A stretch of 64,000 nucleotides of DNA. Source: Candidatus Bathyarchaeia archaeon (lineage in GTDB: Archaea; Thermoproteota; Bathyarchaeia; 40CM-2-53-6). The notes under the pieces are model-generated. The model ran no database searches. It had not been told where the DNA came from and saw nothing but the letters and a program-made list of their open reading frames with translations. The DNA lies in contig DASYWW010000013.1 of NCBI GenBank assembly GCA_035935655.1, positions 62,001-126,000 on the forward strand, written 5' to 3'. The position numbers and the translations under genes are program-made. Below are positions 1 through 64,000 of the stretch, piece by piece; within the stretch, counting starts at the first letter, position 1; the number at the start of each line of letters is the position of its first letter.

Positions 1-1
1 T

Positions 2-484
2 GTGGCCGGACGACAAGGCAACGAGCTGATCAAAGACACGATGGTCTACGATGTCGACTTTGAGGGTCGGCGAGTTTGGGTCGTCCGTGCAAAAGGTCCG
101 GGTGGGAATGTCGGAAAGCCTGGTCTTGTTGTCGAGAAACTGGTCCAGGAATCGGGGCCAATAAGTCTTGTCGTCACTGTTGATGCAGCCTTAAAATTTG
201 AAGGCGAGCCGAGTGGAGACGTGGCGGAAGGGATTGGTGCCGCGATTGGCGGTCCTGGCACAGAACGATATCACATCGAGGCCAGCGCATCGAAGAACCA
301 GATTCCTCTCCTAGCAGTAGTTGTGAAAATGTCTTCCAAGGAGGCAATATCTGGGATCACGCCTTTGATCAAGACTGGGGTTGACGCTGCAGTCACTCGA
401 GTCCAGAATGAGATCAGATCTAAGTCCAAGCCGGGCGACAGCATCATCTTGGTTGGTGTCGGCAACACCATCGGCGTCGCATAA
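2..484 (+). CDS. C-terminal part of a DUF1512-like archaeal protein (partial)
   Basis: The reading frame is open from the first bases of the window; the GTG at base 2 is probably internal, so this is read as the last 160 residues of a longer protein. It contains glycine-rich stretches (VAEGIGAAIGGPG near residue 75 and ILVGVGNTIGVA at the very C-terminus) and a VVKMSSKEAI segment, which resemble the C-terminal half of the archaeal DUF1512 family as I remember it. The function of that family is not known. A PPOX-fold gene begins 15 bases after the stop on the same strand and may be co-transcribed. The family assignment is by pattern, not by a search. Confidence 0.55.
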   Translation: MAGRQGNELIKDTMVYDVDFEGRRVWVVRAKGPGGNVGKPGLVVEKLVQESGPISLVVTVDAALKFEGEPSGDVAEGIGAAIGGPGTERYHIEASASKNQIPLLAVVVKMSSKEAISGITPLIKTGVDAAVTRVQNEIRSKSKPGDSIILVGVGNTIGVA

Positions 485-499
485 GGCGACCACCCAACA

Positions 500-919
500 T
501 TGTCATCTTCTCCGATTTCCACTACAGCGGACAAGCTATCGCTCTTCACGGATGAGAAGACTATCTGCGTCGAAACCTACCGGAAAACCGGAGTGGCCGT
601 CCGAACACCTGTCTGGTTCGTCGAGGAAAACGGAGAACTACTTGTTAGATCTGATTCCAAGAATGGTAAGATCAAGCGAATCAGAAACAATCCGAAGGTT
701 CGTGTAGCCCCTTGCACCTTTGGCGGGTCACTGAAAGGGGACTGGGTCGATGGGGAGGCTAGACTGTTAGGACGTGAGCAATCCGAGCATGTGTTCAGTC
801 TGCTCAAAAAGAAGTATGGACTATCTTACCGATCGGTGAGATTGATGCAATGGGTCGTCGGCGTGTTTTCTTGGCATAAGGCCAAGCCGGTCGGTCTAGC
901 GATCCGGACGACATCCTGA
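500..919 (+). CDS. PPOX-class F420-dependent oxidoreductase-like protein
   Basis: A 139-residue protein of the pyridoxamine 5'-phosphate-oxidase (split beta-barrel) type. The order of elements is typical of the small F420-binding members: a TYRKTGVAVRTPVWFVEENG strand pair, an IKRIRNNPKVRVAPCTFGG turn and a GEARLL strand. Family members bind F420, FMN or haem and reduce small substrates in the cytosol; the substrate here cannot be read. A TTG start is used because no ATG or GTG lies nearby and the motif begins soon after it. It is one of three PPOX-fold genes in the window (with those at 8.3 and 22.4 kb). Confidence 0.8.
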   Translation: MSSSPISTTADKLSLFTDEKTICVETYRKTGVAVRTPVWFVEENGELLVRSDSKNGKIKRIRNNPKVRVAPCTFGGSLKGDWVDGEARLLGREQSEHVFSLLKKKYGLSYRSVRLMQWVVGVFSWHKAKPVGLAIRTTS

Positions 920-957
920 CACGATTATCCATAGCTAAGAAGCGCATGGTTTGAAGA

Positions 958-1191
958 TTGTCTAAAACATCCAAAGCAAAGGCCGATAGGCATAAGGACG
1001 ATGTGTATCCATGGGATCGTGTTCGGGGACAGGCGATCAATTGCTGTTACTGTAAGGCTGAATGCCTCTGGGTTGTCTGCAAGGAATGTAGCGAGCTGAT
1101 CGCGCAGGGCAAGCCGCCACGAACTCCAGTATACCGTCCTCCTAAGAGAGGGTTGATTCGTCGTCACACGTTCGGGGGCGAAGTCCGATAA
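958..1191 (+). CDS. small cysteine-rich (zinc-ribbon-like) protein
   Basis: A 77-residue basic protein with a CCYCKAEC segment followed by a VVCKECSEL segment, a spacing that would suit one zinc site. No family is recognised. It starts at TTG, 38 bases after the PPOX gene on the same strand, and has a Lys/Arg-rich N- and C-terminus, so nucleic-acid binding is possible but not shown. The paired CxxC motifs argue that the frame is real. Confidence 0.55.
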   Translation: MSKTSKAKADRHKDDVYPWDRVRGQAINCCYCKAECLWVVCKECSELIAQGKPPRTPVYRPPKRGLIRRHTFGGEVR

Positions 1192-1719
1192 GGGTCAGCT
1201 GAATCCCCATTTTTCAGCCCTGATCCCGATTCTGGGAGGTTGGCGAACAAACCCCGCTCTCTCGTTCGGTCAAAACCGGGATAATTCCTAAGCCGTCAAG
1301 CACAAAACCCGCCGTGATCGGCCAGGTCTGAAGAAGAATCCTCGTTGCAAGGCTGAGACGAGTCCCCAACTGGTACTTATCCACGCTTCCCAACTCCCTA
1401 TTGCCCCTCTCACAACAACTACGAATCATCCCGTGAAGCCTTGGAAGAGAACTCTTCTCTAGTAGCCGGGGGGTGCTAGAAAATGCGGGAGACGATCCTT
1501 CATGCCGGGTCAGGGGACCAATCAGCCAAAACATCCTGATCCTTAACAGAAACACCACGAAGGATCATTATGACAGCAGACCGCCGGTATTCACTACCAG
1601 ACAAGAGACGCTTTAGGAAAAGGGGTATGTGTTGAAAGTCTTACGGCGCAGGTTCGAGGTCTAGCGGAATTCCCACTGGCGCGAACAATAAGTTGAAAGC
1701 AGTCTCTGAGCTTGAAGGT
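1192..1719. other. 528-bp stretch without a convincing gene; degenerate repeat copy at its left end
   Basis: I see no credible coding frame here. A 114-codon minus-strand frame crosses it but has no recognisable motif and an odd composition. Bases about 1209-1285 resemble, in part, the intergenic repeat family found near 16.7, 57.2 and 62.4 kb: the CAGCCCTG...TTCTGGGA block and a following TCGTTCGG are shared. The remainder shows nothing I can name. Confidence 0.4.
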
Positions 1720-2121
1720 CTAAGGCTCGGTGATCTTTATGGCCTGCACCGGGCACTGAATCTCGCATGCCCTGCAGAAGATACAGTCCTGTTCCCGAGC
1801 CGGGTCAGCTTTCCAGTTCGCCAATGGTGCCTTTCCACTGTCATTGGTAACGCCCTTGTCCATCTTCTCCTGTTCCCCTGGAAGCTCCATCCTGTCGAAC
1901 ACGTTGACCGGACATACGGTTATGCAGATACCGTCGGCGATGCAAATGTCAAAGTCCACACCCACATTGCTCCCGTGAACCCCGTATTCCTTGCTCACTC
2001 CGTTCTTGTAGAGGACCTTGTGTCCTGAATGCTGCTCCTTCGTAGGCCACTGGTTTGGAAAACTCGCATCCTCTATGAGCTTCCGAACGTTTCCTTCCGC
2101 CAAAGGTGAATCCTTCCTCAT
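1720..2121 (-). CDS. zfx: zinc-containing 7Fe ferredoxin
   Basis: A 133-residue ferredoxin of the Sulfolobus/Thermoplasma zinc type. The N-terminal extension has HSGHK and YGVHG, which supply the histidine zinc ligands in that family, followed by VGVDFD. Cluster motif one is CIADGICITVCP, with Asp where the second Cys would be, the known signature of a 3Fe-4S site; cluster motif two is CIFCRACEIQCP with all four cysteines for 4Fe-4S. It is a soluble low-potential electron carrier, for example for 2-oxoacid:ferredoxin oxidoreductases and possibly the Nuo/FrhB-like complex encoded at 11.5 kb. The ATG at 2121 overlaps the stop of the upstream tnpB frame by ATGA. Confidence 0.93.
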   Translation of the reverse strand: MRKDSPLAEGNVRKLIEDASFPNQWPTKEQHSGHKVLYKNGVSKEYGVHGSNVGVDFDICIADGICITVCPVNVFDRMELPGEQEKMDKGVTNDSGKAPLANWKADPAREQDCIFCRACEIQCPVQAIKITEP

Positions 2122-3377
2122 GAGCCCCTGTTAACGACATATAAAACCGTTGAATGGGTTCTGTCAAGTTTCTCGCTGGTTGAATCATGGCTTGACTTCG
2201 GGGCATCGACTCCGGGGATTACCGTAGGCGTCGGGTTCCCCTTCACTGCTTCAACTGCCCTGCCTTGTGCCTCTAGGATGATGGGAGGCCGGGAACGTGC
2301 GGACCTCACCCGTCCCCGCCGAGACAAGTTAATAGCTGCAACCATGTCCCGGTCCATTACTACTCGACATTTACCGCACCAGAGTTTCCGGATCAGTCTC
2401 TTGTCCGATTGGAGTCTCTCCCCGCATCTCGGACAGACGGCACTCGTACCTCTAGTCTCGCTTCTGCTCAGACGAATAATTGGCAATCCTACCCACCGGG
2501 ACTTGTATACTAGCTGGCGTTGAGCCTCACCATAGCTCCAGCCGTTCATCCGGTGCCTCCATCTTGGACCCAGGCCGCTACCCCTACGGTAAAGACGTCG
2601 GATACCCTCGATGTTCTCAAGGACAATAGCCTCTCTACGCTTGAAGGCGTCGACCACTACAGCTTTCGTTGTGTTGTGGAGGATGTGCTGGGTGCGGTTG
2701 TGTCTTCGCCGGCCATATTTTGGACTAAGTTTTTCTCTGATCCTGTCATCGTCACGCCTGAACGAACTTATGATCCTTCTCGTCGTGTCGGCGATCTTCA
2801 CTGTGTATGAAAGATCATATTGTACCACTCGGTCCTGATTGCCTACGGTTAGGTTACGCAGGTTTCTATCCACGCCAATCGTTCTGTTGCACTCAACTTC
2901 CTCTACTTCCCTCGACATACAAAAAGCTAGACTCGTTTCGGTAAGGGGAAACGATCGAACATTTAGCAAAGGGTCGGAGAGGATCTGGACGACGTGGGGA
3001 GTTAGCGGGATAAGTTCGAACTTCTTCTCGCCGAGAGGAATTCTAAGATATCCATCTTCTATCTTGAATCCATAGCAGGAGATGAGAGCACGCCTGGACA
3101 TGTAAGGTGTCTTTGTCGGATAACCTCGCCTAGTTGACTTTTTTCTCGAAGCGAGGATACCAGCGGCCTTGGACATAGCGGTGAGACGATAGATGGAGGG
3201 GCTGCTGTACCGCTTGAGGGACGTGTATGTGAAGAAGGAGAGTCGCTTCAGAGACGATGCGTCTTTCTCAAGTCCGATCCTAATCGAATCATTGACCATG
3301 CACCGGAAGATCTCGAGTAACTCATTTACCCTTGGACTGGGCCGATAACGTTGTTTCACAGACTTTACAGCAAGCAA
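2118..3377 (-). CDS. tnpB: TnpB, RNA-guided RuvC nuclease of an IS605/IS1341-type element (copy 1)
   Basis: A 419-residue TnpB. The split RuvC site is visible: Asp in GVDRNLRNL, Glu in IVLENIEGI and the last Asp in DRDMVAAINL. The zinc ribbon is CPRCG plus CGKC. The C-terminus carries GNPTPTVIPGVDA, encoded by the DNA that usually forms the guide-RNA scaffold. No tnpA is next to it. The start is TTG at 3377, 41 bases inside a left-end sequence shared with copy 2. The last 26 codons lie beyond the conserved right end, so this protein reads out of the element into flanking DNA and stops on top of the ferredoxin start codon. All catalytic residues are present. Confidence 0.93.
   Translation of the reverse strand: MLAVKSVKQRYRPSPRVNELLEIFRCMVNDSIRIGLEKDASSLKRLSFFTYTSLKRYSSPSIYRLTAMSKAAGILASRKKSTRRGYPTKTPYMSRRALISCYGFKIEDGYLRIPLGEKKFELIPLTPHVVQILSDPLLNVRSFPLTETSLAFCMSREVEEVECNRTIGVDRNLRNLTVGNQDRVVQYDLSYTVKIADTTRRIISSFRRDDDRIREKLSPKYGRRRHNRTQHILHNTTKAVVVDAFKRREAIVLENIEGIRRLYRRGSGLGPRWRHRMNGWSYGEAQRQLVYKSRWVGLPIIRLSRSETRGTSAVCPRCGERLQSDKRLIRKLWCGKCRVVMDRDMVAAINLSRRGRVRSARSRPPIILEAQGRAVEAVKGNPTPTVIPGVDAPKSSHDSTSEKLDRTHSTVLYVVNRGS
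2195..2340 (-). ncRNA. candidate omega-RNA (TnpB guide RNA) at the right end of copy 1
   Basis: The 3' end of tnpB and the element end are conserved with copy 2 at the nucleotide level far better than most of the gene, including GGGAACCCGACGCCTACGG and GGAGTCGATGCC. In the IS200/IS605 family this region is transcribed as the guide RNA scaffold, with the guide taken from DNA just outside the right end. The predicted guide begins at about base 2194 reading leftward. The 5' limit given here is an estimate. Confidence 0.5.
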
Positions 3378-3418
3378 GACAACCTAAGCGATTAGGATCG
3401 AGACATTTTGTTGGAGAG
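2195..3418 (-). mobile_element. TnpB-only IS605/IS1341-type element, copy 1
   Basis: The boundaries come from comparison with the copy at 34.3 kb. The left end shares CTCTCCAAC at 3410-3418, lying 40-41 bases upstream of the tnpB start in both copies. A potential hairpin, CCTAA-TCGC-TTAGG, follows it. The right end shares the block GGAGTCGATGCC plus CGAAG and then the sequences diverge, which puts the end near 2195. There is no transposase gene, so movement would need TnpA supplied from elsewhere. Confidence 0.7.
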
Positions 3419-3615
3419 TCGAGTGTAAGTGAACGCCCTGCCAACGTTGAATGCAAATTGAACGTGACACAGCGTTCCCGTTCCACTTCCTATCGAAGAG
3501 GAATAATCGAAATCCCTGTTGAACGGGAGGCCTTCACAGTCCCGGAGAGGCTAATTCACTGTTACAACATGCGTATCCGCGCGACCTCGGCCACGCTATC
3601 TTCCAGGCCATTGAC

Positions 3616-4038
3616 TTGCGTACTCAGATCTCGACGGTATTCCATGAAACAGTAAACGAATGCTTCCGAAATGCACTGGAAGGCATGGGCCCGACGGTAC
3701 GCGATGTCATCTATGACCTTCTTGCGAAGAAAGGAATTGAGCAACCGGAAATTTCTTCACGCTTCGACGATGTTGTTGTAGTCCTGATGGACTCTCTCGG
3801 AGCAAGCGCTCGAGTGCTCATCTACCGGACGATGACATTGTTATGTCAGGAATACCAGGTCAGGGCGGACTTCACCTATCAAGACTCTCTGAGAGACAGA
3901 ATGGTCCAGCTCAAAGATCGGGTGGTCGCGGACCATCTTTATCCGAAGCGCGTGCAACGAAACGATCCAGTCTTCTCAACCCCCAACCCTGCTCAGCTCG
4001 GTCAAAATCCCAGTGCGACGATTTCCACCGGAAAATGA
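3616..4038 (+). CDS. NitrOD5-domain-like protein
   Basis: A 140-residue soluble protein. The segment from about residue 10 to 85 (ECFRNALEGMGPTVRDVIYDLL, then a KKGIEQPEI turn and LMDSLGASARVLIYR) looks like the NitrOD5 output domain often seen in Nitrososphaeria and related archaea, whose role is unknown. The TTG at 3616 is the only start codon between an upstream in-frame stop near 3518 and the domain. The C-terminal 35 residues are polar and probably disordered. It stands alone, between a TnpB element and a tRNA gene. The assignment is from pattern memory. Confidence 0.6.
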   Translation: MRTQISTVFHETVNECFRNALEGMGPTVRDVIYDLLAKKGIEQPEISSRFDDVVVVLMDSLGASARVLIYRTMTLLCQEYQVRADFTYQDSLRDRMVQLKDRVVADHLYPKRVQRNDPVFSTPNPAQLGQNPSATISTGK

Positions 4039-4213
4039 GTTTATCAAGTTCGGTGTAACAATCAGAACTTAGACTTCTCGAGTTTCCCTGCTTTGCTAAA
4101 CTGCAGATCCGGCAAGTGTATTCCCTAGGCGAGTATCGGCATTCTCCACGCAGCGCTTCCGTTCCCCTATAGTTCGAAAGTGGTTTAAGACTGGCATCCT
4201 AGTGCCGCTCCAC

Positions 4214-4326
4214 GCCGGGATGGCTGAGTGGTTAAAGCGACGGCCTCGAGATCTCAAGTGACAAGGGCCAGGACACGACAGCCGTTGGGCGTCACGCCCT
4301 CGTGGGTTCGAATCCCACTCCCGGCG
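4214..4326 (+). tRNA. tRNA-Ser(CGA) with an intron at 37/38
   Basis: The acceptor stem GCCGGGA (4214-4220) pairs with TCCCGGC (4319-4325), followed by discriminator G and CC but not a full CCA. The anticodon stem is ACGGC (4240-4244) with GCCGT (4281-4285). The loop CTCGAG-A gives anticodon CGA at 4247-4249. A 29-nt insert (about 4251-4279) sits after position 37, the standard archaeal intron site. The long variable arm TGGGCG-TCA-CGCCC and the T-arm GTGGG-TTCGAAT-CCCAC complete a class II serine tRNA; discriminator G fits Ser rather than Leu. Confidence 0.92.
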
Positions 4327-4379
4327 CCTGAAGGTAAGATACAAACAGAACGGTTCGGTATTGGACTGTCTAGATCGAT

Positions 4380-5204
4380 CTAGCTCTTCTTGAACTTGTT
4401 CCAGAAGTGCTGTTTGTGTTTGGCGATTCTGGCCGCCTTCTCCACCCCGGCATCAATCTTTGCATCGTCTGATTCTTCGGTCTGGTCTTCCGAGGATCCT
4501 TTCGAGGACCCCATTGCTGATTTCGAGTCAGTCGAGCCTCCCCCTGTGCCTGGTTTGACTTCCCCTTTCGGTGGAGCCTTTCCGTCAAACTCTTTCAAGT
4601 CTACTTTCGGCTTCTCAGCTTCTTGTCCATCGCCTGTTTCGACGAGGGATATTTGGAACTCGCACTCGGGGGCTCCCAGCGACATGCAGCGTACCTCTTT
4701 TGCCTGAACAGTCTTGTCGAGAACTTCGGCGAATATTCCGGCTAGAAAGCCGCTAGTGAAGATGCAGTTCGGCTCTTCCGAGGGCCCGTTTTCCATGGCT
4801 TCAAAGCAGTTGCTCACGATTATGTTCGCACTGCTCTTGTCGAAGTCGAGCCCGTTGATCCTGATCTTGCCAAGTCCGAGGTTTGTGTCCTCAAGTGCTG
4901 AGTGAACAAGATTTTCTAGACTTTGTCTGCTCTGTTCGCCTGTGGACCCTATGCTTTCTCTGAAAATGCTCCCTTCGTGCACTCCGATGCCGCTAGCGAG
5001 GTATGATAGGAATGGCGCGGACTGATCTCCGACCAGTCTCTCCAGCGCCTCTCTCATGATCCGGATAACGTCTCTCCTTAGAATGATCATTTTCTGTCCG
5101 AAGAATGACACTTCTCCCCTGTTGTCGTTGAAGCGGAGCTGGTTCACTGATCCTACGAGTCTTCGTAGGTCGTAGCCTGTTGAGCGTTTGGGGCTAGTTT
5201 GCAA
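4380..5204 (-). CDS. V4R-domain protein with a long charged C-terminal tail
   Basis: A 274-residue protein. The N-terminal two thirds (about residues 30-195) are a V4R (4-vinyl reductase) domain: VIRIMREALERLVGDQSAPFL-like start, an EEPNCIFTSGFLAGIF helix and the closing VRCMSLGAPECEFQI, where the two cysteines match the small-molecule/metal-binding pocket of the family. V4R domains sense hydrophobic ligands in many regulators. The last 80 residues are Ser/Glu/Lys rich and probably disordered, ending in a basic HFWNKFKKS. Its start overlaps the end of the upstream ParA-type gene by 11 bases, so it is the last gene of a three-gene operon. Confidence 0.8.
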   Translation of the reverse strand: MQTSPKRSTGYDLRRLVGSVNQLRFNDNRGEVSFFGQKMIILRRDVIRIMREALERLVGDQSAPFLSYLASGIGVHEGSIFRESIGSTGEQSRQSLENLVHSALEDTNLGLGKIRINGLDFDKSSANIIVSNCFEAMENGPSEEPNCIFTSGFLAGIFAEVLDKTVQAKEVRCMSLGAPECEFQISLVETGDGQEAEKPKVDLKEFDGKAPPKGEVKPGTGGGSTDSKSAMGSSKGSSEDQTEESDDAKIDAGVEKAARIAKHKQHFWNKFKKS

Positions 5205-5979
5205 TCTTTGTCGCTCCTGACAATTCTCTCTCTAAGGTATCTACGGCTTCAGTTACCTTCTTGGCGAAGGGCGAGTCGGGGTTGTCTACGACGAATACGG
5301 ATCTGCTTAGGTTGTTGATGACGTCCAACTGAAACTCGAAGGCTTGTAGGAAGTGGGACCTAAACAGCTGAGACAGTTCCAGGCCGACTTTCATCGCGTC
5401 TTTGATCCTGACGCCAGGCGGGACCATGTTTAATGTAAGAAATGTGGGTTTCTCGAATGTTTCTGCTAAGAGGACCATTACTGCGGTTCCAAATAGGTCC
5501 TGTTGGTCTACTCTGGAAACAAGGACGAGAGCGTCGCAGCAGCCCATCGCAAGAACGGTATCATTCTCGACTCCAGGGTGAGTGTCGACTATGATGTAGT
5601 CAAGCTTGTTTTGTTCACCAACCTTCTGGATTGTGTCTTGGAATATCTCGACTTCGAGCCCTGATTTTAGCAGGCGAAGCATGTCCTCGACCTTGTTGCT
5701 TGCCGGGCAGAAGAACAATCCTCCTTTCTTGAGGTTGAACCTCTGCGTGAGATCGATTACAACATCCGCTGGAGTTGCGTCTCCGAGAAAGATATCGGTG
5801 AGCGTTGCCTTGATCTCGCTCTTCTTCAATCCGAACAGCACGTGCAAGCCTGGACCTGACAGGTCAAGGTCCATGACCCCTACTCTATGGTTCTTTGCAA
5901 GTGTTGCTGCTAGGTTTGCGGTTAGTGTTGTTTTCCCGGTTCCTCCTTTGAAAGAGTGAACGGCGATTACTTTTGTCAT
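5194..5979 (-). CDS. MinD/ParA-family ATPase
   Basis: A 261-residue deviant-Walker-A ATPase. KGGTGKTT at residues 11-18 carries the signature lysine, DLDLSGPGL is Walker A', and YIIVDTHPGV is Walker B. Such proteins dimerise on ATP and place cargo on membranes or nucleoids, or drive polar localisation. The gene lies between a membrane-anchored PKD protein (4-bp overlap) and a V4R protein. This suggests positioning or assembly of that surface protein rather than chromosome partitioning; no ParB or parS-like site is seen. A clear amphipathic MinD-type C-terminal helix is not evident. Confidence 0.9.
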   Translation of the reverse strand: MTKVIAVHSFKGGTGKTTLTANLAATLAKNHRVGVMDLDLSGPGLHVLFGLKKSEIKATLTDIFLGDATPADVVIDLTQRFNLKKGGLFFCPASNKVEDMLRLLKSGLEVEIFQDTIQKVGEQNKLDYIIVDTHPGVENDTVLAMGCCDALVLVSRVDQQDLFGTAVMVLLAETFEKPTFLTLNMVPPGVRIKDAMKVGLELSQLFRSHFLQAFEFQLDVINNLSRSVFVVDNPDSPFAKKVTEAVDTLERELSGATKIAN

Positions 5980-8105
5980 TCTTTATCCTTCTTCAACTGA
6001 TCTTTCACCGACTGGAAGAACTCCTGATTCTCGATCCGTCCCGCTTCAGCCTTGACGGCCTCAAGATCAATCTTCAACCTCGCATGTGTCACCTTGTGTC
6101 TCCTGAATGCGAGAAAAACGCCGATCAAGAGCGTGGCGATCAGAGCGGCAAGGATTCCGAAATAGTACAACGGAAACGAGACGTTACTGCTCGGCTGAAC
6201 TGTTTGCACGGAAATTGGGTTCGACGTAGCCGAAAAAGTGGACCCGCTATTGTCGTGGGCAGTCACGGAAATGGTGTAAGTTTTCGAAGAGGTTCCGCTT
6301 GCCAAGGAATAGGTGTGGCTGTCTGTTGTCGGAGGGCCAGAAATCGTATCAGTTGTTCCATCTCCCCAGTTCACAGTCGTGCTTGCTATCGTCCCATCAG
6401 GATCTGAGGCCGAAATAGTAAGGATCACCGCTTGTCCGGGCGTAGCGGTAGTTGAGGATAGTGTCAGCGAGACGACAGGAGGCCTGTCGGTGATGGTCAC
6501 CGTCTGTGTAGAAACTTGTGTAGACCCACTGTTGTCGGTAACATTGAGCTTCACTGAGTACGTGCCAGCGATCGAGTAGCCGTGAGTAGGAGTGGCTCCC
6601 GATCCTGTTGACCCGTCTCCAAAATCCCAGGCGTAGCCAACGATTGTTCCGTCAAGGTCGTAGCTGGAAGTTCCATCGAAGCTAACCGGCACAGAGGTGA
6701 GGATCGTTCCGCTTGTAAAGGTGAAAGTCGAAAATGGTATGCGGTCTTGCAGTTGGATAGTCTTCGTCGCCTTTCCCATGTTTGCAGGGGAGGCGGAGTC
6801 GGCTCCTGCAACTGTTAGCGACCATAGTCCTCCGGGCTCGATGCCTGGAGCATAAGTTCCAACCCAGAGGTTGAGGGTTGAATCAAATACCAACTGTGAT
6901 ATTGTATCATTGTGTCCACCGCCTGAGAAGAGGAGGAAAGCGTGTGCTTGACCTATTTGATTGGTTAGGATAGTGAAGTCAGGGTATTGGATCGTGGCAT
7001 TGAACTTGATCTGCTCGCTTATTGCAAAGTAAGACTTCGAAATAATGGTAACAGCGAGAGTCGCAGGTTGAAGCTGCGGCGATGCGGTGAGTGTGGCGCT
7101 CGGGCCAGTGTTTCCAAACCCGTCATCAAACCCGTTAGTTCCTAGTGAGGCCGTCCATGTACCCGTTTGATTGTCAGTGAATGTCTTGTAGATTGCGTCG
7201 AAAGTCGCGGTGACGCTGTCATAGACGGCTGTGAGTGATACACTGTTTCCCCCGGGACTCGTCAGAGTTACTAAGGCTGTCCCGCTGTTAGCATACTGTA
7301 GGTCTGGATACCGCGCTGTAAACGAGAATTTCATCGTCTCTGTCCTCTGATACGAAGCTTTGCTCGCAGTGAATGTGGGAACTGACATGGAAGCGGCGTG
7401 CACCAAGAAATAATGAGCATCGGCCGGATTTTTCGCGGTACTCTTGCCTGTCACCGTGATTAGGTAGTTGTCCAGGACCGCAGTTCTTGGAATTTTCCAT
7501 GAACCTATGATCAGTCCTGCTGATGAGGCTGTCGCCGTAGCGTTGAGAACTACTGTTGAGGATGTCTGGGTTCGAATGATTATCGTTGCGGTCTCTGAAG
7601 CATTGTATCCACTGGCTCTGATCCCTACGGTTTGAGTCCTTTGATATTCTGTGAAATCTGTCAGAATGAAGTAGAAGCCGTTCGGTGTTACTGCGACAGG
7701 GTTGGATGCTACTAGAGGCCTGATCTCGTCTACCCAGGCGACGTATTGTCCGACAAGGGAGCTTCTTCCATTACCTATGAATGAGGGGCTGGGATATTGC
7801 ACGACAAGCCCAAATTGAGTTTGGGTTGAAAACGTCGTGTAGTTTTGGACATGAGACACCCAGACCTTTGTCGATGGGTCTCGAACTGAAAAGTTGAATT
7901 GATAAAGTGTGCTCGGAAGTGCTCCGGAGACACTCAGAATCAGAGTGATTGTGTACCCTTCTTGTGTTACAAATGGCAGGGGTGTCAGCGTGTAGGTTGT
8001 CGGCCCCGCCGCGTAAGCTAGAGGCGACACTTCAACGTACATGTAGATGCCGAGGATTGAGAGAAACAAGAGGACAGCGTACCTAGTCGCTTTTGCTTGT
8101 GGCAC
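5976..8105 (-). CDS. secreted, membrane-anchored PKD-domain protein
   Basis: A 709-residue exported protein. An N-terminal signal (residues about 8-32, ending AYAAG) is followed by beta-rich Ig-like repeats. Two PKD-type repeats lie at about residues 460-640: one with the classic YAWDFGDGS core and GTYSVKLNVTDNSGS, the second with VNWGDGTTDT. A single transmembrane helix (YYFGILAALIATLLIGVFLAF) sits near residue 660. The C-terminal 45 residues are a charged, coiled-coil-like cytoplasmic tail. This topology leaves the tail available to the downstream ParA-type ATPase, whose start overlaps this stop. An adhesin or cell-surface sensor is likely. Confidence 0.85.
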   Translation of the reverse strand: MPQAKATRYAVLLFLSILGIYMYVEVSPLAYAAGPTTYTLTPLPFVTQEGYTITLILSVSGALPSTLYQFNFSVRDPSTKVWVSHVQNYTTFSTQTQFGLVVQYPSPSFIGNGRSSLVGQYVAWVDEIRPLVASNPVAVTPNGFYFILTDFTEYQRTQTVGIRASGYNASETATIIIRTQTSSTVVLNATATASSAGLIIGSWKIPRTAVLDNYLITVTGKSTAKNPADAHYFLVHAASMSVPTFTASKASYQRTETMKFSFTARYPDLQYANSGTALVTLTSPGGNSVSLTAVYDSVTATFDAIYKTFTDNQTGTWTASLGTNGFDDGFGNTGPSATLTASPQLQPATLAVTIISKSYFAISEQIKFNATIQYPDFTILTNQIGQAHAFLLFSGGGHNDTISQLVFDSTLNLWVGTYAPGIEPGGLWSLTVAGADSASPANMGKATKTIQLQDRIPFSTFTFTSGTILTSVPVSFDGTSSYDLDGTIVGYAWDFGDGSTGSGATPTHGYSIAGTYSVKLNVTDNSGSTQVSTQTVTITDRPPVVSLTLSSTTATPGQAVILTISASDPDGTIASTTVNWGDGTTDTISGPPTTDSHTYSLASGTSSKTYTISVTAHDNSGSTFSATSNPISVQTVQPSSNVSFPLYYFGILAALIATLLIGVFLAFRRHKVTHARLKIDLEAVKAEAGRIENQEFFQSVKDQLKKDKE

Positions 8106-8192
8106 CTGACTGCTCCCCGCGAAACAGAACCTGTCGAACCAGAACCAGCACGGGACTAAAGCGTCACGTAACTTCGAACCCGAGCCGAAGGT

Positions 8193-8208
8193 ACCGAGCG
8201 GGCTCGGT
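8193..8208. promoter_or_regulatory. perfect hairpin/palindrome ACCGAGC-GG-GCTCGGT
   Basis: Seven-base arms with a two-base centre, lying between the divergent PKD operon and a PPOX gene. It may be an operator; no T-run follows, so a terminator is less likely. Confidence 0.35.
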
Positions 8209-8250
8209 CAATTCGTTCGGTCAGGTATCAGGCAAACCAAGTGTTCACCT

Positions 8251-8267
8251 GAGAACCGGTGGTTCTC
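8251..8267. promoter_or_regulatory. perfect palindrome GAGAACC-GGT-GGTTCTC
   Basis: A second inverted repeat with seven-base arms in the same divergent intergenic region, 56 bases upstream of the PPOX start at 8323. Its symmetry and position suit a dimeric regulator binding site. Whether it controls either gene is inference. Confidence 0.4.
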
Positions 8268-8322
8268 TCGAAGAAACCGATAAAGGGAGCACCCTCAGCC
8301 AGGATTCATAGCGTCAAGCATT

Positions 8323-8718
8323 ATGAAACTCGATGATGATGCACGAAAGATCCTCGAAGGTAAGAATTTCATCTTCCTCGCCACAGTAAATGCTGATGGT
8401 TCTCCTCAGGTTACTCCAACTTGGGTTGATACTGACGGTCACTACATTCTCATTAACACGGCCGTGGGTCGTGTCAAGCATAGAAACATCAAGAAGAACC
8501 CACAGGTTGCCATGGCGATCACAGAACAAGGGAATCCGTACAAGCTCGTAATGATTCGAGGACGAGTCATCGAACAGGTCACGGGACGCGAAGCTGAGGA
8601 TCATATCGACAAGATGTCGAAGAAGTACACTGGCAAGGAAAAATATCCGAATCGGAAACCCGGCGAACATAGGGTCCTTCTGAAAATCGAACCTCATCAC
8701 GTTTCCCGAATGCGGTAA
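8323..8718 (+). CDS. PPOX-class F420-dependent oxidoreductase-like protein
   Basis: A 131-residue split-barrel flavin/F420-binding protein. The family pattern is clear: FIFLATVNADGSPQVTPTWV, then HYILINTAVGRVKHRNIKKNPQVAMAI, then KLVMIRGRVIEQ. The RVKHRNIKKNP segment corresponds to the cofactor-phosphate-binding turn. The full length matches the family and the ATG start is well placed. It would act in the cytosol on an unknown small substrate. It is a single gene, divergent from the PKD operon. Confidence 0.9.
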   Translation: MKLDDDARKILEGKNFIFLATVNADGSPQVTPTWVDTDGHYILINTAVGRVKHRNIKKNPQVAMAITEQGNPYKLVMIRGRVIEQVTGREAEDHIDKMSKKYTGKEKYPNRKPGEHRVLLKIEPHHVSRMR

Positions 8719-8835
8719 AGCGGCTCGGAAAGAACAATCTAACAACTCAGTATAAGCCTCTCCTAAGTGAAATGGCCTCTTTGCCAGCCAATCTACTATG
8801 AGGTCTTCTAGGCGAGAGCGTCGAGAAAAAACTGT

Positions 8836-9306
8836 CTAAGTGACTTCGATAACGCGTCCTGTATGGGCCTGATACTGATATCGGATGATTCTTTTCACGC
8901 AATCCCCGTTCCAGCATTGATAGACCCTGTCGCCGTTGTTGAACATCTCTCTCATGACCATAGGCTTGCCACAGCCAACACAATGGAAGGCTCCTGAGCG
9001 TCGCTCATCGAGGAGGAGCCTGAGATCGATACCGCGGGTGTCGGCTTCTTTCTTCATCGCCTGTCTATACGTTAGGGTAAGCGCCTGCCAGTAGGCAGCG
9101 TTTTGCGGTGTCGTCTCGTACTCGAAATTGCGCCCGGCGACTACGGGCGGACTGTAGCCCTCAGCGACATAAACTGGGTTCTTGGAGTACGGAACCTTGA
9201 TTCGTGGAGCACCGCTGTGAGGAGTGGCGTGATTTGTAGGAATCGAATGATCAGTCTCATGGTGAACGGGAGGGTGATGAGCAGTGGGCACTGTAAGCCC
9301 TTCCAA
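8836..9306 (-). CDS. unknown protein with histidine-rich N-terminus and C-terminal zinc ribbon
   Basis: A 156-residue protein of no family I recognise. The first 35 residues are rich in His, Pro and Thr (HHPPVHHETDHS) and could bind metal. A helical middle (WQALTLTYRQAMKKEA) is followed by HCVGCGKPM and QCWNGDCVKR, a likely four-cysteine zinc ribbon at about residues 107-140. It lies 18 bases downstream of the KaiC-like gene's last codon side on the same strand order, so the two may share a transcript. Confidence 0.6.
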   Translation of the reverse strand: MEGLTVPTAHHPPVHHETDHSIPTNHATPHSGAPRIKVPYSKNPVYVAEGYSPPVVAGRNFEYETTPQNAAYWQALTLTYRQAMKKEADTRGIDLRLLLDERRSGAFHCVGCGKPMVMREMFNNGDRVYQCWNGDCVKRIIRYQYQAHTGRVIEVT

Positions 9307-9324
9307 GCTAAGGTTCGGTGAGCG

Positions 9325-10197
9325 CTACTTCTTTTTGCCTGTACGAGGCTTGTCCGACGTCAGTACAGGGACTGGGAGCGGAACCTCTACAATCCCAGAG
9401 GGGGTGACTTGGAATGTCACCCAATACGTTTCATGGGGCGCGCCTTTCATCTTTCGGATCCTGAACTGTTTGACTAGGAGGCCTCTATCAGCGAATCCTG
9501 GGTTGAATCTCACATCAACTATTCCATCCACGACATAGAACAATAGATCGTCCAGATCAGCGTAGGCTCGCAAAGGAGTGTGGTGCGAGCAGAAGAACGG
9601 AACAAGGCGTTCCTTGGGACCCTTTGCCCGCCAAGACTTGACTCCGTCAAGCATGTGGAAGACCAACGGCCTCTCTTCCTGAACTAGAGTAAACATCTCT
9701 GTTAAGGAATCGACGAATACAGCGCCTCTTCCGGTCATCTTCATCTCCTCCATCATTGTGAATAGTGCACTTGTGACGGAGTGAAGATCTTTAGGATCCT
9801 TGACAAAGTGAGAATATTTCGGAGTCTCAGTTGGTTCCATCCTGAAAGAGAAACAGTCTAGAAACCTGAGTTGCCCAGAATCTAGGTACCGGTCGATGTC
9901 CCAGCCGAAGGACTCCATATCCTGCTGAAGAGCTATCGGCGGCCCTTCAAAATTCATGTAGATGCACGGCTCCTTCTCTATCTTGAGCATGCTGTAGAGG
10001 AGCTGTTCCATCAGCACTGATTTTCCAGTGCCAAGATCTCCTGCGAGGATCGTGAGGCTGTTTCTGGGTATGCCCTTTGGAAGGACTTTGTCTACTGCGT
10101 CAATTCCAGTCTCAAACGACTTTGGCAGCCTAACCACTCTTTCGAGTGTCCACGGATTCAGTTGTCGAGATAAAGGATGTTGTAACTGTCTCGACAT
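9325..10197 (-). CDS. single-domain KaiC/RadA-like ATPase
   Basis: A 290-residue RecA-superfamily protein of the archaeal KaiC-domain group. It opens with SFETGIDAVDKVLPKGIPRNS, has Walker A at GDLGTGKS (about residue 53) and a Walker B strand at GAVFVDSLTE. Unlike cyanobacterial KaiC it has one domain. Such proteins often act as ATP-dependent signalling modules. The ATG at 10197 gives a 25-residue leader before the domain. The Lys/Arg-rich C-terminus (PRTGKKK) is a short tail. No partner kinase or clock gene is adjacent. Confidence 0.85.
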   Translation of the reverse strand: MSRQLQHPLSRQLNPWTLERVVRLPKSFETGIDAVDKVLPKGIPRNSLTILAGDLGTGKSVLMEQLLYSMLKIEKEPCIYMNFEGPPIALQQDMESFGWDIDRYLDSGQLRFLDCFSFRMEPTETPKYSHFVKDPKDLHSVTSALFTMMEEMKMTGRGAVFVDSLTEMFTLVQEERPLVFHMLDGVKSWRAKGPKERLVPFFCSHHTPLRAYADLDDLLFYVVDGIVDVRFNPGFADRGLLVKQFRIRKMKGAPHETYWVTFQVTPSGIVEVPLPVPVLTSDKPRTGKKK

Positions 10198-10320
10198 TGA
10201 GCCTCAAGGGTAAACTGGTCGTTTATGGATTGCAGAGTTAGAGCGGGTTCAGAGACTTAGAATCGAGAAGTGTCAAGACTCGCTGATCAAGTTGGAGAAT
10301 GGACGTCGCATGTTTTCACT

Positions 10321-10707
10321 TCAGTGAATCTGGGCTGCGATTGTTCTGATGAAGGATTTGTCGAGCGCGCCGGCTTCGTAGAGGTTCACCATCGTGTTGG
10401 TGCTCGCCTCTCCGCTCAATCTTCCCTGGTCGCCTCTAACATGTCTCCATTTCAGTTGGGTGTGTCCGCTTTTGGAGTTGTAGATTATGCCTAGAACGTA
10501 GCTGACGCGGACGAAGCTGATATCGTTCACCCTGCTCAAAGTCACTTTGTCTTCGGCCTCAACGTACATGGTTCCAAGCTCACGGGCTCGTTCTGGGAAG
10601 ACCGAAAAGTCCATTCCATACTCGTTTGGAATGAAGGAACGGCACGTGCTGGTTATCATGAATCTTCGAAAGTTTTCCAGCATGCACGATGTTTCCAGCT
10701 TAGCCAT
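10321..10707 (-). CDS. conserved-looking protein of unknown function
   Basis: A 128-residue mixed alpha/beta protein, not recognised. Features seen: an N-terminal cysteine pair (SCMLENFRRFMITSTC), strands such as VTLSRVNDISFVRVSYVLGIIYNSKSG that alternate like a beta sheet in PH-like folds, and a final helix. It starts with ATG at 10707, is a lone minus-strand gene, and its coding pattern is like its neighbours. Confidence 0.5.
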   Translation of the reverse strand: MAKLETSCMLENFRRFMITSTCRSFIPNEYGMDFSVFPERARELGTMYVEAEDKVTLSRVNDISFVRVSYVLGIIYNSKSGHTQLKWRHVRGDQGRLSGEASTNTMVNLYEAGALDKSFIRTIAAQIH

Positions 10708-10900
10708 TATCTAACGCCTGAGCGCTTCGACTCAGGGTAGAGAGAGCTGGTTGAGGCTATTAACTTCACTCCTTAACACGCTTTGACTGGCTCCTCATTC
10801 AGAAACAGAGATGACGAAGGCGAAAAGTACCAGACCTTTTTTCTACCCCGTAACTTATCTTCCCGGATGCATAGATTTCAATCGAGTCAAGGCGTTCTAG

Positions 10901-11299
10901 ATGGCTATCCTCGTCAGGGTGCCCGTGCCGATTCTGGAGGACCTCGTCGACGCGGCCATCTCGAAACAAGGAAACATCTACCGCGCAGAGCTGGCTAAGC
11001 TGATCGGTGCTTCCAAAGAATCGCTCGACGGAAAAACGTCCCTATATTTGATCAGTCTCATGAAGCTCTGTGGCTTCGCAGAGGCAGACATGGCAAAGGT
11101 GTTGAGAAAGTCGAAGATCGTCAACCAGAGAGGGGCGGTTACACACGACATCTCCGCGGGAGATGAACTGAAGGGAGTGATCGATAATGCCCTGGAAGGG
11201 TTCCAACTGCTGATCTCCGAGAGCTTCAAACCAACAGCGCAGGAAAAGGAAAGACCGTTCGATCCAGCTGCCTACAGGAAGAAAGCGCCTCAAAAATGA
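10901..11299 (+). CDS. unknown helical protein
   Basis: A 132-residue mostly helical soluble protein with an alternating hydrophobic pattern (ILEDLVDAAISKQGN, LYLISLMKLCGF, MAKVLRKSKIV) and a charged, Pro/Lys-rich tail. No family is recognised. It starts at ATG 10901 and is the nearest upstream gene to the nuoB operon on the same strand, 187 bases away, so a link to that operon is possible but unproven. Confidence 0.5.
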   Translation: MAILVRVPVPILEDLVDAAISKQGNIYRAELAKLIGASKESLDGKTSLYLISLMKLCGFAEADMAKVLRKSKIVNQRGAVTHDISAGDELKGVIDNALEGFQLLISESFKPTAQEKERPFDPAAYRKKAPQK

Positions 11300-11485
11300 G
11301 GGTTCTAGATTGAAGAGAGCCGCCAGCGTGCAAATGCTCGGTCAAAAGTTGATCTCGGTCCCCATTAGAATCAAGTCAGGGAGTTTAACACGGCGAATCG
11401 CGAGAAATTAACGCATAGCGCGTTATAGTCGTGAAGATGCGGATAAATAGGTAAAACAGCCTAGAAGCTGGTAGTTGAGAGATAG

Positions 11486-12037
11486 TTGTCCACTCAGAGA
11501 ACGGCCCAGGAGCAAGATCCCGTTGCGACGCTCGCAGAGGGGCTCAGTATATGGGTTGGAAAACTAAGTGATCTCGTCAAGAAGGTGGTTGACACAGAGC
11601 CGATTCGAAATGTGATCAACTGGGCTCGAATGTATTCTCTCTGGCCGGTAAACATCACAACTGCTTGCTGCAGTGCCGAGTTTGGTGCGGCCAGTGGGGC
11701 GCGTCATGATCTTGAACGGTTCGGAGTCTTGCCGATTGGTTCTCTTCGGCAGTCAGACCTCATGGTGATCGAAGGGACCATTACGAAGAAGATGGCGAAA
11801 AGGCTCCGGGTGATCTACGACCAGATGGCTTTGCCTCGATACATTATTGCTATGGGGGATTGCGCTATGTCTGGCGGCCTATTCCATGATTCCTATAGCA
11901 TAGTGAATGGTGCGCACGAGTTTGTCCCGGTTGATGTCTACGTCCCGGGTTGTCCGCCGAGACCAGAAGCTTTGGAGCAGGCGATTATTATGCTTCAAGA
12001 GAAGATTCGAAGGTCAAAGGTGTACGAACAGGGATGA
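11486..12037 (+). CDS. nuoB: NuoB-like subunit (Fe-S protein of a complex I-type module)
   Basis: A 183-residue homologue of the 20-kDa PSST/NuoB/FpoB subunit that holds cluster N2. The tandem cysteines are in ITTACCSAEFGAA, a further one in AMGDCAMSGG and the last in YVPGCPPRPEAL, giving all four ligands. It takes electrons from the NuoI clusters. The start is TTG at 11486, because the next methionine falls inside the fold. It is the first gene of a tight operon with nuoC, nuoD, nuoI and an FrhB-like gene. The stop overlaps the nuoC ATG. Confidence 0.95.
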   Translation: MSTQRTAQEQDPVATLAEGLSIWVGKLSDLVKKVVDTEPIRNVINWARMYSLWPVNITTACCSAEFGAASGARHDLERFGVLPIGSLRQSDLMVIEGTITKKMAKRLRVIYDQMALPRYIIAMGDCAMSGGLFHDSYSIVNGAHEFVPVDVYVPGCPPRPEALEQAIIMLQEKIRRSKVYEQG

Positions 12038-12516
12038 GTCTCTCCCATGAAAGAGAAGATGATCTCATCCAGAAGCTGAAGGAAAACTTTTCCACCGACA
12101 TCAAGGAAACTAACATCATTCGTCGCGCTAGGCTTGAAGTGACCGTCGCACCTGAGAAGATCAGGGATGTCGCGGTGTTTCTCCGAGACAAGCTCGGCTT
12201 CGACCATCCAAACGGGGTTTCTGCTGTTGACTTCAACCGAGAAAGCAGGTTCGAGATAGTCTACCATATCTCATCAATACGCATCAAGGAAATGCGAGAT
12301 CTCGTTCTCGATTTGAAAGAGTCAGTTCCCAGAAACACCCCGAAGGTGGGATCTCTTGTCTCAGTCTGGCCTGGAGTCGAGAACTATGAACGGGAAAGCT
12401 TCGAGATGTTCGGAATAACATTTGATGGACACCCGAGATTGGAGAAACTGTTTCTAACCGACAACTGGGATGGACCACCACCTCTCAGGAAAGACATACG
12501 ATTCCCCACGGACTGA
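12034..12516 (+). CDS. nuoC: NuoC-like subunit (30-kDa family)
   Basis: A 160-residue NuoC/FpoC-type protein. The conserved C-terminal block is present: VSVWPGVENYERESFEMFGITFDGHPRLEKLFLTDNWDG in outline, with the invariant WPG, ERE and MFG/F groups and the closing PPLRKD. It is a peripheral scaffold subunit bound to NuoD and NuoB. An in-frame upstream extension to 11950 lies wholly inside nuoB, so the ATG at 12034, overlapping the nuoB stop as ATGA, is chosen. Confidence 0.93.
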   Translation: MSLSHEREDDLIQKLKENFSTDIKETNIIRRARLEVTVAPEKIRDVAVFLRDKLGFDHPNGVSAVDFNRESRFEIVYHISSIRIKEMRDLVLDLKESVPRNTPKVGSLVSVWPGVENYERESFEMFGITFDGHPRLEKLFLTDNWDGPPPLRKDIRFPTD

Positions 12517-12523
12517 AGCGACA

Positions 12524-13669
12524 ATGTCCGCACCACCTAAGCCTGTTCCCCTGACAACCGTAGAGTCAACGGAGACCTCGGACTCTGGAGCCCAAACTCT
12601 CACGCTGAGTGTCGGTCCCCAGCACTCCGGTTCAGGACACATGCGGTTAATCGTCGAGGTGGATGGGGACATCATCGTCAATGTCGCACCGGACCCGGGC
12701 TATGTTCACAGGGGAATCGAGAAGATCATTGAACTCAGGAACATCATCAAAAGCATCCCTGTTATCGAGAGACCCTCGATCATCGACGCCTCCAACCTAA
12801 ACCATGCATGGGTAAGGGCCATCGAAGAGATTCAGGGCGTCGAGGTTCCGAGAAGAGGACAGTATCTCAGAACTCTCTTGAACGAGATGAACAGGATAAT
12901 GAGCCATCTTTACTGGCTCTCTATCTACGGTGTATTCCTCGGGCACACTACTATGTTCATGTGGCCTCTCGGTGATAGAGAGTTGTTTATTGATCTCGCG
13001 GAGAAGCTTACCGGGGCTAGAATCACGTACTCCTATCTTGTTCCAGGCGGTGTGCGCCGTGACCTGCCCCCAGGGTTCGCTGAAGAAGCTGTCAAGAGAA
13101 CCGAGTACTTTGAGAAACGTCTCAAAGAATACGACCGGATATTCTTCAACAACCCGTTGTTCACGTCCCGTGCTAAGGGCGTCGGAGTACTTTCAAAGGA
13201 AAGAGCAATTGAGCTCGGATGCACTGGACCAACTCTCCGAGGCTCAGGCGTTGATGCTGACCTCCGAAAGGATGAGCCGTATGCTGCTTATCCCGAGCTA
13301 GATTTCGAAGTCTCAACACGTCCCGAGGGCGATTCCTTTAGCCGGGCAATGGTCCATATGGACGAAATGCGGGAGAGTTGTAAAATCATACGCCAGATCG
13401 TCAAGAAGATTCCTGCAGGGCCGATCAGAAGAAAGGCCCCGATAGTCCTGCCCCGTGGCGTTGCGTATGGGCGAGTCGAGTCGGCTAGGGGAGAATGCAG
13501 TTTCTATCTCATCGGGGAAGGAGGAGACAAGCCCTATCGAGCGCGATACATCACAGGATCTTATCGAAACATGGCTGCTATACCTGCAGTTCTTCTTGGA
13601 GGCCGTTTGGCGGATATGCCTACGGCTTGGTGGAGTATAGACTACTGGCCAGTTGAGGCGGACAGGTAG
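12524..13669 (+). CDS. nuoD: NuoD-like subunit (49-kDa family, non-hydrogenase)
   Basis: A 381-residue 49-kDa/FpoD-type protein. Visible landmarks are the GPQHSGSGHMRL entry, the PGYVHRGIEK loop, the RIMSHLYWL helix and GPTLRGSGVDADLRKDEPY. The two CxxC motifs that bind NiFe in hydrogenases are absent, so this is a complex I/Fpo-type subunit, where the quinone-like site forms against NuoB. The ATG at 12524, seven bases after nuoC, is preferred over an in-frame ATG at 12470 that overlaps nuoC. Confidence 0.94.
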   Translation: MSAPPKPVPLTTVESTETSDSGAQTLTLSVGPQHSGSGHMRLIVEVDGDIIVNVAPDPGYVHRGIEKIIELRNIIKSIPVIERPSIIDASNLNHAWVRAIEEIQGVEVPRRGQYLRTLLNEMNRIMSHLYWLSIYGVFLGHTTMFMWPLGDRELFIDLAEKLTGARITYSYLVPGGVRRDLPPGFAEEAVKRTEYFEKRLKEYDRIFFNNPLFTSRAKGVGVLSKERAIELGCTGPTLRGSGVDADLRKDEPYAAYPELDFEVSTRPEGDSFSRAMVHMDEMRESCKIIRQIVKKIPAGPIRRKAPIVLPRGVAYGRVESARGECSFYLIGEGGDKPYRARYITGSYRNMAAIPAVLLGGRLADMPTAWWSIDYWPVEADR

Positions 13670-13676
13670 AAGATCG

Positions 13677-15266
13677 ATGGCACCGATTATTGGTGAAGCG
13701 AAAGCAGCTGTCAATATTTTGATTGCATATTTTACAGGGATTCGCCATCTCTTCCACAGACCCTACACGCTGAGATTTCCGCAACAGAGGTACGCGGTTG
13801 AGAAAGGGTACAGGGGACGGCATCTGCTTCATCTCGATAGATGTACCGGTTGTGGGATATGCGCCTGGATCTGTCCTGAGAAATGTATCACTATCGTGCC
13901 ACGGGGTCAGAGATGGTACCCGCAATACTTCTATGGCCGCTGTTGTTTTTGCCATTTCTGTGTCGCACCTGATACACTTGTATCGACGAATCCATCGGTG
14001 TCGCCGATAAGCCAGGTACGGCCTGGCGACTGGGTCTTGACTCACACCGGGCGTTACCGCCGAGTCCGCGAGGTCCTCACCCGAAACTACTCGGGAAAGT
14101 TCTACAGCATCAAACCATTGGGAACACCTTTCCCTCTCAAGGTGACGCAGGATCATCCCCTTCTAGTGTCTTCCAGAAGCATCACCAAGAAGGGAAGACT
14201 TGAGAAGAGACCACGCGCTCCAGTTTGGAAGACACCCCTTGAACTGAAACGGGGCGACTACCTGACGATGCCGGTCGCCAAGGAGAGTCGGGATATAGAG
14301 GTTTACGAAAAGGAAGTCATACTCGGGCAACCCAGCACAGGAAAACGCCTCAAAATTAGGCTGAGCCTGAGAACGGAGCCCGATCTTTTTAGGCTGATCG
14401 GGTACTATCTTGCAGAAGGCTACGTTTCAAAGAGAACTGTCGGGTTCTCATTCGGAGAACATGAAAGAGAGTACATTGCCGACTCAGCACGACTCCTCGA
14501 GAAATATTTTGGCAAGGAAACCAAGAGATCAACCATACACAATTCGACCCACGTCCTTCTCCACTCTGTAGTCGCCCTTCAGTTCTTCGAGGGTTTTGGC
14601 CATGGCGCGGAAAACAAGAAACTTCCGGATTGGGTCATGTTTGCACCGACCGAGAAGCAGCGAGAACTCGTACGTGGTGCATGGAGAGGTGACGGCTACC
14701 TTCACAGCCCAACAGAGGGCAATCGTTCGACTTTCTTCGAGTACACAACAATCTCTAGGACACTCGCCTTCCAGCTGCAACAACTCCTCCTTAGGATCGG
14801 TATCGTTGGCCAGATCGCACTTGCCAACCATGCTAATAAGAGACCAAACTACGTGGTGACCGTTAGAGGCCGTTTCGTTCCAGCAATGGCGGACCTAATG
14901 GAGATAACATTTGAGGACAAAAGGGTCAAGACGTTTTCCCGTTTCGAAATCGACACAGATTTTGTCTACGCACCGATCGAGAAAATATCCTCAGTTGAAG
15001 TTCGTGATGAACCCGTTGTGAATCTGTCGGTTGAAGGAGACGAGTCTTATGTGGCGGGAAACGTAACAGCCCACAATTGTACGGATTATTGTCCAGAGTT
15101 TGCATTAGAGGAGACGGTTGAGTATGATATTGCTGAGTATACCCGGGATCGGCTTGTATGGAGTCCTGAGAGACTAGCCAAGCAGCCGGTAAAGAAAGCT
15201 GACAAATACGTTTTCAGCGTTGACACCGTCGGAGGCGCGTCGCAGGTGCCTGTGGAGAAGGATTAG
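13677..15266 (+). CDS. nuoI: NuoI-like 2x[4Fe-4S] subunit interrupted by an intein
   Basis: The 529-residue precursor gives a host protein of about 156 residues after splicing, the usual NuoI length. The first cluster motif is CTGCGICAWICP. The second is split by the intein: CCFCHF ends the N-extein and CTDYCP begins the C-extein. The joined motif reads C-x2-C-x2-C-x3-CP, and the residue after the intein is its third Cys ligand. NuoI passes electrons from the input module to NuoB. The ATG at 13677 follows the nuoD stop by seven bases; the TTG at 13653 is an alternative. Confidence 0.95.
   Translation: MAPIIGEAKAAVNILIAYFTGIRHLFHRPYTLRFPQQRYAVEKGYRGRHLLHLDRCTGCGICAWICPEKCITIVPRGQRWYPQYFYGRCCFCHFCVAPDTLVSTNPSVSPISQVRPGDWVLTHTGRYRRVREVLTRNYSGKFYSIKPLGTPFPLKVTQDHPLLVSSRSITKKGRLEKRPRAPVWKTPLELKRGDYLTMPVAKESRDIEVYEKEVILGQPSTGKRLKIRLSLRTEPDLFRLIGYYLAEGYVSKRTVGFSFGEHEREYIADSARLLEKYFGKETKRSTIHNSTHVLLHSVVALQFFEGFGHGAENKKLPDWVMFAPTEKQRELVRGAWRGDGYLHSPTEGNRSTFFEYTTISRTLAFQLQQLLLRIGIVGQIALANHANKRPNYVVTVRGRFVPAMADLMEITFEDKRVKTFSRFEIDTDFVYAPIEKISSVEVRDEPVVNLSVEGDESYVAGNVTAHNCTDYCPEFALEETVEYDIAEYTRDRLVWSPERLAKQPVKKADKYVFSVDTVGGASQVPVEKD
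13959..15077 (+). other. intein in NuoI (373 residues, with LAGLIDADG homing endonuclease)
   Basis: The intein begins with Cys (CVAPDTLV, block A). Block B is VTQDHPLLV with the expected Thr and His. Two LAGLIDADG helices are seen in RLIGYYLAEGY and VRGAWRGDGY with acidic residues intact. It ends with VTAHN before Cys+1. All splicing and nuclease residues look functional. Its endonuclease part resembles the second intein of CDC48 in this window (shared GYYLAEG, FG-HER-YI-D and RGDG segments). Confidence 0.95.
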
Positions 15267-15269
15267 ACA

Positions 15270-16514
15270 TTGTCAGGACAAACTGCCCCGAAAACTGCGA
15301 CGCCATTACTGGCTCCACAGACTACGCCGTTAAAATCCACCGTTGAGGGTGAGGGCTGGAAGGCACGGCCGATCAAGCTCAAGATTTTCGGCAATCTCAT
15401 CCAGGAGGTTGTGAACAAGAACCTCTGCATGTACTGTGGCGCTTGCATCGCTTCCTGTCCGATCGACATTCTCTTTCACAGCGAAAAAGAAGAGCCAGTT
15501 ATGCGAGGCACCTGTGCTGCCTGCCAAGTCTGCTACTACAGCTGCCCGAGGGTCGAGTTGCCCCTAGCGGAGATCGAGCAACAGGTCTTCGGACGATCGA
15601 GAAATGCTGAAGAGGCGATTCTCGGAATCCACGTTGGATCATACTCGGTCAAATCGAAAGACCCCGATGTTGTCAAGCGCGCCCAGGACGGTGGTGCCGT
15701 AACCTCGCTTCTCCTATACGCGCTTGATCGGAAGATAATCGACTATGCCGTCAACTCCGGCCTCACCTCAGGAAAGCCTTGGCGGCCAGAGCCACAGATC
15801 GCGCGCACAAAGGAGGATTTGTTGAACCACGCTGGTTCCAGATACACTCCAGGAGGCCAGGTAGGGGGGCTGGCAGAGGTGGCGATTCCCAACCGGTCGA
15901 TTGTCAACTTCCAGGAGGAACGTATCGCTCTCGTCGGCTTGCCGTGCGAACTTCAGGGAAATTGGCGCATGGGCACTCACTGGATAGCAGCACCGAAACT
16001 TGTGAGAAATCTTGTTTTCACGATCGGTCTCTTTTGCTCTAAGGTGTTTGATTATCAGAAGATGATGGTCGACTATGTCCAGGGCAAGCGAGGAATAGAC
16101 CTCAACAACGTTACGAAAGTCAACATCAAACGGAACAGGTTGCTAGTGTACACCGGCGACAAGCTAGCCATCGACGAACCAGTTGAGGCTGTCGCCGCCG
16201 CAGCGCGGGAAGAATGCAACGTCTGTGTTGACTACTCTGCTGAGCTGGCTGACATTGCAGTGGGTGCGATAGGGTCCGCGCCTGGGTGGAGCACCGTGAT
16301 TACTAGAAGCCCGAGGGGAGATGAGATACTGAGAGGCGCGGTTGAAGCAGGGTACCTGGACATGAAACCACTCGATCCGATTGGGAAAGGGATAAAGTTC
16401 CTCGAGAAACTATGCGAGAAGAAACGGTTGAGGGACCCGTCTGCATATCTGCGTCACGAAACCGCTTTCCCCAAGCCAGAACCAACCTTGACGCCGCTGG
16501 AGATTCCCCACTAG
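15270..16514 (+). CDS. FrhB/FpoF-like F420-linked iron-sulfur flavoprotein subunit
   Basis: A 414-residue protein of the coenzyme F420 hydrogenase/dehydrogenase beta family. Two ferredoxin motifs come first (CMYCGACIASCP and CAACQVCYYSCP, about residues 53-92). They are followed by the FrhB N domain (AQDGGAVTSLLLYAL, SRYTPGGQ, ALVGLPCELQG) and the C domain (GLFCSKVF, ECNVCVDYSAELADI). Homologues bind FAD and exchange electrons with F420. Placed last in the nuoBCDI operon, four bases after nuoI, it is the likely electron-input subunit. The start at TTG 15270 is the first available after the nuoI stop. Confidence 0.92.
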   Translation: MSGQTAPKTATPLLAPQTTPLKSTVEGEGWKARPIKLKIFGNLIQEVVNKNLCMYCGACIASCPIDILFHSEKEEPVMRGTCAACQVCYYSCPRVELPLAEIEQQVFGRSRNAEEAILGIHVGSYSVKSKDPDVVKRAQDGGAVTSLLLYALDRKIIDYAVNSGLTSGKPWRPEPQIARTKEDLLNHAGSRYTPGGQVGGLAEVAIPNRSIVNFQEERIALVGLPCELQGNWRMGTHWIAAPKLVRNLVFTIGLFCSKVFDYQKMMVDYVQGKRGIDLNNVTKVNIKRNRLLVYTGDKLAIDEPVEAVAAAAREECNVCVDYSAELADIAVGAIGSAPGWSTVITRSPRGDEILRGAVEAGYLDMKPLDPIGKGIKFLEKLCEKKRLRDPSAYLRHETAFPKPEPTLTPLEIPH

Positions 16515-16659
16515 AAAACTCGACCATGCTTCATCCCTCTTGTCGAAATATGTCTAGTCGCAGAGATCTTTCCAGATTTGAATGCTCCGCATGGCTTCCA
16601 AGGGTTCTTTCACAAGGGTCTGGGCAGACCGCTCTTGCGGCCTGAGACCGCGTCGCTAG

Positions 16660-16845
16660 TACCCCCCTTTTTTCTGGAAGTATTTCCGGCTGGCAGAGAT
16701 AATGGGCGAGTCTGGCGATTTGGGGCGCGATCTATGCTTGGATAGCTCTGGGATTTGCTGGGGTTATCCGGTGATCCCCTGAACGATTCCTGTCAGAGAT
16801 ATAGGTGATGCGACAGATTCGAGATCAGGGCTGATAATAGGCGAT
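16660..16845 (+). repeat. dispersed intergenic repeat, copy C
   Basis: It starts with CCCCCTTTTTTCTGGAAG, then CTGGCAGAGATAATGGGCGAG, then CCCCTGAACGATTCCTGTC, and ends AGATCAGGGCTGATAATAGGCGA in outline. The same ordered blocks occur at 16905, on the opposite strand at 57180-57345, and partly at 62395-62480. Origin and function are unknown; no coding frame or transposase is associated. Confidence 0.7.
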
Positions 16846-16904
16846 TTCGAGGATCAGGCGGTTCTACTCAACCACTGTCACGTCTCGAGATGTTCCTCCC
16901 TTAT

Positions 16905-17095
16905 CCCCACCTCCTGTTTTCTAGAGAAGATTTCCTGTCTGGTATGGATAATGGGCGAATATTGTGCTTTAGGGCACGATCCAGGCTTTGAACAAGATTT
17001 GTGATGCGGGAAATCTAGGTCTTCCCCTGAACAATTTGGACCGAGATCTTGACGAGCATTCCAGATTCGGGAACAGCGCTCAATCTGGGCGATAT
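16905..17095 (+). repeat. dispersed intergenic repeat, copy D (diverged)
   Basis: Related to the copy just upstream in the same orientation: CCTGTTTTCTAGA, TCTGGTATGGATAATGGGCGA, TTCCCCTGAACAATTTGGACC and a final AACAGCGCTCAATCTGGGCGA correspond block by block. More diverged than copies at 57.2 and 62.4 kb. Confidence 0.6.
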
Positions 17096-17121
17096 CTTCT
17101 CTAGGAAGAGTGGTGCTGCTG

Positions 17122-17697
17122 TTATGGGAGTCGCCTATGCGGCGAGCCCAAGTCTTTGACAATCGAGGAAATTGGGCCTACTGATCTGTGAGCGTGGCGA
17201 CGGCCGAACGCTCTGGGGGGAACAAGCATCTGCAAGAGATTTCTCACCGACTGCTTCGAATCCTCTTCCTCGGCCTCCTCTACCGCCTGGATCTCGATAG
17301 GATCTGCTTGCACAATTTTCGGAGGGCCATTTCTGTGAGAGGGGCTTCCCTGGAAATGCTCAGCCAAAAGTGATCCCGGCGCTTGTAGCCCACAAGATGG
17401 ACAGGAATCGAAAGATACCATGGCAGCAGCCGCGCTCTGGAGCTGACCCGACGCGATTGGCGCGTCCGGAGTTTTCGTTTTGGCCCTCTTTCTTGTTTTG
17501 GCGACGGTGACGGTGCCCCGACCCTTGGTGTGAGAAGTTTTTCGATGATGGGCTAACACGGGAGATAATCTGGCCTTCTTAATGGCGAGCACTGGCATCA
17601 TCTTAGGCGCAGAGTGCTTGATTCTCAACACCACCATGAGTCCTACCATGGCGCCAGCAAGTAGTCCACCGAGGAATTCGAAGATAATTGGCTCCAT
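17122..17697 (-). CDS. membrane-anchored protein with a C2H2-like zinc motif
   Basis: A 191-residue protein of no recognised family. An N-terminal helix (IIFEFLGGLLAGAMVGLMVVL) would anchor it, and a strongly basic region (HHRKTSHTKGRGT, KTRKRAKTKT) follows on the cytoplasmic side. A CPSCG...EHFQGSPSH segment at about residues 98-122 has Cys-Cys-His-His spacing. An acidic stretch (AVEEAEEEDSK) and a basic tail complete it. The Arg/Lys stretch next to the membrane fits the positive-inside rule. Confidence 0.6.
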   Translation of the reverse strand: MEPIIFEFLGGLLAGAMVGLMVVLRIKHSAPKMMPVLAIKKARLSPVLAHHRKTSHTKGRGTVTVAKTRKRAKTKTPDAPIASGQLQSAAAAMVSFDSCPSCGLQAPGSLLAEHFQGSPSHRNGPPKIVQADPIEIQAVEEAEEEDSKQSVRNLLQMLVPPRAFGRRHAHRSVGPISSIVKDLGSPHRRLP

Positions 17698-17710
17698 GTT
17701 TTTTCTCTCC

Positions 17711-17848
17711 TCAAGTCAATGGGACGTCCAGGTACGTGTCCTCGGCGCATTGTTCGCATACAATCCGTCCCCGCGGGGTTCTTCGGACCTGGTCATCGCT
17801 CAATATTTCTCTCCCGCAGGAGGGGCAGATTACGATGCATTGGCTCAT
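17711..17848 (-). CDS. small zinc-ribbon protein
   Basis: A 45-residue protein with CPSCGREIL and CEQC, a compact rubredoxin-like zinc knuckle pair. A longer in-frame start exists at 18064, but the added 72 residues are Arg-rich and motif-free and run into the divergent gene at 18003, so the ATG at 17848 is chosen. It is 13 bases upstream of the membrane zinc protein on the same strand and likely shares its transcript. Confidence 0.6.
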   Translation of the reverse strand: MSQCIVICPSCGREILSDDQVRRTPRGRIVCEQCAEDTYLDVPLT

Positions 17849-18002
17849 GCGCCTAACCGTCAATAAGAAGACTCTGCGTGTTAGGATAATTCCCCGGTTG
17901 TAACTAATCCCGAAACTCCCGAGTAACACCCGCCTTAAATAGGCAAGAAACTCTGCCCGCCGATTCTCCTCTCGACAAAGCCAGGTTTTCCGACGGTAAT
18001 AC

Positions 18003-18269
18003 TTGACGCGGCGTCTAGATGAAGAGGTCGTCGGGACGATCCTCAGTTTTACTTTTACCACCATCTACCGGATAATACCACGCTGGCAAGATAGATTCAC
18101 GGCAATACTATTGGAGAAGGTCACCAACAACTCATGCCCAAGATGTGGGCACACACAGCTGAACGTCTACTTTTCAGACCGGACCGACAACAGGGTTGGC
18201 GCCTGGTGTGAGTTCTGCAATCTGAAGGCATACTATTTCGGCGAAACTCTGGTGCCGATCAATTCTTAG
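18003..18269 (+). CDS. small zinc-ribbon protein
   Basis: An 88-residue protein with a zinc ribbon in its C-terminal half: CPRCGHTQLNVYF, then WCEFCNLKAYY about 20 residues later. The first 40 residues are helical. It begins at TTG 18003 (a shorter start at TTG 18111 would leave only the ribbon). It is divergent from the small zinc protein at 17.8 kb. It resembles general nucleic-acid-binding ribbons, but no family is recognised. Confidence 0.6.
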   Translation: MTRRLDEEVVGTILSFTFTTIYRIIPRWQDRFTAILLEKVTNNSCPRCGHTQLNVYFSDRTDNRVGAWCEFCNLKAYYFGETLVPINS

Positions 18270-18290
18270 CTCGATTGTCTTTGTAGGATT

Positions 18291-18632
18291 CTATTCTGGG
18301 GGAGCGGCTCCCTCGGGAATGTTCAGAGTCATCTCTCCCTCAACCATTTTTCTCTGTAGTCGGGCTGTGAAAAGCTCCAGGTCGACATTGAGTTCTTCAA
18401 GTCTCTTGATTGCTTCAGGTTGTAGTATTGGGCTGACGTTCTGGCCGCCTATTCGTCCGTAGGCGACGGCCTCGAACGGGAATTTTTCGCCTTTATAGAT
18501 CGCGTAACCTGTTAGGAAATTTGCGACTCCGCCGCCGACACCGCTCGATTCACCCATCTCGTCGATGAAAATGTCCATCTCGTACTGCAGCTGAGCTTCC
18601 TCAGCTTTTCGAAAAGGGTTCTCAGAACTCAC
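18291..18632 (-). CDS. unknown soluble protein
   Basis: A 113-residue protein with an acidic N-terminal helix (AQLQYEMDIFIDEMGES), a glycine-rich VGGGVANFLTGYAIYKGEKFPFEAVAYG-type middle and a helical C-terminal region. No family is recognised. It follows the membrane gene at 18640 by seven bases on the same strand, so the two are probably an operon. Confidence 0.55.
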   Translation of the reverse strand: MSSENPFRKAEEAQLQYEMDIFIDEMGESSGVGGGVANFLTGYAIYKGEKFPFEAVAYGRIGGQNVSPILQPEAIKRLEELNVDLELFTARLQRKMVEGEMTLNIPEGAAPPE

Positions 18633-18639
18633 TGATAAG

Positions 18640-19515
18640 TCAACCGTAGGCTGGCATGTCCAGTGGGTGCCATTGTTTCGCTCTGAGGCTCCGGACTCGC
18701 GACCATGATAGCCAGCCGGCGACGACAGACGCTGCTAGGAGTATGTCTAACGTTATGGCGCTCACCGTGAGACCCCCTCCAAACTGAACCAATAGCTGGG
18801 CAACAAACGCTGTCGCAGTTGCCGCAAGGCCTAGCGTGGCGGGCCAGAGTTTGGGCCTGCGCAATAGGATTCCTGATGCTATTGCAGCCAGTGCGAGAAT
18901 TGCAAATACACCGGAAACAGCAGGCGTACCGAGGCTGAACGAAGCGATCAGGCCCAGCCAGATTCCTGAGATGATGAAGAGGATGCTTGTCAGATTGAGA
19001 ACGTTGTATCTCGATGGTTGTATTACAGCTGCCGATAACGGTGGTGTGAACGAGAACGGTTTTCCTAGCGCTTGGTTCGCGTTGGTTGTTCCAAGATGTT
19101 TCTTTCCCGTTATGACATCAACGGGCGCGTTAACGAAGTTTTCCACGAGAATGATTCTGTGCTGTCCTATGCCCGAGGCGGGACCCATCTCTATCGAATA
19201 GTCGGGTCCAATTCTGAGTTCGAGCTTCGTGTCAGGAGTACACGAGTGTTGAATAGTAGCACCAGGCTTCGTCTGGATCAGTGTCCAGTTGGACCCGTTG
19301 TTTCTTGTACAGATTAGGGCGGCCCATTTTGATCCAGGCTCTATCTTTGGAAGCCCGACCTCGGGGGCGAGGTCTATCACTCCGTAGCGTTTGTCTTCGC
19401 AGAAGGTCTGTGGGCAAGACCGGCATTTCCAGACGTCTATCGCGCCCATGACGTAGCCGTTGTCGATGAGGTTGACAACTCCGAAGTAGACTACGTCGTG
19501 CTGGTGTAACTCCAA
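18640..19515 (-). CDS. four-helix membrane protein with N-terminal soluble domain
   Basis: A 291-residue protein. The first 165 residues are soluble and contain CRSCPQTFC and further cysteines (ICTRN, HSCTP), suggesting a metal site. Four hydrophobic segments follow between about residues 170 and 275, each separated by short Arg/Lys loops. No family is recognised. It shares a divergent promoter region of about 50 bases with serS. The product probably sits in the cytoplasmic membrane. Confidence 0.6.
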   Translation of the reverse strand: MELHQHDVVYFGVVNLIDNGYVMGAIDVWKCRSCPQTFCEDKRYGVIDLAPEVGLPKIEPGSKWAALICTRNNGSNWTLIQTKPGATIQHSCTPDTKLELRIGPDYSIEMGPASGIGQHRIILVENFVNAPVDVITGKKHLGTTNANQALGKPFSFTPPLSAAVIQPSRYNVLNLTSILFIISGIWLGLIASFSLGTPAVSGVFAILALAAIASGILLRRPKLWPATLGLAATATAFVAQLLVQFGGGLTVSAITLDILLAASVVAGWLSWSRVRSLRAKQWHPLDMPAYG

Positions 19516-19565
19516 GACTGGAGTCTGCGAGGGGGCTTAGTCCTTGAAAAGTCTTGGCACACTAG

Positions 19566-20903
19566 ATGGAACATTGTTTTTTTAGCGCGAAGAAGAATCG
19601 TAAGCGCGAACCTGTCTTGCTCGACATCAAGCTCGTGAGGGACACCCCCGAGATAGTCAAGGAGAGCCTGCGAAAAAGAGGCCTGCCGGACAAGCTCGGT
19701 CAGGTTGACCTTCTGCTGAAACTTGATGCTGAATGGCGGCGGCTCCAGGCAGAAACTGATCAGCTGAGAAAAAAAAGAAACGAGATCACCGCGGCAATCG
19801 CGGAAGCGAGAAAGAAGAAGCAAGACGCAACGGCGTTGATGAAGGAGGCTGAGGCGATCCCGGAGAAGGTCGACAGCCTTGAGTCAAGAATCGGTGAGGA
19901 AAGAGAGAAGATCGAGAATATTCTGCTCAACCTTCCCAACATTCCCCACGAAAGTGTACCGGTTGGAAAGGATGAAGATGATAATGTCGAGGTCAGAAAA
20001 TGGGGCACGATTCCAAAATTCGATTTCAAGATCCTCGATCATATCGATCTAGGACTCAAACTCGGGCTCATCGACATTGAGAAGGCCGGGCGTGTTGCAG
20101 GAGCACGATTCTATTATCTGAAAGGGGACCTTGTTCGGCTAAACTATGCGCTCATTCGCTACGGGCTTGATTTTGTTGCAAAGAAAGGCTTCCAACTGTA
20201 CCAGCCCCCATACTTCCTCCGGCGAAACGTGATAGCCGGGGCGGTTGCGCTCAGCGACTTTGAAGACGTGATCTATAAAGTCGAGGGAGAAGACCTCTAT
20301 CTAATTCCGACCGCCGAACACGCTCTCCTAGCACTTCACAATGACGATATTATCGGTCAACCGAGCCTGCCGTTGCGCTATGCAGGGATCAGTCCCTGCT
20401 TTCGGAAAGAGGCTGGAGCGCACGGGAGGGATACCAAGGGGATATTTCGTGTCCATCAGTTCGAGAAGGTTGAGATGTTCCTCTTCTCAACTCCTGAGGA
20501 TTCTTGGAAGCTTCACGAGGGACTGTTGCATAACGTGGAAGAGTTCTTTCAAAGCTTGAAGATCCCGCACAGGATCGTCAATGTGTGCACGGGGGACCTT
20601 GGGACGGTCGCGGCGAAGAAGTACGATTTGGAGGCGTGGCTGCCTGGGCAGGGAAAGTATCGCGAGATGGCCTCGTGCAGCAACTGCACGTCTTACCAAG
20701 CGGTCAGGTCAAAGGTCCGGTACAGAGAGAAGCCCAGCCTTCCTACCAAGTACGTGCACACTTTGAACAGTACACTTGTGGCTACTGAACGCGCTATTGT
20801 GGCAATAATGGAGAACAACCAGACGCGTGATGGAACGATCGAGATACCGCATGTTCTGCAAGATTACATGAATGGGCAACGAGAGATTCCACAACACCGT
20901 TAA
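19566..20903 (+). CDS. serS: seryl-tRNA synthetase
   Basis: A 445-residue class II synthetase of the common (non-methanogen) type that charges tRNA-Ser. The N-terminal coiled-coil arm (about residues 45-115, rich in Lys/Glu) binds the long variable arm of tRNA-Ser. Motif 2 is seen as GISPCFRKEAGAHGRDTKGIFR and motif 3 near STLVATERAIVAIMENNQ. Most SerS proteins begin MLDIKLVR, which matches a TTG at 19617; the ATG at 19566 adds 17 residues, so the true start is uncertain. A tRNA-Ser gene is present at 4.2 kb. Confidence 0.97.
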   Translation: MEHCFFSAKKNRKREPVLLDIKLVRDTPEIVKESLRKRGLPDKLGQVDLLLKLDAEWRRLQAETDQLRKKRNEITAAIAEARKKKQDATALMKEAEAIPEKVDSLESRIGEEREKIENILLNLPNIPHESVPVGKDEDDNVEVRKWGTIPKFDFKILDHIDLGLKLGLIDIEKAGRVAGARFYYLKGDLVRLNYALIRYGLDFVAKKGFQLYQPPYFLRRNVIAGAVALSDFEDVIYKVEGEDLYLIPTAEHALLALHNDDIIGQPSLPLRYAGISPCFRKEAGAHGRDTKGIFRVHQFEKVEMFLFSTPEDSWKLHEGLLHNVEEFFQSLKIPHRIVNVCTGDLGTVAAKKYDLEAWLPGQGKYREMASCSNCTSYQAVRSKVRYREKPSLPTKYVHTLNSTLVATERAIVAIMENNQTRDGTIEIPHVLQDYMNGQREIPQHR

Positions 20904-20959
20904 TCTCGTCTAGAGATAGCATCTAACTCGTCTGTTGATGTGTTGTCAGCCTTGTTCGG

Positions 20960-21664
20960 TTAGAAGAAACCGATGGCTGTTCCGATAATGTACAGGACGA
21001 CCGATGCGGCGACGCCTATGACCAAGGTTTCGAGCCCGCTCCTCCAAAGTCTTCTTCCTACAATTCTTCCCTTCCAGACTCCCACTACAAACAAGAAGAG
21101 AGGTGAGACGAGAGCGGCGGCAATGATCGAGCTGTTTCTAGTTGGAAGAAGTATGAATGGAGCCAAGGGTATCAGCGCGCCCGCAAGATACGATAACCCA
21201 ATCACTCCACCCATCTTGATCGGGTTCTCCAGCCTCGTCTCGTGCACGTGCAATTCATGCATCAGAATGTCTTCAAGGAATTTTTGCTTGTTCGCAGATA
21301 TCTTCTCGACTACCTTTTCGGCCTCGTCCTGGCTGAGACCCTTGGCCGCGTAGAAATTCTTCAACTCGCTCTTCTCTTCTTCAGGCTCCTGCTCTATCTC
21401 TCCAGCCTCTCTCTTGGCGTCTGCATGGTACAGATCGTACTCGGATCTTTGGGCCAGGAATCCTGCGAAAGACATGGAGATTGCTCCGGCGAGCATTGAG
21501 GCGATTCCCGCGAATCGGATCAGTTGAATGTCGGAGACGAAACCTGTGAATCCGCTCAGAAACGCGAGATTTGTGATTAGCCCGTCAGATATGCCGAGAG
21601 CTGAGCTTCCGATATAGCCCCTAGCGCGGATGTGCTTGTGTCTCTCGCCTGGCTGCGTTTTCAA
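20960..21664 (-). CDS. VIT1/CCC1-family iron/manganese transporter
   Basis: A 234-residue integral membrane protein of the DUF125/VIT family. The first helix pair carries GSSALGISDGLITNLAFLSGF, the signature. A cytoplasmic metal-binding region of helices rich in Glu (EAGEIEQEPEEEKSEL, then FLEDILMHELHVHE) lies in the middle, and three hydrophobic helices close the protein. Members move Fe2+ or Mn2+ out of the cytosol. It is a lone minus-strand gene. Confidence 0.92.
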   Translation of the reverse strand: MKTQPGERHKHIRARGYIGSSALGISDGLITNLAFLSGFTGFVSDIQLIRFAGIASMLAGAISMSFAGFLAQRSEYDLYHADAKREAGEIEQEPEEEKSELKNFYAAKGLSQDEAEKVVEKISANKQKFLEDILMHELHVHETRLENPIKMGGVIGLSYLAGALIPLAPFILLPTRNSSIIAAALVSPLFLFVVGVWKGRIVGRRLWRSGLETLVIGVAASVVLYIIGTAIGFF

Positions 21665-21794
21665 ACTGGCTATTGTCGATCGCTATCCGTACGGGGGGTT
21701 CTTGAGGCAGGCTGACTGGGTTATTTCAGCCCTGCTCTTTGATGCCAATCGGACAGGTTAATTCCCTCGCAGGCTCAATGATACTGGACGGATC

Positions 21795-22394
21795 GTGGGC
21801 AAGTTGAAACGAGATTTCATTGTAAGAGAACTGTCGTTATCTACTTGGCCGGATTTCGAGAAGCTTGCGATGAAGCAGGGTCAGTGCTGGTGCATGTACT
21901 ATCACAGGCCACGCCCCGTTCGTGGAAAATTGTCGACAGCGGAGAGAGGAAGTATGAACAAGAGAGAGAAAGAGGTGCTCGTCCAGCAAGGTCAGTCCCA
22001 TGCTTCATTAGTGTACGATGGAAAGACACCTATCGGCTGGTGCCAGTACGGACCAAAGGAGGAACTTCCAAGAATCGATGCTAGCCGCAACTACAAGAAA
22101 CTGGGACCTCGTTCTGGGAGCAAGAGGCTATGGCGGATAACCTGCTTCTTCGTCGACAAAGAACACAGGGGTCAAGGAGTCGCACGAACGGCGTTGAGAG
22201 CGGCCTTAGAATCGATCAGGAAACAGGGCGGCGGAATCGTGGAAGCATATCCTGTCGTCTCTGAGAACTTGTCAAAGGTTCCGGAGTGGATGTGGTTTGG
22301 ATCGCCAAGCATGTTCCGAAGAGAACGGTTCAAACAGGTTGCTCAGCTCGGAAAGAGCTACCAACTAATGCGTAGGACAATTCTGCCAGGCTGA
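21795..22394 (+). CDS. GNAT-family N-acetyltransferase
   Basis: A 199-residue acetyltransferase. The acetyl-CoA-binding motif A is RITCFFVDKEHRGQGVARTAL with the R-G-Q-G-V-A phosphate loop. The upstream CWCMYYH segment is typical of a group of uncharacterised GNAT enzymes. Substrate unknown; cytosolic. A PPOX gene begins six bases later, so the two are probably translated from one message. The GTG at 21795 gives a full-length domain. Confidence 0.88.
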   Translation: MGKLKRDFIVRELSLSTWPDFEKLAMKQGQCWCMYYHRPRPVRGKLSTAERGSMNKREKEVLVQQGQSHASLVYDGKTPIGWCQYGPKEELPRIDASRNYKKLGPRSGSKRLWRITCFFVDKEHRGQGVARTALRAALESIRKQGGGIVEAYPVVSENLSKVPEWMWFGSPSMFRRERFKQVAQLGKSYQLMRRTILPG

Positions 22395-22400
22395 GTCGTA

Positions 22401-22901
22401 TTGGCGAACACGAATAGTTCGAGAAATTCTCGCCATGCCGGGCGGCCTTACATGCCCGGTTATGACATGATGTTCCGGAAAGACCGGGGTCCCTTATCGT
22501 GGAAATGGGTAGTTGATCACTTTTCGAAGGCACACAACTACTATCTCTCCACTACCCGTCCGGATGGTGGACCGCATGCTATGCCTGTTTGGGGAGTCCT
22601 CCTTGGTCGCGCGTTCTTTTTCAGTACTGGCCGTCGATCACGAAAATCCAGGAACCTGTCTCTGAATCCTCGTTGCGTGGTTTGTCCCGAAAACGCAGAG
22701 CAGGCAGTTATCTTTGAAGGTACTGCGAGAGAGATTCGCGAGAAATCGTTGCGCACCCGATTTCTAGCTGTCTACAAGAAAAAGTACGGTTATGACATGA
22801 AAGACAGCAAAGACCCGATTTACGAGGTACAACCAAAAGCCATTTTCGGAATCTCAGAAACAGGTGGAGCAAATCCAACTCGCTGGCGGTTCGATGGTTG
22901 A
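22401..22901 (+). CDS. PPOX-class F420/flavin-binding protein
   Basis: A 166-residue split-barrel protein. The family landmarks are YYLSTTRPDGGPHAMPVWGVLL, FFFSTGRRSRKSRNLSLNP and VIFEGTAREI. The SRKSRNLSLNP turn matches the cofactor-phosphate loop. It lies directly after a GNAT gene. The third PPOX-fold protein of this window. Confidence 0.85.
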   Translation: MANTNSSRNSRHAGRPYMPGYDMMFRKDRGPLSWKWVVDHFSKAHNYYLSTTRPDGGPHAMPVWGVLLGRAFFFSTGRRSRKSRNLSLNPRCVVCPENAEQAVIFEGTAREIREKSLRTRFLAVYKKKYGYDMKDSKDPIYEVQPKAIFGISETGGANPTRWRFDG

Positions 22902-22990
22902 CCCTGGCGAGAGTTAGCTAGAGACTCTCGTGTCGTTGGGACTGAAGATGGACGAAAAAAAGAGAGAGGCCGACTAACGTGGATTCATAT

Positions 22991-23377
22991 CTACATTTGG
23001 CGGGCGCTTTGCCAGAGTCCGACAATGTTTCCTTCGGGGTCTTTGAAGTAGGCTGTGAAGCCCATGTCCGCGACTGCTTCTTTCTTTTTTACTGTCTTGC
23101 CGCCTAGCTTCTCGATGTTCTTGAGCGACGCGTCGATGTCAGGGACGTCTATGGTTATGACTGTGTTCTTGACTGGGTCTTGACGTTTGGTCATTCCCCC
23201 GTTGATGGCGCCGGGCTCCGTGGGCATTCCCTGCTGGTTTGATGGTGTGGTGCCTACCATGTGGTACTGCATTCCTGGGTACTGGTTGATCTCCCATCCG
23301 AAGGCTTTCATGTAGAAAGTCTTAGCACGTTCGACGTTGTCGGCCGGTAGCTCGAAGTGTACAACTTTACCGGGCAT
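22991..23377 (-). CDS. VOC-superfamily (glyoxalase-like) protein
   Basis: A 128-residue protein of two beta-alpha-beta-beta-beta units. It opens with VVHFELPADNVERAKTFYMKAFGWE and closes with FTAYFKDPEGNIVGLWQ, the common VOC ends. His in VHFEL and Glu in PEGNIV are in the places of metal ligands. Function may be dioxygenase, lyase or resistance; not readable. A perfect hairpin lies 14-33 bases upstream of its start. Confidence 0.9.
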   Translation of the reverse strand: MPGKVVHFELPADNVERAKTFYMKAFGWEINQYPGMQYHMVGTTPSNQQGMPTEPGAINGGMTKRQDPVKNTVITIDVPDIDASLKNIEKLGGKTVKKKEAVADMGFTAYFKDPEGNIVGLWQSARQM

Positions 23378-23691
23378 ACGTACCGGTTGAACTGGCGGAA
23401 ATTCGCCAGTAATAAGCGATTGCTATACTTTCAATCCCTTGCGTCTAATCAATGTGATTTCGGATATGCCTAGGCCATCTTCCAAGCTCTTCAAGCGACT
23501 GAACAAAGATAAATTGAGTTTGGGTTTCTCCTTTTGATATATTGAGTTCCTCGTAAGAATATAGGCGGTTGCATGATGTAAACTCCTATCTTCTCAAACG
23601 GTAGAGTTCGGGTCGGAATGGACTCGGCTCACTGACTGCTTATCTTCCGATAAGTTAAGATTTGAGAGTCCTAGCAGATTTCCCGCAAAGA
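23378..23691. other. 314-bp divergent intergenic region with two hairpins
   Basis: It holds ACTGGCG-GAAATT-CGCCAGT (23391-23410), next to the VOC start, and CTTATC-TTCC-GATAAG around 23640-23655, just upstream of the membrane-protein gene. The AT-rich TTTTGATATATTGAG at about 23532 could contain a TATA element. I see no gene. Confidence 0.45.
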
Positions 23692-24144
23692 ATGGCAGAC
23701 TTTCAGGACATACAGGGCATACAGGTCACTGAAATGAGCGCGCAGCTGAAGCCCCTCGCACCGTGGTGGCAGTGGATTATTGCGCTGATGCTTTTCAGTG
23801 CCGGTGTTGGTGGTTTTTCAGTAATTCCGGATTCGTCGTGGTCGGTCGCCTATTCCATCCTTGTACTTGCAGGAATAGCCGCAGTGTTGGCTTACATTCT
23901 GAGAAAAAAGACTATCCCGGTTACTTTGGCGCTTGGAGACAATTGCATTCTAATCAAAGATTCAACAAGGCCTGAGGCTGGAAAGTTGGTTCCTTCAAAG
24001 GTCGATCGGCAAGACGACCGAATAATCCGAGTTGAAAGATACGGTACGAGATGGGAAATCAAGCGCATTGAATTGCGTTTCCGCAGCCAGGAAGACACAA
24101 CTAAGGCTATTGCGATGCTAGCCCGTTTTCTCCCTAATTCGTAG
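23692..24144 (+). CDS. two-helix membrane protein, PH-like C-terminal part
   Basis: A 150-residue protein. Two hydrophobic helices (WWQWIIALMLFSAGVGGF and VAYSILVLAGIAAVLAYIL) are followed by a soluble beta-rich domain of about 80 residues, an arrangement common in small bPH-type membrane proteins. No family is certain. The ATG at 23692 is chosen; a GTG/TTG-type start at 23662 would add ten residues and overlaps the hairpin region. Confidence 0.6.
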   Translation: MADFQDIQGIQVTEMSAQLKPLAPWWQWIIALMLFSAGVGGFSVIPDSSWSVAYSILVLAGIAAVLAYILRKKTIPVTLALGDNCILIKDSTRPEAGKLVPSKVDRQDDRIIRVERYGTRWEIKRIELRFRSQEDTTKAIAMLARFLPNS

Positions 24145-24259
24145 CAACAGCGGTAAACGGGCTATGCGCTCTGCTGACCGAATCAAAAGACGAGCGGGAA
24201 GAACCCCGACCAAAGGTAAATATTGACTCTTCCCGTATTGGAAGATGAGTCGTTAGCGG

Positions 24260-24880
24260 TTGGGGAGAAGAAGACGCAGAGTAGTTAGAATCGTCAAGAA
24301 GAAACTCCCCACGGTCTTCACCTGCCCTCGATGCGGTGAAGAAGCTGTCAGGGTAACAATCGACAAGCAAACTGGTCACGCTACTGTTCTCTGCGCCTTA
24401 TGCCAGCTCAAAGACGACTTTCCAGCCCATCCAGCCGCCCAGACGATAGACGTCTATTCATACTTCACAGACCGTTTCTACGGGGTCAAGGATCCAAGAG
24501 CCATAATCCCTCGTGAAAGAGAGCATGTTACGGCACCAACTGACGAGCCTGAAGAACCGTCCCTTGAGACCTCAGGTAACTCCACCGCGATCGAAGTGGT
24601 CCCACAGACCCCTCTAGCAGAGCTTCCGACAAGCACGGTTCCCGAATCTTCTCCGACCGAACTCGAGGAAACAGGTTCATCGCCAGTCCTGTCCCACGAG
24701 GAGACTGGTCCCGAAGCGATCGAGTCATCGGCTGATGAGAACCCGGAACCCGCCGAAGCTGAAGAGAAGACCGAAGCGGAAGAAGAAAGTGAGCCGTTCG
24801 CGGACATTCTGCAAGAAAACAAGGACAAGAAGCGATATAGCCCCAATCCACTGCCACCCCAAGCCTCCGAAGAAGCTTAG
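24260..24880 (+). CDS. Elf1-like transcription elongation factor with long acidic tail
   Basis: A 206-residue protein. Residues 1-60 match archaeal/eukaryotic Elf1: the basic start MGRRRRRVVRIVKKKLP, then FTCPRCGEEAV and VLCALCQLK, which form the zinc ribbon. Elf1 binds RNA polymerase near the downstream DNA and helps elongation. The remaining 145 residues are an unusual Pro/Ser/Glu-rich, strongly acidic, probably disordered extension (AEEKTEAEEESEPF near the end). The start is TTG at 24260. Confidence 0.82.
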   Translation: MGRRRRRVVRIVKKKLPTVFTCPRCGEEAVRVTIDKQTGHATVLCALCQLKDDFPAHPAAQTIDVYSYFTDRFYGVKDPRAIIPREREHVTAPTDEPEEPSLETSGNSTAIEVVPQTPLAELPTSTVPESSPTELEETGSSPVLSHEETGPEAIESSADENPEPAEAEEKTEAEEESEPFADILQENKDKKRYSPNPLPPQASEEA

Positions 24881-24883
24881 CCT

Positions 24884-25279
24884 CTAAGCGGGTTTCCTAT
24901 CCTCGTAGATAGGTGTCAGGAGATTGACAACTCTATCTACTGTAGCCCTCCGGTCCCTAAGGGATTGTACAAGATCTTTCTCGTAGATCTTGAAGATGTT
25001 GGTCATGGTCATCCTTGGATGAAGTGCGCTGAATGCGTCCTTCGACCCAGGCGCATGTATGATGAGACCTCTAGAAATCATTGTCTGAAGGAGGGACCTC
25101 GTGTCATCCTTCGATAGGGCAAGGGTTTCGGCGAGCTCATCTACCCCGAGGCTGCTTCTTTCAAGCATTCGAAGGTATGCCAGTGTTTCTATAGAAGGGA
25201 GATTGAAATGGCGTTCGAGAAGCTGAGCAATCTCGTTCTTGTCGATTTGCTGGCGCTTGAGAGAGCCCGGAACGGGCAT
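24884..25279 (-). CDS. winged-helix transcription regulator
   Basis: A 131-residue protein. A helix-turn-helix of the TrmB/MarR kind spans about residues 25-85: IETLAYLRMLERSSLGVDELAETLALSKDDTRSLLQTM in outline, followed by SRGLIIHAPG as the wing. The C-terminal helix (NIFKIYEKDLVQSLRDRRATVDRVV) probably dimerises. It is divergent from tes with about 100 bases between the two starts, so it may regulate the lipid synthase gene as well as itself. Confidence 0.8.
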   Translation of the reverse strand: MPVPGSLKRQQIDKNEIAQLLERHFNLPSIETLAYLRMLERSSLGVDELAETLALSKDDTRSLLQTMISRGLIIHAPGSKDAFSALHPRMTMTNIFKIYEKDLVQSLRDRRATVDRVVNLLTPIYEDRKPA

Positions 25280-25377
25280 AGAATATCCCTCAGGGTAGTA
25301 CCCTATTTCACCTTGTGACTGGTGTCAAAAGCATTAATACCGGTGCCCAACGGGATATTCACTACTCAGAGTGGTAT

Positions 25378-27042
25378 ATGATGGTACTGTTAGAAATCGA
25401 ACTACCGGCGGAACTACAGCCGCCACAGAAGCAAATAGGACAATTCATTCGCCGAACCCAGAGCATCTGCCCAGAATGCAACCGCATTCTCCCAAGCACC
25501 GTCTTCGAGCGGGAAGGCAAGGTCTTCATGACCAAGACCTGCCCAGAACACGGTGAGACAGAAGAGCTCTACTTCGGCTCATACGACATGTATCAGAAAT
25601 TCGCGACCTACTGGTCTGACGGCAAGGGAACTCACGCACCGAACGTCCCGATCGAGAGTTGCGCATGCCCTGCAAACTGTGGCTTGTGCTCCAACCACCT
25701 CAGCCACACAGGCCTCGCGAACATCATCGTCACCAACCGCTGCGATTTGACATGCTGGTACTGCTTCTTCTACGTCAAGAAAGGACTCGAAGGAGCCTAC
25801 GTCTACGAGCCCAGTATCGACCAGGTCAGGGAAATGGTCCGAGCCCTCAAAGCCGAGAGGCCAGTACCAGGAAACTCGCTCCAGATCACCGGTGGAGAGC
25901 CGACCCTACGACCGGAGCTTCCGGAGATCGTCAAGATCATCAAAGAGGAAGGAGTAGACCACATCCAGCTCAACACCAACGGCATCAACCTCGCACTCAA
26001 CCCCAACCTAGCCCACATACTACGCGATAACGGTCTCAGTAACCTCTACATGAGCTTCGACGGAGTCAGCCCCAAGACCAACCCCAAGAACCACTGGGAA
26101 GCACCATACACAATAGAGAGCTGCCGAAAGGCCAACCTCGGCGTCGTACTCGTCCCGACAGTCATCAAGTCGATTAACGATCACGAGCTAGGCGGAATAC
26201 TCCGATTCGCCCAAAGAAACATCGACATCGTCCGAGCGATCAGCTACCAGCCAGTCTCCCTCACAGGACGAATGAAGAAGCAAGAGAGAGAGAAATACCG
26301 AATCACAATACCAGACTGCATCGAGAGAATCGAGGAGCAGACCAACGGAGAAATTCCAAGAGACGCATGGTTCCCAGTCCCAAGTTGCTCACCAGTAACA
26401 CACTTCGTAGAAGCCTTCACCAAGAGACCTCAATACGAGCTATCGATACACTTCGCGTGCGGCGCCGGAACATACGTGTTCGAGGACAAAGACACCAAGA
26501 AGATGGTCCCCATCACATCGTTCGTGGACCTCAAAGGACTGTTCGAGTACCTAGACGAGAAGACTGACGAGCTCAACTCAGGCACCAACAAGTATCTAGT
26601 AGCCGCGAAATTCATCACCAAACTCAACAGCTTCATCGAGAAAGACAAGCAACCAGCAGGACTTAACCTGAGCAAGTTGCTCGTTGGAGCCTTGCTCAAA
26701 CACGACTACAGCTCAGTGGGACAGTTCCATGTCCGGAGCATGTTCCTGGGCATGATGCACTTCCAAGACAAGTACAACCAAGACGAGGAACGACTACAAC
26801 GCTGCGACATACACTACCTTACACCGGACATGAGGATCATTCCGTTCTGCAGCTTCAACGTCATCCCCGAATGGTACCGTGACAGGATTCAGAAGAAGTA
26901 CGGTGTCAGCGTAGAGGAGTGGGAGAAGAAGACTGGCGAGAAGCTCGAATCACGCCTCTACCGTGGACAGCTACGACGCGGAAAGCACGCCGACGGCTGC
27001 GGCTGCAGCGCAGTACACATCGAACCGATAACCGGCACCTAG
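25378..27042 (+). CDS. tes: tetraether lipid synthase-like radical SAM enzyme
   Basis: A 554-residue radical SAM protein of the Tes (MJ0619) type, which joins two diether phytanyl chains into GDGT membrane lipids. The SAM cluster motif is CDLTCWYC, followed by ITGGEPTLRPEL. The N-terminal CPECN...TCPEHG zinc-like module and CACPANCGLC segment precede it. A cysteine cluster at the C-terminus (GCGCS) and CDIHYLTPD are as in family members. The ATG at 25378 begins MMVLLEIELP; a longer start at 25315 overlaps the promoter region. Synonymous codons are markedly C-ending compared with neighbours, perhaps reflecting high expression. Confidence 0.88.
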   Translation: MMVLLEIELPAELQPPQKQIGQFIRRTQSICPECNRILPSTVFEREGKVFMTKTCPEHGETEELYFGSYDMYQKFATYWSDGKGTHAPNVPIESCACPANCGLCSNHLSHTGLANIIVTNRCDLTCWYCFFYVKKGLEGAYVYEPSIDQVREMVRALKAERPVPGNSLQITGGEPTLRPELPEIVKIIKEEGVDHIQLNTNGINLALNPNLAHILRDNGLSNLYMSFDGVSPKTNPKNHWEAPYTIESCRKANLGVVLVPTVIKSINDHELGGILRFAQRNIDIVRAISYQPVSLTGRMKKQEREKYRITIPDCIERIEEQTNGEIPRDAWFPVPSCSPVTHFVEAFTKRPQYELSIHFACGAGTYVFEDKDTKKMVPITSFVDLKGLFEYLDEKTDELNSGTNKYLVAAKFITKLNSFIEKDKQPAGLNLSKLLVGALLKHDYSSVGQFHVRSMFLGMMHFQDKYNQDEERLQRCDIHYLTPDMRIIPFCSFNVIPEWYRDRIQKKYGVSVEEWEKKTGEKLESRLYRGQLRRGKHADGCGCSAVHIEPITGT

Positions 27043-27080
27043 ACCGGAAAATATCTTCCCAGCATTTTTCGTCTGGAATC

Positions 27081-27113
27081 AGAGAGCGACGATAGTCTCT
27101 ATTCGCGCTCTCT
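27081..27113. terminator. hairpin between convergent genes
   Basis: AGAGAGCG (27081-27088) pairs perfectly with CGCTCTCT (27106-27113) across a 17-base loop, between the stops of tes and the S9 peptidase. It could help end transcription from both sides. Confidence 0.4.
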
Positions 27114-27152
27114 CCCCTTCTGTTTCCGCGAAGGACTGAGACACGTGAAATC

Positions 27153-29000
27153 TTATCCGTTAGGCGCCTGTTTCTCCAGGGCTAGTAGTGTCCGTTCGAG
27201 AAAGTCGCCGATCGCTGTGTAGGCCTTGACCCGGTTGGGGATCTTCGCGATTCCATGCCCCTCGTCCTCGAATCTCAAGAATTCCACATGCCTTCCAATC
27301 TTCTTCAATCTCTCGACAATCTGTTCAGCTTCTCCGATCGGGACCCTAGGATCGTTTGCTCCATGGATCACCATTAGAGGTGCTCGGATCTTCTCCACAT
27401 GGTGAATAGGCGAGATTCGTTTGAACAGCTCCCTGTCCTTTTCGAGGCTGCCGTATTCTGCTTCTCTTAGATGCCGTCTCCATCGCGCCGTATTTTCAAG
27501 AAACGTCTCAAAATTCGCAATTCCAACAAGGTCTACCCCTCCGGCCCAGATGTCTGGGTACTCAGTCAATGCCGATAGAACCATGAACCCGCCATAGCTA
27601 CCCCCCACTATTCCTACTCTGTCTTTCTTGGCGAGACCTTTCCCAACCGCCCACTTTGCTAGGTATTCTAAGTCCCGAACCGAGTCGAGACGCTTCCCAA
27701 CATCATCGAGATGGACGCTCTTCTTTCCGTAGCCTGTGCTGCCTCGCACGTTCGGGGCTAGGACTAGGAAGCCACGGTTGACGAGGTATTGGATGATGAT
27801 GTTGAACCTGGCGGTTTCTTGGCTCTCTGGACCTCCGTGGACAAAGACAACCGTTGGTAGGGGACCTCGACTATTCACTGGTCTGTAGGCCCATACGGGA
27901 ATGAGCAGGTCGTCGAAGCTGGGAAATCTCAATCCTTCAGGCTCGACGAGGCTTGATTGGGGAATCGCCCCCCTTGGGACAAACGTTGCTTGTCGAAGCG
28001 AACGGTCTTCGAGGTCGTAGAGCCAAAGGTTCAGGTTGTGCTTTGGTCCCTGGAAGCTGAATACGAGATATTTGGAGTCAGGGCTCCAATCCATTAGATT
28101 GTGGCCCGCGACAACAGGTGACTCGTACGCGCCTAGAGGTAACCCATCTATAGTAGAATCATGGTTCTTTTCGAAGTTGTAAATGTGTAGTCTACTTGCC
28201 CCATTGACGTTTCGGAAGTAGGCTAGGAATTTGTTGTCAGGGGAGATTCTACCCCCTATTGCGTCCCAGTTCTCTTCGATGAGGAATTCGATGTGCCCCG
28301 TTCCAATATCGATTGTGGCGGGTTGAATGAATTCACGATCTTTGTTAGTCAGAACATACAACGTGCTCATGTCTTTGGTGTGGCCTGCGTAGTCATAGCT
28401 CGCTTCACCCGAGTGCTGGGTTACGTGGGCTGTTTCGTCAGTTTCAGGCCAGAGCAGGTAGAGATCATTATCTAGGTTAGTGTTTGCTCGTGTGAAGAGT
28501 ATTCGATCCTTGTCCACCCAGTCCAAGGGATAGTTAGTTGTGTCGTTTTGGTAGACCAGATTCTTTTCTCCAGTTGCAATAGCGACCGTGTAGATGTCAA
28601 AGAATTTCTCATCTCTCTCGTTTGACGAATAGCATATTGATTCGCCATCGGGAGAGAAAGAGCCAAAGACTCGGATCCATTCATCTCCAATGGTCAATTT
28701 CCTGGTCGCGAGATTCTCCATATCTAGATTCCAGACCTGGTGTCTCTCACCGCCTCCCGGGTCCATCGAGAAGGCGAGGGTCTTGCCGGTCGGTGAGAAA
28801 GTAGCTGCGGAGACCCGCTCGTTGAAGAGTGTCAGTTGATCTATCTGGCCTGTCGAGAGATCGAGAGTCCAGGCCTGGGGAACGCCGGTAACATCGCTGA
28901 TGAATGATGCTTTCTTGCCATCAGGCGCGAGGCTTGGTCCATAGGCGATTCGAACACTGGAGTATCGGTCGAACCCGTATCGTGGACGGTCTGATGACAT
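27153..29000 (-). CDS. S9-family prolyl oligopeptidase/acylaminoacyl peptidase
   Basis: A 615-residue serine peptidase. The N-terminal 340 residues form a WD-like beta-propeller (repeats such as APDGKKASFISD, SFSPDGESICYSS and SPDSKYLVFSF). The alpha/beta-hydrolase domain has Ser in GGSYGGFM (about residue 469), Asp in GANDPRVP (about 550) and His in DEGHG (about 582). It cleaves short peptides in the cytosol; no signal peptide is present. Catalytic residues are complete. Confidence 0.95.
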   Translation of the reverse strand: MSSDRPRYGFDRYSSVRIAYGPSLAPDGKKASFISDVTGVPQAWTLDLSTGQIDQLTLFNERVSAATFSPTGKTLAFSMDPGGGERHQVWNLDMENLATRKLTIGDEWIRVFGSFSPDGESICYSSNERDEKFFDIYTVAIATGEKNLVYQNDTTNYPLDWVDKDRILFTRANTNLDNDLYLLWPETDETAHVTQHSGEASYDYAGHTKDMSTLYVLTNKDREFIQPATIDIGTGHIEFLIEENWDAIGGRISPDNKFLAYFRNVNGASRLHIYNFEKNHDSTIDGLPLGAYESPVVAGHNLMDWSPDSKYLVFSFQGPKHNLNLWLYDLEDRSLRQATFVPRGAIPQSSLVEPEGLRFPSFDDLLIPVWAYRPVNSRGPLPTVVFVHGGPESQETARFNIIIQYLVNRGFLVLAPNVRGSTGYGKKSVHLDDVGKRLDSVRDLEYLAKWAVGKGLAKKDRVGIVGGSYGGFMVLSALTEYPDIWAGGVDLVGIANFETFLENTARWRRHLREAEYGSLEKDRELFKRISPIHHVEKIRAPLMVIHGANDPRVPIGEAEQIVERLKKIGRHVEFLRFEDEGHGIAKIPNRVKAYTAIGDFLERTLLALEKQAPNG

Positions 29001-29114
29001 AGTTAAGACCGGATTCTATCTGGCGTTCTTATAATGACTTGAGTTCTATCAACTAATGCCAAGGTTTTTCAGCGTGGAAAGAAGAAACCGAGCCAACAAG
29101 CCCAGTGAGAGAAT

Positions 29115-29672
29115 TTGCAGAAGTCTATCGTAAAACAGGATGGAGGCAGCTGGGCGCGTATCGACAATGTCACAGTCAAGTGCTCTCCATCGAAGGCGAA
29201 GGTTGACGATAATCTTGCATTCACTGTAGGTTTCAGGCTTGACGGTGTTGTCCGCCGAAACTTTCATCAGAAGTTCTGGGAAGCCGCTTACGATCAGCAT
29301 GACGGTGGGCTTCGCATGGCTTTCAAGGCTGAACTGCACAAGTCGGGAGTTCGATTGCTCGCTAAACCCTTGAAAGAGGAGAAATTCGTCCGAAGAGCAG
29401 TTTTCTTCTGGACGCGCAACCCTGAGCTTCCGCATCGTGTATGGATGACCGTGGCTACCGAATTCGAGACGATCCTCTATCCTAAAACTGAAGAGGAAGC
29501 CAGAGAGATGATGTTCAATGTCACACGGAGCTTCGAACTGCCCGCAAGCTCACTCGGAAAGGGCAATCACAATCTAGCCGCCAACGTCAGTGCCAAATGG
29601 GGCAAACACGTCTTCACCGAGCGAGGAGAGGCGTCAGGTAAGTCACCTTCTCTGAAGATTCAGGTTGAATGA
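29115..29672 (+). CDS. unknown beta-rich protein
   Basis: A 185-residue soluble protein with many predicted strands (ARIDNVTVKCSPSKAKVDDNLAFTVGF at the N-terminus, a final SLKIQVE). It looks like an immunoglobulin-like or SimL-type carrier fold, but I do not recognise a family. It starts at TTG 29115, is divergent from the S9 peptidase and is followed by a small gene at 29756. Confidence 0.55.
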   Translation: MQKSIVKQDGGSWARIDNVTVKCSPSKAKVDDNLAFTVGFRLDGVVRRNFHQKFWEAAYDQHDGGLRMAFKAELHKSGVRLLAKPLKEEKFVRRAVFFWTRNPELPHRVWMTVATEFETILYPKTEEEAREMMFNVTRSFELPASSLGKGNHNLAANVSAKWGKHVFTERGEASGKSPSLKIQVE

Positions 29673-29755
29673 GCTTCTCGAATTCCATGCGAAGTGACAG
29701 CGTTATCTTTATGTGGCTAAGGTCAGCCGGGACGCTGAATTAGGCGAATCTCAAC

Positions 29756-29902
29756 TTGGCAAAATACGATGGGATCAGAGGACAGGAAATCTTGGAGATT
29801 GAAGAAGGGGAGAACGAAGTGACCATCATTCTCAGAGACAACCGTTACCTGTTCGTCAAAATCGTGGATGGAAAGCTCGCTACGACCTCGGTACCGGAAT
29901 AG
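29756..29902 (+). CDS. small 48-residue protein
   Basis: A short frame starting with TTG: MAKYDGIRGQEILEIEEGE at its beginning, then alternating strand residues (VTIILRDN, LFVKIVDG) and ending TTSVPE. The alternating beta pattern and acidic start make it look like a genuine small beta protein. No family is known. Confidence 0.4.
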   Translation: MAKYDGIRGQEILEIEEGENEVTIILRDNRYLFVKIVDGKLATTSVPE

Positions 29903-29940
29903 GCTACACTAAATCAGCTGTTGGCTATGGACAAATTACC

Positions 29941-30969
29941 CTAGACTTTGAGGACTATCTTTCCAAAGTGCTCGCTCTTTTCCATCTTCTCCTGAGCCTT
30001 CGCTGCCTCTGCAAGCGGGAAGATTGAATCGATAACAGGCTTGAGCCTTCCATCCTCGAACAATTCTAGGATTTTAAGGAGCTCTCCTCGACCCCCCATG
30101 TAAGAACCCATGAGAGAGAACTGTTTCACGAAGATGTACCGAATGTCGATCTCCGCCTTTCCGCCGCTAGTAACCCCACAGTTGACCAGTCGTCCAGCCG
30201 GCGCCATTGACCTCATACTTTTCTCCCACGTCGCTTGTCCGATGTGATCGAAGACGACATTCGCCTTCCGCCCATCGGTTACTCGCTTGATCTCACCGGG
30301 AATGTCTTGGGTGTTGTGGTTGAGAACAAAATTTGCTCCTAGTTTCTGCGCTTTCTCTTTTTTCGTATCATTCCCAACAGTAGCAATGACTTTCGCGCCG
30401 AGTAGCTTTGCAACCTGAACAGCAGCGCTCCCAACGCCGCTTCCCGCAGCCCAAACGAGAACCGTTTCTCCGGGAACAAGATGTGCCCGGGTCACAAGCA
30501 TATGCCAGGCAGTCAAGAATACTAACGGGACGGAAGCAGCTTGTTCGAAGCTGAGTTTTTCTGGGATTGGTAGAACATTTGCCCCAGGAACTGCAACATA
30601 CTCGGCATAGCCACCCTGGGTCTCGTATCCAATTATCTTGTAGGACTCGCAAAGGCTGTCCCAGCTGTTGCTGCAATAATCACAGATCCCACAGCTTAGT
30701 CCTGGCGCCATCAAAGCTTTCTCGCCTTTGGAATGTCCCGTGACCAGTTCTCCAACCTCAACAACCTCTCCTGAAATGTCAGAGCCTGAAATGTGAGGCA
30801 GGGGTATTCTCTCATTCCTCGTTCCCAGTCTCGCCCAGATGTCCAAATGATTGAGTGCACACGCTTTCACTCTAACCAGAACTTCTAAAGGGCCGATTTT
30901 CGGACTAGGGACCTCTTCAAGCCGAAGCTTCTCGGGTCCACCGAATTCGTGGAATCTAACAGCCTTCAA
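29941..30969 (-). CDS. zinc-type MDR alcohol dehydrogenase/quinone reductase family protein
   Basis: A 342-residue medium-chain dehydrogenase. The GSDISGEVVEVG loop, a structural-zinc-like cysteine cluster (CGICDYCSNSWDSLC) and the NAD(P)-binding AAGSGVGSAAVQVAKLLG with following HNTQD are visible. It reduces or oxidises alcohols, aldehydes or enones; the substrate is not readable. The TTG/ATG region at 30969 fits the family's usual N-terminus MKAVRFHEFG. Confidence 0.92.
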   Translation of the reverse strand: MKAVRFHEFGGPEKLRLEEVPSPKIGPLEVLVRVKACALNHLDIWARLGTRNERIPLPHISGSDISGEVVEVGELVTGHSKGEKALMAPGLSCGICDYCSNSWDSLCESYKIIGYETQGGYAEYVAVPGANVLPIPEKLSFEQAASVPLVFLTAWHMLVTRAHLVPGETVLVWAAGSGVGSAAVQVAKLLGAKVIATVGNDTKKEKAQKLGANFVLNHNTQDIPGEIKRVTDGRKANVVFDHIGQATWEKSMRSMAPAGRLVNCGVTSGGKAEIDIRYIFVKQFSLMGSYMGGRGELLKILELFEDGRLKPVIDSIFPLAEAAKAQEKMEKSEHFGKIVLKV

Positions 30970-31086
30970 ATCGGTTTCACGATATGATCAGAAAATCAAC
31001 GGTTTTAAGTTCGCGTAATGGTTTTGCGGTTGGTCTACCCTTAACTACCCCGGTCAATCCTTAACCAAAATCTAGGTTGGCCATCC

Positions 31087-31539
31087 ATGTCTACGGGCTC
31101 GCCAGAAGTTAGCGCGGAAAGAATAGCGAGCGAGCTCAAAGGCAATACGCTAAGGGTGTACTGGTTCGTGATGAACGCCTCGAATCAGACGGTCGGAGTT
31201 CGGGAGGCTCAAAGAGCCTTGAACTTCTCAAGCCCCACTCTAGCTTTGTATCATCTCGATAAGCTTCGGGATCTTGGTCTTGTCTCACGGGACCCAGGAG
31301 GGTACAAACTGATCAAAGAGGTGAAAGTGGACGTCCTCAAGCAGTTCATGAAGCTCCCAGGGCAGTTCTTTGTCCCCAGGTTCTCCCTTTACGCCGTTCT
31401 CTTTACGGTACTAACCGCCTACTATGCTCTAAACCTCGTGACCATCGATTTTTTCGCGTTCTTTGGCCTCCTGTTCGGGGCGCTCGGTTCAGCCATCTTC
31501 TGGTTCGAAGCCATCAAAACGTGGAGGCAACGACCGTAG
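31087..31539 (+). CDS. winged-helix regulator with two transmembrane helices
   Basis: A 150-residue protein. An ArsR-like winged helix (residues about 10-85: VGVREAQRALNFSSPTLALYHLDKLRDLGLV) is fused to two hydrophobic helices (LYAVLFTVLTAYYALNLV and FFAFFGLLFGALGSAIFW). Membrane-bound one-component regulators of this kind are frequent in archaea. It stands upstream of a DUF4382 membrane protein on the same strand, with 80 bases between. Two CCTTAAC repeats lie in its promoter region (about 31038 and 31061). Confidence 0.8.
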   Translation: MSTGSPEVSAERIASELKGNTLRVYWFVMNASNQTVGVREAQRALNFSSPTLALYHLDKLRDLGLVSRDPGGYKLIKEVKVDVLKQFMKLPGQFFVPRFSLYAVLFTVLTAYYALNLVTIDFFAFFGLLFGALGSAIFWFEAIKTWRQRP

Positions 31540-31619
31540 ACTTCGTCAAAATCTAGAACAGGTGTTCAAAATCGTTGAGTTAATTGTCAGATTCACACTA
31601 ACGTGGGAGGAATAGACTG

Positions 31620-32285
31620 ATGGATCTGGCAACCCGAAAGATGGTCTACTACGGCCTCTTGGGCCTGCTTATAGCCGGTTCAACCATAACCTTGTTCCAC
31701 GAGGCTCCGAAGGTATTGCCTGTCCCCATCCCGATTCTAGTCAAGGACGGGACCCTCTCAGTATACTTCAAGAATGTTCCATCAGATATCTCAGGCAATC
31801 AAGGTATGTCCAACACCGGACCTTTGCCAGGTAACCTTCCCATCAGTGTTCATCTTCCCAAAGTATTCACGATTGTCAATCTTAATGTTACAATCGACTC
31901 CATTGTCTTTCATAAAAGTGGAGGCAACGATAGTGGATGGACGGACGTTCCGAGTGTTCCGGTCACGATCAACCTTCTACAGCCTACGAGCGTTTCAGTA
32001 CTGATCGGCTCGGTGAAGATCCCATCAGAGAATGTTACAATGGTGGAGCTGCACGTGTCCAAAGCCATGGCGGCTGTAAGCGTCGCAGGCGCACTAACTC
32101 TGACTGTCGAGCAAGTTGTTGTGTCAAGCGAAAATCTGAAGATTCAGATAGATTCAGGAGTGAGCGTCGAGCCTCAGATGACGACAAGCATAGTGGCAGA
32201 TCGACCTCACATCGTCATTCAGGGCAACGGCACTATCCGCCTAACCCCCGAGCTCAGTGTGGACAGCGTCGACGGACCGAAGTAG
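31620..32285 (+). CDS. DUF4382-domain membrane-anchored protein
   Basis: A 221-residue exported protein. An N-terminal anchor (MVYYGLLGLLIAGSTITLF) is followed by a domain starting GTLSVYFKNVPSD and continuing LNVTIDSIVFHKSG, WTDVPSVPVTINLL and a strand-rich C-terminus. These are the usual marks of DUF4382, a surface-exposed domain of unknown role. The downstream tRNA and tiaS run on the opposite strand. Confidence 0.8.
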   Translation: MDLATRKMVYYGLLGLLIAGSTITLFHEAPKVLPVPIPILVKDGTLSVYFKNVPSDISGNQGMSNTGPLPGNLPISVHLPKVFTIVNLNVTIDSIVFHKSGGNDSGWTDVPSVPVTINLLQPTSVSVLIGSVKIPSENVTMVELHVSKAMAAVSVAGALTLTVEQVVVSSENLKIQIDSGVSVEPQMTTSIVADRPHIVIQGNGTIRLTPELSVDSVDGPK

Positions 32286-32298
32286 TTCAGCGGAGTTT

Positions 32299-32449
32299 TG
32301 GTAGCGGGGGGTGGATTTTCGGGTCCCACACGGGCCCTTCGAACCACCGCTTGAGGATCGAACTTGTATCGATCAATCTCAGGGTTATGAGCCCTGCGGG
32401 TTAAACCTGGGAAGGCTTCTCCTCAACGGAGAATCTACCCCACCCCGCT
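32299..32449 (-). tRNA. initiator tRNA-Met(CAT) with three non-canonical introns
   Basis: Acceptor AGCGGGG (32443-32449) pairs with CCCCGCT (32303-32309), then discriminator A and an encoded CCA (32299-32301). The anticodon arm is CAGGG-CTCATAA-CCCTG: three G-C pairs next to the loop and A1-U72 mark an initiator. The rest only folds if three inserts are removed: about 24 nt in the D-loop (hairpin TTCTCC-GTTGA-GGAGAA), about 26 nt in the variable loop (GATCGA-TACAAGT-TCGATC) and about 22 nt in the T-loop (a GGG/CCC hairpin). The spliced product is 76 nt plus CCA and matches archaeal initiator tRNA almost throughout. There is no intron at 37/38. Confidence 0.9.
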
Positions 32450-32529
32450 ACAAGAGCGAAGCCGGCTCTGGCGAGTTTTAAAAGGTTTGACCGGAGGAAA
32501 CTCTAGTCAATATCACTTGCTCCGACAAC

Positions 32530-33891
32530 TCAGACTACTGTCGGAATCAAGACAAGCGATTCTAGAGTCCGGTCGATGAATGTGCTATTTGTTTCTGGTG
32601 ACATAGACCGATTGATTTCATATCGGGAGGCAGGCTTTGTCAGGTGTCTATGCGCCCTAGGAGGTGGGAGATACTCTCCCAAACGAACATCTCGATCATC
32701 AAGTCTTTTGATTCTCTGCGTTTTTGGGAAACGCGCTTTGCATCTCTTGCATCTGAATGCTTGATCTTTTCCCATAGATTCACAGCGAGCTCCGCATCTT
32801 GAACAAAGAGGATTCTCCCATCGGACGGCGTCAACTAGTCTCGTCACTTTGAGTTTTTCAACGTTCATGGTGATTTCTCCGAGTGGCCGACGACGGATTC
32901 CGCCTGAAACAGTAACAAAGTCTCCAGGGATCAGTTGAAGGGCCCCATCGCGAACATCTCCGGCCGGGCTGTAGGCGGCGCAATCAATCTTGCCTGTTTC
33001 GTCACATAGTCCGAAGATCACGTGGCCGCCGCGAATCCTTTCTGGGGCATTGCTGACCTCACCGGTAATAGTGGTGGATTGATAGGGTCGAAGTGTCTCA
33101 ATTGTTCTGTGATTGTTCAGATGCGCGTCGGTTCCCTGGTTTGTCTTGAAGATCATCGCACTGGCGATTGGTTCTTCAACCTCGATTTGTTTGAACGCTT
33201 GAACGAGAGTAACTGGGTCTTCGCCTCGGATTCCAAACAGGACTGGGTCGGGGCCGTGGGGGCAAATGAGTATTCTACCTGTTTCAGGGTCAATGTTATT
33301 GAAAGTTGATCCTTGATACTTTTCATTCATTTGTCGAACCGAATTCTGGTTCACTCTTCGCTCCGTCCCAACGTATTCAGGGGTTCTGTAGGCGATAATC
33401 TCGAAAGTATGGTCCTGGCTGAGGTCGGCTCCAACACCCGCAAACGCTCCAATCAGTCCTCGGGACCCTTTGAGCAAGAATACTTCTGCGTCTACGACGC
33501 CTGCAATGTGTCTCGCTTCCCGAACTGAGAGAACATCGTGTAACGCTCTGGTGGAAAAATCTCTCAGCACTGAAGGCACAGGGCGCTTGAGGAAGACCAC
33601 GGCTGGGTCTGTTGATCGACGAGCAAGGTCTGAGGTTTTTTGGACAGCCGCAATAGCGATTTTTTTCGCGTCTGCTACCTCATCTTCTTTGAGATTGAAG
33701 TGAAGTGAAAGAGCTCCGTTTCCTCGGGTCTTCCAGGGAATGTTAGGGTTCAGTCGTACTAGCCAGGGATAGTCGAGGGGCTTGAATCCTTTGGAGACTA
33801 ATTCGCGAAAAATGAGTGCAACGGTGTATGTGGTGCATCCTCCGAGTCTAGAGTCAGTGTCGTCAATTCCGATGTGAAACTCAGTTCGCAC
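32530..33891 (-). CDS. tiaS: tRNA(Ile2) 2-agmatinylcytidine synthetase TiaS
   Basis: A 453-residue enzyme that attaches agmatine to C34 of tRNA-Ile(CAU), letting it read AUA. The N-terminal HIGIDDTDSRLGGCTTYTV motif is the family signature. The middle catalytic domain has GLIGAFAGVGADL and the EYVGTERRVN segment. An OB-fold (TTITGEVSNAP onward) and a zinc ribbon (CSRCGARC and CKRCKARF) follow. The start MRTEFHIGIDDTDS at 33891 is standard. The initiator tRNA gene lies 80 bases downstream on the same strand. Confidence 0.96.
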   Translation of the reverse strand: MRTEFHIGIDDTDSRLGGCTTYTVALIFRELVSKGFKPLDYPWLVRLNPNIPWKTRGNGALSLHFNLKEDEVADAKKIAIAAVQKTSDLARRSTDPAVVFLKRPVPSVLRDFSTRALHDVLSVREARHIAGVVDAEVFLLKGSRGLIGAFAGVGADLSQDHTFEIIAYRTPEYVGTERRVNQNSVRQMNEKYQGSTFNNIDPETGRILICPHGPDPVLFGIRGEDPVTLVQAFKQIEVEEPIASAMIFKTNQGTDAHLNNHRTIETLRPYQSTTITGEVSNAPERIRGGHVIFGLCDETGKIDCAAYSPAGDVRDGALQLIPGDFVTVSGGIRRRPLGEITMNVEKLKVTRLVDAVRWENPLCSRCGARCESMGKDQAFRCKRCKARFPKTQRIKRLDDRDVRLGEYLPPPRAHRHLTKPASRYEINRSMSPETNSTFIDRTLESLVLIPTVV

Positions 33892-33940
33892 TAGGGGTAT
33901 TTCCTCAAGAAGGCACGAAGGAATAGAGGTTTTGAGAGGA

Positions 33941-34174
33941 CTAGTTCTCGATAACGATCATTGTCAGCGTGGACTTTACCTTGTTGAGATGGCGAACCTT
34001 CCAGGTGATTATCTCTTTCAGCTTGTCCATACTATCCGCGGCGACCTTTGCAACAATGTCGTACACTCCGTAGACCATGTAAGCCTCTTTGACTTGAGGA
34101 ACAGACTTGAGTTCCTTGACGACTTGGTCTTCGGAACCAATCTCAGCGTTTATCAGAACGAAAGCCATCGGCAT
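33941..34174 (-). CDS. stand-alone Lrp/AsnC ligand-binding (RAM) domain
   Basis: A 77-residue protein made only of the effector domain of Lrp/AsnC regulators: MAFVLINAEIG, VKEAYMVYGVYDIVAKVAADS and a closing STLTMIVIEN. The DNA-binding helix-turn-helix is absent. Such SAM/RAM proteins bind amino acids and can form mixed oligomers with full Lrp proteins. It is about 50 bases upstream of tiaS on the same strand and may share its transcript. Confidence 0.88.
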   Translation of the reverse strand: MPMAFVLINAEIGSEDQVVKELKSVPQVKEAYMVYGVYDIVAKVAADSMDKLKEIITWKVRHLNKVKSTLTMIVIEN

Positions 34175-34276
34175 TTTTGAAACAGCCGAGCCTCTGGTCC
34201 GAGTTGTTCAGTTTTAAGCTTTCGGCCGAACAGCCTACGAATCTATCGACGTCCATGTTGATTCATTGTTAGGTCT

Positions 34277-35474
34277 CTCTCCAACCTAACTAGGTGCTAT
34301 CCTAAGTTGGTGCCTTGTGCTTGCAATCAAGTCGGTAAAGCAGAACTATGCTCCATCGACGGAGGTTCTCGAACTTCTCGAGATATTCAGAAGAATGGTA
34401 AACCAATGTCTAGTAATTGGGCTTTCGCAGAACGTCTCGTCCCTCAAGAGCCTATGCCTCCTCTCATACAAAGAGCTGAAGGGATATGCGTTGCCGTCGT
34501 GCTACAAGCTCTGCGCCATATCCCGAGCCGCAGGCATACTGGCCTCAAGAAAGAAGTCTCTAAGGAGAGGTTTCCCGACAAAGAGTCCGCACGCAGTCAA
34601 GCCCCTTCTGATCTCATGTTACAACTTCAAGGTAGAGAATGGTTATTTGCGAATACCTATGGGCCGAAAGATCTACGAAAGAATTCCTCTAACGAACCAC
34701 ACCGCCTCGGTGCTTTCCGACAAAACCTTGCGCGTGCGCTCCTTCACGCTTACCGCACATACGATGAGCCTCTGTGTCTCAAAGGAGATCGATGTGCTTA
34801 TGTGCGTAGGTACGGTTGGTGTCGACCGCAATCTGCGCAACCTGACTTGCGGGGATGAGGAGACGGTTCTCCATTATGACCTATCCAGGGCTGTTGACAT
34901 AACCGACACAACATCAAGAATACTATCTTCCTTCAAGAGGAACGATTGTAGGGTCGGCCAGAAGCTCGCGTCAAAATATGGTAGACGCCGGAGGAACCGG
35001 ACCATTAATCTCCTGCACAATGCCACGAAGTCGATTGTTGAAAGGGCTTTCGAGAATCGAAAGGCGGTTGTCCTCGAAAACATCCGTGGGATCCGGAGAC
35101 TCTACCAAAAGGGCAACTGGCAGGGGAGGAGCTTCAGGGGGAGAATGAACGGCTGGTCGTTTGGGGAGGCTCAACGTCAGATCGAGTATAAGGCCGCTTG
35201 GACAGGCCTACCTGTGGTACGTTTGTCGAGACGTGAAACGTTTGGCACCAGTAGCATGTGTCCGAAATGCGGGGAGAGACTCCAACCGGACGGCAGACAA
35301 GGAAGATGTCTTTGGTGCGATAAGTGTGAGATGTGGGCCGACCGCGATGTTGTTGCTGTGGTAAACATTTCACGGCGTGGACGGTTGAGGTTCGACCGTT
35401 CAAAAGGCGGGGCAGCTGAAGCGTTGAGAGGGAACCCGACGCCTACGGTAATCCCTGGAGTCGATGCCTCGAAG
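34277..35474 (+). mobile_element. TnpB-only IS605/IS1341-type element, copy 2
   Basis: The left end carries the same CTCTCCAAC (34277-34285), 40 bases before the tnpB start, as copy 1. The segment CCAACCTAACTAGG...CCTAAGTTGG can fold. The right end is set where similarity to copy 1 stops, after GGAGTCGATGCC-TCGAAG (to about 35474). No tnpA is present. Confidence 0.7.
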
Positions 35475-35498
35475 CTAACTTATCCTGCGATAAGCTAG
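34317..35498 (+). CDS. tnpB: TnpB, RNA-guided RuvC nuclease (copy 2)
   Basis: A 393-residue TnpB, clearly a diverged relative of the copy at 2.1-3.4 kb. RuvC residues are present: Asp in GVDRNLRNL, Glu in VVLENIRGI, and the final Asp in DRDVVAVVNI. The zinc ribbon is CPKCGERL and CDKCEMW. The C-terminus is GNPTPTVIPGVDA as in copy 1 but stops soon after the element end. GTG start at 34317. With no transposase near, it may act as a guided nuclease that keeps the element in place. Confidence 0.93.
   Translation: MLAIKSVKQNYAPSTEVLELLEIFRRMVNQCLVIGLSQNVSSLKSLCLLSYKELKGYALPSCYKLCAISRAAGILASRKKSLRRGFPTKSPHAVKPLLISCYNFKVENGYLRIPMGRKIYERIPLTNHTASVLSDKTLRVRSFTLTAHTMSLCVSKEIDVLMCVGTVGVDRNLRNLTCGDEETVLHYDLSRAVDITDTTSRILSSFKRNDCRVGQKLASKYGRRRRNRTINLLHNATKSIVERAFENRKAVVLENIRGIRRLYQKGNWQGRSFRGRMNGWSFGEAQRQIEYKAAWTGLPVVRLSRRETFGTSSMCPKCGERLQPDGRQGRCLWCDKCEMWADRDVVAVVNISRRGRLRFDRSKGGAAEALRGNPTPTVIPGVDASKLTYPAIS
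35330..35474 (+). ncRNA. candidate omega-RNA at the right end of copy 2
   Basis: The sequence GGGAACCCGACGCCTACGG followed by TAATCCC and GGAGTCGATGCC is shared with copy 1, strongly conserved as expected for a guide-RNA scaffold that overlaps the end of tnpB. The guide would begin near 35475, entering a CTTATC-CTGC-GATAAG hairpin. The 5' limit is estimated. Confidence 0.5.
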
Positions 35499-35590
35499 CG
35501 GAACCATGCTGACTAGTACCGACCATCACTAGTGTTGGTTTCAGAACTGATATGCCCGGTCCCAATGTACAGCGGGAAAACTGAAACTCG

Positions 35591-36403
35591 ATGAGTACCA
35601 CGACGCCGCCAAGTATCGATCTGGCAGCTCTCCTTGTAAGTTTAGGAGTGCTGATAGTGGCGTCGCTAAGCGATCTGAAGACGCGAGAAGTCTCCAACAG
35701 ATTCTGGATTGTCTATGCGCCTGTGGCAGCTGCGCTATTCCTGGCGCGGATCGCCTTTGCCCCGGATACCGTTGCCATTCTGCTCGTTTCGGCCGGGGCA
35801 ACCATCGTAGTCGCCTTTCTGCTCTTTCAGTTCGGAGCGATGGGTGGAGCTGACAGTAAAGCGTTGATGTGCATTGCTTTGGCTCTGCCTGTCGCACCAG
35901 CGTTTCTATTGCCGCTCTGGCAGGCTCCCTTGATCTTCTATCCGTTCCCGATCGCGATCCTAGTCAACTCATTCCTGCTATCTGTCAGTATGATGTTCAT
36001 TCTGTTGGGAAAGAACCTCTTGTCCAGATCCTCCGCTGGAAAGGGTCTATTCCAAGGGTTTGAGAAAGAATCTGTTCTCAGAAAGGCTCTGGTTCTTCTC
36101 ACGTCGTACAAGACGAGTTTCAATGCTCTTCAATCAAGCACGTACTTGTATCCAGCCGAACAAGTTGCCGTAGTGGATTCGCGGCCAGTGCGACACTTGC
36201 ATCTCGTGTCCTCTGTAGAAGAGGAACGGGAGAAATTAGTTGCAGGGCTTGAGGGATACAAGAATCAGGGTTTGTTCTCAGACGGAGTTTGGGTGACTCC
36301 CGGCCTACCACATCTGGTATTCATGACAGCGAGTCTGGTCTTTACCGTTGTAATTGGTGATTTGTTGATGTGGCTCTTTTTCAGAGCCGTGGGGGTTTCA
36401 TGA
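35591..36403 (+). CDS. prepilin/preflagellin peptidase (A24 family)
   Basis: A 270-residue aspartic membrane protease that removes class III signal peptides from pilins. The catalytic aspartates are in ASLSDLKTREVSN (first cytoplasmic loop) and FGAMGGADSKALM (the GxGD-like motif). Six or more hydrophobic helices surround a cytoplasmic region at about residues 145-225. It opens the pilus locus; its stop overlaps the TrmB start by ATGA. It could be called PibD or FlaK-like. Confidence 0.92.
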   Translation: MSTTTPPSIDLAALLVSLGVLIVASLSDLKTREVSNRFWIVYAPVAAALFLARIAFAPDTVAILLVSAGATIVVAFLLFQFGAMGGADSKALMCIALALPVAPAFLLPLWQAPLIFYPFPIAILVNSFLLSVSMMFILLGKNLLSRSSAGKGLFQGFEKESVLRKALVLLTSYKTSFNALQSSTYLYPAEQVAVVDSRPVRHLHLVSSVEEEREKLVAGLEGYKNQGLFSDGVWVTPGLPHLVFMTASLVFTVVIGDLLMWLFFRAVGVS

Positions 36404-37284
36404 TGACATCGTCTATTTTAAATCCCGTCGTAAACGACAACAACAGAAGTCTAGGAGTGAAAGTGTTGGCCGCAGACGAATTCAGCGTGCAGTCGCTGAT
36501 GAAACTTGGACTGACAGAGTACGAGGCCCGTATCTACGTCGTATTGACGAAGATGGGGCCTAGAAACGCTAGCGAGATCAGTTTCCTCGGCAAGGTTCCA
36601 AGGCCTAAGACATATGGCGCCATCCGTGGACTAGAAAGCAAGGGACTACTGCGGATTGTACCCGGCAAACCGGAAAGATACATGGCCGTCTCACCGAACG
36701 ACGTACTGATACCCCTGGTTGAGAAACTGAACAAGGAAACGACAGAATGCGTCCAGGTCGTTGAAAACCTGGCAATGGCCTTCGAGTCCTCAAGATACGT
36801 CTACACCGAAAAACCCTACGAGAGATACGACCTCTGGAGCGTCAGAGGAAGAGACAAAGTCTACAAGCGCATTCAAGACATGATCGGCGAGGCAAAGGTC
36901 AACGTCTTCTTCACAACCACGGCGAACGGTCTAGTACGAATCTACAAAGCCCACTCAGAGGTCCTGGAGAAAGCTGCAGAACGAGGAGCCAAAGTCCGAG
37001 TTGCCGCGCCGATAAATCAGACCAATCAGAGTGTAGCGAGAGAACTGGGAGAAGTGATCGAAGTAAGAAACTCCGCGGGACCAATGGTAAAGTTCCTCAC
37101 CGCCGATTCCGCAGAGATAATCTTCACTGAAGACATACCCGACGATACAAACGTGGCGACAGGACAGGACGTAGCGACTTGGACAAATGATCCATTGCTG
37201 GTAAAAGCGCACGAGAAAATGTTCGAGCAGCTTTGGCCACCGCAGCCGCAACAGAAGGAAGTATTGAAGGCCAAAGCACGCTAG
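36400..37284 (+). CDS. TrmB-family transcription regulator
   Basis: A 294-residue regulator. The HTH is at about residues 30-95 (LMKLGLTEYEARIYVVLTKMGPRNASEISFLGKVPRPKTYGAI in outline), and the rest is the TrmB effector part, with a PLD-like strand-helix pattern (KVNVFFTTTANGLVRIY, ERGAKVRVAAP). Such proteins sense sugars or other small ligands. It overlaps the peptidase stop, so it is in the pilus operon. The ATG at 36400 is preferred to the GTG at 36370. Confidence 0.9.
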   Translation: MMTSSILNPVVNDNNRSLGVKVLAADEFSVQSLMKLGLTEYEARIYVVLTKMGPRNASEISFLGKVPRPKTYGAIRGLESKGLLRIVPGKPERYMAVSPNDVLIPLVEKLNKETTECVQVVENLAMAFESSRYVYTEKPYERYDLWSVRGRDKVYKRIQDMIGEAKVNVFFTTTANGLVRIYKAHSEVLEKAAERGAKVRVAAPINQTNQSVARELGEVIEVRNSAGPMVKFLTADSAEIIFTEDIPDDTNVATGQDVATWTNDPLLVKAHEKMFEQLWPPQPQQKEVLKAKAR

Positions 37285-37339
37285 TCAAAAGCCATCATCA
37301 CAACAAACCTTTCACATCAGAATAGATTTTCCCCGTAAC

Positions 37340-37369
37340 ATCCGGGGATATCCGGTTATTTCCCCGGAT
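37340..37369. promoter_or_regulatory. inverted repeat ATCCGGGG...CCCCGGAT
   Basis: Perfect eight-base arms separated by 14 bases, in the gap between the TrmB gene and the wHTH gene of the pilus locus. A likely operator for a dimeric regulator. Confidence 0.5.
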
Positions 37370-37386
37370 TCATACACGCGAGTGTC

Positions 37387-37420
37387 CATGTAACTATACG
37401 ACAATTTTCGGGGTTACATG
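37387..37420. promoter_or_regulatory. inverted repeat CATGTAAC...GTTACATG
   Basis: A second perfect eight-base inverted repeat with an 18-base centre, just downstream of the first and about 80 bases before the wHTH start. Two long inverted repeats next to each other suggest a regulated promoter for the pilin genes. Confidence 0.5.
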
Positions 37421-37502
37421 ATGCCTATGTTCGATGTGGCCTTGGGTGTAGTCAGTGGCTTGTGGGCGATATCCACACCACGACCCCAGAGCTAGAGAGC
37501 AA

Positions 37503-37757
37503 ATGAGTCGATTGAACAGATCGAAGGATACCTTACGCGACCGGATACTGCACGTTCTCTCTGGCGCTCCTATACCGATGGACGTCGAAAACGTCCGGAT
37601 CAAGTCAGGGCTGAAAAACTGGGAAAGCACCAAGGCACTGCTCCTCGAGCTTGTGGTGGAGGGCGTCATCAGCGGTCAGAAGACGACAAAGTCCTGGGTG
37701 TTCTGGGTAGACCACACAGACACCAGGCTCAGCATAGCAGGGAGAGACCACGCATGA
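37503..37757 (+). CDS. small winged-helix protein
   Basis: An 84-residue single-domain wHTH: DRILHVLSGAPIPMDVENVRIKSG, then STKALLLELVVEGVISGQKT and the wing KSWVFWVDH. It lies between the TrmB gene and the pilins and may be a second regulator of the locus. ATG at 37503; an upstream in-frame start at 37455 would run into the region of inverted repeats. Confidence 0.75.
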   Translation: MSRLNRSKDTLRDRILHVLSGAPIPMDVENVRIKSGLKNWESTKALLLELVVEGVISGQKTTKSWVFWVDHTDTRLSIAGRDHA

Positions 37758-37894
37758 ACAACGCCCCTAGAAACCTCCACCAGGCAACCACGGTACCAAC
37801 GAGCAATTCTATCGCGCCTTCTGGTTTAGCCCCGGCTTCGGTTCAATCTGGGAAAAGGGTTGGGACGAGCCCACAGGGAAACTACAAGGAGTGA
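37754..37894 (+). CDS. 46-residue leader-like frame before the first pilin
   Basis: ATG at 37754 overlaps the wHTH stop (ATGA), and its stop at 37892-37894 overlaps the GTG of the first pilin (GTGA). The product is polar and Ser/Pro/Thr rich, with no motif. The two overlapping junctions suggest translational coupling rather than a functional protein. Confidence 0.35.
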   Translation: MNNAPRNLHQATTVPTSNSIAPSGLAPASVQSGKRVGTSPQGNYKE

Positions 37895-38430
37895 AAAAAT
37901 TGAGAAAAATAATCGGGAACAAGAAAGGCATCGACACCATACTCGCAGCACTACTCATGGTCGTCATCGTCGTCGTAGCTTCAGTCATGGTCTACGCATG
38001 GTCAACAGGACTACTCGGAACGCTACTCGTGACACCAAACACGGGCAAGGAATCAATGATCTCAGAGTTCGCAGGATTCAACTCTGGCACCAACGTTACA
38101 ATGAACCTAAGGAACACTGGGAGCGTCGCAATCACTCTAAACAGCTACTACGTCAAAGATTCCACAGGTAACCAATGGGCTCGGCTCAATTGGCAGACAG
38201 ACGCTTGCTGCCCAGGAGTGGGATCTAATCATCCAGGCGCAATCAACCCTAACGCACTCGGCATAGTATTCATCACAATCGGCACCGGCGCTTCGGGCTC
38301 AGGAGGTCAATGTGGCAACAGTTGCTCCCTCTCGGGCAGCGGCTTCACCACAATGAACTCTGGATTCTCGTACACCGTCGTTGTCGTAACTTCACGCAAC
38401 AATCAGTTCAGCTTCACTGTGACCCGCTAA
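37891..38430 (+). CDS. type IV pilin, major-type (copy 1)
   Basis: A 179-residue pilin. The class III signal KKLRKIIGNKKG is cut before IDTILAALL, and the following hydrophobic helix (MVVIVVVASVMVYAWSTGLLGT) builds the filament core. The rest is a Ser/Thr/Gly-rich beta domain ending FSYTVVVVTSRNNQFSFTV, with a few cysteines. The N-terminal 50 codons are almost identical in DNA to the next gene, showing a recent duplication or conversion. GTG start. Confidence 0.93.
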   Translation: MKKLRKIIGNKKGIDTILAALLMVVIVVVASVMVYAWSTGLLGTLLVTPNTGKESMISEFAGFNSGTNVTMNLRNTGSVAITLNSYYVKDSTGNQWARLNWQTDACCPGVGSNHPGAINPNALGIVFITIGTGASGSGGQCGNSCSLSGSGFTTMNSGFSYTVVVVTSRNNQFSFTVTR

Positions 38431-38446
38431 AACAGGTGACCAACAA

Positions 38447-38950
38447 ATGAAGAATATTCGTCGATATCTCAAAGACAAGAAAGGCATCAACACCATACTC
38501 GCAGCTCTTCTCATGGTCGTCATCGTCGTCGTAGCTTCAGTCATGGTCTATGCATGGTCAACAGGACTACTCGGAACTCTACTGGTTCAGCCAAACGTCG
38601 GCAAAGAAGCTCTTGGCATGGACTCGTACTCATTCCCGTCAACTACCAACGTAACCATATACGTCCGAAACTCCGGCACCGTCGCCGTCAGCTTCCAAAC
38701 CTACTATATCAAAGACAACTCTGGAAACTCCTGGCAACTCACCAACTGGACCCCAACAGGTCAACCTGTTAATCCAAACGCCGTACTTGCAATAAACGTC
38801 GCGATTGGGTCCAGCGCTGGCGGATGCGGCAGCGGCTGCCAGTACACTGGCACTGCAAACGCCTTCAACACATTCAGTGGTGGCACTTCCTACACAGTAG
38901 TGGTCGTAACCACGCGTAACAACCAGTTCAGCTTCAGCGTAACGAAGTGA
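38447..38950 (+). CDS. type IV pilin, major-type (copy 2)
   Basis: A 167-residue paralogue of the preceding gene. The signal KKG-INTILAALL and the filament helix are the same, while the middle of the head domain differs and the end (TSYTVVVVTTRNNQFSF) returns to similarity. This mosaic pattern fits duplication with later divergence of the exposed surface. It starts 17 bases after copy 1. Confidence 0.93.
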   Translation: MKNIRRYLKDKKGINTILAALLMVVIVVVASVMVYAWSTGLLGTLLVQPNVGKEALGMDSYSFPSTTNVTIYVRNSGTVAVSFQTYYIKDNSGNSWQLTNWTPTGQPVNPNAVLAINVAIGSSAGGCGSGCQYTGTANAFNTFSGGTSYTVVVVTTRNNQFSFSVTK

Positions 38951-38992
38951 GCATAACATGCGTGCGAGTCGAGATGCCTGGTTTGAACTTCC

Positions 38993-39020
38993 CGGTTTTT
39001 GAAAACCGATCCGTATCGGT
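38993..39020 (+). promoter_or_regulatory. overlapping hairpins between pilins
   Basis: CGGTTTT-TG-AAAACCG (38993-39008) and ACCGAT-CCGT-ATCGGT (39005-39020) share bases, so only one can form at a time. They lie in the gap before the next pilin gene and may tune transcript levels or processing. Confidence 0.35.
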
Positions 39021-39051
39021 CGAACTAGAAGCATTGGAATAGGGAAAGAGA

Positions 39052-39537
39052 ATGAGGTCGCCAAAGAGCACTAAGTCGAGAGCGAAGAGGAATCATAGGT
39101 CACGAAAGGCCATTTCGACGATTATGGCCAACTTGACCATGCTAATCATAGTTGTATCTCTGAGCGGGTTGCTCTTCGTATGGGCAACATCTAGCTTTGG
39201 AGCCTATACCGGTGGCGCCGGATATTGGTTCAGCAGCCGGAGCATAGCGAATCAAGAGAGACCTTCCATTGAAGCCGTGTACTTTGGTAGTACAGGCTCA
39301 GTCAACAATCAGATTACAATTTACGTGAGGAATGTTGGAACTATTCCCTTCACAGTCGCCTCGGTATATGAGAATTCAAGCCTCTACCAGATCTCCAATT
39401 CCCCGGTGGGGGTAAACCAGGTTCAGTCGATCCAGCTTGTCCTCTCAGGAGGCCAGACATGGGCTAAGGGAGACCTGCAGACTATACGAATTGCGACCGT
39501 GAGAGGCACTGCGATAACTACGCAGTGGGTGTCATAG
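39052..39537 (+). CDS. pilin-like protein, cassette A first gene
   Basis: A 161-residue protein with a basic start and a class III-type signal (SRKAISTIMANLTMLIIVVSL), a single N-terminal helix and a beta-rich head (YWFSSRSIANQERP, ITIYVRNVGTIPFTVASVY). It is a clear paralogue of the gene at 40.9 kb. Likely a minor pilin. The stop is followed after two bases by the next gene. Confidence 0.88.
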   Translation: MRSPKSTKSRAKRNHRSRKAISTIMANLTMLIIVVSLSGLLFVWATSSFGAYTGGAGYWFSSRSIANQERPSIEAVYFGSTGSVNNQITIYVRNVGTIPFTVASVYENSSLYQISNSPVGVNQVQSIQLVLSGGQTWAKGDLQTIRIATVRGTAITTQWVS

Positions 39538-39539
39538 AC

Positions 39540-40664
39540 ATGAGTCTCTATCGCAAATTCGTCCACGCAAAGAAAGGCATGAGCACCGTATTCGGAGGAC
39601 TATTCTTCGTCATCCTGATCCTCATGGGATTCAATCTGATGACTTGGAACTTTCTCCAGTACGATGCCTACAACGGCGTCGTAACCTCAATGAGTCAAAG
39701 GGACCAGCTCTCCACCTCTGAGAATATTCAAGCAGTCCCACCAGGCGCGACCGGATTCGCAGGCAATACCTTCAACATTACAGTGACAAATCTTGGCGGG
39801 GTAACCACAACGCTGACTAGGATCTATATTCAAAACGTCTCACCAACAGGCACACTGCCTACGCAGTGTCGAGGTGCTAGCTTGTGCACCGTAGACTCCG
39901 GTGCTGGTACCACCAATTGCGCTGGTAATGGTCTCTGCGGTTTCACAAACGCGAACATTCGACCCGGAGAAAATAACCATGTCATAAAAGTGAGTGGTCT
40001 AACAGTCAATGACGGCAGTGGCTACCAAGTAATCATGTCCTCGACACGCGGAAGAGCATTCAGCTTCTTCTACCCATGGCCCGTAAATGGCTTCGGCGGT
40101 TCGAACTCCAACGCTACGAACACAGCCCACGGAGCTCTGGACGTCAAGTTCGATCTCAACTCGTTCAACTTCACGCGTGGATCACAGACCACGTCCGTTC
40201 CCGGTTGGACCGTTCCCTATGGGACACCTCTCGTTTACTGGGTGAAAGTGGTCAACAACGCACTAAACCCGATAACAATCTCTCAATACACCTCGCTTTA
40301 CTTTGTGTGCTATCAAGATCGCTTCGGCTCAGGAAGTGGCGCTTGTACCGAAACTGATCTGAACTTCGTTGTCGACAACACCACGATGAATCCGAACACT
40401 TTGGTTGCTTATGATGAAGTAAACAATCCCTACGTCATACCCGCCGCCACTGCGAGCGGCCCAACTGGATTCAAAGTACTGAAGTTCGGTTCGTTCTGCC
40501 CTGGTTCGACTTGTGGAAATCCCCCGCCAAACCAGGACGTTGACTACGCTACGCCGTATCTTGTATTCATGGGATTCTTCTACAAGATCAACGGGCAGAT
40601 CGTAGGCCAGACAATATCCTTCGTCGCCATCAGAGCTTGCACAACTTATCCATCCTGTCCTTAA
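39540..40664 (+). CDS. large pilin-like protein, cassette A second gene
   Basis: A 374-residue pilin. The signal is MSLYRKFVHAKKG with cleavage before MSTVFGGLF, then a hydrophobic helix (FFVILILMGFNLMTWNF) and a long extracellular beta region containing several cysteines (TQCRGASLCT, NLCGF). It ends CTTYPSCP. The ATG at 39540 gives the signal directly; an upstream start at 39525 overlaps the previous gene. Paralogue of the gene at 41.4 kb. Confidence 0.88.
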   Translation: MSLYRKFVHAKKGMSTVFGGLFFVILILMGFNLMTWNFLQYDAYNGVVTSMSQRDQLSTSENIQAVPPGATGFAGNTFNITVTNLGGVTTTLTRIYIQNVSPTGTLPTQCRGASLCTVDSGAGTTNCAGNGLCGFTNANIRPGENNHVIKVSGLTVNDGSGYQVIMSSTRGRAFSFFYPWPVNGFGGSNSNATNTAHGALDVKFDLNSFNFTRGSQTTSVPGWTVPYGTPLVYWVKVVNNALNPITISQYTSLYFVCYQDRFGSGSGACTETDLNFVVDNTTMNPNTLVAYDEVNNPYVIPAATASGPTGFKVLKFGSFCPGSTCGNPPPNQDVDYATPYLVFMGFFYKINGQIVGQTISFVAIRACTTYPSCP

Positions 40665-40896
40665 GACGGATGGGCACTGGATTTTCGATTCTCCAGATCA
40701 GTCATTAACTATCGATTTCAATCTGGGGCATTTTTTTTCCTTCAACAGACTTCACATCGGCAATCGACTTCCCATCGCGATCATGCACAATTTGTGGGAG
40801 CTAGATACCGTGGAGAAACATCAAGAGGTACAGGACGTTTATCGCCGTTTCCACAGAGAACTCTGATGTGAACTTCCTACTCTCGATCCCCGAGAT
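40665..40896. other. 232-bp gap between pilin cassettes
   Basis: A CATTTTTTTTCC run at about 40731 could end transcription. A 27-codon frame (ATG 40783 to TGA 40866) lies in the gap; it has no motif and is not claimed as a gene. Confidence 0.3.
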
Positions 40897-41424
40897 TTGC
40901 AAGAGTCTGGAAGCACGGTAGAAGAGGAAGAGACAACGAATCTGGTAAAGTGGGCCAAGAATCGTATTGAAAAGAACCGCAGGTCACCGAACGCCGTCAG
41001 CGTCATCATGGCCAACTTGACCATGCTGATCATAACTGTGGTCCTAAGTTCATTGTTATTTGTCTGGGCAATCGCCAGCTTCGGTGCGTATCAGGGAGGA
41101 GCAGGATACTGGTTCTCCAGCAGAAGCGTGGCAAACCAGGAAAGAGTGAACGTTGAAAACGTGTTCTTTACCGGCGGGAGCAACAACATAGTCAAGATCT
41201 ATATCCGAAACGTCGGAACCATTCCGCTTTCCATTGCATCAATATACGTGAATTCATCACTTTACCAGATATCTCCACCCCAGGCCATTACCGTCGGCAA
41301 CGTGACCGCGGTCCCGCCTTCAGGCGTTTCACTGATCGGGCAGACTTGGGCTCACGGAAACGTTCAGCAGATTACCGTTGCCACCGCGAGGGGAACAACC
41401 GTAACAACGACGTGGGTTGCATAA
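40897..41424 (+). CDS. pilin-like protein, cassette B first gene
   Basis: A 175-residue paralogue of the gene at 39.05 kb: both share VIMANLTMLII...LFVWA, SFGAY-GGAGYWFSSRS-ANQER and the closing TVTTTWV/AITTQWV. The acidic N-terminal stretch before the signal is unusual, so the TTG at 40897 may be too far upstream; the signal NRRSPNAVSVIMANLT would fit a later start. A minor pilin is likely. Confidence 0.85.
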   Translation: MQESGSTVEEEETTNLVKWAKNRIEKNRRSPNAVSVIMANLTMLIITVVLSSLLFVWAIASFGAYQGGAGYWFSSRSVANQERVNVENVFFTGGSNNIVKIYIRNVGTIPLSIASIYVNSSLYQISPPQAITVGNVTAVPPSGVSLIGQTWAHGNVQQITVATARGTTVTTTWVA

Positions 41425-41426
41425 CA

Positions 41427-42521
41427 TTGAGTCTCTATCGCAAGTTAGTCCATGCAAAGAAAGGCATGAGCACAATTTTCGGAGGGCTCTTTTTCATCAT
41501 AATCCTACTCATGGGATTCAACCTGATGGTCTGGGGATTTGCACAGTACGACTCATACAACCAAGCTCTCTTCAAGATGAACCAAAACGATCAGAGTGCG
41601 GCCTCTGAAAATCTGGTCCCAGCAAATCCAGGAGCCACGAATTTCAACAGCGCAGGATCCGGGTCCTTCAACATAACAGTAAACAATCTCGGAGGCACCT
41701 CAGTAAGAATCGCGAGAATATACATCACCAACATTTCGCCCTCTGGATCCTCCCAGTGCAACAGCAGCCCATGCCTGGTCGACCCCAGTCCAGGAGCCGC
41801 GACCTGTGTAGGAAGCACCGTCTGTTACATGACAGGAGGTAACATTGCTGTCGGAGAGATCAACCATCAGATCAAAGTCACCGGTCTTCTGATAAACGAC
41901 GGCAGCGGCTACAAAATAGTACTTTCATCAACTAGGGGTCGGCTATACAGCTTCTACTATCCTTGGCCTGCATCCCCGACTGGAGGGGGTACGGGCGGCA
42001 CATTCGTCACCAACATAGGACCGCTTTCACTTTACTTCGATTATAAATCGTTCAACTTCACACAAGGGTCTCAAACTTCATCTCAGTCAGCTTTCTGCGT
42101 TCCTTCCGGTGTGACCATCCTTCTCTGGGTGAAAATGGTCAACCAAGCAACGGACAGCGATGTCAAGCTTGAGCCGAATACCATAATCCAAGCACAACCT
42201 TACACTGCAAACGGGTTCGGAAAATTTGTCCGAACTTGGATAGTCGATCCGGGCAGCGTCAACCCTAACAACATTGTTGGATACAACTTCAACACAAACC
42301 CCTACGACTTGCCAGCCGCCACAGCAAACGGTCCTGGAGCGCCAGTAATCGTCAAGTTTGGTGGAGGCAGCGCAGGCGGAACTGGCGGTGTGAGCTTTGG
42401 GCAGAGTGATAATTGGCTCATGTTCATCGGTTTCTACTACCTGTACAGAGGGCAGGTGCAAGGCGAAACGATACCGTTCATGAATCTCAAAGATACCGCC
42501 GGGTATCCGGGGTCATGTTGA
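41427..42521 (+). CDS. large pilin-like protein, cassette B second gene
   Basis: A 364-residue paralogue of the gene at 39.5 kb with the same leader (SLYRKLVHAKKG before MSTIFGGLF), helix and DGSGYKIVLSSTRGRLYSFYYPWP block. The head is otherwise diverged. The TTG at 41427, two bases after the previous stop, matches the start of its paralogue; a longer ATG start at 41346 lies inside the previous gene. Confidence 0.87.
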   Translation: MSLYRKLVHAKKGMSTIFGGLFFIIILLMGFNLMVWGFAQYDSYNQALFKMNQNDQSAASENLVPANPGATNFNSAGSGSFNITVNNLGGTSVRIARIYITNISPSGSSQCNSSPCLVDPSPGAATCVGSTVCYMTGGNIAVGEINHQIKVTGLLINDGSGYKIVLSSTRGRLYSFYYPWPASPTGGGTGGTFVTNIGPLSLYFDYKSFNFTQGSQTSSQSAFCVPSGVTILLWVKMVNQATDSDVKLEPNTIIQAQPYTANGFGKFVRTWIVDPGSVNPNNIVGYNFNTNPYDLPAATANGPGAPVIVKFGGGSAGGTGGVSFGQSDNWLMFIGFYYLYRGQVQGETIPFMNLKDTAGYPGSC

Positions 42522-42540
42522 GTGAAACCTGGGATGGACA

Positions 42541-43575
42541 ATGAGCTACGATGACCAGGGACAACCGGCGAATAACGACCCTTACGCCTACCAGGATCCT
42601 TCCCAATACGATCCATCTCAAGGCTACGCGGGATACGAGAACCAAGGCTACGAGAATCAAGGATACGACAACTCGGGATACACACCACCACCTCCCCAAC
42701 CGGAACAGCAACAACGCCCGCAGCTCCAACAGCTCCAGAGAATACCATCAGGAATACCAGGCTTCGATCAGATCGTCGGCGGCGGACTCATCCGCGATAG
42801 AGTCTACCTCCTCGCTGGACCTGCTGGTGCGGGGAAGACGATCTTCTCAACCCAGTTTCTCTACAACGGGATCTCGAAATACAATGAGAATGGAGTCTAT
42901 GTCGTGTTAGAAGAGACTCCTCAACAGCTCCGGGAGAACGTGTACAACAGTTTCGGCTGGAACATCCAGAACTACGAAGACAGCGGCAACATAATCATCC
43001 TAGACGCGATTTCGAGCAGGCTAGGTCTAAGCAGTGGAGAACGGTTTGTCGTACCACGACCCTTCACACTAGAAGCACTCCTATACGAAATCCAGACCGC
43101 AATACAGACGGTAAACGCTCGCAGAGTAGTAATCGACTCCCTAGACGCTATGAGTCTCGAGCTAACACAAGTCGATCTCAGAAGCCTCATTCAGAGGCTC
43201 ACGATGATACTCAAGTCCTTCGGTTGCACGACACTCCTAGTCAGCGGGCAAGCCGAAACAACTCACCAAGGACGGAGAGCCGTCGAGGAATACGTCGTCG
43301 ACGGAATGATCAGGCTTCACCACAACCTCGAAGAAAGCATGAGCGGCGAAACCACACTCGAACAGAACGCACTCCAAGGAAACTCGCTAGAGGAGGACTC
43401 GTTCGCCATGAAAGTGCGCTCGCGAAAAATCGAGATTCCAAAAATGCGTGGTACCTCTCACTCGCAATACCAGCATCCTTTCACGATCGGAGAAAATGGG
43501 ATCGAGATCAAATCAGAGCCAGAAGTCACCAAGCGTTTGAGACGCGCTATCTTCAAGGCGAAACAGGTTGATTAG
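42541..43575 (+). CDS. KaiC/ArlH-like ATPase with a Tyr/Gln/Asn-rich N-terminus
   Basis: A 344-residue RecA-superfamily protein. The first 65 residues are low-complexity, with GYENQ-type repeats, Pro and Gln, likely disordered. The ATPase domain starts RIPSGIPGFDQIVGGGL with Walker A GPAGAGKT (about residue 97) and Walker B RRVVIDSLDAMSL. It is close to FlaH/ArlH, which sits at the base of the archaellum, and to KaiC. Here it lies between pilins and the pilus ATPase. It overlaps the next gene by eight bases. Confidence 0.87.
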   Translation: MSYDDQGQPANNDPYAYQDPSQYDPSQGYAGYENQGYENQGYDNSGYTPPPPQPEQQQRPQLQQLQRIPSGIPGFDQIVGGGLIRDRVYLLAGPAGAGKTIFSTQFLYNGISKYNENGVYVVLEETPQQLRENVYNSFGWNIQNYEDSGNIIILDAISSRLGLSSGERFVVPRPFTLEALLYEIQTAIQTVNARRVVIDSLDAMSLELTQVDLRSLIQRLTMILKSFGCTTLLVSGQAETTHQGRRAVEEYVVDGMIRLHHNLEESMSGETTLEQNALQGNSLEEDSFAMKVRSRKIEIPKMRGTSHSQYQHPFTIGENGIEIKSEPEVTKRLRRAIFKAKQVD

Positions 43576-44356
43576 GGGAAGAAATCCGGAGAGGGTTCGC
43601 CGAATCCGGGTTGGCATGGGCGGCCTGGACGAAAAACTTGGCGGCGGGATCCCAGCAGGCAGTACTGTCCTGCTGATCAGTAACCAAGAAGGGCCTGTCC
43701 GTTTATTTTGCCAGCAGATCGCCTATCTCCTCGGGACGGAGGGTCACAGAATTTTCTATTTCACAATTGTCAGAGATCCCGCGTACATCCGGGAAGAGAT
43801 GATGGTGTATGAATGGGATACCAGAGAAATGGAACAGGGGAGACAGTGGACCTTTATCGACGCGTACACCCCAAGAGTGCAGTCCCTCCAACAGGGGGGT
43901 TCAGGGCCGCAGACCATGGGTGGTGGGTTCCTCGGTCCCGGGTCAATGAGTCCCGGTTCGAGAAGCCTCGGCTCGGACCTCTTTGTAACACTGCGGAGAG
44001 AAATACTGTCACAACTGGATGAAGGAGACATAGTAATGATAGACTCGCTCTCGGACCTGCTGGTTAATCATGACGCCGCATCCGTGCGCGAACTCTTGGA
44101 GATCCTAGGCAGCCAGATTCACGCTAGAAACGGGCTGGTCTTCATGCCTATCCTGTCGGATATCCACGATCCACACACTGTCGCCACATTGTCACACATG
44201 TCCGATGTCGTCGTGGAGTTCGAGCTTGAGTCTGAACACTTGGAGGGCAAATTGCGGTTCTACAAGATGAGGAGAGCGCAGCTGCGCCCATTGCTCTTAC
44301 CATTCTCGATTACTGATAGGGGAGTCATGGCCGAGACATTCGGAAGGGTGATCTGA
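43568..44356 (+). CDS. KaiC/ArlH-like protein with a lost P-loop
   Basis: A 262-residue paralogue of the preceding protein: VGMGGLDEKLGGGIPAGSTVLL, then a Walker A site reduced to ISNQEGPVRL, without the Gly-Lys-Ser/Thr. Walker B survives as DIVMIDSLSDLL. A Gly/Ser-rich insert (QTMGGGFLGPGSMSPGS) interrupts the domain. It probably does not hydrolyse ATP by itself and may pair with the intact neighbour. TTG start at 43568. Confidence 0.85.
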   Translation: MIRGRNPERVRRIRVGMGGLDEKLGGGIPAGSTVLLISNQEGPVRLFCQQIAYLLGTEGHRIFYFTIVRDPAYIREEMMVYEWDTREMEQGRQWTFIDAYTPRVQSLQQGGSGPQTMGGGFLGPGSMSPGSRSLGSDLFVTLRREILSQLDEGDIVMIDSLSDLLVNHDAASVRELLEILGSQIHARNGLVFMPILSDIHDPHTVATLSHMSDVVVEFELESEHLEGKLRFYKMRRAQLRPLLLPFSITDRGVMAETFGRVI

Positions 44357-44361
44357 TAATC

Positions 44362-45966
44362 ATGTCAAGATCTGCTAAGCCCGAAAAAACCGACAAGATC
44401 GACAACATTGTCGGCATGCTGATGGAATACGAAAAGATGACTATAGATCTGATGAAGAAGGCATCAGATACTCCCGTTCTAGATCAATACGACCTAAATG
44501 CGCCGTATGCCAAGGCGCGGATCGTCAAGGAAGATGGCGCGATCAAGTATCAGATAGTAGAGGTAGCGCTAAGTGATGAGGAAAAACAGAAGCTCAAAGA
44601 GATTGGCGAACTTCTCGTTGAAGAGCTTGATGTCGACGTTAAGAGACTAGGTAGCAACGAGAACGCTGCAGCCTACATTCGGAAACTAGTCGAGAAGATC
44701 ATCAAGAACTACAAGATCAAAGTAACGCCTGATTCACTAGATCGTTTGATGTACTATGTGATTCGAGACTTTGTACACTTCGATAAGATAGATCCGTTGA
44801 TGCGGGATCCCTGGATCGAAGATATCTCATGCAACGGCATGGGAATACCGCTTTACATATGGCATCGAAAGCATGAATCGATACCCACCAATGTTATCTT
44901 CAACACTTCGGAAGAGCTCGACAAGTTCATTCTCAAACTAAGTTACATGACCGGTCGCGCAATATCTATCGCACAACCTGTCCTGGACGCTACATTGCCC
45001 GATGGCAGTCGAGTCCAGATGACCTACGAGAAAGAGGTCACTAGACGCGGATCAACTTTCACTATACGAAAGTTCCGGGAGAGACCTCTCACCTGCTCGG
45101 ACCTGATAATCTACAACACAATGTCAGCGGAAATGGCAGCGTGGTACTGGTACATCATCGAGAAACAAGCCTCAGTCATCGTCGTGGGCGGCACAGCCTC
45201 AGGAAAGACAACTTGCATCAACACTCTTGCGATGTTCATCAAGCCCAACGCCAAGATCGTCTCTATCGAAGACACGTCAGAAATTCAACTACCACACGAA
45301 AACTGGCTCTCCTCGGTCGTCCGAACAGGCTTCGGAGTCACAGGCGAAGTTTCGGAGATTACACTCTTCGACTTGCTAAAGAACGCCATGAGGCAGCGCC
45401 CTGAGTACATCATCGTCGGAGAGGTCAGAGGCAACGAAGCCTACACCCTGATGCAGGCAATCGCTACTGGTCACGGAGGCCTCGCAACACTTCACGCGGA
45501 TTCCGCAGAAGCGGCGATCCACCGTCTCGAAAGCGAACCCATGAACATACCCCGACCCCTGATCCCGACCATCGATGTCATCGGTGTCCAGACCAGAGTC
45601 CAAGTCGGTGACAAGAGTGTCCGAAGAATGGTCAACATCGCAGAGGTTGTCGGACTGGATCCCACCACGAAAGACGTGCTGACCAACGATGTCTTCAAGT
45701 GGAATCCGAAGACGGACACTTACGTGTTCTACGGACGAAGCTACGTGCTCGAGAACATCATGAAACGCCATGGCTACAAGCACGAGGAGGTCATGGAGGA
45801 GCTCAACAATAGGCGCCTCGTCTTGGAATGGATGGTGCGCAACAACATACGCGATTTCAAGGATGTAGTTGAAGTCATTCGCACATACTATGTCAATCCA
45901 CAACAGCTCCTCGACCGGGTCAAGCGGGAGAAGATGGTTCAGCCATCAGGAGCAGGTCCCTCATGA
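44362..45966 (+). CDS. type IV pilus/archaellum secretion ATPase (GspE/FlaI family)
   Basis: A 534-residue motor ATPase. Walker A is GGTASGKTT (about residue 277), the Asp box IEDTSEIQLPHENW follows, Walker B is YIIVGEVRGNEAY and the His box GHGGLATLHAD. The N-terminal 100 residues form the platform-binding region. It powers pilus assembly at the cytoplasmic membrane. It begins six bases after the KaiC-like gene and overlaps the platform gene by ATGA. Confidence 0.96.
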   Translation: MSRSAKPEKTDKIDNIVGMLMEYEKMTIDLMKKASDTPVLDQYDLNAPYAKARIVKEDGAIKYQIVEVALSDEEKQKLKEIGELLVEELDVDVKRLGSNENAAAYIRKLVEKIIKNYKIKVTPDSLDRLMYYVIRDFVHFDKIDPLMRDPWIEDISCNGMGIPLYIWHRKHESIPTNVIFNTSEELDKFILKLSYMTGRAISIAQPVLDATLPDGSRVQMTYEKEVTRRGSTFTIRKFRERPLTCSDLIIYNTMSAEMAAWYWYIIEKQASVIVVGGTASGKTTCINTLAMFIKPNAKIVSIEDTSEIQLPHENWLSSVVRTGFGVTGEVSEITLFDLLKNAMRQRPEYIIVGEVRGNEAYTLMQAIATGHGGLATLHADSAEAAIHRLESEPMNIPRPLIPTIDVIGVQTRVQVGDKSVRRMVNIAEVVGLDPTTKDVLTNDVFKWNPKTDTYVFYGRSYVLENIMKRHGYKHEEVMEELNNRRLVLEWMVRNNIRDFKDVVEVIRTYYVNPQQLLDRVKREKMVQPSGAGPS

Positions 45967-47474
45967 GCCTAATCGATCCGATAGCTCCATCCCTTGGACC
46001 GCTAGGTCAACTGCTAGCGACAAACTCCAACGACATAATCTCGATAGGACTGGGACTGCTAGCACTCGTTTCATTTGGCCTTTACAAGACGAAGGCGAGC
46101 ATTTTTGAGACCAGCAAAGCTTGGGTAGGGGCCACTGTCGTCCTTTCGATCCTTACGATCCTCTTCAGAGGAATGGGTGCCATCTGTGGCTGCACATGGT
46201 ATACCGATCCAAACACAGGCGCAATCCAACAACTAGTCCCTCTCACCTATCTTCTCATAGCCGGTTCATTCTTTGCGATAATTTACAACTTCAACGTTCC
46301 AGCTTTGAAGAAGTACAAGTGGTTCATCAGCATCCCGCTTTCCGTCCCGCTGTCAATCGTATCAAACATACTATTTCCTTTGATCGCAACCACACCCCCC
46401 TGGCTCGTCATCGAGATCATCATACTCGCACCCGCTGGCGCAATTTACAGCAGCTTCGTCTACGAGAAAGCCGTACTCCACATGGGAGACTACCGTACAA
46501 GACTCCGCCGCTTCTTTGAACAGACAGAAAAGGGCGGCAAGGGCAAGGGAGGTGTCGCGCTTCCACCTGAGAAACAAGGCTTCTCCTATTTCACGTACGG
46601 TCTTCTCGGCAGAAAGATAGGCAGACTTCTTCCCATTTTCGGGGGCCTCAAACAGGTCATGTCTCTCGCCGGAATGAAAATGGGCTACAAAGCCTACGTC
46701 AGTAGCATGGTATTCTTCGCCTTGGTCGGAGGAGGTATATCCTTCTTCGTATGGTTCCTAATTCTCAACCTCGGTCTTGGAAGCGCTTTCGGTCTCACCT
46801 TTTCTATAACCTCGGTCCTGGTGAGCATCGTACTTTCGATCCTGTTCGCCGTAATGACTGGGGCCGCAATTCTCGGATTCTTCTACATTCTTCCATTCAT
46901 GAAAGTCGGCTCACGCAGACAACACTTAGACCAGTTCTTGCCTTTCACCTCCAGTTACATGACTGTGCTTGCGTCCGCTGGAGTTACCCCTGAGCGAATA
47001 TTGAGATCCACCTCTGAGAAAGATCCCAAGTTCATGCTATCTGACGAGATAGCCAACGTCATTGGAAGAATCGACTTGCTAGGCTATGACGTCATCAACG
47101 CACTAAATGCTGAAGTGGAACGTTCGCCGTCAACGAACTACCAGGACCTTCTACGGGGCTTTGCTGGCGTAGTCCGTACTGGTGGCGACATGAAGAAATT
47201 CTTCCAAGGAATAACAGACCACTTGTTCCAGAAACGCGCCCTTTCCGTCCAATCATTCCTCGACACCCTAGGAATCATCGCTGAGACATACGTGCTCATG
47301 CTAATCGCCTTCCCACTGATGCTTGTCGTCATGTTGTCAATTATGGCCTCCATCGGTGGAAACCTTGGAGGAGTCGACGTCTTCTCCTTCATGTACCTGC
47401 TCGCATTCATACTCATACCAATTTGCGGAGTAATGTTCCTCTTCATACTAGATACGATGCAGCCGAAAGGTTAG
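45963..47474 (+). CDS. pilus platform protein, TadC/FlaJ-like (large)
   Basis: A 503-residue integral membrane protein. Two T2SS-F-type domains: the cytoplasmic FLPFTSSYMTVLASAGVTPERIL helical region (about residues 320-345) followed by the closing helix pair. It has four or so additional N-terminal helices before the first cytoplasmic loop, making it larger than FlaJ. It is the membrane partner of the ATPase encoded just upstream. Confidence 0.92.
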   Translation: MSLIDPIAPSLGPLGQLLATNSNDIISIGLGLLALVSFGLYKTKASIFETSKAWVGATVVLSILTILFRGMGAICGCTWYTDPNTGAIQQLVPLTYLLIAGSFFAIIYNFNVPALKKYKWFISIPLSVPLSIVSNILFPLIATTPPWLVIEIIILAPAGAIYSSFVYEKAVLHMGDYRTRLRRFFEQTEKGGKGKGGVALPPEKQGFSYFTYGLLGRKIGRLLPIFGGLKQVMSLAGMKMGYKAYVSSMVFFALVGGGISFFVWFLILNLGLGSAFGLTFSITSVLVSIVLSILFAVMTGAAILGFFYILPFMKVGSRRQHLDQFLPFTSSYMTVLASAGVTPERILRSTSEKDPKFMLSDEIANVIGRIDLLGYDVINALNAEVERSPSTNYQDLLRGFAGVVRTGGDMKKFFQGITDHLFQKRALSVQSFLDTLGIIAETYVLMLIAFPLMLVVMLSIMASIGGNLGGVDVFSFMYLLAFILIPICGVMFLFILDTMQPKG

Positions 47475-47485
47475 GAGATTAGAAA

Positions 47486-48481
47486 ATGTCACAACCAACA
47501 GAACCAGCACCGGAACCGCAAGCATCTGCAGGGGTAGCCCCGGCTAAGAAACTAAAGAAGATCAAAGATCCGACCGGCGGCGGAGTTGTATCACGGCTCC
47601 TCGGCAAACTAACCCGCAAACTCGTATGGGTCTTCAGCGGCATAATCTTCGGATCAATCTTCTTCTGGGGACTCGTAGAGATCGCTCTCCTCGGACCAAC
47701 GCCACAAGTTGGAATCCTCGGACTGGTAGGCAAATTCAGCATTGACCGCTTCCTCCTTCTCGGAGGAATTGCTGCCCTGATTCCACCGGCCATTGTTTAC
47801 TTTATCGATGGCAAGAGAAGAGATTCCATTGACAATAACATTCCTCACCTTATCAGAGACATTGCCGACGCAGGCAGAAGCGGCATGACTCTCACGCGCG
47901 CTATCGAGATATCCGCTGAGCGCGACTACGGACCATTGACAAGCGAACTCAAGAAACTAATCGCAAAGATCAGCTTCAGGGTTCCTTTGGAAAGGGCGCT
48001 TCAATACTTCGCTGACTCGACGGGTACCACGCTCTCCAGGCGAAGCGCAATGCTAATCTCCGAGGCTAACAAGTCAGGAGGAGACATTCAAGAAAGCATG
48101 GAATCCGTCTCCAAGCATGTCCAGGAGATCCAGTACTTGGAGAGAAAGAGGCGTGCGACTCTGAGGCCTTTCATCGGAGTCATGTACATCAGCTTCGCAG
48201 TTTTCCTGGTCACGGTCTACTTGCTAATCTCAAGCTTCTTCAAACAATTGGCCAACACGAACTTCGGCGGCGGTGGAACGACCGTTGGAGGAGTAGGTTT
48301 CAACTTCGTTAGTCTTCCCTTGGACAAGATCACCGCGGTATTCTTGTACATGGCTATGATAGAGGCGCTTTTCGCGGGATTGGTGGGTGGTAAGATGGCA
48401 TCAGGCTATCTCAAGGACGGACTCAAACACGCAATAATGCTGATGATGATATGCTTCATTACTTTCATATTCTTCATCTAG
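47486..48481 (+). CDS. second pilus platform protein, TadC/FlaJ-like (small)
   Basis: A 331-residue membrane protein of the T2SS-F family: IPHLIRDIADAGRSGMTLTRAIEISAERDYGPL and the repeated KSGGDIQESMESVSKHVQEIQ region are typical. Helices flank the cytoplasmic domain. The Pro/Ala-rich N-terminus (EPAPEPQASAGVAPAKK) is likely disordered. Two platform genes in tandem are found in Tad-like systems (TadB/TadC) and some archaeal pili. Confidence 0.9.
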   Translation: MSQPTEPAPEPQASAGVAPAKKLKKIKDPTGGGVVSRLLGKLTRKLVWVFSGIIFGSIFFWGLVEIALLGPTPQVGILGLVGKFSIDRFLLLGGIAALIPPAIVYFIDGKRRDSIDNNIPHLIRDIADAGRSGMTLTRAIEISAERDYGPLTSELKKLIAKISFRVPLERALQYFADSTGTTLSRRSAMLISEANKSGGDIQESMESVSKHVQEIQYLERKRRATLRPFIGVMYISFAVFLVTVYLLISSFFKQLANTNFGGGGTTVGGVGFNFVSLPLDKITAVFLYMAMIEALFAGLVGGKMASGYLKDGLKHAIMLMMICFITFIFFI

Positions 48482-48809
48482 CCAGGAACCTTCACTTCTG
48501 ACCCACATCTACCTCACCAGCCAAAGAGCGTCACCGGCTCCAATCAAGTTCTGTGCCTCTCCACTCTCAACGGACATTATCCCGATATTTTCCAGCATGC
48601 AATTACTCGATTCTTCCTCTCCATGCTGGTTGAATCTAACTCTCAGAGAGAAAAGATCAAGAAGGAGGCGAAAGGCAATTCGCCTGAATAGAGAAAAAAA
48701 TTTTCAGAGTTCTAAAGGCATCTAGTACCCATCCAGGCTGAGTACGGAGTCAAGACACTATTGACTGGGGTTATCGTACTCGTAGTTCAAGAGAACCCGA
48801 GGATTTCCT
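48482..48809. other. 328-bp intergenic region downstream of the pilus locus
   Basis: No convincing gene. An AT-rich GAATAGAGAAAAAAATTTTCAGAG at about 48687 may be a promoter element for the secreted protein that follows. Nothing else is recognisable. Confidence 0.35.
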
Positions 48810-50222
48810 TTGAGAAAGAATCTCCCGTTTCTACTTATAGTCCTCTCTATGGCGGCTGCAGTAGTTCCAGGCTTCATTTTCAGCGTCCATGCCATGGGCT
48901 GTACTTCCCCGTGTAGTGTTGATACGATAACGAATGTGCCCTCCTCTGAAGGTACTGTTCAGGTTCAGCTCGATGGTGGGGTATGCCCTGCGAACTGTTT
49001 CAATCTGAATCACACTTTTACTTTTGCCAATAGTACTCAGCACACTGTTAAGGTCCTCAATACATTTTTCATCGGAGCGGCGAGCGGTAAGAGATACAGC
49101 TTCTCCGGTTGGTACACTTACGGGATAAGTGGATGGTTCCAGTTTGACTCTAATCCGCTGAATACTCCTCCTAGCTACACTGATTATACGGTGGCCAAGT
49201 GTGTGAAGGGTCCCCCGGGTCAGAACTGTCCATTCTGGGCAGTGTACAATGTCTCGCCACCTGTCGGTTGTAAGACAAACTGCGGCATGGACGTTTCGAC
49301 TAATGTCGCGTCTGCCGACGGTAAGATCTGGGTCAAGGTTGACGGTGCACCTGCAGTATCTTTGAGTCAGACCTTTGCTTTCGGTAACGGTACGGTGCAT
49401 GCGATACAGGTCCAGAACTCGACCTTTACTGGAGCCTCATCCGGCGCGCTGTACACGTGGAAACAGTGGAGTTGCGCTTGCACTGGCGTTCCGCCTACAA
49501 CAAGCGCCACTCTTACAACTCCAACGATGTACTACAACTACACCAGTCCCTCAGGTACCACGTATCTTAACGGGATAGGAGGGTTCACGGCGGTATTCGA
49601 TAAGCAGTTCAAGTTGACAATGAACTTCGTCGACCCCACTGGCCAGCCGGTTTCCGCACCGGCGTTTGCCACTCTAACGAGTGGTTCGACTTCGATCAAT
49701 GTTACATCTTATTCTGCGCAATGGACGAGCGCCGGTTCATGGACTGTGACGGATGCAATGTGGGAAGGCATGAGGGGAATGGTCTCAAGCTCGCCCACCA
49801 TTGACCTGACGGCTGGCGCCGCAGTTGTCACAATCACGTTAAAGGCCTATTCGGCAAGTGTCAAGGCCGTTGACGGATCCGGCAATCCGGTCTCGGGCGT
49901 GACCGTAACCGTAACTTTCCTCAACGCTACTGTGAAGACCTTTACAACGGACAATACGGGAGTTGTGCAGCTCGGTCACATTCCAACAGGACCCTACAAT
50001 GTTCAAGTAACCTATCAGGGTAAGAGTTCAAACTGGGCGACAGACGCTTCCAGCGCGGCTCAACCTCTCATGGTCACTATTTCCAATGCAGGCGGCGGGG
50101 GTACTACGAACAGCACGGCGGTTTCTGCCGTTGTCCTGCTTACCATATTCGGACTTGCCTTCCTTCTGGTCTTACTGGCGATTCGGGTACGTAAGGCTCC
50201 GCCTCCACCTTCAATCGAGTAG
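48810..50222 (+). CDS. secreted membrane-anchored protein with repeated Cys-containing domains
   Basis: A 470-residue exported protein. A signal (FLLIVLSMAAAVVPGFIFSVHAMG) precedes two similar units: CTSPCSVDTITNVPSSEGTVQVQLDGG and CKTNCGMDVSTNVASADGKIWVKVDGA, each followed by HTFTFANST/QTFAFGNGT and a GxxYxWxxW region. A carboxypeptidase-regulatory-like segment (VKAVDGSGNPVSGVTVTV) comes next, and a C-terminal helix (AVVLLTIFGLAFLLVLLAI) anchors it. A surface protein next to the pilus genes. TTG start. Confidence 0.82.
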   Translation: MRKNLPFLLIVLSMAAAVVPGFIFSVHAMGCTSPCSVDTITNVPSSEGTVQVQLDGGVCPANCFNLNHTFTFANSTQHTVKVLNTFFIGAASGKRYSFSGWYTYGISGWFQFDSNPLNTPPSYTDYTVAKCVKGPPGQNCPFWAVYNVSPPVGCKTNCGMDVSTNVASADGKIWVKVDGAPAVSLSQTFAFGNGTVHAIQVQNSTFTGASSGALYTWKQWSCACTGVPPTTSATLTTPTMYYNYTSPSGTTYLNGIGGFTAVFDKQFKLTMNFVDPTGQPVSAPAFATLTSGSTSINVTSYSAQWTSAGSWTVTDAMWEGMRGMVSSSPTIDLTAGAAVVTITLKAYSASVKAVDGSGNPVSGVTVTVTFLNATVKTFTTDNTGVVQLGHIPTGPYNVQVTYQGKSSNWATDASSAAQPLMVTISNAGGGGTTNSTAVSAVVLLTIFGLAFLLVLLAIRVRKAPPPPSIE

Positions 50223-50274
50223 CCGAGCCCTGGGCTTCACCCCGTTAGGCGATAGACCTTAGGAGCGCTAGTTT

Positions 50275-50295
50275 CATCGTGACCTTACCACGATG
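50275..50295 (+). terminator. hairpin followed by T-rich sequence
   Basis: CATCGTG-ACCTTAC-CACGATG, perfect seven-base stem followed by TTTCT, 53 bases after the secreted protein gene. Confidence 0.45.
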
Positions 50296-50506
50296 TTTCT
50301 GCTTAGCCGAGACAGGGTGTCGACTTTTTCTGAGAAATCTTTCCTGACCGGCCAACTGTTTCACGGGAAGAGAGCCTTTTTTCTGTCCGTGGCAAGAATT
50401 TTCTCCGTTCAAACTATTTGAACGGGCTTTTGTAGAACTTCTAGCCGCCTGGCTTTGTCGTTCAAAATTGTGGGCTTATACCGAACTATACCACAATGTA
50501 TCTGTC

Positions 50507-50764
50507 ATGGCCAAGTTTATCTTCTCAATGGGGAACGAAAACTACCGAAAACTGCAGCTTGAAGCCAAGACGAGAGACGTGACCATCCAAGCACTGATCC
50601 GCACCGTGGTCATACCAGAGTGGATTAGAACCCACATCGACACTACCGTGACGAACACCCACTCGAGCATAACCGAAACATCGTCGCTTCTCAACCATGC
50701 CACCGGAATCCTCGGCCAATCGCATCGTTCCCTATCCTCCTCGGTTGGGCGGTCCCGAACCTAA
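50507..50764 (+). CDS. small ribbon-helix-helix-like protein
   Basis: An 85-residue protein with a pattern like RHH regulators: a strand KFIFSMGNENY, a helix RKLQLEAKTRDV, then TIQALIRTVVIPEWIRTH. The C-terminal half is Ser/Thr rich. The ATG at 50507 (MAKFIFS) is preferred to a start at 50468. No partner gene is adjacent. Confidence 0.55.
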   Translation: MAKFIFSMGNENYRKLQLEAKTRDVTIQALIRTVVIPEWIRTHIDTTVTNTHSSITETSSLLNHATGILGQSHRSLSSSVGRSRT

Positions 50765-50828
50765 CCCAACCTCCCGGCTTTTTAGGGACCGGCCGGATCT
50801 CGCTCGTCCTCAAGGGACGGGTTTCAGG

Positions 50829-53800
50829 CTAGCTTGCCGGTGCTGGTATCTGCTGAAGCCCTGGCTTCGAATCAGCAAACTGCTGTGAGAAGCGCTCGTA
50901 CATCCTAAGCTCTTGGCTAGAAATCGGCTTGACCTTCTGCATGGCCTCGTCAAAATGACGCTTAACCACCTTCAAGCCCTTGGCTCGCTTCTTCGCATCC
51001 TCCGGATCCTTCGCCTTTCCAATATGATCCTTGATTGACAACATCACAGCGGTGTTGCAGATCGATGCGATATCTGCTCCTGTGTAGCCTTGCGTCTTTC
51101 TAGCTAGTTCGTCGAGTTTCACATCGTCCGCCAACGGCGTTTTCTTGGTATGGATGCGAAAGATCTGCTTCCTCGCCTCCAAATCCGGCGGAGGGACCAG
51201 CAGCATCCTGTCAAATCTCCCGGGTCTGAGCAGCGCTGGGTCGACAATATCGGGTCTATTCGTTGCCGCGATAATGACGACGTTTCTCAGCTCTTCGAGT
51301 CCATCCATCTCGGTCAGAAACTGGCTGATCACCCTCTCTGTCACGTTAGAGTCGTTCGAGCCGCTTCCGCGAACGGGCGCTACCGAATCAATTTCGTCAA
51401 AGAATATGATGCAGGGCGATGCTTGTCGAGCTTTGCGAAAGATCTCTCTAACGGCCTTCTCGGACTCTCCTACGAACTTGTTAAGCAATTCCGGACCCTT
51501 GACGCTGATGAAGTTGGCTTCGCTCTCGTTCGCAGCCGCCTTGGCTAGAAGCGTCTTACCGGTTCCGGGAGGACCGTAAAGGAGGAGTCCCTTCGGGGGA
51601 ACAGCGTTCATCTGGGCGAAGAGTTCAGGATATTTGAGTGGCCACTCGATCGCCTCTCGAAGTTCCTCCTTCACTCCCTCCAGCCCGCCGATATCGTCCC
51701 ATTTGATATCTGGGACCTCCACCAGAACTTCTCGCATCGCGGAAGGTTCCACCTCCTTGAGGGCTTCTTGGAAGTCGCTCATTCGCACGATGATCTTGTT
51801 GAGGACCTCAGCCGGAATGTTCTCCGCTTCCAAGTTGATCTCAGGCAGAATCCTGCGCAGAGCTCTGATAGCCGCCTCCTTCGCAAGAGCCTCTAGGTCG
51901 GCGCCCACAAACCCGTGGGTGACATCAGCTAGCTTCTTCAGATCCACATCCTCGGCCAAAGGCATCCCTCTGGTGTGAATCTGCATGATTTCCAACCGGC
52001 CATCGCGGTCGGGGACCCCAATCTCGATTTCCCGGTCGAACCTTCCCGGCCGGCGCAGCGCTGGGTCGATCGAGTTGATCCGGTTTGTATTGTGAAGCAG
52101 TACGGGATTCTCGCCGCCAAAGAAAGCCTCGCCTTCGGCACCGCAAATATCATAGACATACCCGTCGTAGGGTAATTTCTTGACAGACCTTACGGTCGGT
52201 CTTTTCTGGGCTAGTGATTTCTTTACAGGTTGATTGTTGAAGGGATTGTTTGTCTTGCCGAATCCTAGCCTAAAAGCGGTCGTCTCTTTGGTTACAAGGG
52301 TGTCTCTGATCATCCGGCCCGCGGGAACCTTGTAGGACCCGAGATAAGTCTTGATCCCATGCATCCGACATAGCCAGTTCAAATCGAGAATCAAATTCTT
52401 GCTAACGGCGGTGATTACCAGTTTGCCGTCCTTCGGACCATTGTGACCATCCCCTCGCGCCTCGCCTTCTAGAAATTCCATGAAGAAATCTGTGGGAACT
52501 GTAAACATGAAAGATGGCAGGCGTTTTTCGTACGCGTTGTGTCCAAAGAGGTTGCCGAACAGGTCCTTTACTGGTTGGCATGAGTAGTAAATCGAATGCG
52601 CGTTGGAGTGTTTCCTCTCGGTGGACGGCGACATGTCGAAAGCCTTCAGCATCAACAATTTGACATCCTCGATGTACGTCCTCTCGTGGCTGCCGAAAGT
52701 GAAAGTAAGCCCGCTCCTCGAAGCTGAACCTTCGGCGAGATAATATCCAAAGAGTCTGCTCAACTCGGGAGAGAGCGCCACTATTCGAGGTATCCCTGCA
52801 AGGGCCCATCTTACAGGATGCGGGACCACATCATTGTGTCGCCAGAGTTGTACAGTGCTTGGGTGGACGCCTGCTTGAAGTGCAATAAGGTGTGACTGGC
52901 CTCGTGGTCCTGGGGTATCCTGAAGGAACGTGGCTTGATTGTATGCCTGTATAGTCTTGTTGTCATATAGTTGGAAGTAGACGGGCTCGTAAGGCTCGAA
53001 TGCATGAGCTCTAGTCTCGCGAGTGTTTTGTTTTAGCCTCAATTTGAAAGGTAGGTCCACAAGGTTCTCGCCAATCTTTAGCTGGTCTACTCTCTTTGCT
53101 TCTATTCCCTTTCGAGTTCTGACAAACACAGAATGACTGCCCGTGGCCCGAATCCTGCCTCCAAGATATTCGATCTCGAAGAGCTCGTGCACCTTATGTC
53201 TGAAGACAGATTTGAAAGCCTGGAATCTACTGCCCCCGAAGAAAGTGTATTTCCGAAATCGTGGGTTTGTTGATCTCATTGGCTGAAGGCCGAGAACACG
53301 GTAACCCTCCACGTTCGGTTCAGAGCCTTCCTCTCCACATGGGAAGAAGGAGTCGACAAAGGTCCCTATCGGTGTCAGCTTGATCTTGTTCTCTCTGTCC
53401 TTAACCATGATCGGGGTGTCACCAGTCACACTCGCGCCAATGACTACGACCTTTCCTCGGGACTGCAGCCCGTCCATCACTGAGAGTAGCTGAGAGACGA
53501 CGCGTTTCTCAACTTCTCCCGTGACCTCCTCGCGTTTCGGCGCGATCGAATCTATCTCGTCAATGAAGATGATGGATGGCGCGTTCTCCTGGGCCTCCTT
53601 AAAGATCTCACGAAGCCTCTCCTCGCTCTCACCATAGAACTTGCTCATTATCTCGGGCCCGCCGATACTGTAGAAGTTCGCGTTCGTCTCGCTCGCCACC
53701 GCCTTCGCGAGCAACGTCTTACCGGTATTGTGGCTCAGTAGGCCGTTCGCGAAGAAGGAGTGGGTACTCGGAACTTCAAAGTCGTATACTCTTTGCCATC

Positions 53801-55490
53801 CTTCGAGCTTCCTTACTGTTTTGATCTTCTCGAAGTCGTCATTAAGATAGGCGAGGTTACGCCTGTAGCCCCTGACTATGGCTTCCAGACGCGCTCCCTT
53901 CCGGATAGAGATGAAGCCTATCTGTTCCTTGAACTTGTTTACTACGTCCTTACCACGGATCGCTAACACGTAAAATGTTGAGTCTCTTCCTCCTCTGGTG
54001 GTATAGGGGCCTCCGTGAATCCTTGATGTAATTCCAAACCTCAGAAGGAGTGTCTGCACTTCCTCCAACAATTTCCGGTGCTTGCTTTTGAGGAAGATAC
54101 CGCGGTAATTGTCGGCTTTTCTTGCGTAGCCATCTCCTTCGAAAGCGCCTCGAAGGAATGCTGCCACAACTGTGTTCGGTGACATGAGTATCGGTGTTGG
54201 TACTCTCTTCTCTATACGAGACCAGTATTTACCGAAGAATTCAGCGAGTCCTCTGTTGTCGAATCGCAGCACATTGCATTGTTTGCCTGATTTTGGAACC
54301 ATGTATCCTTCAACACCGAAAATCTCCATCCCTTTCCTTATTGCAGTAGCAAGTTCCTCTTCATGACTCTCGATAGTGAAGAATACTCTGTCCTTGCCAG
54401 CAGTCCCCTCTGCAATGAATATGCCAAAGAGTTCTCCCAATCGCTCGTCCCAAAACCTAGGCATGAGCGGTTTGGTCCATAATCTTACCATGTTGATTGT
54501 ATCGCTGACAATAACGTATTGTGTAGGCGAAGGAATCCACTTGATCGTCTTCACTCGATCCTGGGGTTTGAGTTTCTCCGCCTCTGTCCACCCATGCTCA
54601 GTCATGAGAGGATGGTTCAGTGTGGTCCGGAGCCTTTTTCCGGTCTCGGTGATTATCTCCATCGTTTCAGGTACATCATAGATGTGAAGGGCTTTCGCAC
54701 TGCCCGGAGGGTAGATAGGAAGGTCTGCGATGTAGACGCCAGGAAGCACTCCTTTTGCGAGTTCTTCTATCCGAATTAATCCACCGTTTTCAAGGGCGAT
54801 CAACGAATCGCCAACAACGCAACCTGGGGGTCCGTGGAGAAGGACTCCTTTCGGAGCTTCGACTCCGAGTCGTTCGAACAGTTCTGGATGTCTCAAGGGA
54901 AGCTCGATCATCTCCCGGACCTTCTGGATCACAGGCCGAAGTCCTCCGATGTCCTCGTACGCGATCCTTGGAATCGCCCTAGGCGCTTCCTTCACCTGTT
55001 CCCCAACAGTAACTTCTGTCTGGTCCGTGACGATGACTGCTTCTGCGGTCGGGGTGGTGCTAGTGACTACAAGGTCGATTTTGCGACCCATGACGTTTAT
55101 CGGGACATAGTCTCCCCGTGCTAAGACTCGGCCTTCCAGGATCTGGCTGAGATATTCTTCTCCCCCGACAATCCGGAGTGGTTCGGTTGGTGCGAGGGTG
55201 ATACGTTGGGCGATCTTTGCTGTTATCTTCCTGATCGTGACCTTGTCGTCTATTGAAACGCCAGCGTTATTCCTAAGATAACCATCTATGCGGATTGTTC
55301 CCTTGCCCGAATCTGACTCGTATCCAGGCCAGGAGAGAGCGGTTGTCTTCTTCTTCCCAATGATCTGGATCACATCGCCGGAGGTTAGACCAAGCTCATC
55401 CACAACTTTTGGGTCAACTCGCGCAATGCCTCGGCCTACATCTCTCTGATACGCGTCAGCGACTCTAAGAGTAAGGGTCTTCTCTGGCAA
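50829..55490 (-). CDS. cdc48: CDC48/VCP-like AAA+ ATPase with two inteins
   Basis: The 1553-residue precursor gives about 740 residues after removal of two inteins, the usual size. The N domain (double-psi barrel, residues 1-180) is followed by two AAA modules. D1 Walker A is GPPG plus TGKT, interrupted by intein 1 between them; D1 Walker B is [14 protein letters not shown]. Intein 2 sits in the GA-TNR sensor-1 region of D1. D2 has an intact [28 protein letters not shown] and [21 protein letters not shown]48 unfolds proteins and feeds the proteasome. The C-terminus (QQIPAPAS) is short. Confidence 0.97.
52089..53432 (-). other. intein 2 of CDC48 (448 residues)
   Basis: It begins with Ser ([10 protein letters not shown]) after GA and ends PVLLHN before Thr of TNR. 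Block B is [19 protein letters not shown] helices are seen at [11 protein letters not shown] and EGEARGDGH. The endonuclease region resembles that of the NuoI intein. It is inserted in the sensor-1 Asn loop (GATN), so an unspliced protein would lack D1 activity. Confidence 0.94.
53727..54821 (-). other. intein 1 of CDC48 (365 residues)
   Basis: It begins with Cys ([13 protein letters not shown]) after GPPG and ends [10 protein letters not shown] before Thr of TGKT, splitting the D1 P-loop. Block B is [19 protein letters not shown] helices: [11 protein letters not shown] and [10 protein letters not shown]. Splicing residues are all present. Confidence 0.95.
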
Positions 55491-55592
55491 AATTGATCCT
55501 CTAAACTCCCGTCAGAGCGAAATAATCCTTGGAGTAATAACTCTACCTGACTCATATTGAGATCGGTTATTGCTGTCTCTCGCAGGAGGTTT

Positions 55593-56146
55593 CTATCTTG
55601 GTTGTGGAGCCTGAAGTAGCTGAGGTCTCCGGAAAATCTCTAGTATTGCCCTTGCGAATTCGGGGAGATCGCTAGGGACTCTTGAGGTGATGAGGTTCCC
55701 ATCAGTCACCACAGGCTTGTCGACATATGGGCCCCAGCGTTGATCATGTCGTCTCTTATCCCGGCGACACAGGTCAGGGTCCTATTCTTCACAATCCCCG
55801 CAGATGCTAGCACCTGTCCCGCATGGCAGATGGTCGCGATAGGCTTACCCTGAGCGTCAAAATCTTTCACAAATCTGAGGATCTTGTCGTTGAGTCGCAG
55901 TTTCTCGGGCGATTTTCCTCCCGGAACAACCAGAAAGTCGTAATCTTCTGCTTCTACATCATCGATTGATGCATTGGGCGTGATCGAGTATCCTTTCTTG
56001 CCCTTTATGGGGTCTTTCGTCAATCCGATGATTATCGTCTTGATCCCTTCCTCTTGCATGCGGTACATTGGATGGAATAGTTCTAGGTCCTCGAACTCGT
56101 CCGTTGCGATAATGGCTGCTGTCTTTCCTTTCAAATCGTTTGGCAT
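55593..56146 (-). pseudogene. PfpI/DJ-1-family protein, frameshifted near its 3' end
   Basis: The first 145 residues are a PfpI-type domain: a Glu in FEDLELFHP, the nucleophile elbow ATICHAGQVLAS and LTCVAGIRDDMINAGA. The frame then ends early at 55706. Shifting by one base at about 55729-55735 restores the standard ending YVDKPVVTDGNLITSRVPSDL and continues to a stop at 55593. One base seems missing near GGGGCCCA. PfpI proteins are glyoxalase III-like or deglycase-like enzymes. Either a sequencing error or a recent mutation. Start at ATG 56146. Confidence 0.8.
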
Positions 56147-56315
56147 CGCCAACAATCCCCTGGGCACATTCGCTAATCAGTTTGGCTATCTATAATGGCT
56201 TTTTGGGGGATTTTTCCGATTTCTGTGTTCAGCGCTGTTCCCTGAAGCCCTTGATCGACCTCTTGGTCCCGTGCGATTTATAGCGCGCTGAGCACACTAT
56301 TACGGTTAGTCAAAG

Positions 56316-56669
56316 ATGTCCGACGATGTGAAGCGTATGGCAGACCTGTTAAAGTCAGGCGCCACCATGCTCTCTGACATCTGTCCTGTCTGTGGTACGC
56401 CTCTTTTCAAGGTGAAAGGCGAGGTTTTCTGTGCAAAGTGTAACAAACCTGTGGTCTATCAGAAGGCAATGTCGCCCGAGGCGACTCTTTCACCAGGTTA
56501 TCTCTTGGAGTCGGTTGAGATGACAGTCATAGGAAAGATAAGTGAGGCGAATGAGGTTCTGAAGTCGGAAAAGGACCCTGAGAAACTCTCGCTGTACAGC
56601 AACTTGGTATTCGGCTGGCTTTCGATGCTGGAGAAGCTGCGAAGCCTAAAGGATTCATTCAAGGAATAG
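56316..56669 (+). CDS. Sjogren syndrome/scleroderma autoantigen 1 (p27)-like zinc protein
   Basis: A 117-residue protein. The N-terminal helix MADLLKSGATMLSDICPVCGTPLF and the second pair FCAKCNKPV form the zinc ribbon of the Auto_anti-p27 family, widespread in archaea and eukaryotes with no settled role. The C-terminal half is helical. It is convergent with hjc; the stops overlap by about ten bases. Confidence 0.88.
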   Translation: MSDDVKRMADLLKSGATMLSDICPVCGTPLFKVKGEVFCAKCNKPVVYQKAMSPEATLSPGYLLESVEMTVIGKISEANEVLKSEKDPEKLSLYSNLVFGWLSMLEKLRSLKDSFKE

Positions 56670-56976
56670 TCGTCAGATTCTTCGGGTCGAAAAGTTTTCC
56701 ATCAGCTAGGTTCGTCAGCTCTACCCTGCGTCTCCTTCGTTTGGCAAGTATTATCGGCATGCCTGCTTGCTCGGCCAGTCCGAGCAGCTCTTTCTTCCGA
56801 TCTTTTCCGAGCCATGATCGGTCACTCTTGCATTCGATCAAGAATGATTTCCCATCTCTCATACAAACCAAGTCGATAGGTTTCGATTGCGCTGCCCTGA
56901 TGACCAAGTATCCTTCTCGTCGAAACAGGTCTCTGATCCGGTACTCTAGCCTTCTACCCGTCTCGTAGTTCGACAA
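56659..56976 (-). CDS. hjc: Holliday junction resolvase Hjc
   Basis: A 105-residue nuclease that cuts four-way DNA junctions in recombination and repair. The PD-(D/E)XK residues are visible: Glu in GRRLEYRIRDLF, Asp in SKPIDLVCMRDG and Glu-Lys in FLIECKSDRS. The RRRRRVEL stretch is a basic DNA-contact region. TTG start at 56976. Compact but complete compared with other archaeal Hjc proteins. Confidence 0.9.
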   Translation of the reverse strand: MSNYETGRRLEYRIRDLFRREGYLVIRAAQSKPIDLVCMRDGKSFLIECKSDRSWLGKDRKKELLGLAEQAGMPIILAKRRRRRVELTNLADGKLFDPKNLTTIP

Positions 56977-57579
56977 GTCTCTTCCGATTGTTGCGCATCG
57001 AGTCTCTTAAGAAGAGCGGACACCAGCGAAACTATTCAGGCTCATTCTCCTGGAGAATCGTTCTTCTCCAACCGGCGAATGCGAGTTCCAGACTCGACAG
57101 GGCCTGTCTGATGGCGATACGAGCCAAGAAACTGTACAGACTTCATCCCAAGCCTGAATTTTCGAATCTCACCTGGCTAAATCCCGCATTATCAGCCCTG
57201 TTCTCGTTTCTGGGAAGCCCCGGTGTATTATCCGGACATTCGTTCGGGTTTGTCACGATCTTTCCAACGCTATCCCTGCCTTGATTATGCCCGGAATCGC
57301 TTGTCTCGCCCATTATCACTGCCAGACACGAAGTCGTTTCCAGGAAATAGGGGGTCTTAGCGACCGACCCTCGCGCCGCATGAGTGCTTCCCGCGGAGCA
57401 TTGCGAAACTAACTAGTCCGAGAGTGAACAGATTTCTTCCCAATAGCGATCAGCTCTAGCTTCAGCTCAGCCCGGTCCGTGCTAACCAATAGTGAGATGG
57501 AAATCTTTTAATCAGAACCCAGCCCATCCTCATATTCTGGGCTAGGATGCGTACAGAGTCTAGACGCCCATCCAACAAA
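56977..57579. other. 603-bp non-coding region with a repeat copy
   Basis: It contains the inverted repeat copy A (57180-57345). No gene is seen in the rest. AAATCTTTTAAT at about 57501-57512 is a plausible TATA region for the UPF0147 gene that follows. Confidence 0.5.
57180..57345 (-). repeat. dispersed intergenic repeat, copy A
   Basis: Read on the minus strand it runs CCCCCTATTTCCTGGAAACG, CTGGCAGTGATAATGGGCGAG, ATCGTGACAAACCCGAACGA, TCCGGATAATACACCGGGGC, TTCCCAGA and AACAGGGCTGATAATG. The second half is nearly identical to the copy at 62.4 kb in the opposite orientation, and the first half matches the copy at 16.66 kb. It is the most complete unit in the window. Confidence 0.8.
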
Positions 57580-57582
57580 TTG

Positions 57583-57871
57583 GTGAAAGCGCCTGCAAAA
57601 AGCAAAACGGAAAGAAGAATACGAGACACGGATAAAACAGGCCTTAGCCGTACTGAACGAAGTCTCCAATGACAATACTACTCCGCGAAACATCCGACGA
57701 GCAGCTAAAGGTGCCATGGACGCTCTCCAAGCGCAAGGTCACACAATAGGCGTCCGGGCCTCAAACGCTATCTCCACTCTTGATGAGATATCACAGGACC
57801 CGAACATGCCACCTTATACTCGCGTCAAGCTCTGGAACGTCGCGAGTATTCTCGAAGCAGTAAAAGACTAG
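57583..57871 (+). pseudogene. UPF0147-family protein with an apparent one-base frameshift
   Basis: The frame ending at 57871 encodes a typical UPF0147 body: ALAVLNEVSNDNTTPRNIRR, then GVRASNAISTLDEISQDPN and WNVASILEAVKD. It has no start codon of its own: an in-frame stop lies just upstream and no ATG, GTG or TTG follows before the domain. Removing one A from the AAAAA run at 57597-57601 joins it to GTG 57583 (or TTG 57580) and gives a 95-residue protein of normal size. Probably a real gene with a sequence indel. Function of the family is unknown. Confidence 0.8.
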
Positions 57872-58065
57872 TCTGACGGATCTTTCAATATCTACCGTGT
57901 TAAGCATTACTTGTTTTTGCAGAATAGACTAGTATCCTAGGTCAACGGCTCGGGATCCAGCACTCGATTTCCCCTTTGCCGGAACCGGAACCAAGTCACC
58001 GAGAAACAAGTGTTTCTAACAGGTTAGAAGCGCGGTTGTCCTCGCAAAACCGGCTTTTCGGACAA

Positions 58066-58075
58066 CTATTTATCG
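58066..58075 (+). promoter_or_regulatory. TATA-like box CTATTTATCG
   Basis: It lies about 37 bases upstream of the ATG at 58107, which would place transcription start close to the start codon, as usual for archaeal first genes of operons. Confidence 0.4.
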
Positions 58076-58106
58076 CCAAACCGCGCCTTTCTCGTCCACC
58101 AGGAGC

Positions 58107-59047
58107 ATGGATTTCTGAAAGGAAACCGGCTTCTACCTTTTCTTGTAGCCCTCGTACTCCTAGCCTTCGCCCTCGGCTCGTTATCAAGAAGCCAGCCTGG
58201 TGGATCGAGCTTGATCTCAAACTCCTACTGGCTAGTCTACGTGGTCGACTTTCTGCCGCTGATTGGTTTCGGGCTTATAGCAGTCATGCTAGCGGTTATG
58301 ATCTACAACTGGCGAGCCCTCTCTGATGCCATCGGCTTCGGTATGTCAAAGAGAAGGAAGGAGAAAAGAAAGAAGTCGCGAACAGTCCAGCTGATTGTCT
58401 GGATGGCAACCTGGCTGATAGCAATCGTTGTCTTACTCGACAAGTGTGGTGGAATCTTCTGCAAGACTCCTTCTCAAGCTGCAAATCTCTCCGACAAAGT
58501 CACAAACGCAGTATCAGGGCCCGGACAGATACCATCTCCTCCTCTTCTCAATGTAGCGCTCCAGCTGAACGCGCTCATCCAGGCCAACTGGTTCTACGCC
58601 GCGTTCCTAGGTTTCTTGGTCGTGAGTGGACTGATAATAGTTCGTGCGTACAAAGTGTCTCTTGACGAGCTCAGAGCTGGGGGAGCCGATCAAATCTTGG
58701 AGGTTCAACAGGAAGGCGCGGCGGCGGTTCAAGATGCGATCAGGATTATTGAAACAGAAAGCGAGACTGATCCCAGAACCAAGATCATAATGTGCCACCA
58801 ACGAATGATAAAGGCGGCACAGCAACGAGGTACTATGGTCACATCCGATCTCACTGCGCGAGAACTTGAAAGAGCAATTCGTAAGATGCTGCTGTTGACA
58901 GGGTCAGCAATTGGAGATCTCACAAAGCTCTTCGAGGAAGCTCGTTATAGTAAACACGAGATCACGTCCGAGCACGCGGAGCTGGCGCGTCGTTATTTGT
59001 TGAGTATTGCTGAGGAGATGAAGATCCCGGTCAGCGTGCTGAGTTGA
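58107..59047 (+). CDS. DUF4129-domain membrane protein (start region apparently frameshifted)
   Basis: From TTG 58211 the frame codes for 278 residues: three hydrophobic helices (WLVYVVDFLPLIGFGLIAVM; LIVWMATWLIAIVVLL; FYAAFLGFLVVSGLIIV) and a C-terminal DUF4129 domain with SDLTARELERAI and LTKLFEEARYSKHEI. Upstream the same frame continues as a signal peptide (RLLPFLVALVLLAFALGSL) without a start codon. Adding one T to the TTT at 58112-58114 links it to ATG 58107 (MDFLKGNRLL). So the true start is probably 58107 and one base is missing. It is the first gene of the MoxR/DUF58 cluster. Confidence 0.82.
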
Positions 59048-59562
59048 AGCGGAGAACCCTGAGGCTTCTAGCCTTTGCCTCAGCTCTGTACCTCGGTTTC
59101 CTTCTCTTCTTGAGGAGCATTTTGCCGGAGGAAGTCACTCCATCTCTGCCCCTCCTGGCTGCCCCGCTGATACTCCTGGCGCTGATCCTTTCAGGCGATC
59201 TCTTCTTTCATGCCACGGTCCCTTCTAACAAGTTGGCCAAGATCCAGCTTCGGAGGATTCGGGCTCGCGATGTCCAGTTTCTCACAGAACAAGTTGCAGT
59301 CGGGACTACCGCGAGCGCGGCTTACTTTGACAGTATCGTGCTCAGCCGTCTCAGGGAGATGCTTGGTGAAAAGGTCAGCATGGAGACAGGTTTGGAGAAG
59401 AGCGCTGTGAAGCAGCGGCTCGCCAACAGTCTGGAAGGAATCAGGCTGCTCAGAGACCAAGACCTATACAGACTACTTTACGATAAGCCACCTGTCAAAG
59501 GGAAGGCTCGTCTCAAGATGCTGATCGAGGCAATCGAACGCATAGAGGCGTGGAAAGCATGA
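59044..59562 (+). CDS. two-helix membrane protein of the MoxR/DUF58 cluster
   Basis: A 172-residue protein with two N-terminal helices (LLAFASALYLGFLLFL and LPLLAAPLILLALIL) and a soluble helical region. No named family. Its TTG start overlaps the DUF4129 stop by four bases, and its stop overlaps the moxR ATG, so it is translated in series with them. Confidence 0.7.
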   Translation: MKRRTLRLLAFASALYLGFLLFLRSILPEEVTPSLPLLAAPLILLALILSGDLFFHATVPSNKLAKIQLRRIRARDVQFLTEQVAVGTTASAAYFDSIVLSRLREMLGEKVSMETGLEKSAVKQRLANSLEGIRLLRDQDLYRLLYDKPPVKGKARLKMLIEAIERIEAWKA

Positions 59563-60509
59563 GAGTGGGGGAGGCAAGCGAGACCTGTCAACGGATCGTA
59601 AACCAGGTCAAGAAAGTCATTGTTGGAAAGGACCGAGTTCTAGAGAAAGTGATGCTGGCGATGCTGGCAAACTCGCATATTCTATTCGAGGACTATCCGG
59701 GACTAGCCAAGACATTGCTCGCGCGAAGCTTCGCGATGAGTATGGGATGCGACTTCTCAAGAATACAGTTCACACCTGACCTGCTGCCGGCTGATATTAC
59801 AGGTACCTACATCTACAATGTCAAAACAGGAGACTTCGAACTCCGGCGCGGCCCAGTATTCACAAACATACTCCTGGGCGACGAGATCAACCGCGCTCCC
59901 CCAAAGACGCAGGCGGCACTCTTGGAAGCGATGCAGGAGCGACAAGCGACGCTCGACGGCAAGACTCATCCTATCCCAGCTCCGTTCATTGTTATCGCGA
60001 CTCAGAATCCGATCGAATACGAAGGCGTGTATCCATTGCCGGAGGCTCAGCTAGACCGATTTCTAGTCCGACTGGAGCTCGGATATCCGAGCAGGGAAGA
60101 GGAGGTTGAGATCATGCGGAGGAGGATGCAGAGAGCGCGTGAAGAGGTTCTGCTCGACCCTGCTGCCAACACTGAGACGATTCTTCAGCTCCAGCAAACG
60201 GTGGAGGGGATTCATGTCGATGACGATGTTCTGGGCTATGTCGCCGACATCGTCCAGGCAACACGGGCTCAGCGACAAGTAGAGGTAGGCGCCAGTCCGC
60301 GCGGCTCTCTCGCGATTTTCAAACTTGCAAGAGCGAGGGCTGTCTTCCATGCTCGCGACTATGTTATTCCCGATGATGTGAAGGAGGTGAGCGCGTCAGC
60401 TCTGGCTCACAGGATGATCATGAAGGCTGAATCGTGGGTGAAGGGAGTGGATCCTCGCGGGGTCGTGGATGATATTCTGAAGACGATACCAGTCCCTAAG
60501 ACTAAGTGA
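59559..60509 (+). CDS. MoxR-type AAA+ ATPase
   Basis: A 316-residue ATPase. Walker A is a variant, EDYPGLAKTLLAR, typical of MoxR proteins. Walker B and sensor residues follow in LLGDEINRAPPKTQAALLEAMQE and VIATQNPIEYEGVYPLPEAQLDRF. MoxR proteins act as chaperones for complexes of VWA/DUF58 proteins. ATG at 59559 overlaps the preceding stop; a GTG at 59550 is the alternative. Confidence 0.96.
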   Translation: MRVGEASETCQRIVNQVKKVIVGKDRVLEKVMLAMLANSHILFEDYPGLAKTLLARSFAMSMGCDFSRIQFTPDLLPADITGTYIYNVKTGDFELRRGPVFTNILLGDEINRAPPKTQAALLEAMQERQATLDGKTHPIPAPFIVIATQNPIEYEGVYPLPEAQLDRFLVRLELGYPSREEEVEIMRRRMQRAREEVLLDPAANTETILQLQQTVEGIHVDDDVLGYVADIVQATRAQRQVEVGASPRGSLAIFKLARARAVFHARDYVIPDDVKEVSASALAHRMIMKAESWVKGVDPRGVVDDILKTIPVPKTK

Positions 60510-60522
60510 GACTTGATCAGGA

Positions 60523-61794
60523 TTGTTTACCCAGAAAGCTAGCCGGTACTTCGCGCTAGCAACAGTATTTCTAGTGCTCGGGCTATTCCTCGGAGACTGG
60601 CAGCTTGCAAGTCTAACACTGCCGCTAGCGTCATTGTTCGTCCTGGCAAACATCTGGGGCATTCCTGACAAAGTCGCGCTCGAGCTCGACCATGAGGTTA
60701 CACCCTCGGACAGTTTTGGCGAGGAGGATATTGAGCTCTCGATCGAGATCAAAAACAAGACAGGTAGTCCTGTCGGAAACATAGAGATTACAGAGCAACT
60801 TCCGCCGGGAGTCTCTCTGGAAAAGGGAGCAGGCCGGGTCCGGACCGGGTTGCTACCATCCGAAAAGATTAGTCTACCGCTGGATTTTCCAAACCCTGGG
60901 CGGGGAAACTACCAGATAGGTCCCTTGGTTGCGAAGGTTCAGGACCCGTTTGGACTCTACCTGGTTGAGGATGTGCGGGCTCCGGAGACTCTCTCTGTTA
61001 TGCCTCGGCCTGAACGGATTAGAGGTGCAGAACTCCGGCCGCGCCATCTGGGTCCTTGGCCCGGGACGATTCCAGGGAGGATTCCGGGATCCGGAACGGA
61101 GTTCTTCAGTCTTCGAGGATACGTTACGGGGGATGATCCGAAACGTGTCAACTGGAAAGCATCGGCAAGATATAGACGGCTGATTGTCAATGAGACTGAG
61201 GCGGAGAAGGTTACTGATGTGATGGTCGTTCTCGATACGGACGTCACTTTCTTCGGGCCTCTCGAAGCGGAATTGTTTGAGCGAGGGATATCTGCTGCGG
61301 CTTCGATGGCTGATCTCCTGCTCAAGCAGGGAAACAGAGTCGGCCTCATTCTTCAGGGAGGAGAACGAGGATTTGTCTCGCCTGCTTTCGGGAAGAGACA
61401 CGAGAGGAACATACTGTATCTTTTGGCAGCAGCGAAACCGGGAAGAGCGATGATATCGACCAGTTATGTTGTCAAGCTTCTTGCCCATGTTATGCTTCCA
61501 GCCAAGGCGCAGATCGTTCTGATCTCACCGTTGCTGGACTCGACTATCGTTAGTGGTTTGAGAGACCTTGCAGTCGCCGGATACAGTATTCTCGTTGTCT
61601 CACCATCAATGGGAGAGCCAGCTCATTTCGATTCTGAGGCAGAGCAGATAGCGTACAGAATGATCATGCTCGAAAGATCCAACACTTTATTGGCGGTTCA
61701 ACGGTTCTGCACCGCGGTCTCTTGGCCCGTCGGAGTTCCTCTGTCAACAGTTCTGAGGAAGGTGAGGCGTGTACGACCACTAGTTCCAGCCTAG
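60523..61794 (+). CDS. DUF58-domain membrane protein
   Basis: A 423-residue protein. Two helices (YFALATVFLVLGLFLG and LTLPLASLFVLANIWG) are followed by a conserved-repeat beta domain (VGNIEITEQLPPGVSLEKG). The DUF58 signature follows: EFFSLRGYVTGDDPKRVNWKASARYRRL. A vWA-like region begins with VMVVLDTDV. It is the usual partner of MoxR. TTG start at 60523, 13 bases after moxR. Confidence 0.95.
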   Translation: MFTQKASRYFALATVFLVLGLFLGDWQLASLTLPLASLFVLANIWGIPDKVALELDHEVTPSDSFGEEDIELSIEIKNKTGSPVGNIEITEQLPPGVSLEKGAGRVRTGLLPSEKISLPLDFPNPGRGNYQIGPLVAKVQDPFGLYLVEDVRAPETLSVMPRPERIRGAELRPRHLGPWPGTIPGRIPGSGTEFFSLRGYVTGDDPKRVNWKASARYRRLIVNETEAEKVTDVMVVLDTDVTFFGPLEAELFERGISAAASMADLLLKQGNRVGLILQGGERGFVSPAFGKRHERNILYLLAAAKPGRAMISTSYVVKLLAHVMLPAKAQIVLISPLLDSTIVSGLRDLAVAGYSILVVSPSMGEPAHFDSEAEQIAYRMIMLERSNTLLAVQRFCTAVSWPVGVPLSTVLRKVRRVRPLVPA

Positions 61795-62384
61795 ATCTGA
61801 GATCCCGAGTTGCCATTCCGATTGTAAGGCTTCAGTATCTGTTGCTTACACCATGGGTGGTTGCGGGGATTCCGGCTCAAGCTCTTCTTGGATTGGGAGT
61901 TCCGATCGGAATCATTGTCGTTCTTGTCGGGTCGCTCGGAATGTTCTACAAACAGCGACCCGTTGCTGTGGCCGCGTCTCTCGGTCTCCTGTTTTTGCTG
62001 GTCTATGGGAAAGCGGCTGTGGACGTTTTGGGGCTGAGCCAGCCTGATACGGCGTTTCTGCTTCTCCAGTTCTCTGGAATCATTTTTCTCATGGAGGCTG
62101 GAGGAGCCGTTTTGTCTTTTGATGATGAGCATCGGGATCTTCGCGGGAAAACGGACGAGGTTTCCGGCAACATCAGTCAGCGTCTGTCTGGTTGGATCCA
62201 AGGCCAGTTGTGGGAACAGGGGAAGATCGCCACATTGTCTGTTGTACTTTCCTTAGCATTGTTGGTCATCGGTAGCATAGCAAGCATATCTTTCAACCAG
62301 CTCGCGTTCTCGGCAGCGCTTGTCATCTTATCCATAGGAGTGCTTCTATTCGTGCTAACTCACAGACGGGAACCCGAGTCCTAG
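61722..62384 (+). CDS. membrane protein at the end of the MoxR/DUF58 cluster
   Basis: A 220-residue protein with about five hydrophobic helices (WVVAGIPAQALLGLGVPIGIIVVLVGSLG, VAVAASLGLLFLLVYG, ATLSVVLSLALLVIGSI, FSAALVILSIGVLLFVL). The start is unsure: no ATG is available, and TTG 61722 overlaps DUF58 by 73 bases. Its place after DUF58 suggests membership of the same complex. Confidence 0.7.
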   Translation: MARRSSSVNSSEEGEACTTTSSSLDLRSRVAIPIVRLQYLLLTPWVVAGIPAQALLGLGVPIGIIVVLVGSLGMFYKQRPVAVAASLGLLFLLVYGKAAVDVLGLSQPDTAFLLLQFSGIIFLMEAGGAVLSFDDEHRDLRGKTDEVSGNISQRLSGWIQGQLWEQGKIATLSVVLSLALLVIGSIASISFNQLAFSAALVILSIGVLLFVLTHRREPES

Positions 62385-62394
62385 CCGACTGGCA

Positions 62395-62480
62395 GTGGGA
62401 TCATGACAAACCCGAACGAATTTCCGGATAATACACCGGGGCTTCCCAGATTGGAGAACAGGGCTGATAATGGGCGAGTC
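62395..62480 (+). repeat. dispersed intergenic repeat, copy B
   Basis: ATGACAAACCCGAACGAA, TCCGGATAATACACCGGGGC, TTCCCAGATTGG and AACAGGGCTGATAATGGGCGA match the 3' half of copy A at 57.2 kb almost base for base, in the opposite direction. Located between the MoxR cluster and the M20 peptidase. Confidence 0.8.
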
Positions 62481-62658
62481 CGCGGCTTTCTCTTGTGAGC
62501 CCCAATCTGTCATCGGGCAATACCCGTCGATGAACCAAGGTCCGGGATCGATCCTGGTGGTACCGGGTCCACGCGAGAACCCACGCTACACGGTGGAGAA
62601 CGGGCTGAAAACGATTTTTCTGGAAGATGCTATTAGGACGTTAGTTGAGCGGTAAGTT

Positions 62659-64000
62659 GTGAAAGAGCAGAGCCTGAAGCAGGCCTTCGATTACATCCAG
62701 AAGAACAGGGAGCCTTTCCTCCGCGACTTCCGCACACTCCTCCGACAACCAAGTGTGTCCGCGCAGGGAAAGGGTATCGTGGACTGTGCACGAATCGTCA
62801 AGAAATACATGGATGCGGCCGGGATCAAGAGCCAGATTCTCCCCGAGAAAAATGGCAACCCGATAGTCTATGGAGAAGTGAAATCAAAATCCTCCAGCAA
62901 GACCCTTCTCATCTATGGCCACTACGACGTCCAGCCTGTCGAGCCGCTAGAGGAATGGGACTCTGGACCCTTCGATGCGAAGATGCAGGGAAAGAAAATA
63001 ATCTCGAGAGGCGCAGCCGACAGCAAGAACAACGTTACAAGCTGTATCAAAGCGACTGAGAGCTTTCTGAAAGCAACCGGTGATGTTCCACTTAATCTGA
63101 AATTTCTCTTCGAGGGCGAGGAGGAGATTGGTAGTCCGCACCTCCCTGGATTTATCGATGAGAATAAGGAACGGTTGAACGCTGACAGTGTTGTTTGTTA
63201 CGATGGGGATCTGGACGAGACCGGGCGGCCAAAGATCAACCTGGGAGTCAAAGGGCTACTCTATGTGGAGATGAGATGCAAGAAGGCTAGAGCCGATCTT
63301 CACTCATCCTACGCCCCACTGGTCGAGAACCCGGCTTGGCGTCTTGTCTGGGCCCTGAACACGATGAAGAGCGCGGATGGAAAAATTCTGATCAATGGAT
63401 GGTACGATGATGTCGAGCCATTCACTCCAGCTCAATCAAAACTAGTAAGTAAGATTCCGTTCCGAGGGGAGAACCTGCTCAAAGAATGGGGATTGAAAAA
63501 ATTCCTCGGCGCAAAAACAAACAGAGAGGCGTTGAAAAAATATCTGATGGAGCCGACCTGTACGATCTGCGGCTTCAAGGCAGGCTACATCGGACAAGGA
63601 TCCAAAACCGTCCTTCCCGGAAGCGCAATGTTGAAGATCGACTTTCGCCTGGTATACAACCAGAACCCGAGAAAGCTCCTGGGGATATTGAAAAGTCATC
63701 TCCGACAGCACGGCTTCGAGGATATACAAGTCAAGGCTCTAGGGTTTCTAGAACCCTCTAGGACCAAACCGTCTGCACCAATAGCTCGCGCTGCGGCAAA
63801 GGCCGCAAAGATAACTTTTGGCAGCAGCCCAGTGGTACTCCCCAGAAACCCTGCATCCGGCCCCGACTATCTCTTCACGAAGCGGCTCGGCATGGATAGC
63901 ATCTGGACCGGAAGCGCGCTTCCCTCCGCCTACAGTCACGCGCACGCGCCCAACGAATATACGACAACGGACGAGTTCATTGCCGGAATACGATACGTTG
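62659..64000 (+). CDS. M20-family metallopeptidase/dipeptidase (partial)
   Basis: 447 residues are visible and the frame is open at the window end. The di-zinc M20 site is clear: YGHYDVQP with His, the bridging Asp in SRGAADSKNN, Glu-Glu in FLFEGEEEIGSPH, Asp in VCYDGDLDE, and an approaching C-terminal His in YSHAHAPNEY. A dimerisation domain lies between about residues 205 and 330. It acts on dipeptides or N-acyl amino acids. GTG start at 62659. The last part is missing. Confidence 0.94.
   Translation, partial: MKEQSLKQAFDYIQKNREPFLRDFRTLLRQPSVSAQGKGIVDCARIVKKYMDAAGIKSQILPEKNGNPIVYGEVKSKSSSKTLLIYGHYDVQPVEPLEEWDSGPFDAKMQGKKIISRGAADSKNNVTSCIKATESFLKATGDVPLNLKFLFEGEEEIGSPHLPGFIDENKERLNADSVVCYDGDLDETGRPKINLGVKGLLYVEMRCKKARADLHSSYAPLVENPAWRLVWALNTMKSADGKILINGWYDDVEPFTPAQSKLVSKIPFRGENLLKEWGLKKFLGAKTNREALKKYLMEPTCTICGFKAGYIGQGSKTVLPGSAMLKIDFRLVYNQNPRKLLGILKSHLRQHGFEDIQVKALGFLEPSRTKPSAPIARAAAKAAKITFGSSPVVLPRNPASGPDYLFTKRLGMDSIWTGSALPSAYSHAHAPNEYTTTDEFIAGIRYV

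Follow-up and report, generated by a model that had tools for sequence, protein, structure and literature searches.

The closest described counterpart of the locus reported here is the MoaA intein of Pyrococcus abyssi (Callahan et al. 2011), for which reviews (PMC10663303, PMC3922620) describe a disulfide trap between Cys-3 and Cys1. The two cases are alike in that the host is an O2-sensitive Fe-S protein and that Cys-3 and Cys1 are both present at the junction (CHF/C in NuoI; junctions are marked here by a slash). However, the MoaA intein lies in another host from another archaeal group and its redox control was measured, whereas the NuoI site is known from sequence. In the Pab PolII intein, a disulfide forms between Cys1 and Cys+1 (PMC3922620); both residues are also found in NuoI and would be able to pair, although the PolII junction is no Fe-S ligand site. 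Mycobacterium SufB inteins are reported to show splicing that is sensitive to oxidative and nitrosative stress (PMC8891592, PMC6195587) and reside in a host acting in Fe-S cluster assembly, but the intein and the insertion sites are different. A further parallel is the intein-containing tetraether lipid synthase (Tes), as the Tes model NF045703, judged against the intein-free Tes of the window, breaks at DLTCWY/CFF, where the third cysteine of the radical-SAM motif CxxxCxxC follows; here, the host differs and the endonuclease parts are only distantly similar. Our literature search on tetraether lipid synthase found nothing. An intein-free Tes homologue is encoded in the window at 25438-26934 (+). 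The nearest solved structure by sequence is PI-PkoII (PDB 2cw7; E 2e-11, low identity), likewise a LAGLIDADG intein endonuclease, the host of which we take to be a DNA polymerase. Native inteins in general could be wholly selfish or could act as sensors of the environment.

The window, namely the whole 64,000-nucleotide stretch of Bathyarchaeia DNA that was analyzed, has the gene order nuoB-C-D-I-frhB/fpoF, as in F420H2-type complexes, with the NuoI gene interrupted by an intein (Table 1). The open frame at 13653-15266 (+) codes for 537 aa, and the ATG directly after the end of nuoD is likely to be the start codon. The spliced host contains two CxxCxxCxxxCP motifs and its gene adjoins nuoB/C/D. 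NuoI/FpoI models match the extein residues up to ...GRCCFCHF and again from CTDYCPEFALEE onward, and removal of the intein raises the TIGR01971 score from 76.8 bits for the precursor to 94.1 bits, with the match then reaching the end of the model. It should be considered that, even though NuoI models are the best families for the spliced protein, this score lies below the TIGR01971 cutoff of 113.05, and the host is therefore named NuoI/FpoI-like. Across the 2.5 Mb of the genome (G000), no second NuoI copy was found at the threshold used.

Table 1 Features of the intein-interrupted NuoI/FpoI-like gene and of its neighbors in the window.
Feature	Position	Strand	Remarks
nuoB, without intein here	11486..12037	+	TTACCSAEFG
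nuoC/fpoC, open frame	11950..12516	+	
nuoD/fpoD	12470..13669	+	
NuoI/FpoI-like gene, intein-interrupted	13677..15266	+	Precursor 529 aa from ATG 13677; open frame begins 13653
N-extein	13677..13958	+	Ends ...GRC-CF-C-HF
First 4Fe-4S motif, CTGCGICAWICP	13842..13877	+	Pfam Fer4
Second 4Fe-4S motif, first half (CCFCHF)	13941..13958	+	Cys at -6 and Cys-3, the first two (presumed) ligand cysteines
Intein, LAGLIDADG type	13959..15077	+	373 aa, C1 to N373
Block B, TQDHP (TxxH motif)	14145..14159	+	T63, H66 invariant
First LAGLIDADG motif, around LFRLIGYYLAEG	14385..14420	+	E153 invariant
Second LAGLIDADG motif, around GAWRGDGY	14664..14699	+	D245; N in G015 allele
Blocks F and G, VVNLSVEGDESYVAGNVTAHN	15015..15077	+	His-Asn at end
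C-extein	15078..15263	+	Begins C(+1)TDYCP, the remainder of the second 4Fe-4S motif
FrhB/FpoF-like F420-dependent subunit, open frame	15270..16514	+	From TTG 15270

By its motifs and its precise insertion, the element can be assigned to the class 1 LAGLIDADG inteins. Splicing blocks A, B, F and G are all present; C1, T63, H66, E153 and N373 are invariant among 12 aligned inteins, H372 is found in all NuoI inteins and D245 is kept in all aligned inteins but one. PF14528 (LAGLIDADG_3) matches at 55.8 bits (cutoff 22.5), and Pfam Hint_2 and Intein_splicing (PF14890) match below their gathering cutoffs. The precursor is predicted to be self-splicing and the intein to be a putatively active endonuclease, with the reservation that block F carries Asn (VVNL) in place of the usual Asp, so that the first splicing step might be slowed. 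AlphaFold2 applied to the full precursor with a six-row alignment reached a mean pLDDT of 33, such that the model gave no distances and no fold search.

The junction is defined by alleles that lack the insert. In five species of the same genus, the uninterrupted gene contains RCCFCHFCTDYCPEFAL, the intein-free alleles of G005, G008, G010, G011 and G017 reading RCCFCHFCTDYCPEFALEE, and the site is also empty in the sister genus (G018). The intein interrupts NuoI between C-CF-C-HF and C-TDY-CP, with C1 encoded by TGT at 13959, the final intein codon being AAT (15075-15077) and Cys+1 being TGT at 15078. From the five empty congeneric alleles, the junction is therefore placed directly upstream of the third motif II cysteine, which bears out the preliminary description on this point. 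The same description had given Cys+1 a double role as splicing nucleophile and cluster ligand, and this is supported as well, with the ligand role taken from knowledge of the NuoI family. Indeed, that Cys+1 would ligate a cluster is suggested by alignment to solved NuoI chains, and PROSITE-type four-cysteine patterns support the motif cysteines as cluster ligands (PMC9783039). As the ten full-length allelic inteins are all 373 aa long, chance and assembly error are excluded and the NuoI intein is confirmed as real.

In 2[4Fe-4S] ferredoxin-type folds, the last of the four cysteines in a motif binds the cluster of the other motif. Because the ligands are interleaved in this manner, loss of CTDYCP takes one ligand from each cluster. 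The unspliced precursor still reads CxxCxxC, with the intein Cys1 in third place, where it could stand in for the absent third ligand. The earlier expectation that no second cluster is taken up before splicing is, then, not a strict consequence of the arrangement, as both clusters are affected and Cys1 stands in the sequence where the third ligand would be. The retained CxxCxxC could also mean that a metal or partial cluster on Cys-6, Cys-3 and Cys1 blocks the nucleophile, such that metal or cluster supply would gate splicing. We consider such gating improbable, as the precursor has its fourth motif II ligand cysteine moved out of place and as the inhibition of inteins by metals is, in most cases, an effect on Cys1 in general.

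Within the genus, the insert is present in 13 of 18 genomes and absent from 5, where it should be noted that three of the 13 inserts are cut by contig ends and one is frame-shifted. In the G006 allele (L035), a 55-nt deletion breaks the intein frame, and another NuoI copy was not found in that MAG. On the host tree, presence and absence require at least five changes over 16 alleles. Synonymous divergence (NG86 dS) also disagrees between intein and host, being 0.149 for the intein versus 1.07 for the host between G002 and G015, 0.011 versus 0.152 between G009 and G001 and, in the opposite direction, 0.908 versus 0.244 between G016 and G013. The inteins therefore move independently of the host, and this combination of patchy occurrence and host-incongruent dS is what a homing, mobile intein would leave behind. 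The broken frame in G006 and the decay of the endonuclease motif in some alleles (D to N in G015) could instead point to a decayed, non-splicing insertion, i.e., a pseudogene, or to an artefact of MAG assembly. However, with one length and an open frame in ten species, and with dN well under dS in the splicing part and in the endonuclease part alike, we give this hardly any credence.

We believe that the element is probably a homing class 1 LAGLIDADG intein with obligatory splicing, inserted where the Cys-rich codons of NuoI/FpoI motif II provide a highly conserved target. Homing would copy the intein into intein-free NuoI alleles. In the translated precursor, splicing would be carried out first by Cys1 and then by Cys+1, which would later serve as a cluster ligand, and would restore the regular CxxCxxCxxxCP motif. 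Were the precursor not spliced, the only NuoI copy would be unable to complete its clusters. Such a position would be favored as its codons are near-invariant, as a Cys+1 nucleophile is on offer and as imprecise loss would destroy function.

We searched 398 genomes of the phylum with a profile of NuoI and OFOR beta inteins, and two other classes with an enlarged intein profile. The same NuoI site (NuoI-a) is occupied in G340, G534, G717, G719 and G705; in all, it is occupied in at least three Thermoproteota classes, two of them other than that of the window. The site had been described as not commonly cited; this holds insofar as we found no published report of it in the open-access literature searched, but has to be set against its occupation in 13 of 18 congeners and at least three classes. 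A second NuoI site (NuoI-b; YGR/C...HN/CVFCGL), before the first cysteine of motif II, is occupied in G385, G704, G706, G746 and G651. Both sites, six residues apart, are occupied together in G719 and G705, where the double-intein precursors (L330 and L340) have inteins flanking CVFCGL, one G705 copy being a 172-aa mini-intein. In NuoB, inteins are found between the tandem cysteines (NuoB-a; HLETAC/C...HN/CSVEVGA; G674, G717, G746 and G719) and before the next ligand (NuoB-b; WVIAMGA/C...HN/CSITGG; G719). The G719 NuoB (L339) has two inteins, with the copy before the next ligand being a 203-aa mini-intein.

Other Fe-S proteins present the same picture. The nearest other-site intein in the genus of the window is that of OFOR beta (L080, L081; DWCPG/C...N/CGDFG), the host of which shows homology to chain B of PDB 5b46. 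Like the NuoI intein, it precedes a cluster cysteine (CPG/C, in the CPGC motif), although the two are 32% identical and the OFOR intein belongs to a separate clade with the IscU inteins. Further inteins were found in IscU/NifU (GNPV/C...HN/CGDLMW; G379 and G274), in the second ferredoxin motif of ABCE1 (CIGCGI/C...HN/CVKKCPF; six genomes), in a B12-binding radical SAM protein (CPFCCDF/C...HN/CWRP) and, before the third cysteine, in AmrS-like radical SAM proteins. The ABCE1/Rli1 inteins of one genus (L210, L213-L215, L218, L220 and L222) lie at the third cysteine of that second motif. As related inserts in other archaea precede cluster cysteines in six other proteins, protein splicing appears to be needed for their maturation. 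Host names, as well as the ligand roles of the host cysteines, are presumed here from sequence motifs and family knowledge, OFOR being the only host compared with solved structures. With this in mind, the NuoI finding widens into what reads as a recurrent class of Fe-S-ligand intein sites, of which we know no published account, the literature covered being incomplete. Since the sites came from profiles built on Fe-S sites, no enrichment p-value is given. Among the sites listed from the same profile search of viral contigs, where host gene content differs, no Fe-S ligand motif was apparent.

A single dedicated Fe-S intein lineage was considered and is not borne out by the intein tree. NuoI-a, NuoI-b and ABCE1 inteins come together with moderate support (82/90; 98/96 in an earlier, smaller tree) and OFOR and IscU inteins group at 98/95, but the NuoB-a, NuoB-b and most AmrS-like inteins branch elsewhere. 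Being scattered in this way, the Fe-S-site inteins must be taken as several lineages that converge on such sites. In addition, inteins of non-Fe-S hosts (MetK, Nfo, Hel308 and others) are interspersed among them, and one should therefore speak of recurrence rather than of one pure Fe-S clade. The groupings are consistent with hopping between sites that have short Cys motifs in common.

The same collection of sites bears on the question of redox control. Under oxidation, Cys1 could form a disulfide with Cys-3 or Cys+1 and leave the precursor unspliced until reduction releases it, such that the O2-sensitive subunit would mature only in reducing conditions. Cys-3 is indeed present in all NuoI-a, OFOR, ABCE1 and radical-SAM cases read. 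Moreover, C1 is the sole cysteine of the window intein, so that it could pair only with extein cysteines; of the nine other NuoI-a inteins that are full-length in this family of genomes, six likewise lack any further cysteine and three have one. The MoaA (Cys-3/Cys1) and Pab PolII (Cys1/Cys+1) pairs provide published precedents (PMC10663303, PMC3922620). Nonetheless, it is the cluster motif that requires Cys-3, the conservation of which is thus uninformative about a switch; related inteins at NuoI-b (YGR/C), IscU (PV/C) and NuoB-b (MGA/C) lack Cys-3, with only Cys+1 being a ligand there; and empty NuoI alleles are common in the same genus. We thus find a redox trap unlikely as the explanation of this insertion. 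As either a redox or a metal trap could add to a homing element, the two were rated separately, and redox or metal control of NuoI splicing would be possible and chemically reasonable, Cys-3 and Cys+1 both being presumed ligands. Dependence of splicing on redox state, or its independence, is in either case something that we infer.

The sites that lack Cys-3 suggest that what the sites have in common is a conserved target that offers a usable Cys+1, rather than selection for a switch. Conserved codons, the Cys+1 nucleophile and intolerance of imprecise loss are accordingly the best-supported reason for the position, and a redox switch is an optional by-product of it. The persistence of inteins at ligand cysteines in several unrelated lineages could also reflect a benefit to the host. 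A stronger proposal would be that Thermoproteota inteins are specialised in Fe-S ligand codons and move between unrelated Fe-S proteins, with splicing serving the anaerobic electron-transfer system as a check that conditions are reducing or that iron is available; we regard this as doubtful. In any case, a redox-cofactor ligand doubling as a splicing nucleophile in several unrelated Fe-S proteins goes beyond the MoaA precedent. Complex I of the Thermoproteota has matched sites that either contain or lack Cys-3, as well as precursors with two inteins and empty congeneric alleles, so that the selfish and the sensor views can be tested there side by side.

Several further inteins were seen. A ribonucleotide-reductase-like protein of G016 (L190) has an intein at CSA/C...HN/CFINSVQDD, with the Cys-3/Cys+1 arrangement again. 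SufB-like inteins occur at AQYE/C...HN/SEVVYH (L221, G370) and NIG/C...HN/SKVTMKYPS (L227, G355). In viral contigs (L257, L268, L282, L296 and others), many inteins lie at SMG/C...HN/C, followed by a C-x(6)-C-x(2)-C stretch that may be a metal site of a phage protein. Finally, a CDC48-like AAA ATPase in the window (50829-55490, minus strand; open frame of ~1550 aa) contains two inteins, of which the first occupies the P-loop and the other a second AAA site.

Follow-up and report, generated by a model that had tools for sequence, protein, structure and literature searches.

A three-intron, single-copy initiator tRNA gene in a soil bathyarchaeon, predicted to be spliced by EndA and RtcB

Archaeal tRNA introns are recognised through a bulge-helix-bulge (BHB) motif, in which a 4-bp helix between the 5′ exon and the intron is flanked by 3-nt bulges, each cut between its second and third bases (PMC4307357). 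In Thermoproteales (e.g. islandicum), tRNA genes with several non-canonical BHB introns, up to three per gene, occur together with an (alpha-beta)2 splicing endonuclease (EndA) (PMC4390854, PMC4090602), and three is given as the archaeal maximum in PMC8450103, PMC4033280 and PMC4390854. Among uncultured soil archaea of the Asgard groups Atabeyarchaeia and Freyarchaeia, most tRNA genes are interrupted, more than half with multiple and often non-canonical introns (PMC11291895). The initiator tRNA gene of Thermofilum pendens is permuted, with a disruption at 59/60 and one intron at 37/38 (PMC3978253, PMC4090602). Outside Archaea, tRNA-Ile(UAU) of the red alga Cyanidioschyzon merolae has three introns, in the D-, anticodon and T-arms (PMC9602550).

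The initiator tRNA-Met gene described here lies in a window of 64,000 nt (the whole stretch of DNA that was analysed) from a metagenome-assembled genome (MAG) of the class Bathyarchaeia with 96% completeness and 4.5% contamination. Its plan and predicted (alpha-beta)2 EndA resemble those of Thermoproteales, but it is an initiator gene, all three of its introns are non-canonical, its relatives reach four introns rather than three, and it comes from Bathyarchaeia, a class unmentioned in the available parts of PMC4390854 and PMC4090602. The window genome shares a soil origin and intron-rich tRNA genes with Atabeyarchaeia and Freyarchaeia, which belong to another phylum and for which the available part of PMC11291895 permits comparison of tRNA genes generally, not of the initiator. 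Intron 3 interrupts the same T-loop position that is disrupted in the Thermofilum pendens initiator, whereas the window gene is collinear, has three introns and leaves 37/38 free. The Cyanidioschyzon case differs in being eukaryotic, in concerning another isoacceptor and in having an intron in the anticodon arm.

Read directly on the minus strand, the first half of the gene is AGCGGGG TG GGGT AG (24 nt) CCAGGTTTA ACCC G CAGGG CTCATAA CCCTG AGAT, and the second half continues with (26 nt) C GGTGG TTCGAA (22 nt) T CCACC CCCCGCT A CCA (Table 1). The exons are contiguous and in order, so that the gene is neither permuted nor split; it is a collinear tRNA gene with three BHB introns, of the multi-intron kind known in archaea. 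The preliminary description had assigned introns of these lengths to the D-, variable and T-loops and had regarded 37/38 as free; both statements agree exactly with the direct reading, in which 37/38 is uninterrupted. Among 19 family genes, 16 have TTTAAA or TTTAAT at −32/−33. A TnpB-like RNA-guided endonuclease gene is also found in the window (34317-35498, plus strand).

Table 1. Initiator tRNA gene and adjacent features, in window coordinates
Feature	Position	Strand	Remarks
Initiator tRNA-Met(CAU), whole gene, CCA encoded	32299..32449	-	151 nt; mature product 79 nt
Exon 1, positions 1-15: 5′ strands of acceptor and D-stem	32435..32449	-	
Intron 1, 24 nt, 15/16, D-loop	32411..32434	-	Bulges AG/A (cut at slash) and TC/C; central GGGU with GCCU; inner UUCUCC with GGAGAA
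Exon 2, positions 16-47: D-loop to variable loop	32376..32410	-	Anticodon arm GGGCUCAUAACCC intact
Intron 2, 26 nt, 47/48, variable loop	32350..32375	-	Bulges AU/U and AG/C; central UGAG with CUCA; inner GAUCGA with UCGAUC; helix covaries
Exon 3, positions 48-59: T-stem 5′ strand and UUCGAA	32338..32349	-	
Intron 3, 22 nt, 59/60, T-loop	32316..32337	-	Bulges AA/G and AA/U; central UUCG with CGAA; outer helix is T-stem GGUGG with CCACC
Exon 4, positions 60-76: U60, 3′ strands of T-stem and acceptor, A73, CCA	32299..32315	-	
TATA-like TTTAAA	32477..32482	-	First base 33 nt upstream of tRNA 5′ end
TiaS-like ORF (agmatinylcytidine synthetase for tRNA-Ile2), upstream neighbour	32530..33891	-	Score under the NCBIfam cut-off for the TiaS name

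Removal of the 24, 26 and 22 nt yields AGCGGGGTGGGGTAGCCAGGTTTAACCCGCAGGGCTCATAACCCTGAGATCGGTGGTTCGAATCCACCCCCCGCTACCA, a perfect tRNA of 79 nt, which ARAGORN calls tRNA-Met(cat) with a clean, complete cloverleaf and an A1-U72 pair. The anticodon arm, GGGCUCAUAACCC, presents CAU on a stem closed by three G-C pairs (29-31/39-41), as in archaeal initiators, in keeping with the identity first proposed for the gene. The spliced form differs from equal-length zero-intron initiators of the same class at 5-11 of 79 positions. The warning that ordinary tools may miss the gene was justified: unspliced, it receives no tRNA call from ARAGORN, which calls no tRNA anywhere in the 64,000-nt window, and it scores 19.6 bits with the Rfam tRNA model, under the cut-off of 29. 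The preliminary description had also taken the gene for the only initiator and proposed a check of the genome. Searches of the 96%-complete genome, for an initiator anticodon arm with up to one mismatch and by BLAST of the mature sequence, found no second copy.

The BHB is complete at all three predicted junctions, with central, inner and outer helices of (4,6,2), (4,6,2) and (4,2,5) bp, respectively, as measured by a geometry script; intron 3 is placed at a shift of +2 relative to the equivalent placement given by the aligner. No other register within shifts of −4 to +4 of the aligned junction provided four central pairs. Over 20,000 dinucleotide shuffles per intron, the probability of a 4-bp centre with at least the observed inner helix was 0.0019 for intron 1, 0 for intron 2 and 0.042 for intron 3, the last value being modest because its inner helix comprises only 2 bp before a bulged base. 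The claim that each insert has its own hairpin and is a BHB intron thus stands as to the BHB but needs adjustment, since the central helix is formed between the 5′ exon and the 3′ end of the intron. A free-energy model, which gives no credit for protein binding, puts the cost of forming each BHB at about 1-6 kcal/mol, and of all three at about 10 kcal/mol, relative to the best fold.

Among homologues (12-41 distinct genes per site), the BHB helices vary with compensatory changes. For example, exon base 57 may be G or A according to lineage, and of 26 distinct genes 24 have the matching partner in the 59/60 intron (G-C in 15, A-U in 9). The public members of the genome's group are MAGs named Bathyarchaeota or Crenarchaeota, largely from soil as judged from the record names, and belong to the GTDB order 40CM-2-53-6. 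The identical 79 nt results in silico from 18 distinct precursors with 2-4 introns, the set consisting of 19 records, namely 18 GTDB genomes and one labelled Njordarchaeum. In this last record (JAUQYT010000360.1, labelled Candidatus Njordarchaeum guaymaensis), the initiator gene has three introns (29/30, 47/48 and 59/60); either the contig was binned wrongly or the gene belongs to a lineage beyond the class. In one relative (G012), conserved base 54 is altered, so that the T-loop starts with CTC rather than TTC; the alignment parser fused the two introns of this gene owing to the change, and visual inspection restored the count of two.

Introns 2 and 3 occur in each of the 19 recovered family genes. 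Ten of these genes also have intron 1; the other nine lack it with exact borders, and one of the nine (G019) instead has two further introns. The borders of intron 1 are given independently by relatives that read GGGGTAG/CCAGG with nothing in between. Since the initiator gene lies close to a TiaS-like gene in most family members, these genes represent one orthologous locus. When intron 1 is traced over the 16 genomes of a TiaS tree, its distribution calls for about five changes, of which at least three are forced by well supported branches. A similar intron (TTCTTC...GAAGAAGCC) occupies 15/16 in another family of the order, which suggests that intron 1 is old and has been lost several times; the dissimilar 44-nt version in one genome (G014) may be a new gain. 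Loss of intron 1 with retention of introns 2 and 3 would speak against a straightforward exchange of the gene for a fully spliced copy.

These data bear on the possibility that the locus is a decaying initiator pseudogene with random insertions, the functional initiator residing elsewhere. Failure of standard tRNA finders to recognise the gene and the incompleteness of the MAG would be compatible with such decay, but the same exon sequences recur throughout most of the genus and among relatives in other families, searches of this genome and of the rest of the genus gave no other initiator, and the insertions retain BHBs with compensating changes. We therefore regard decay as very improbable.

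The window genome encodes EndA in two separate genes, an alpha subunit of 189 aa and a beta paralogue of 173 aa. EndA alpha matches the catalytic subunit of Aeropyrum pernix (3P1Z; E-value = 1.7e−41) and has the Tyr/His/Lys triad as well as a Lys aligned to K44 of the crenarchaea-specific loop, whereas EndA beta has neither the catalytic His region nor the loop. By gene content, the enzyme is predicted to be a tetramer of the crenarchaeal (alpha-beta)2 type. The loop lysine has been linked to the cutting of relaxed and non-canonical sites (PMC6379350), and broad-specificity splicing has been tied to this EndA type together with BHB geometry (PMC6379350, PMC4307357). Because every alpha subunit in the class-wide comparison keeps the lysine, its presence would permit the higher intron load of the order but is not enough to account for it. 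RtcB, the likely tRNA ligase, is encoded at G000:C11:125223-128030 (L167, L168) by an ORF of 1006 aa, in which two matching parts lie far apart, as expected for an intein; if so interrupted, the enzyme that joins the exons of these many interrupted tRNAs would in turn depend on protein splicing. Intein signatures, possibly of two inteins, are also found in a CDC48-family AAA ATPase ORF of the window (50829-55490, minus strand; 1553 aa).

In the proposed pathway, a 151-nt precursor would be transcribed from the TATA-box promoter, heterotetrameric EndA would cut both strands of the three BHB motifs, and RtcB would join the exons into a standard initiator tRNA of 79 nt whose CCA is encoded in the gene. 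BHB1 would take the 5′ strand of the D-stem and so replace this stem, BHB2 would take U42-G45 in competition with the lower anticodon stem, and BHB3 would be built on the intact T-stem as its outer helix. For these reasons, excision is likely to be stepwise, with refolding.

Alternatively, the segments might leave by a route other than EndA, such as self-splicing, or might be retained as expansion segments of an unusual tRNA. Introns of 22-26 nt do leave a large foldable precursor. However, group I and group II introns are generally far longer, the BHB geometry is exact, retained inserts would break D-loop, variable-loop and T-loop elements needed by the initiator, and intron 1 is missing altogether from close relatives; we give this alternative even less weight than decay. 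An assembly or binning artefact, conceivable for a metagenome-assembled genome, is in practice refuted by the same exon-intron plan at orthologous loci in many separate family assemblies, mostly beside the same TiaS-like gene, and its probability is negligible. The BHBs, the conserved product, covariation, the exact absence of intron 1 from relatives and the EndA and RtcB genes instead argue that this is almost certainly a functional single-copy initiator gene of a soil bathyarchaeon, spliced by EndA and RtcB to a standard 79-nt tRNA. The gene is extreme but of a known kind, and the pathway is known; introns of this type are well known in archaea, and it is the degree of fragmentation in an essential initiator gene that is unusual.

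We surveyed relatives with a pattern that requires an uninterrupted 15-nt 5′ end of the gene, counting once each the duplicates DVMM_2 (of G037) and ex4484_205 (of G252). From the 38 genomes of the order, 29 initiator genes were recovered, of which 26 have at least two introns (2-4) and 18 at least three; nine genomes are unclassified because an intron at the 5′ end, another 5′ sequence or a missing contig escapes the pattern. The three introns of the window gene had been called unusual; their number stands, but the gene is no isolated oddity, as multi-intron initiators are the rule in the order and introns 2 and 3 are family-wide. Among 112 loci sampled from the rest of the class, 70 have no intron, 38 have one and four have more, and in a sample drawn from different classes of the same phylum, all but one of the genes parsed as initiators contain 0-2 insertions. 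D-loop insertions in two genomes (G210, apparent; G170, 55 nt) contain no BHB and were not relied on, and one locus (L250, G205) is not a tRNA. In three further genomes (G274, G304 and G339; L319, L324 and L325), the 3′ part of the initiator does not follow base 59, as expected for a permuted initiator of the Thermofilum pendens type.

Two relatives have four introns. In archaeon RBG_16_50_20 (MEMY01000017.1; G019) they are located at 29/30, 37/38, 47/48 and 59/60, and splicing in silico yields exactly the 79 nt of the window gene. In ex4484_205 (NJEE01000001.1; G252), assigned outside Bathyarchaeia by the genome collection, they are at 22/23, 37/38, 47/48 and 59/60, and the spliced form differs at two positions. 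The 37/38 intron of both forms three of the four central pairs. A search of a limited literature collection found no archaeal tRNA with four introns. Judged from sequence, both initiators appear to exceed the published maximum of three. Probably, the initiator is an intron hot spot with at least six BHB sites (15/16, 22/23, 29/30, 37/38, 47/48 and 59/60) occupied in varied combinations, which reaches up to four introns in two separate lineages, above the published three, and from which single introns have been removed exactly and repeatedly while their neighbours stayed.

With the number of Rfam matches standing in for a full census of tRNAs and introns, 19 tRNAs are recognised in the window genome, 12-19 across the family and 24-42 in class members outside the order. 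Many of the recognised genes are interrupted too. Given this low count and these interruptions, fragmentation looks genome-wide among the recovered tRNA genes, and the initiator does not look singled out. The window holds a second tRNA gene (4214-4326, plus strand; found by Rfam, missed by ARAGORN), probably Ser(CGA), whose variable arm is long and whose anticodon seems to be followed by an intron. At G000:C24:27514-27627 (L175), a further tRNA with a CAU anticodon, either elongator Met or Ile2, has apparent D-loop and anticodon-loop introns.

Routine annotation misses such genes and could report genomes without an initiator. The four-intron relatives and the clean presence/absence series of intron 1 are of most interest, and comparing close relatives that differ in intron 1 at this locus would allow direct tests of BHB intron gain and loss and of the excision order in multi-intron genes. 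Translation in this group would hinge on two to four successful splicing events for each initiator tRNA, all from one gene.
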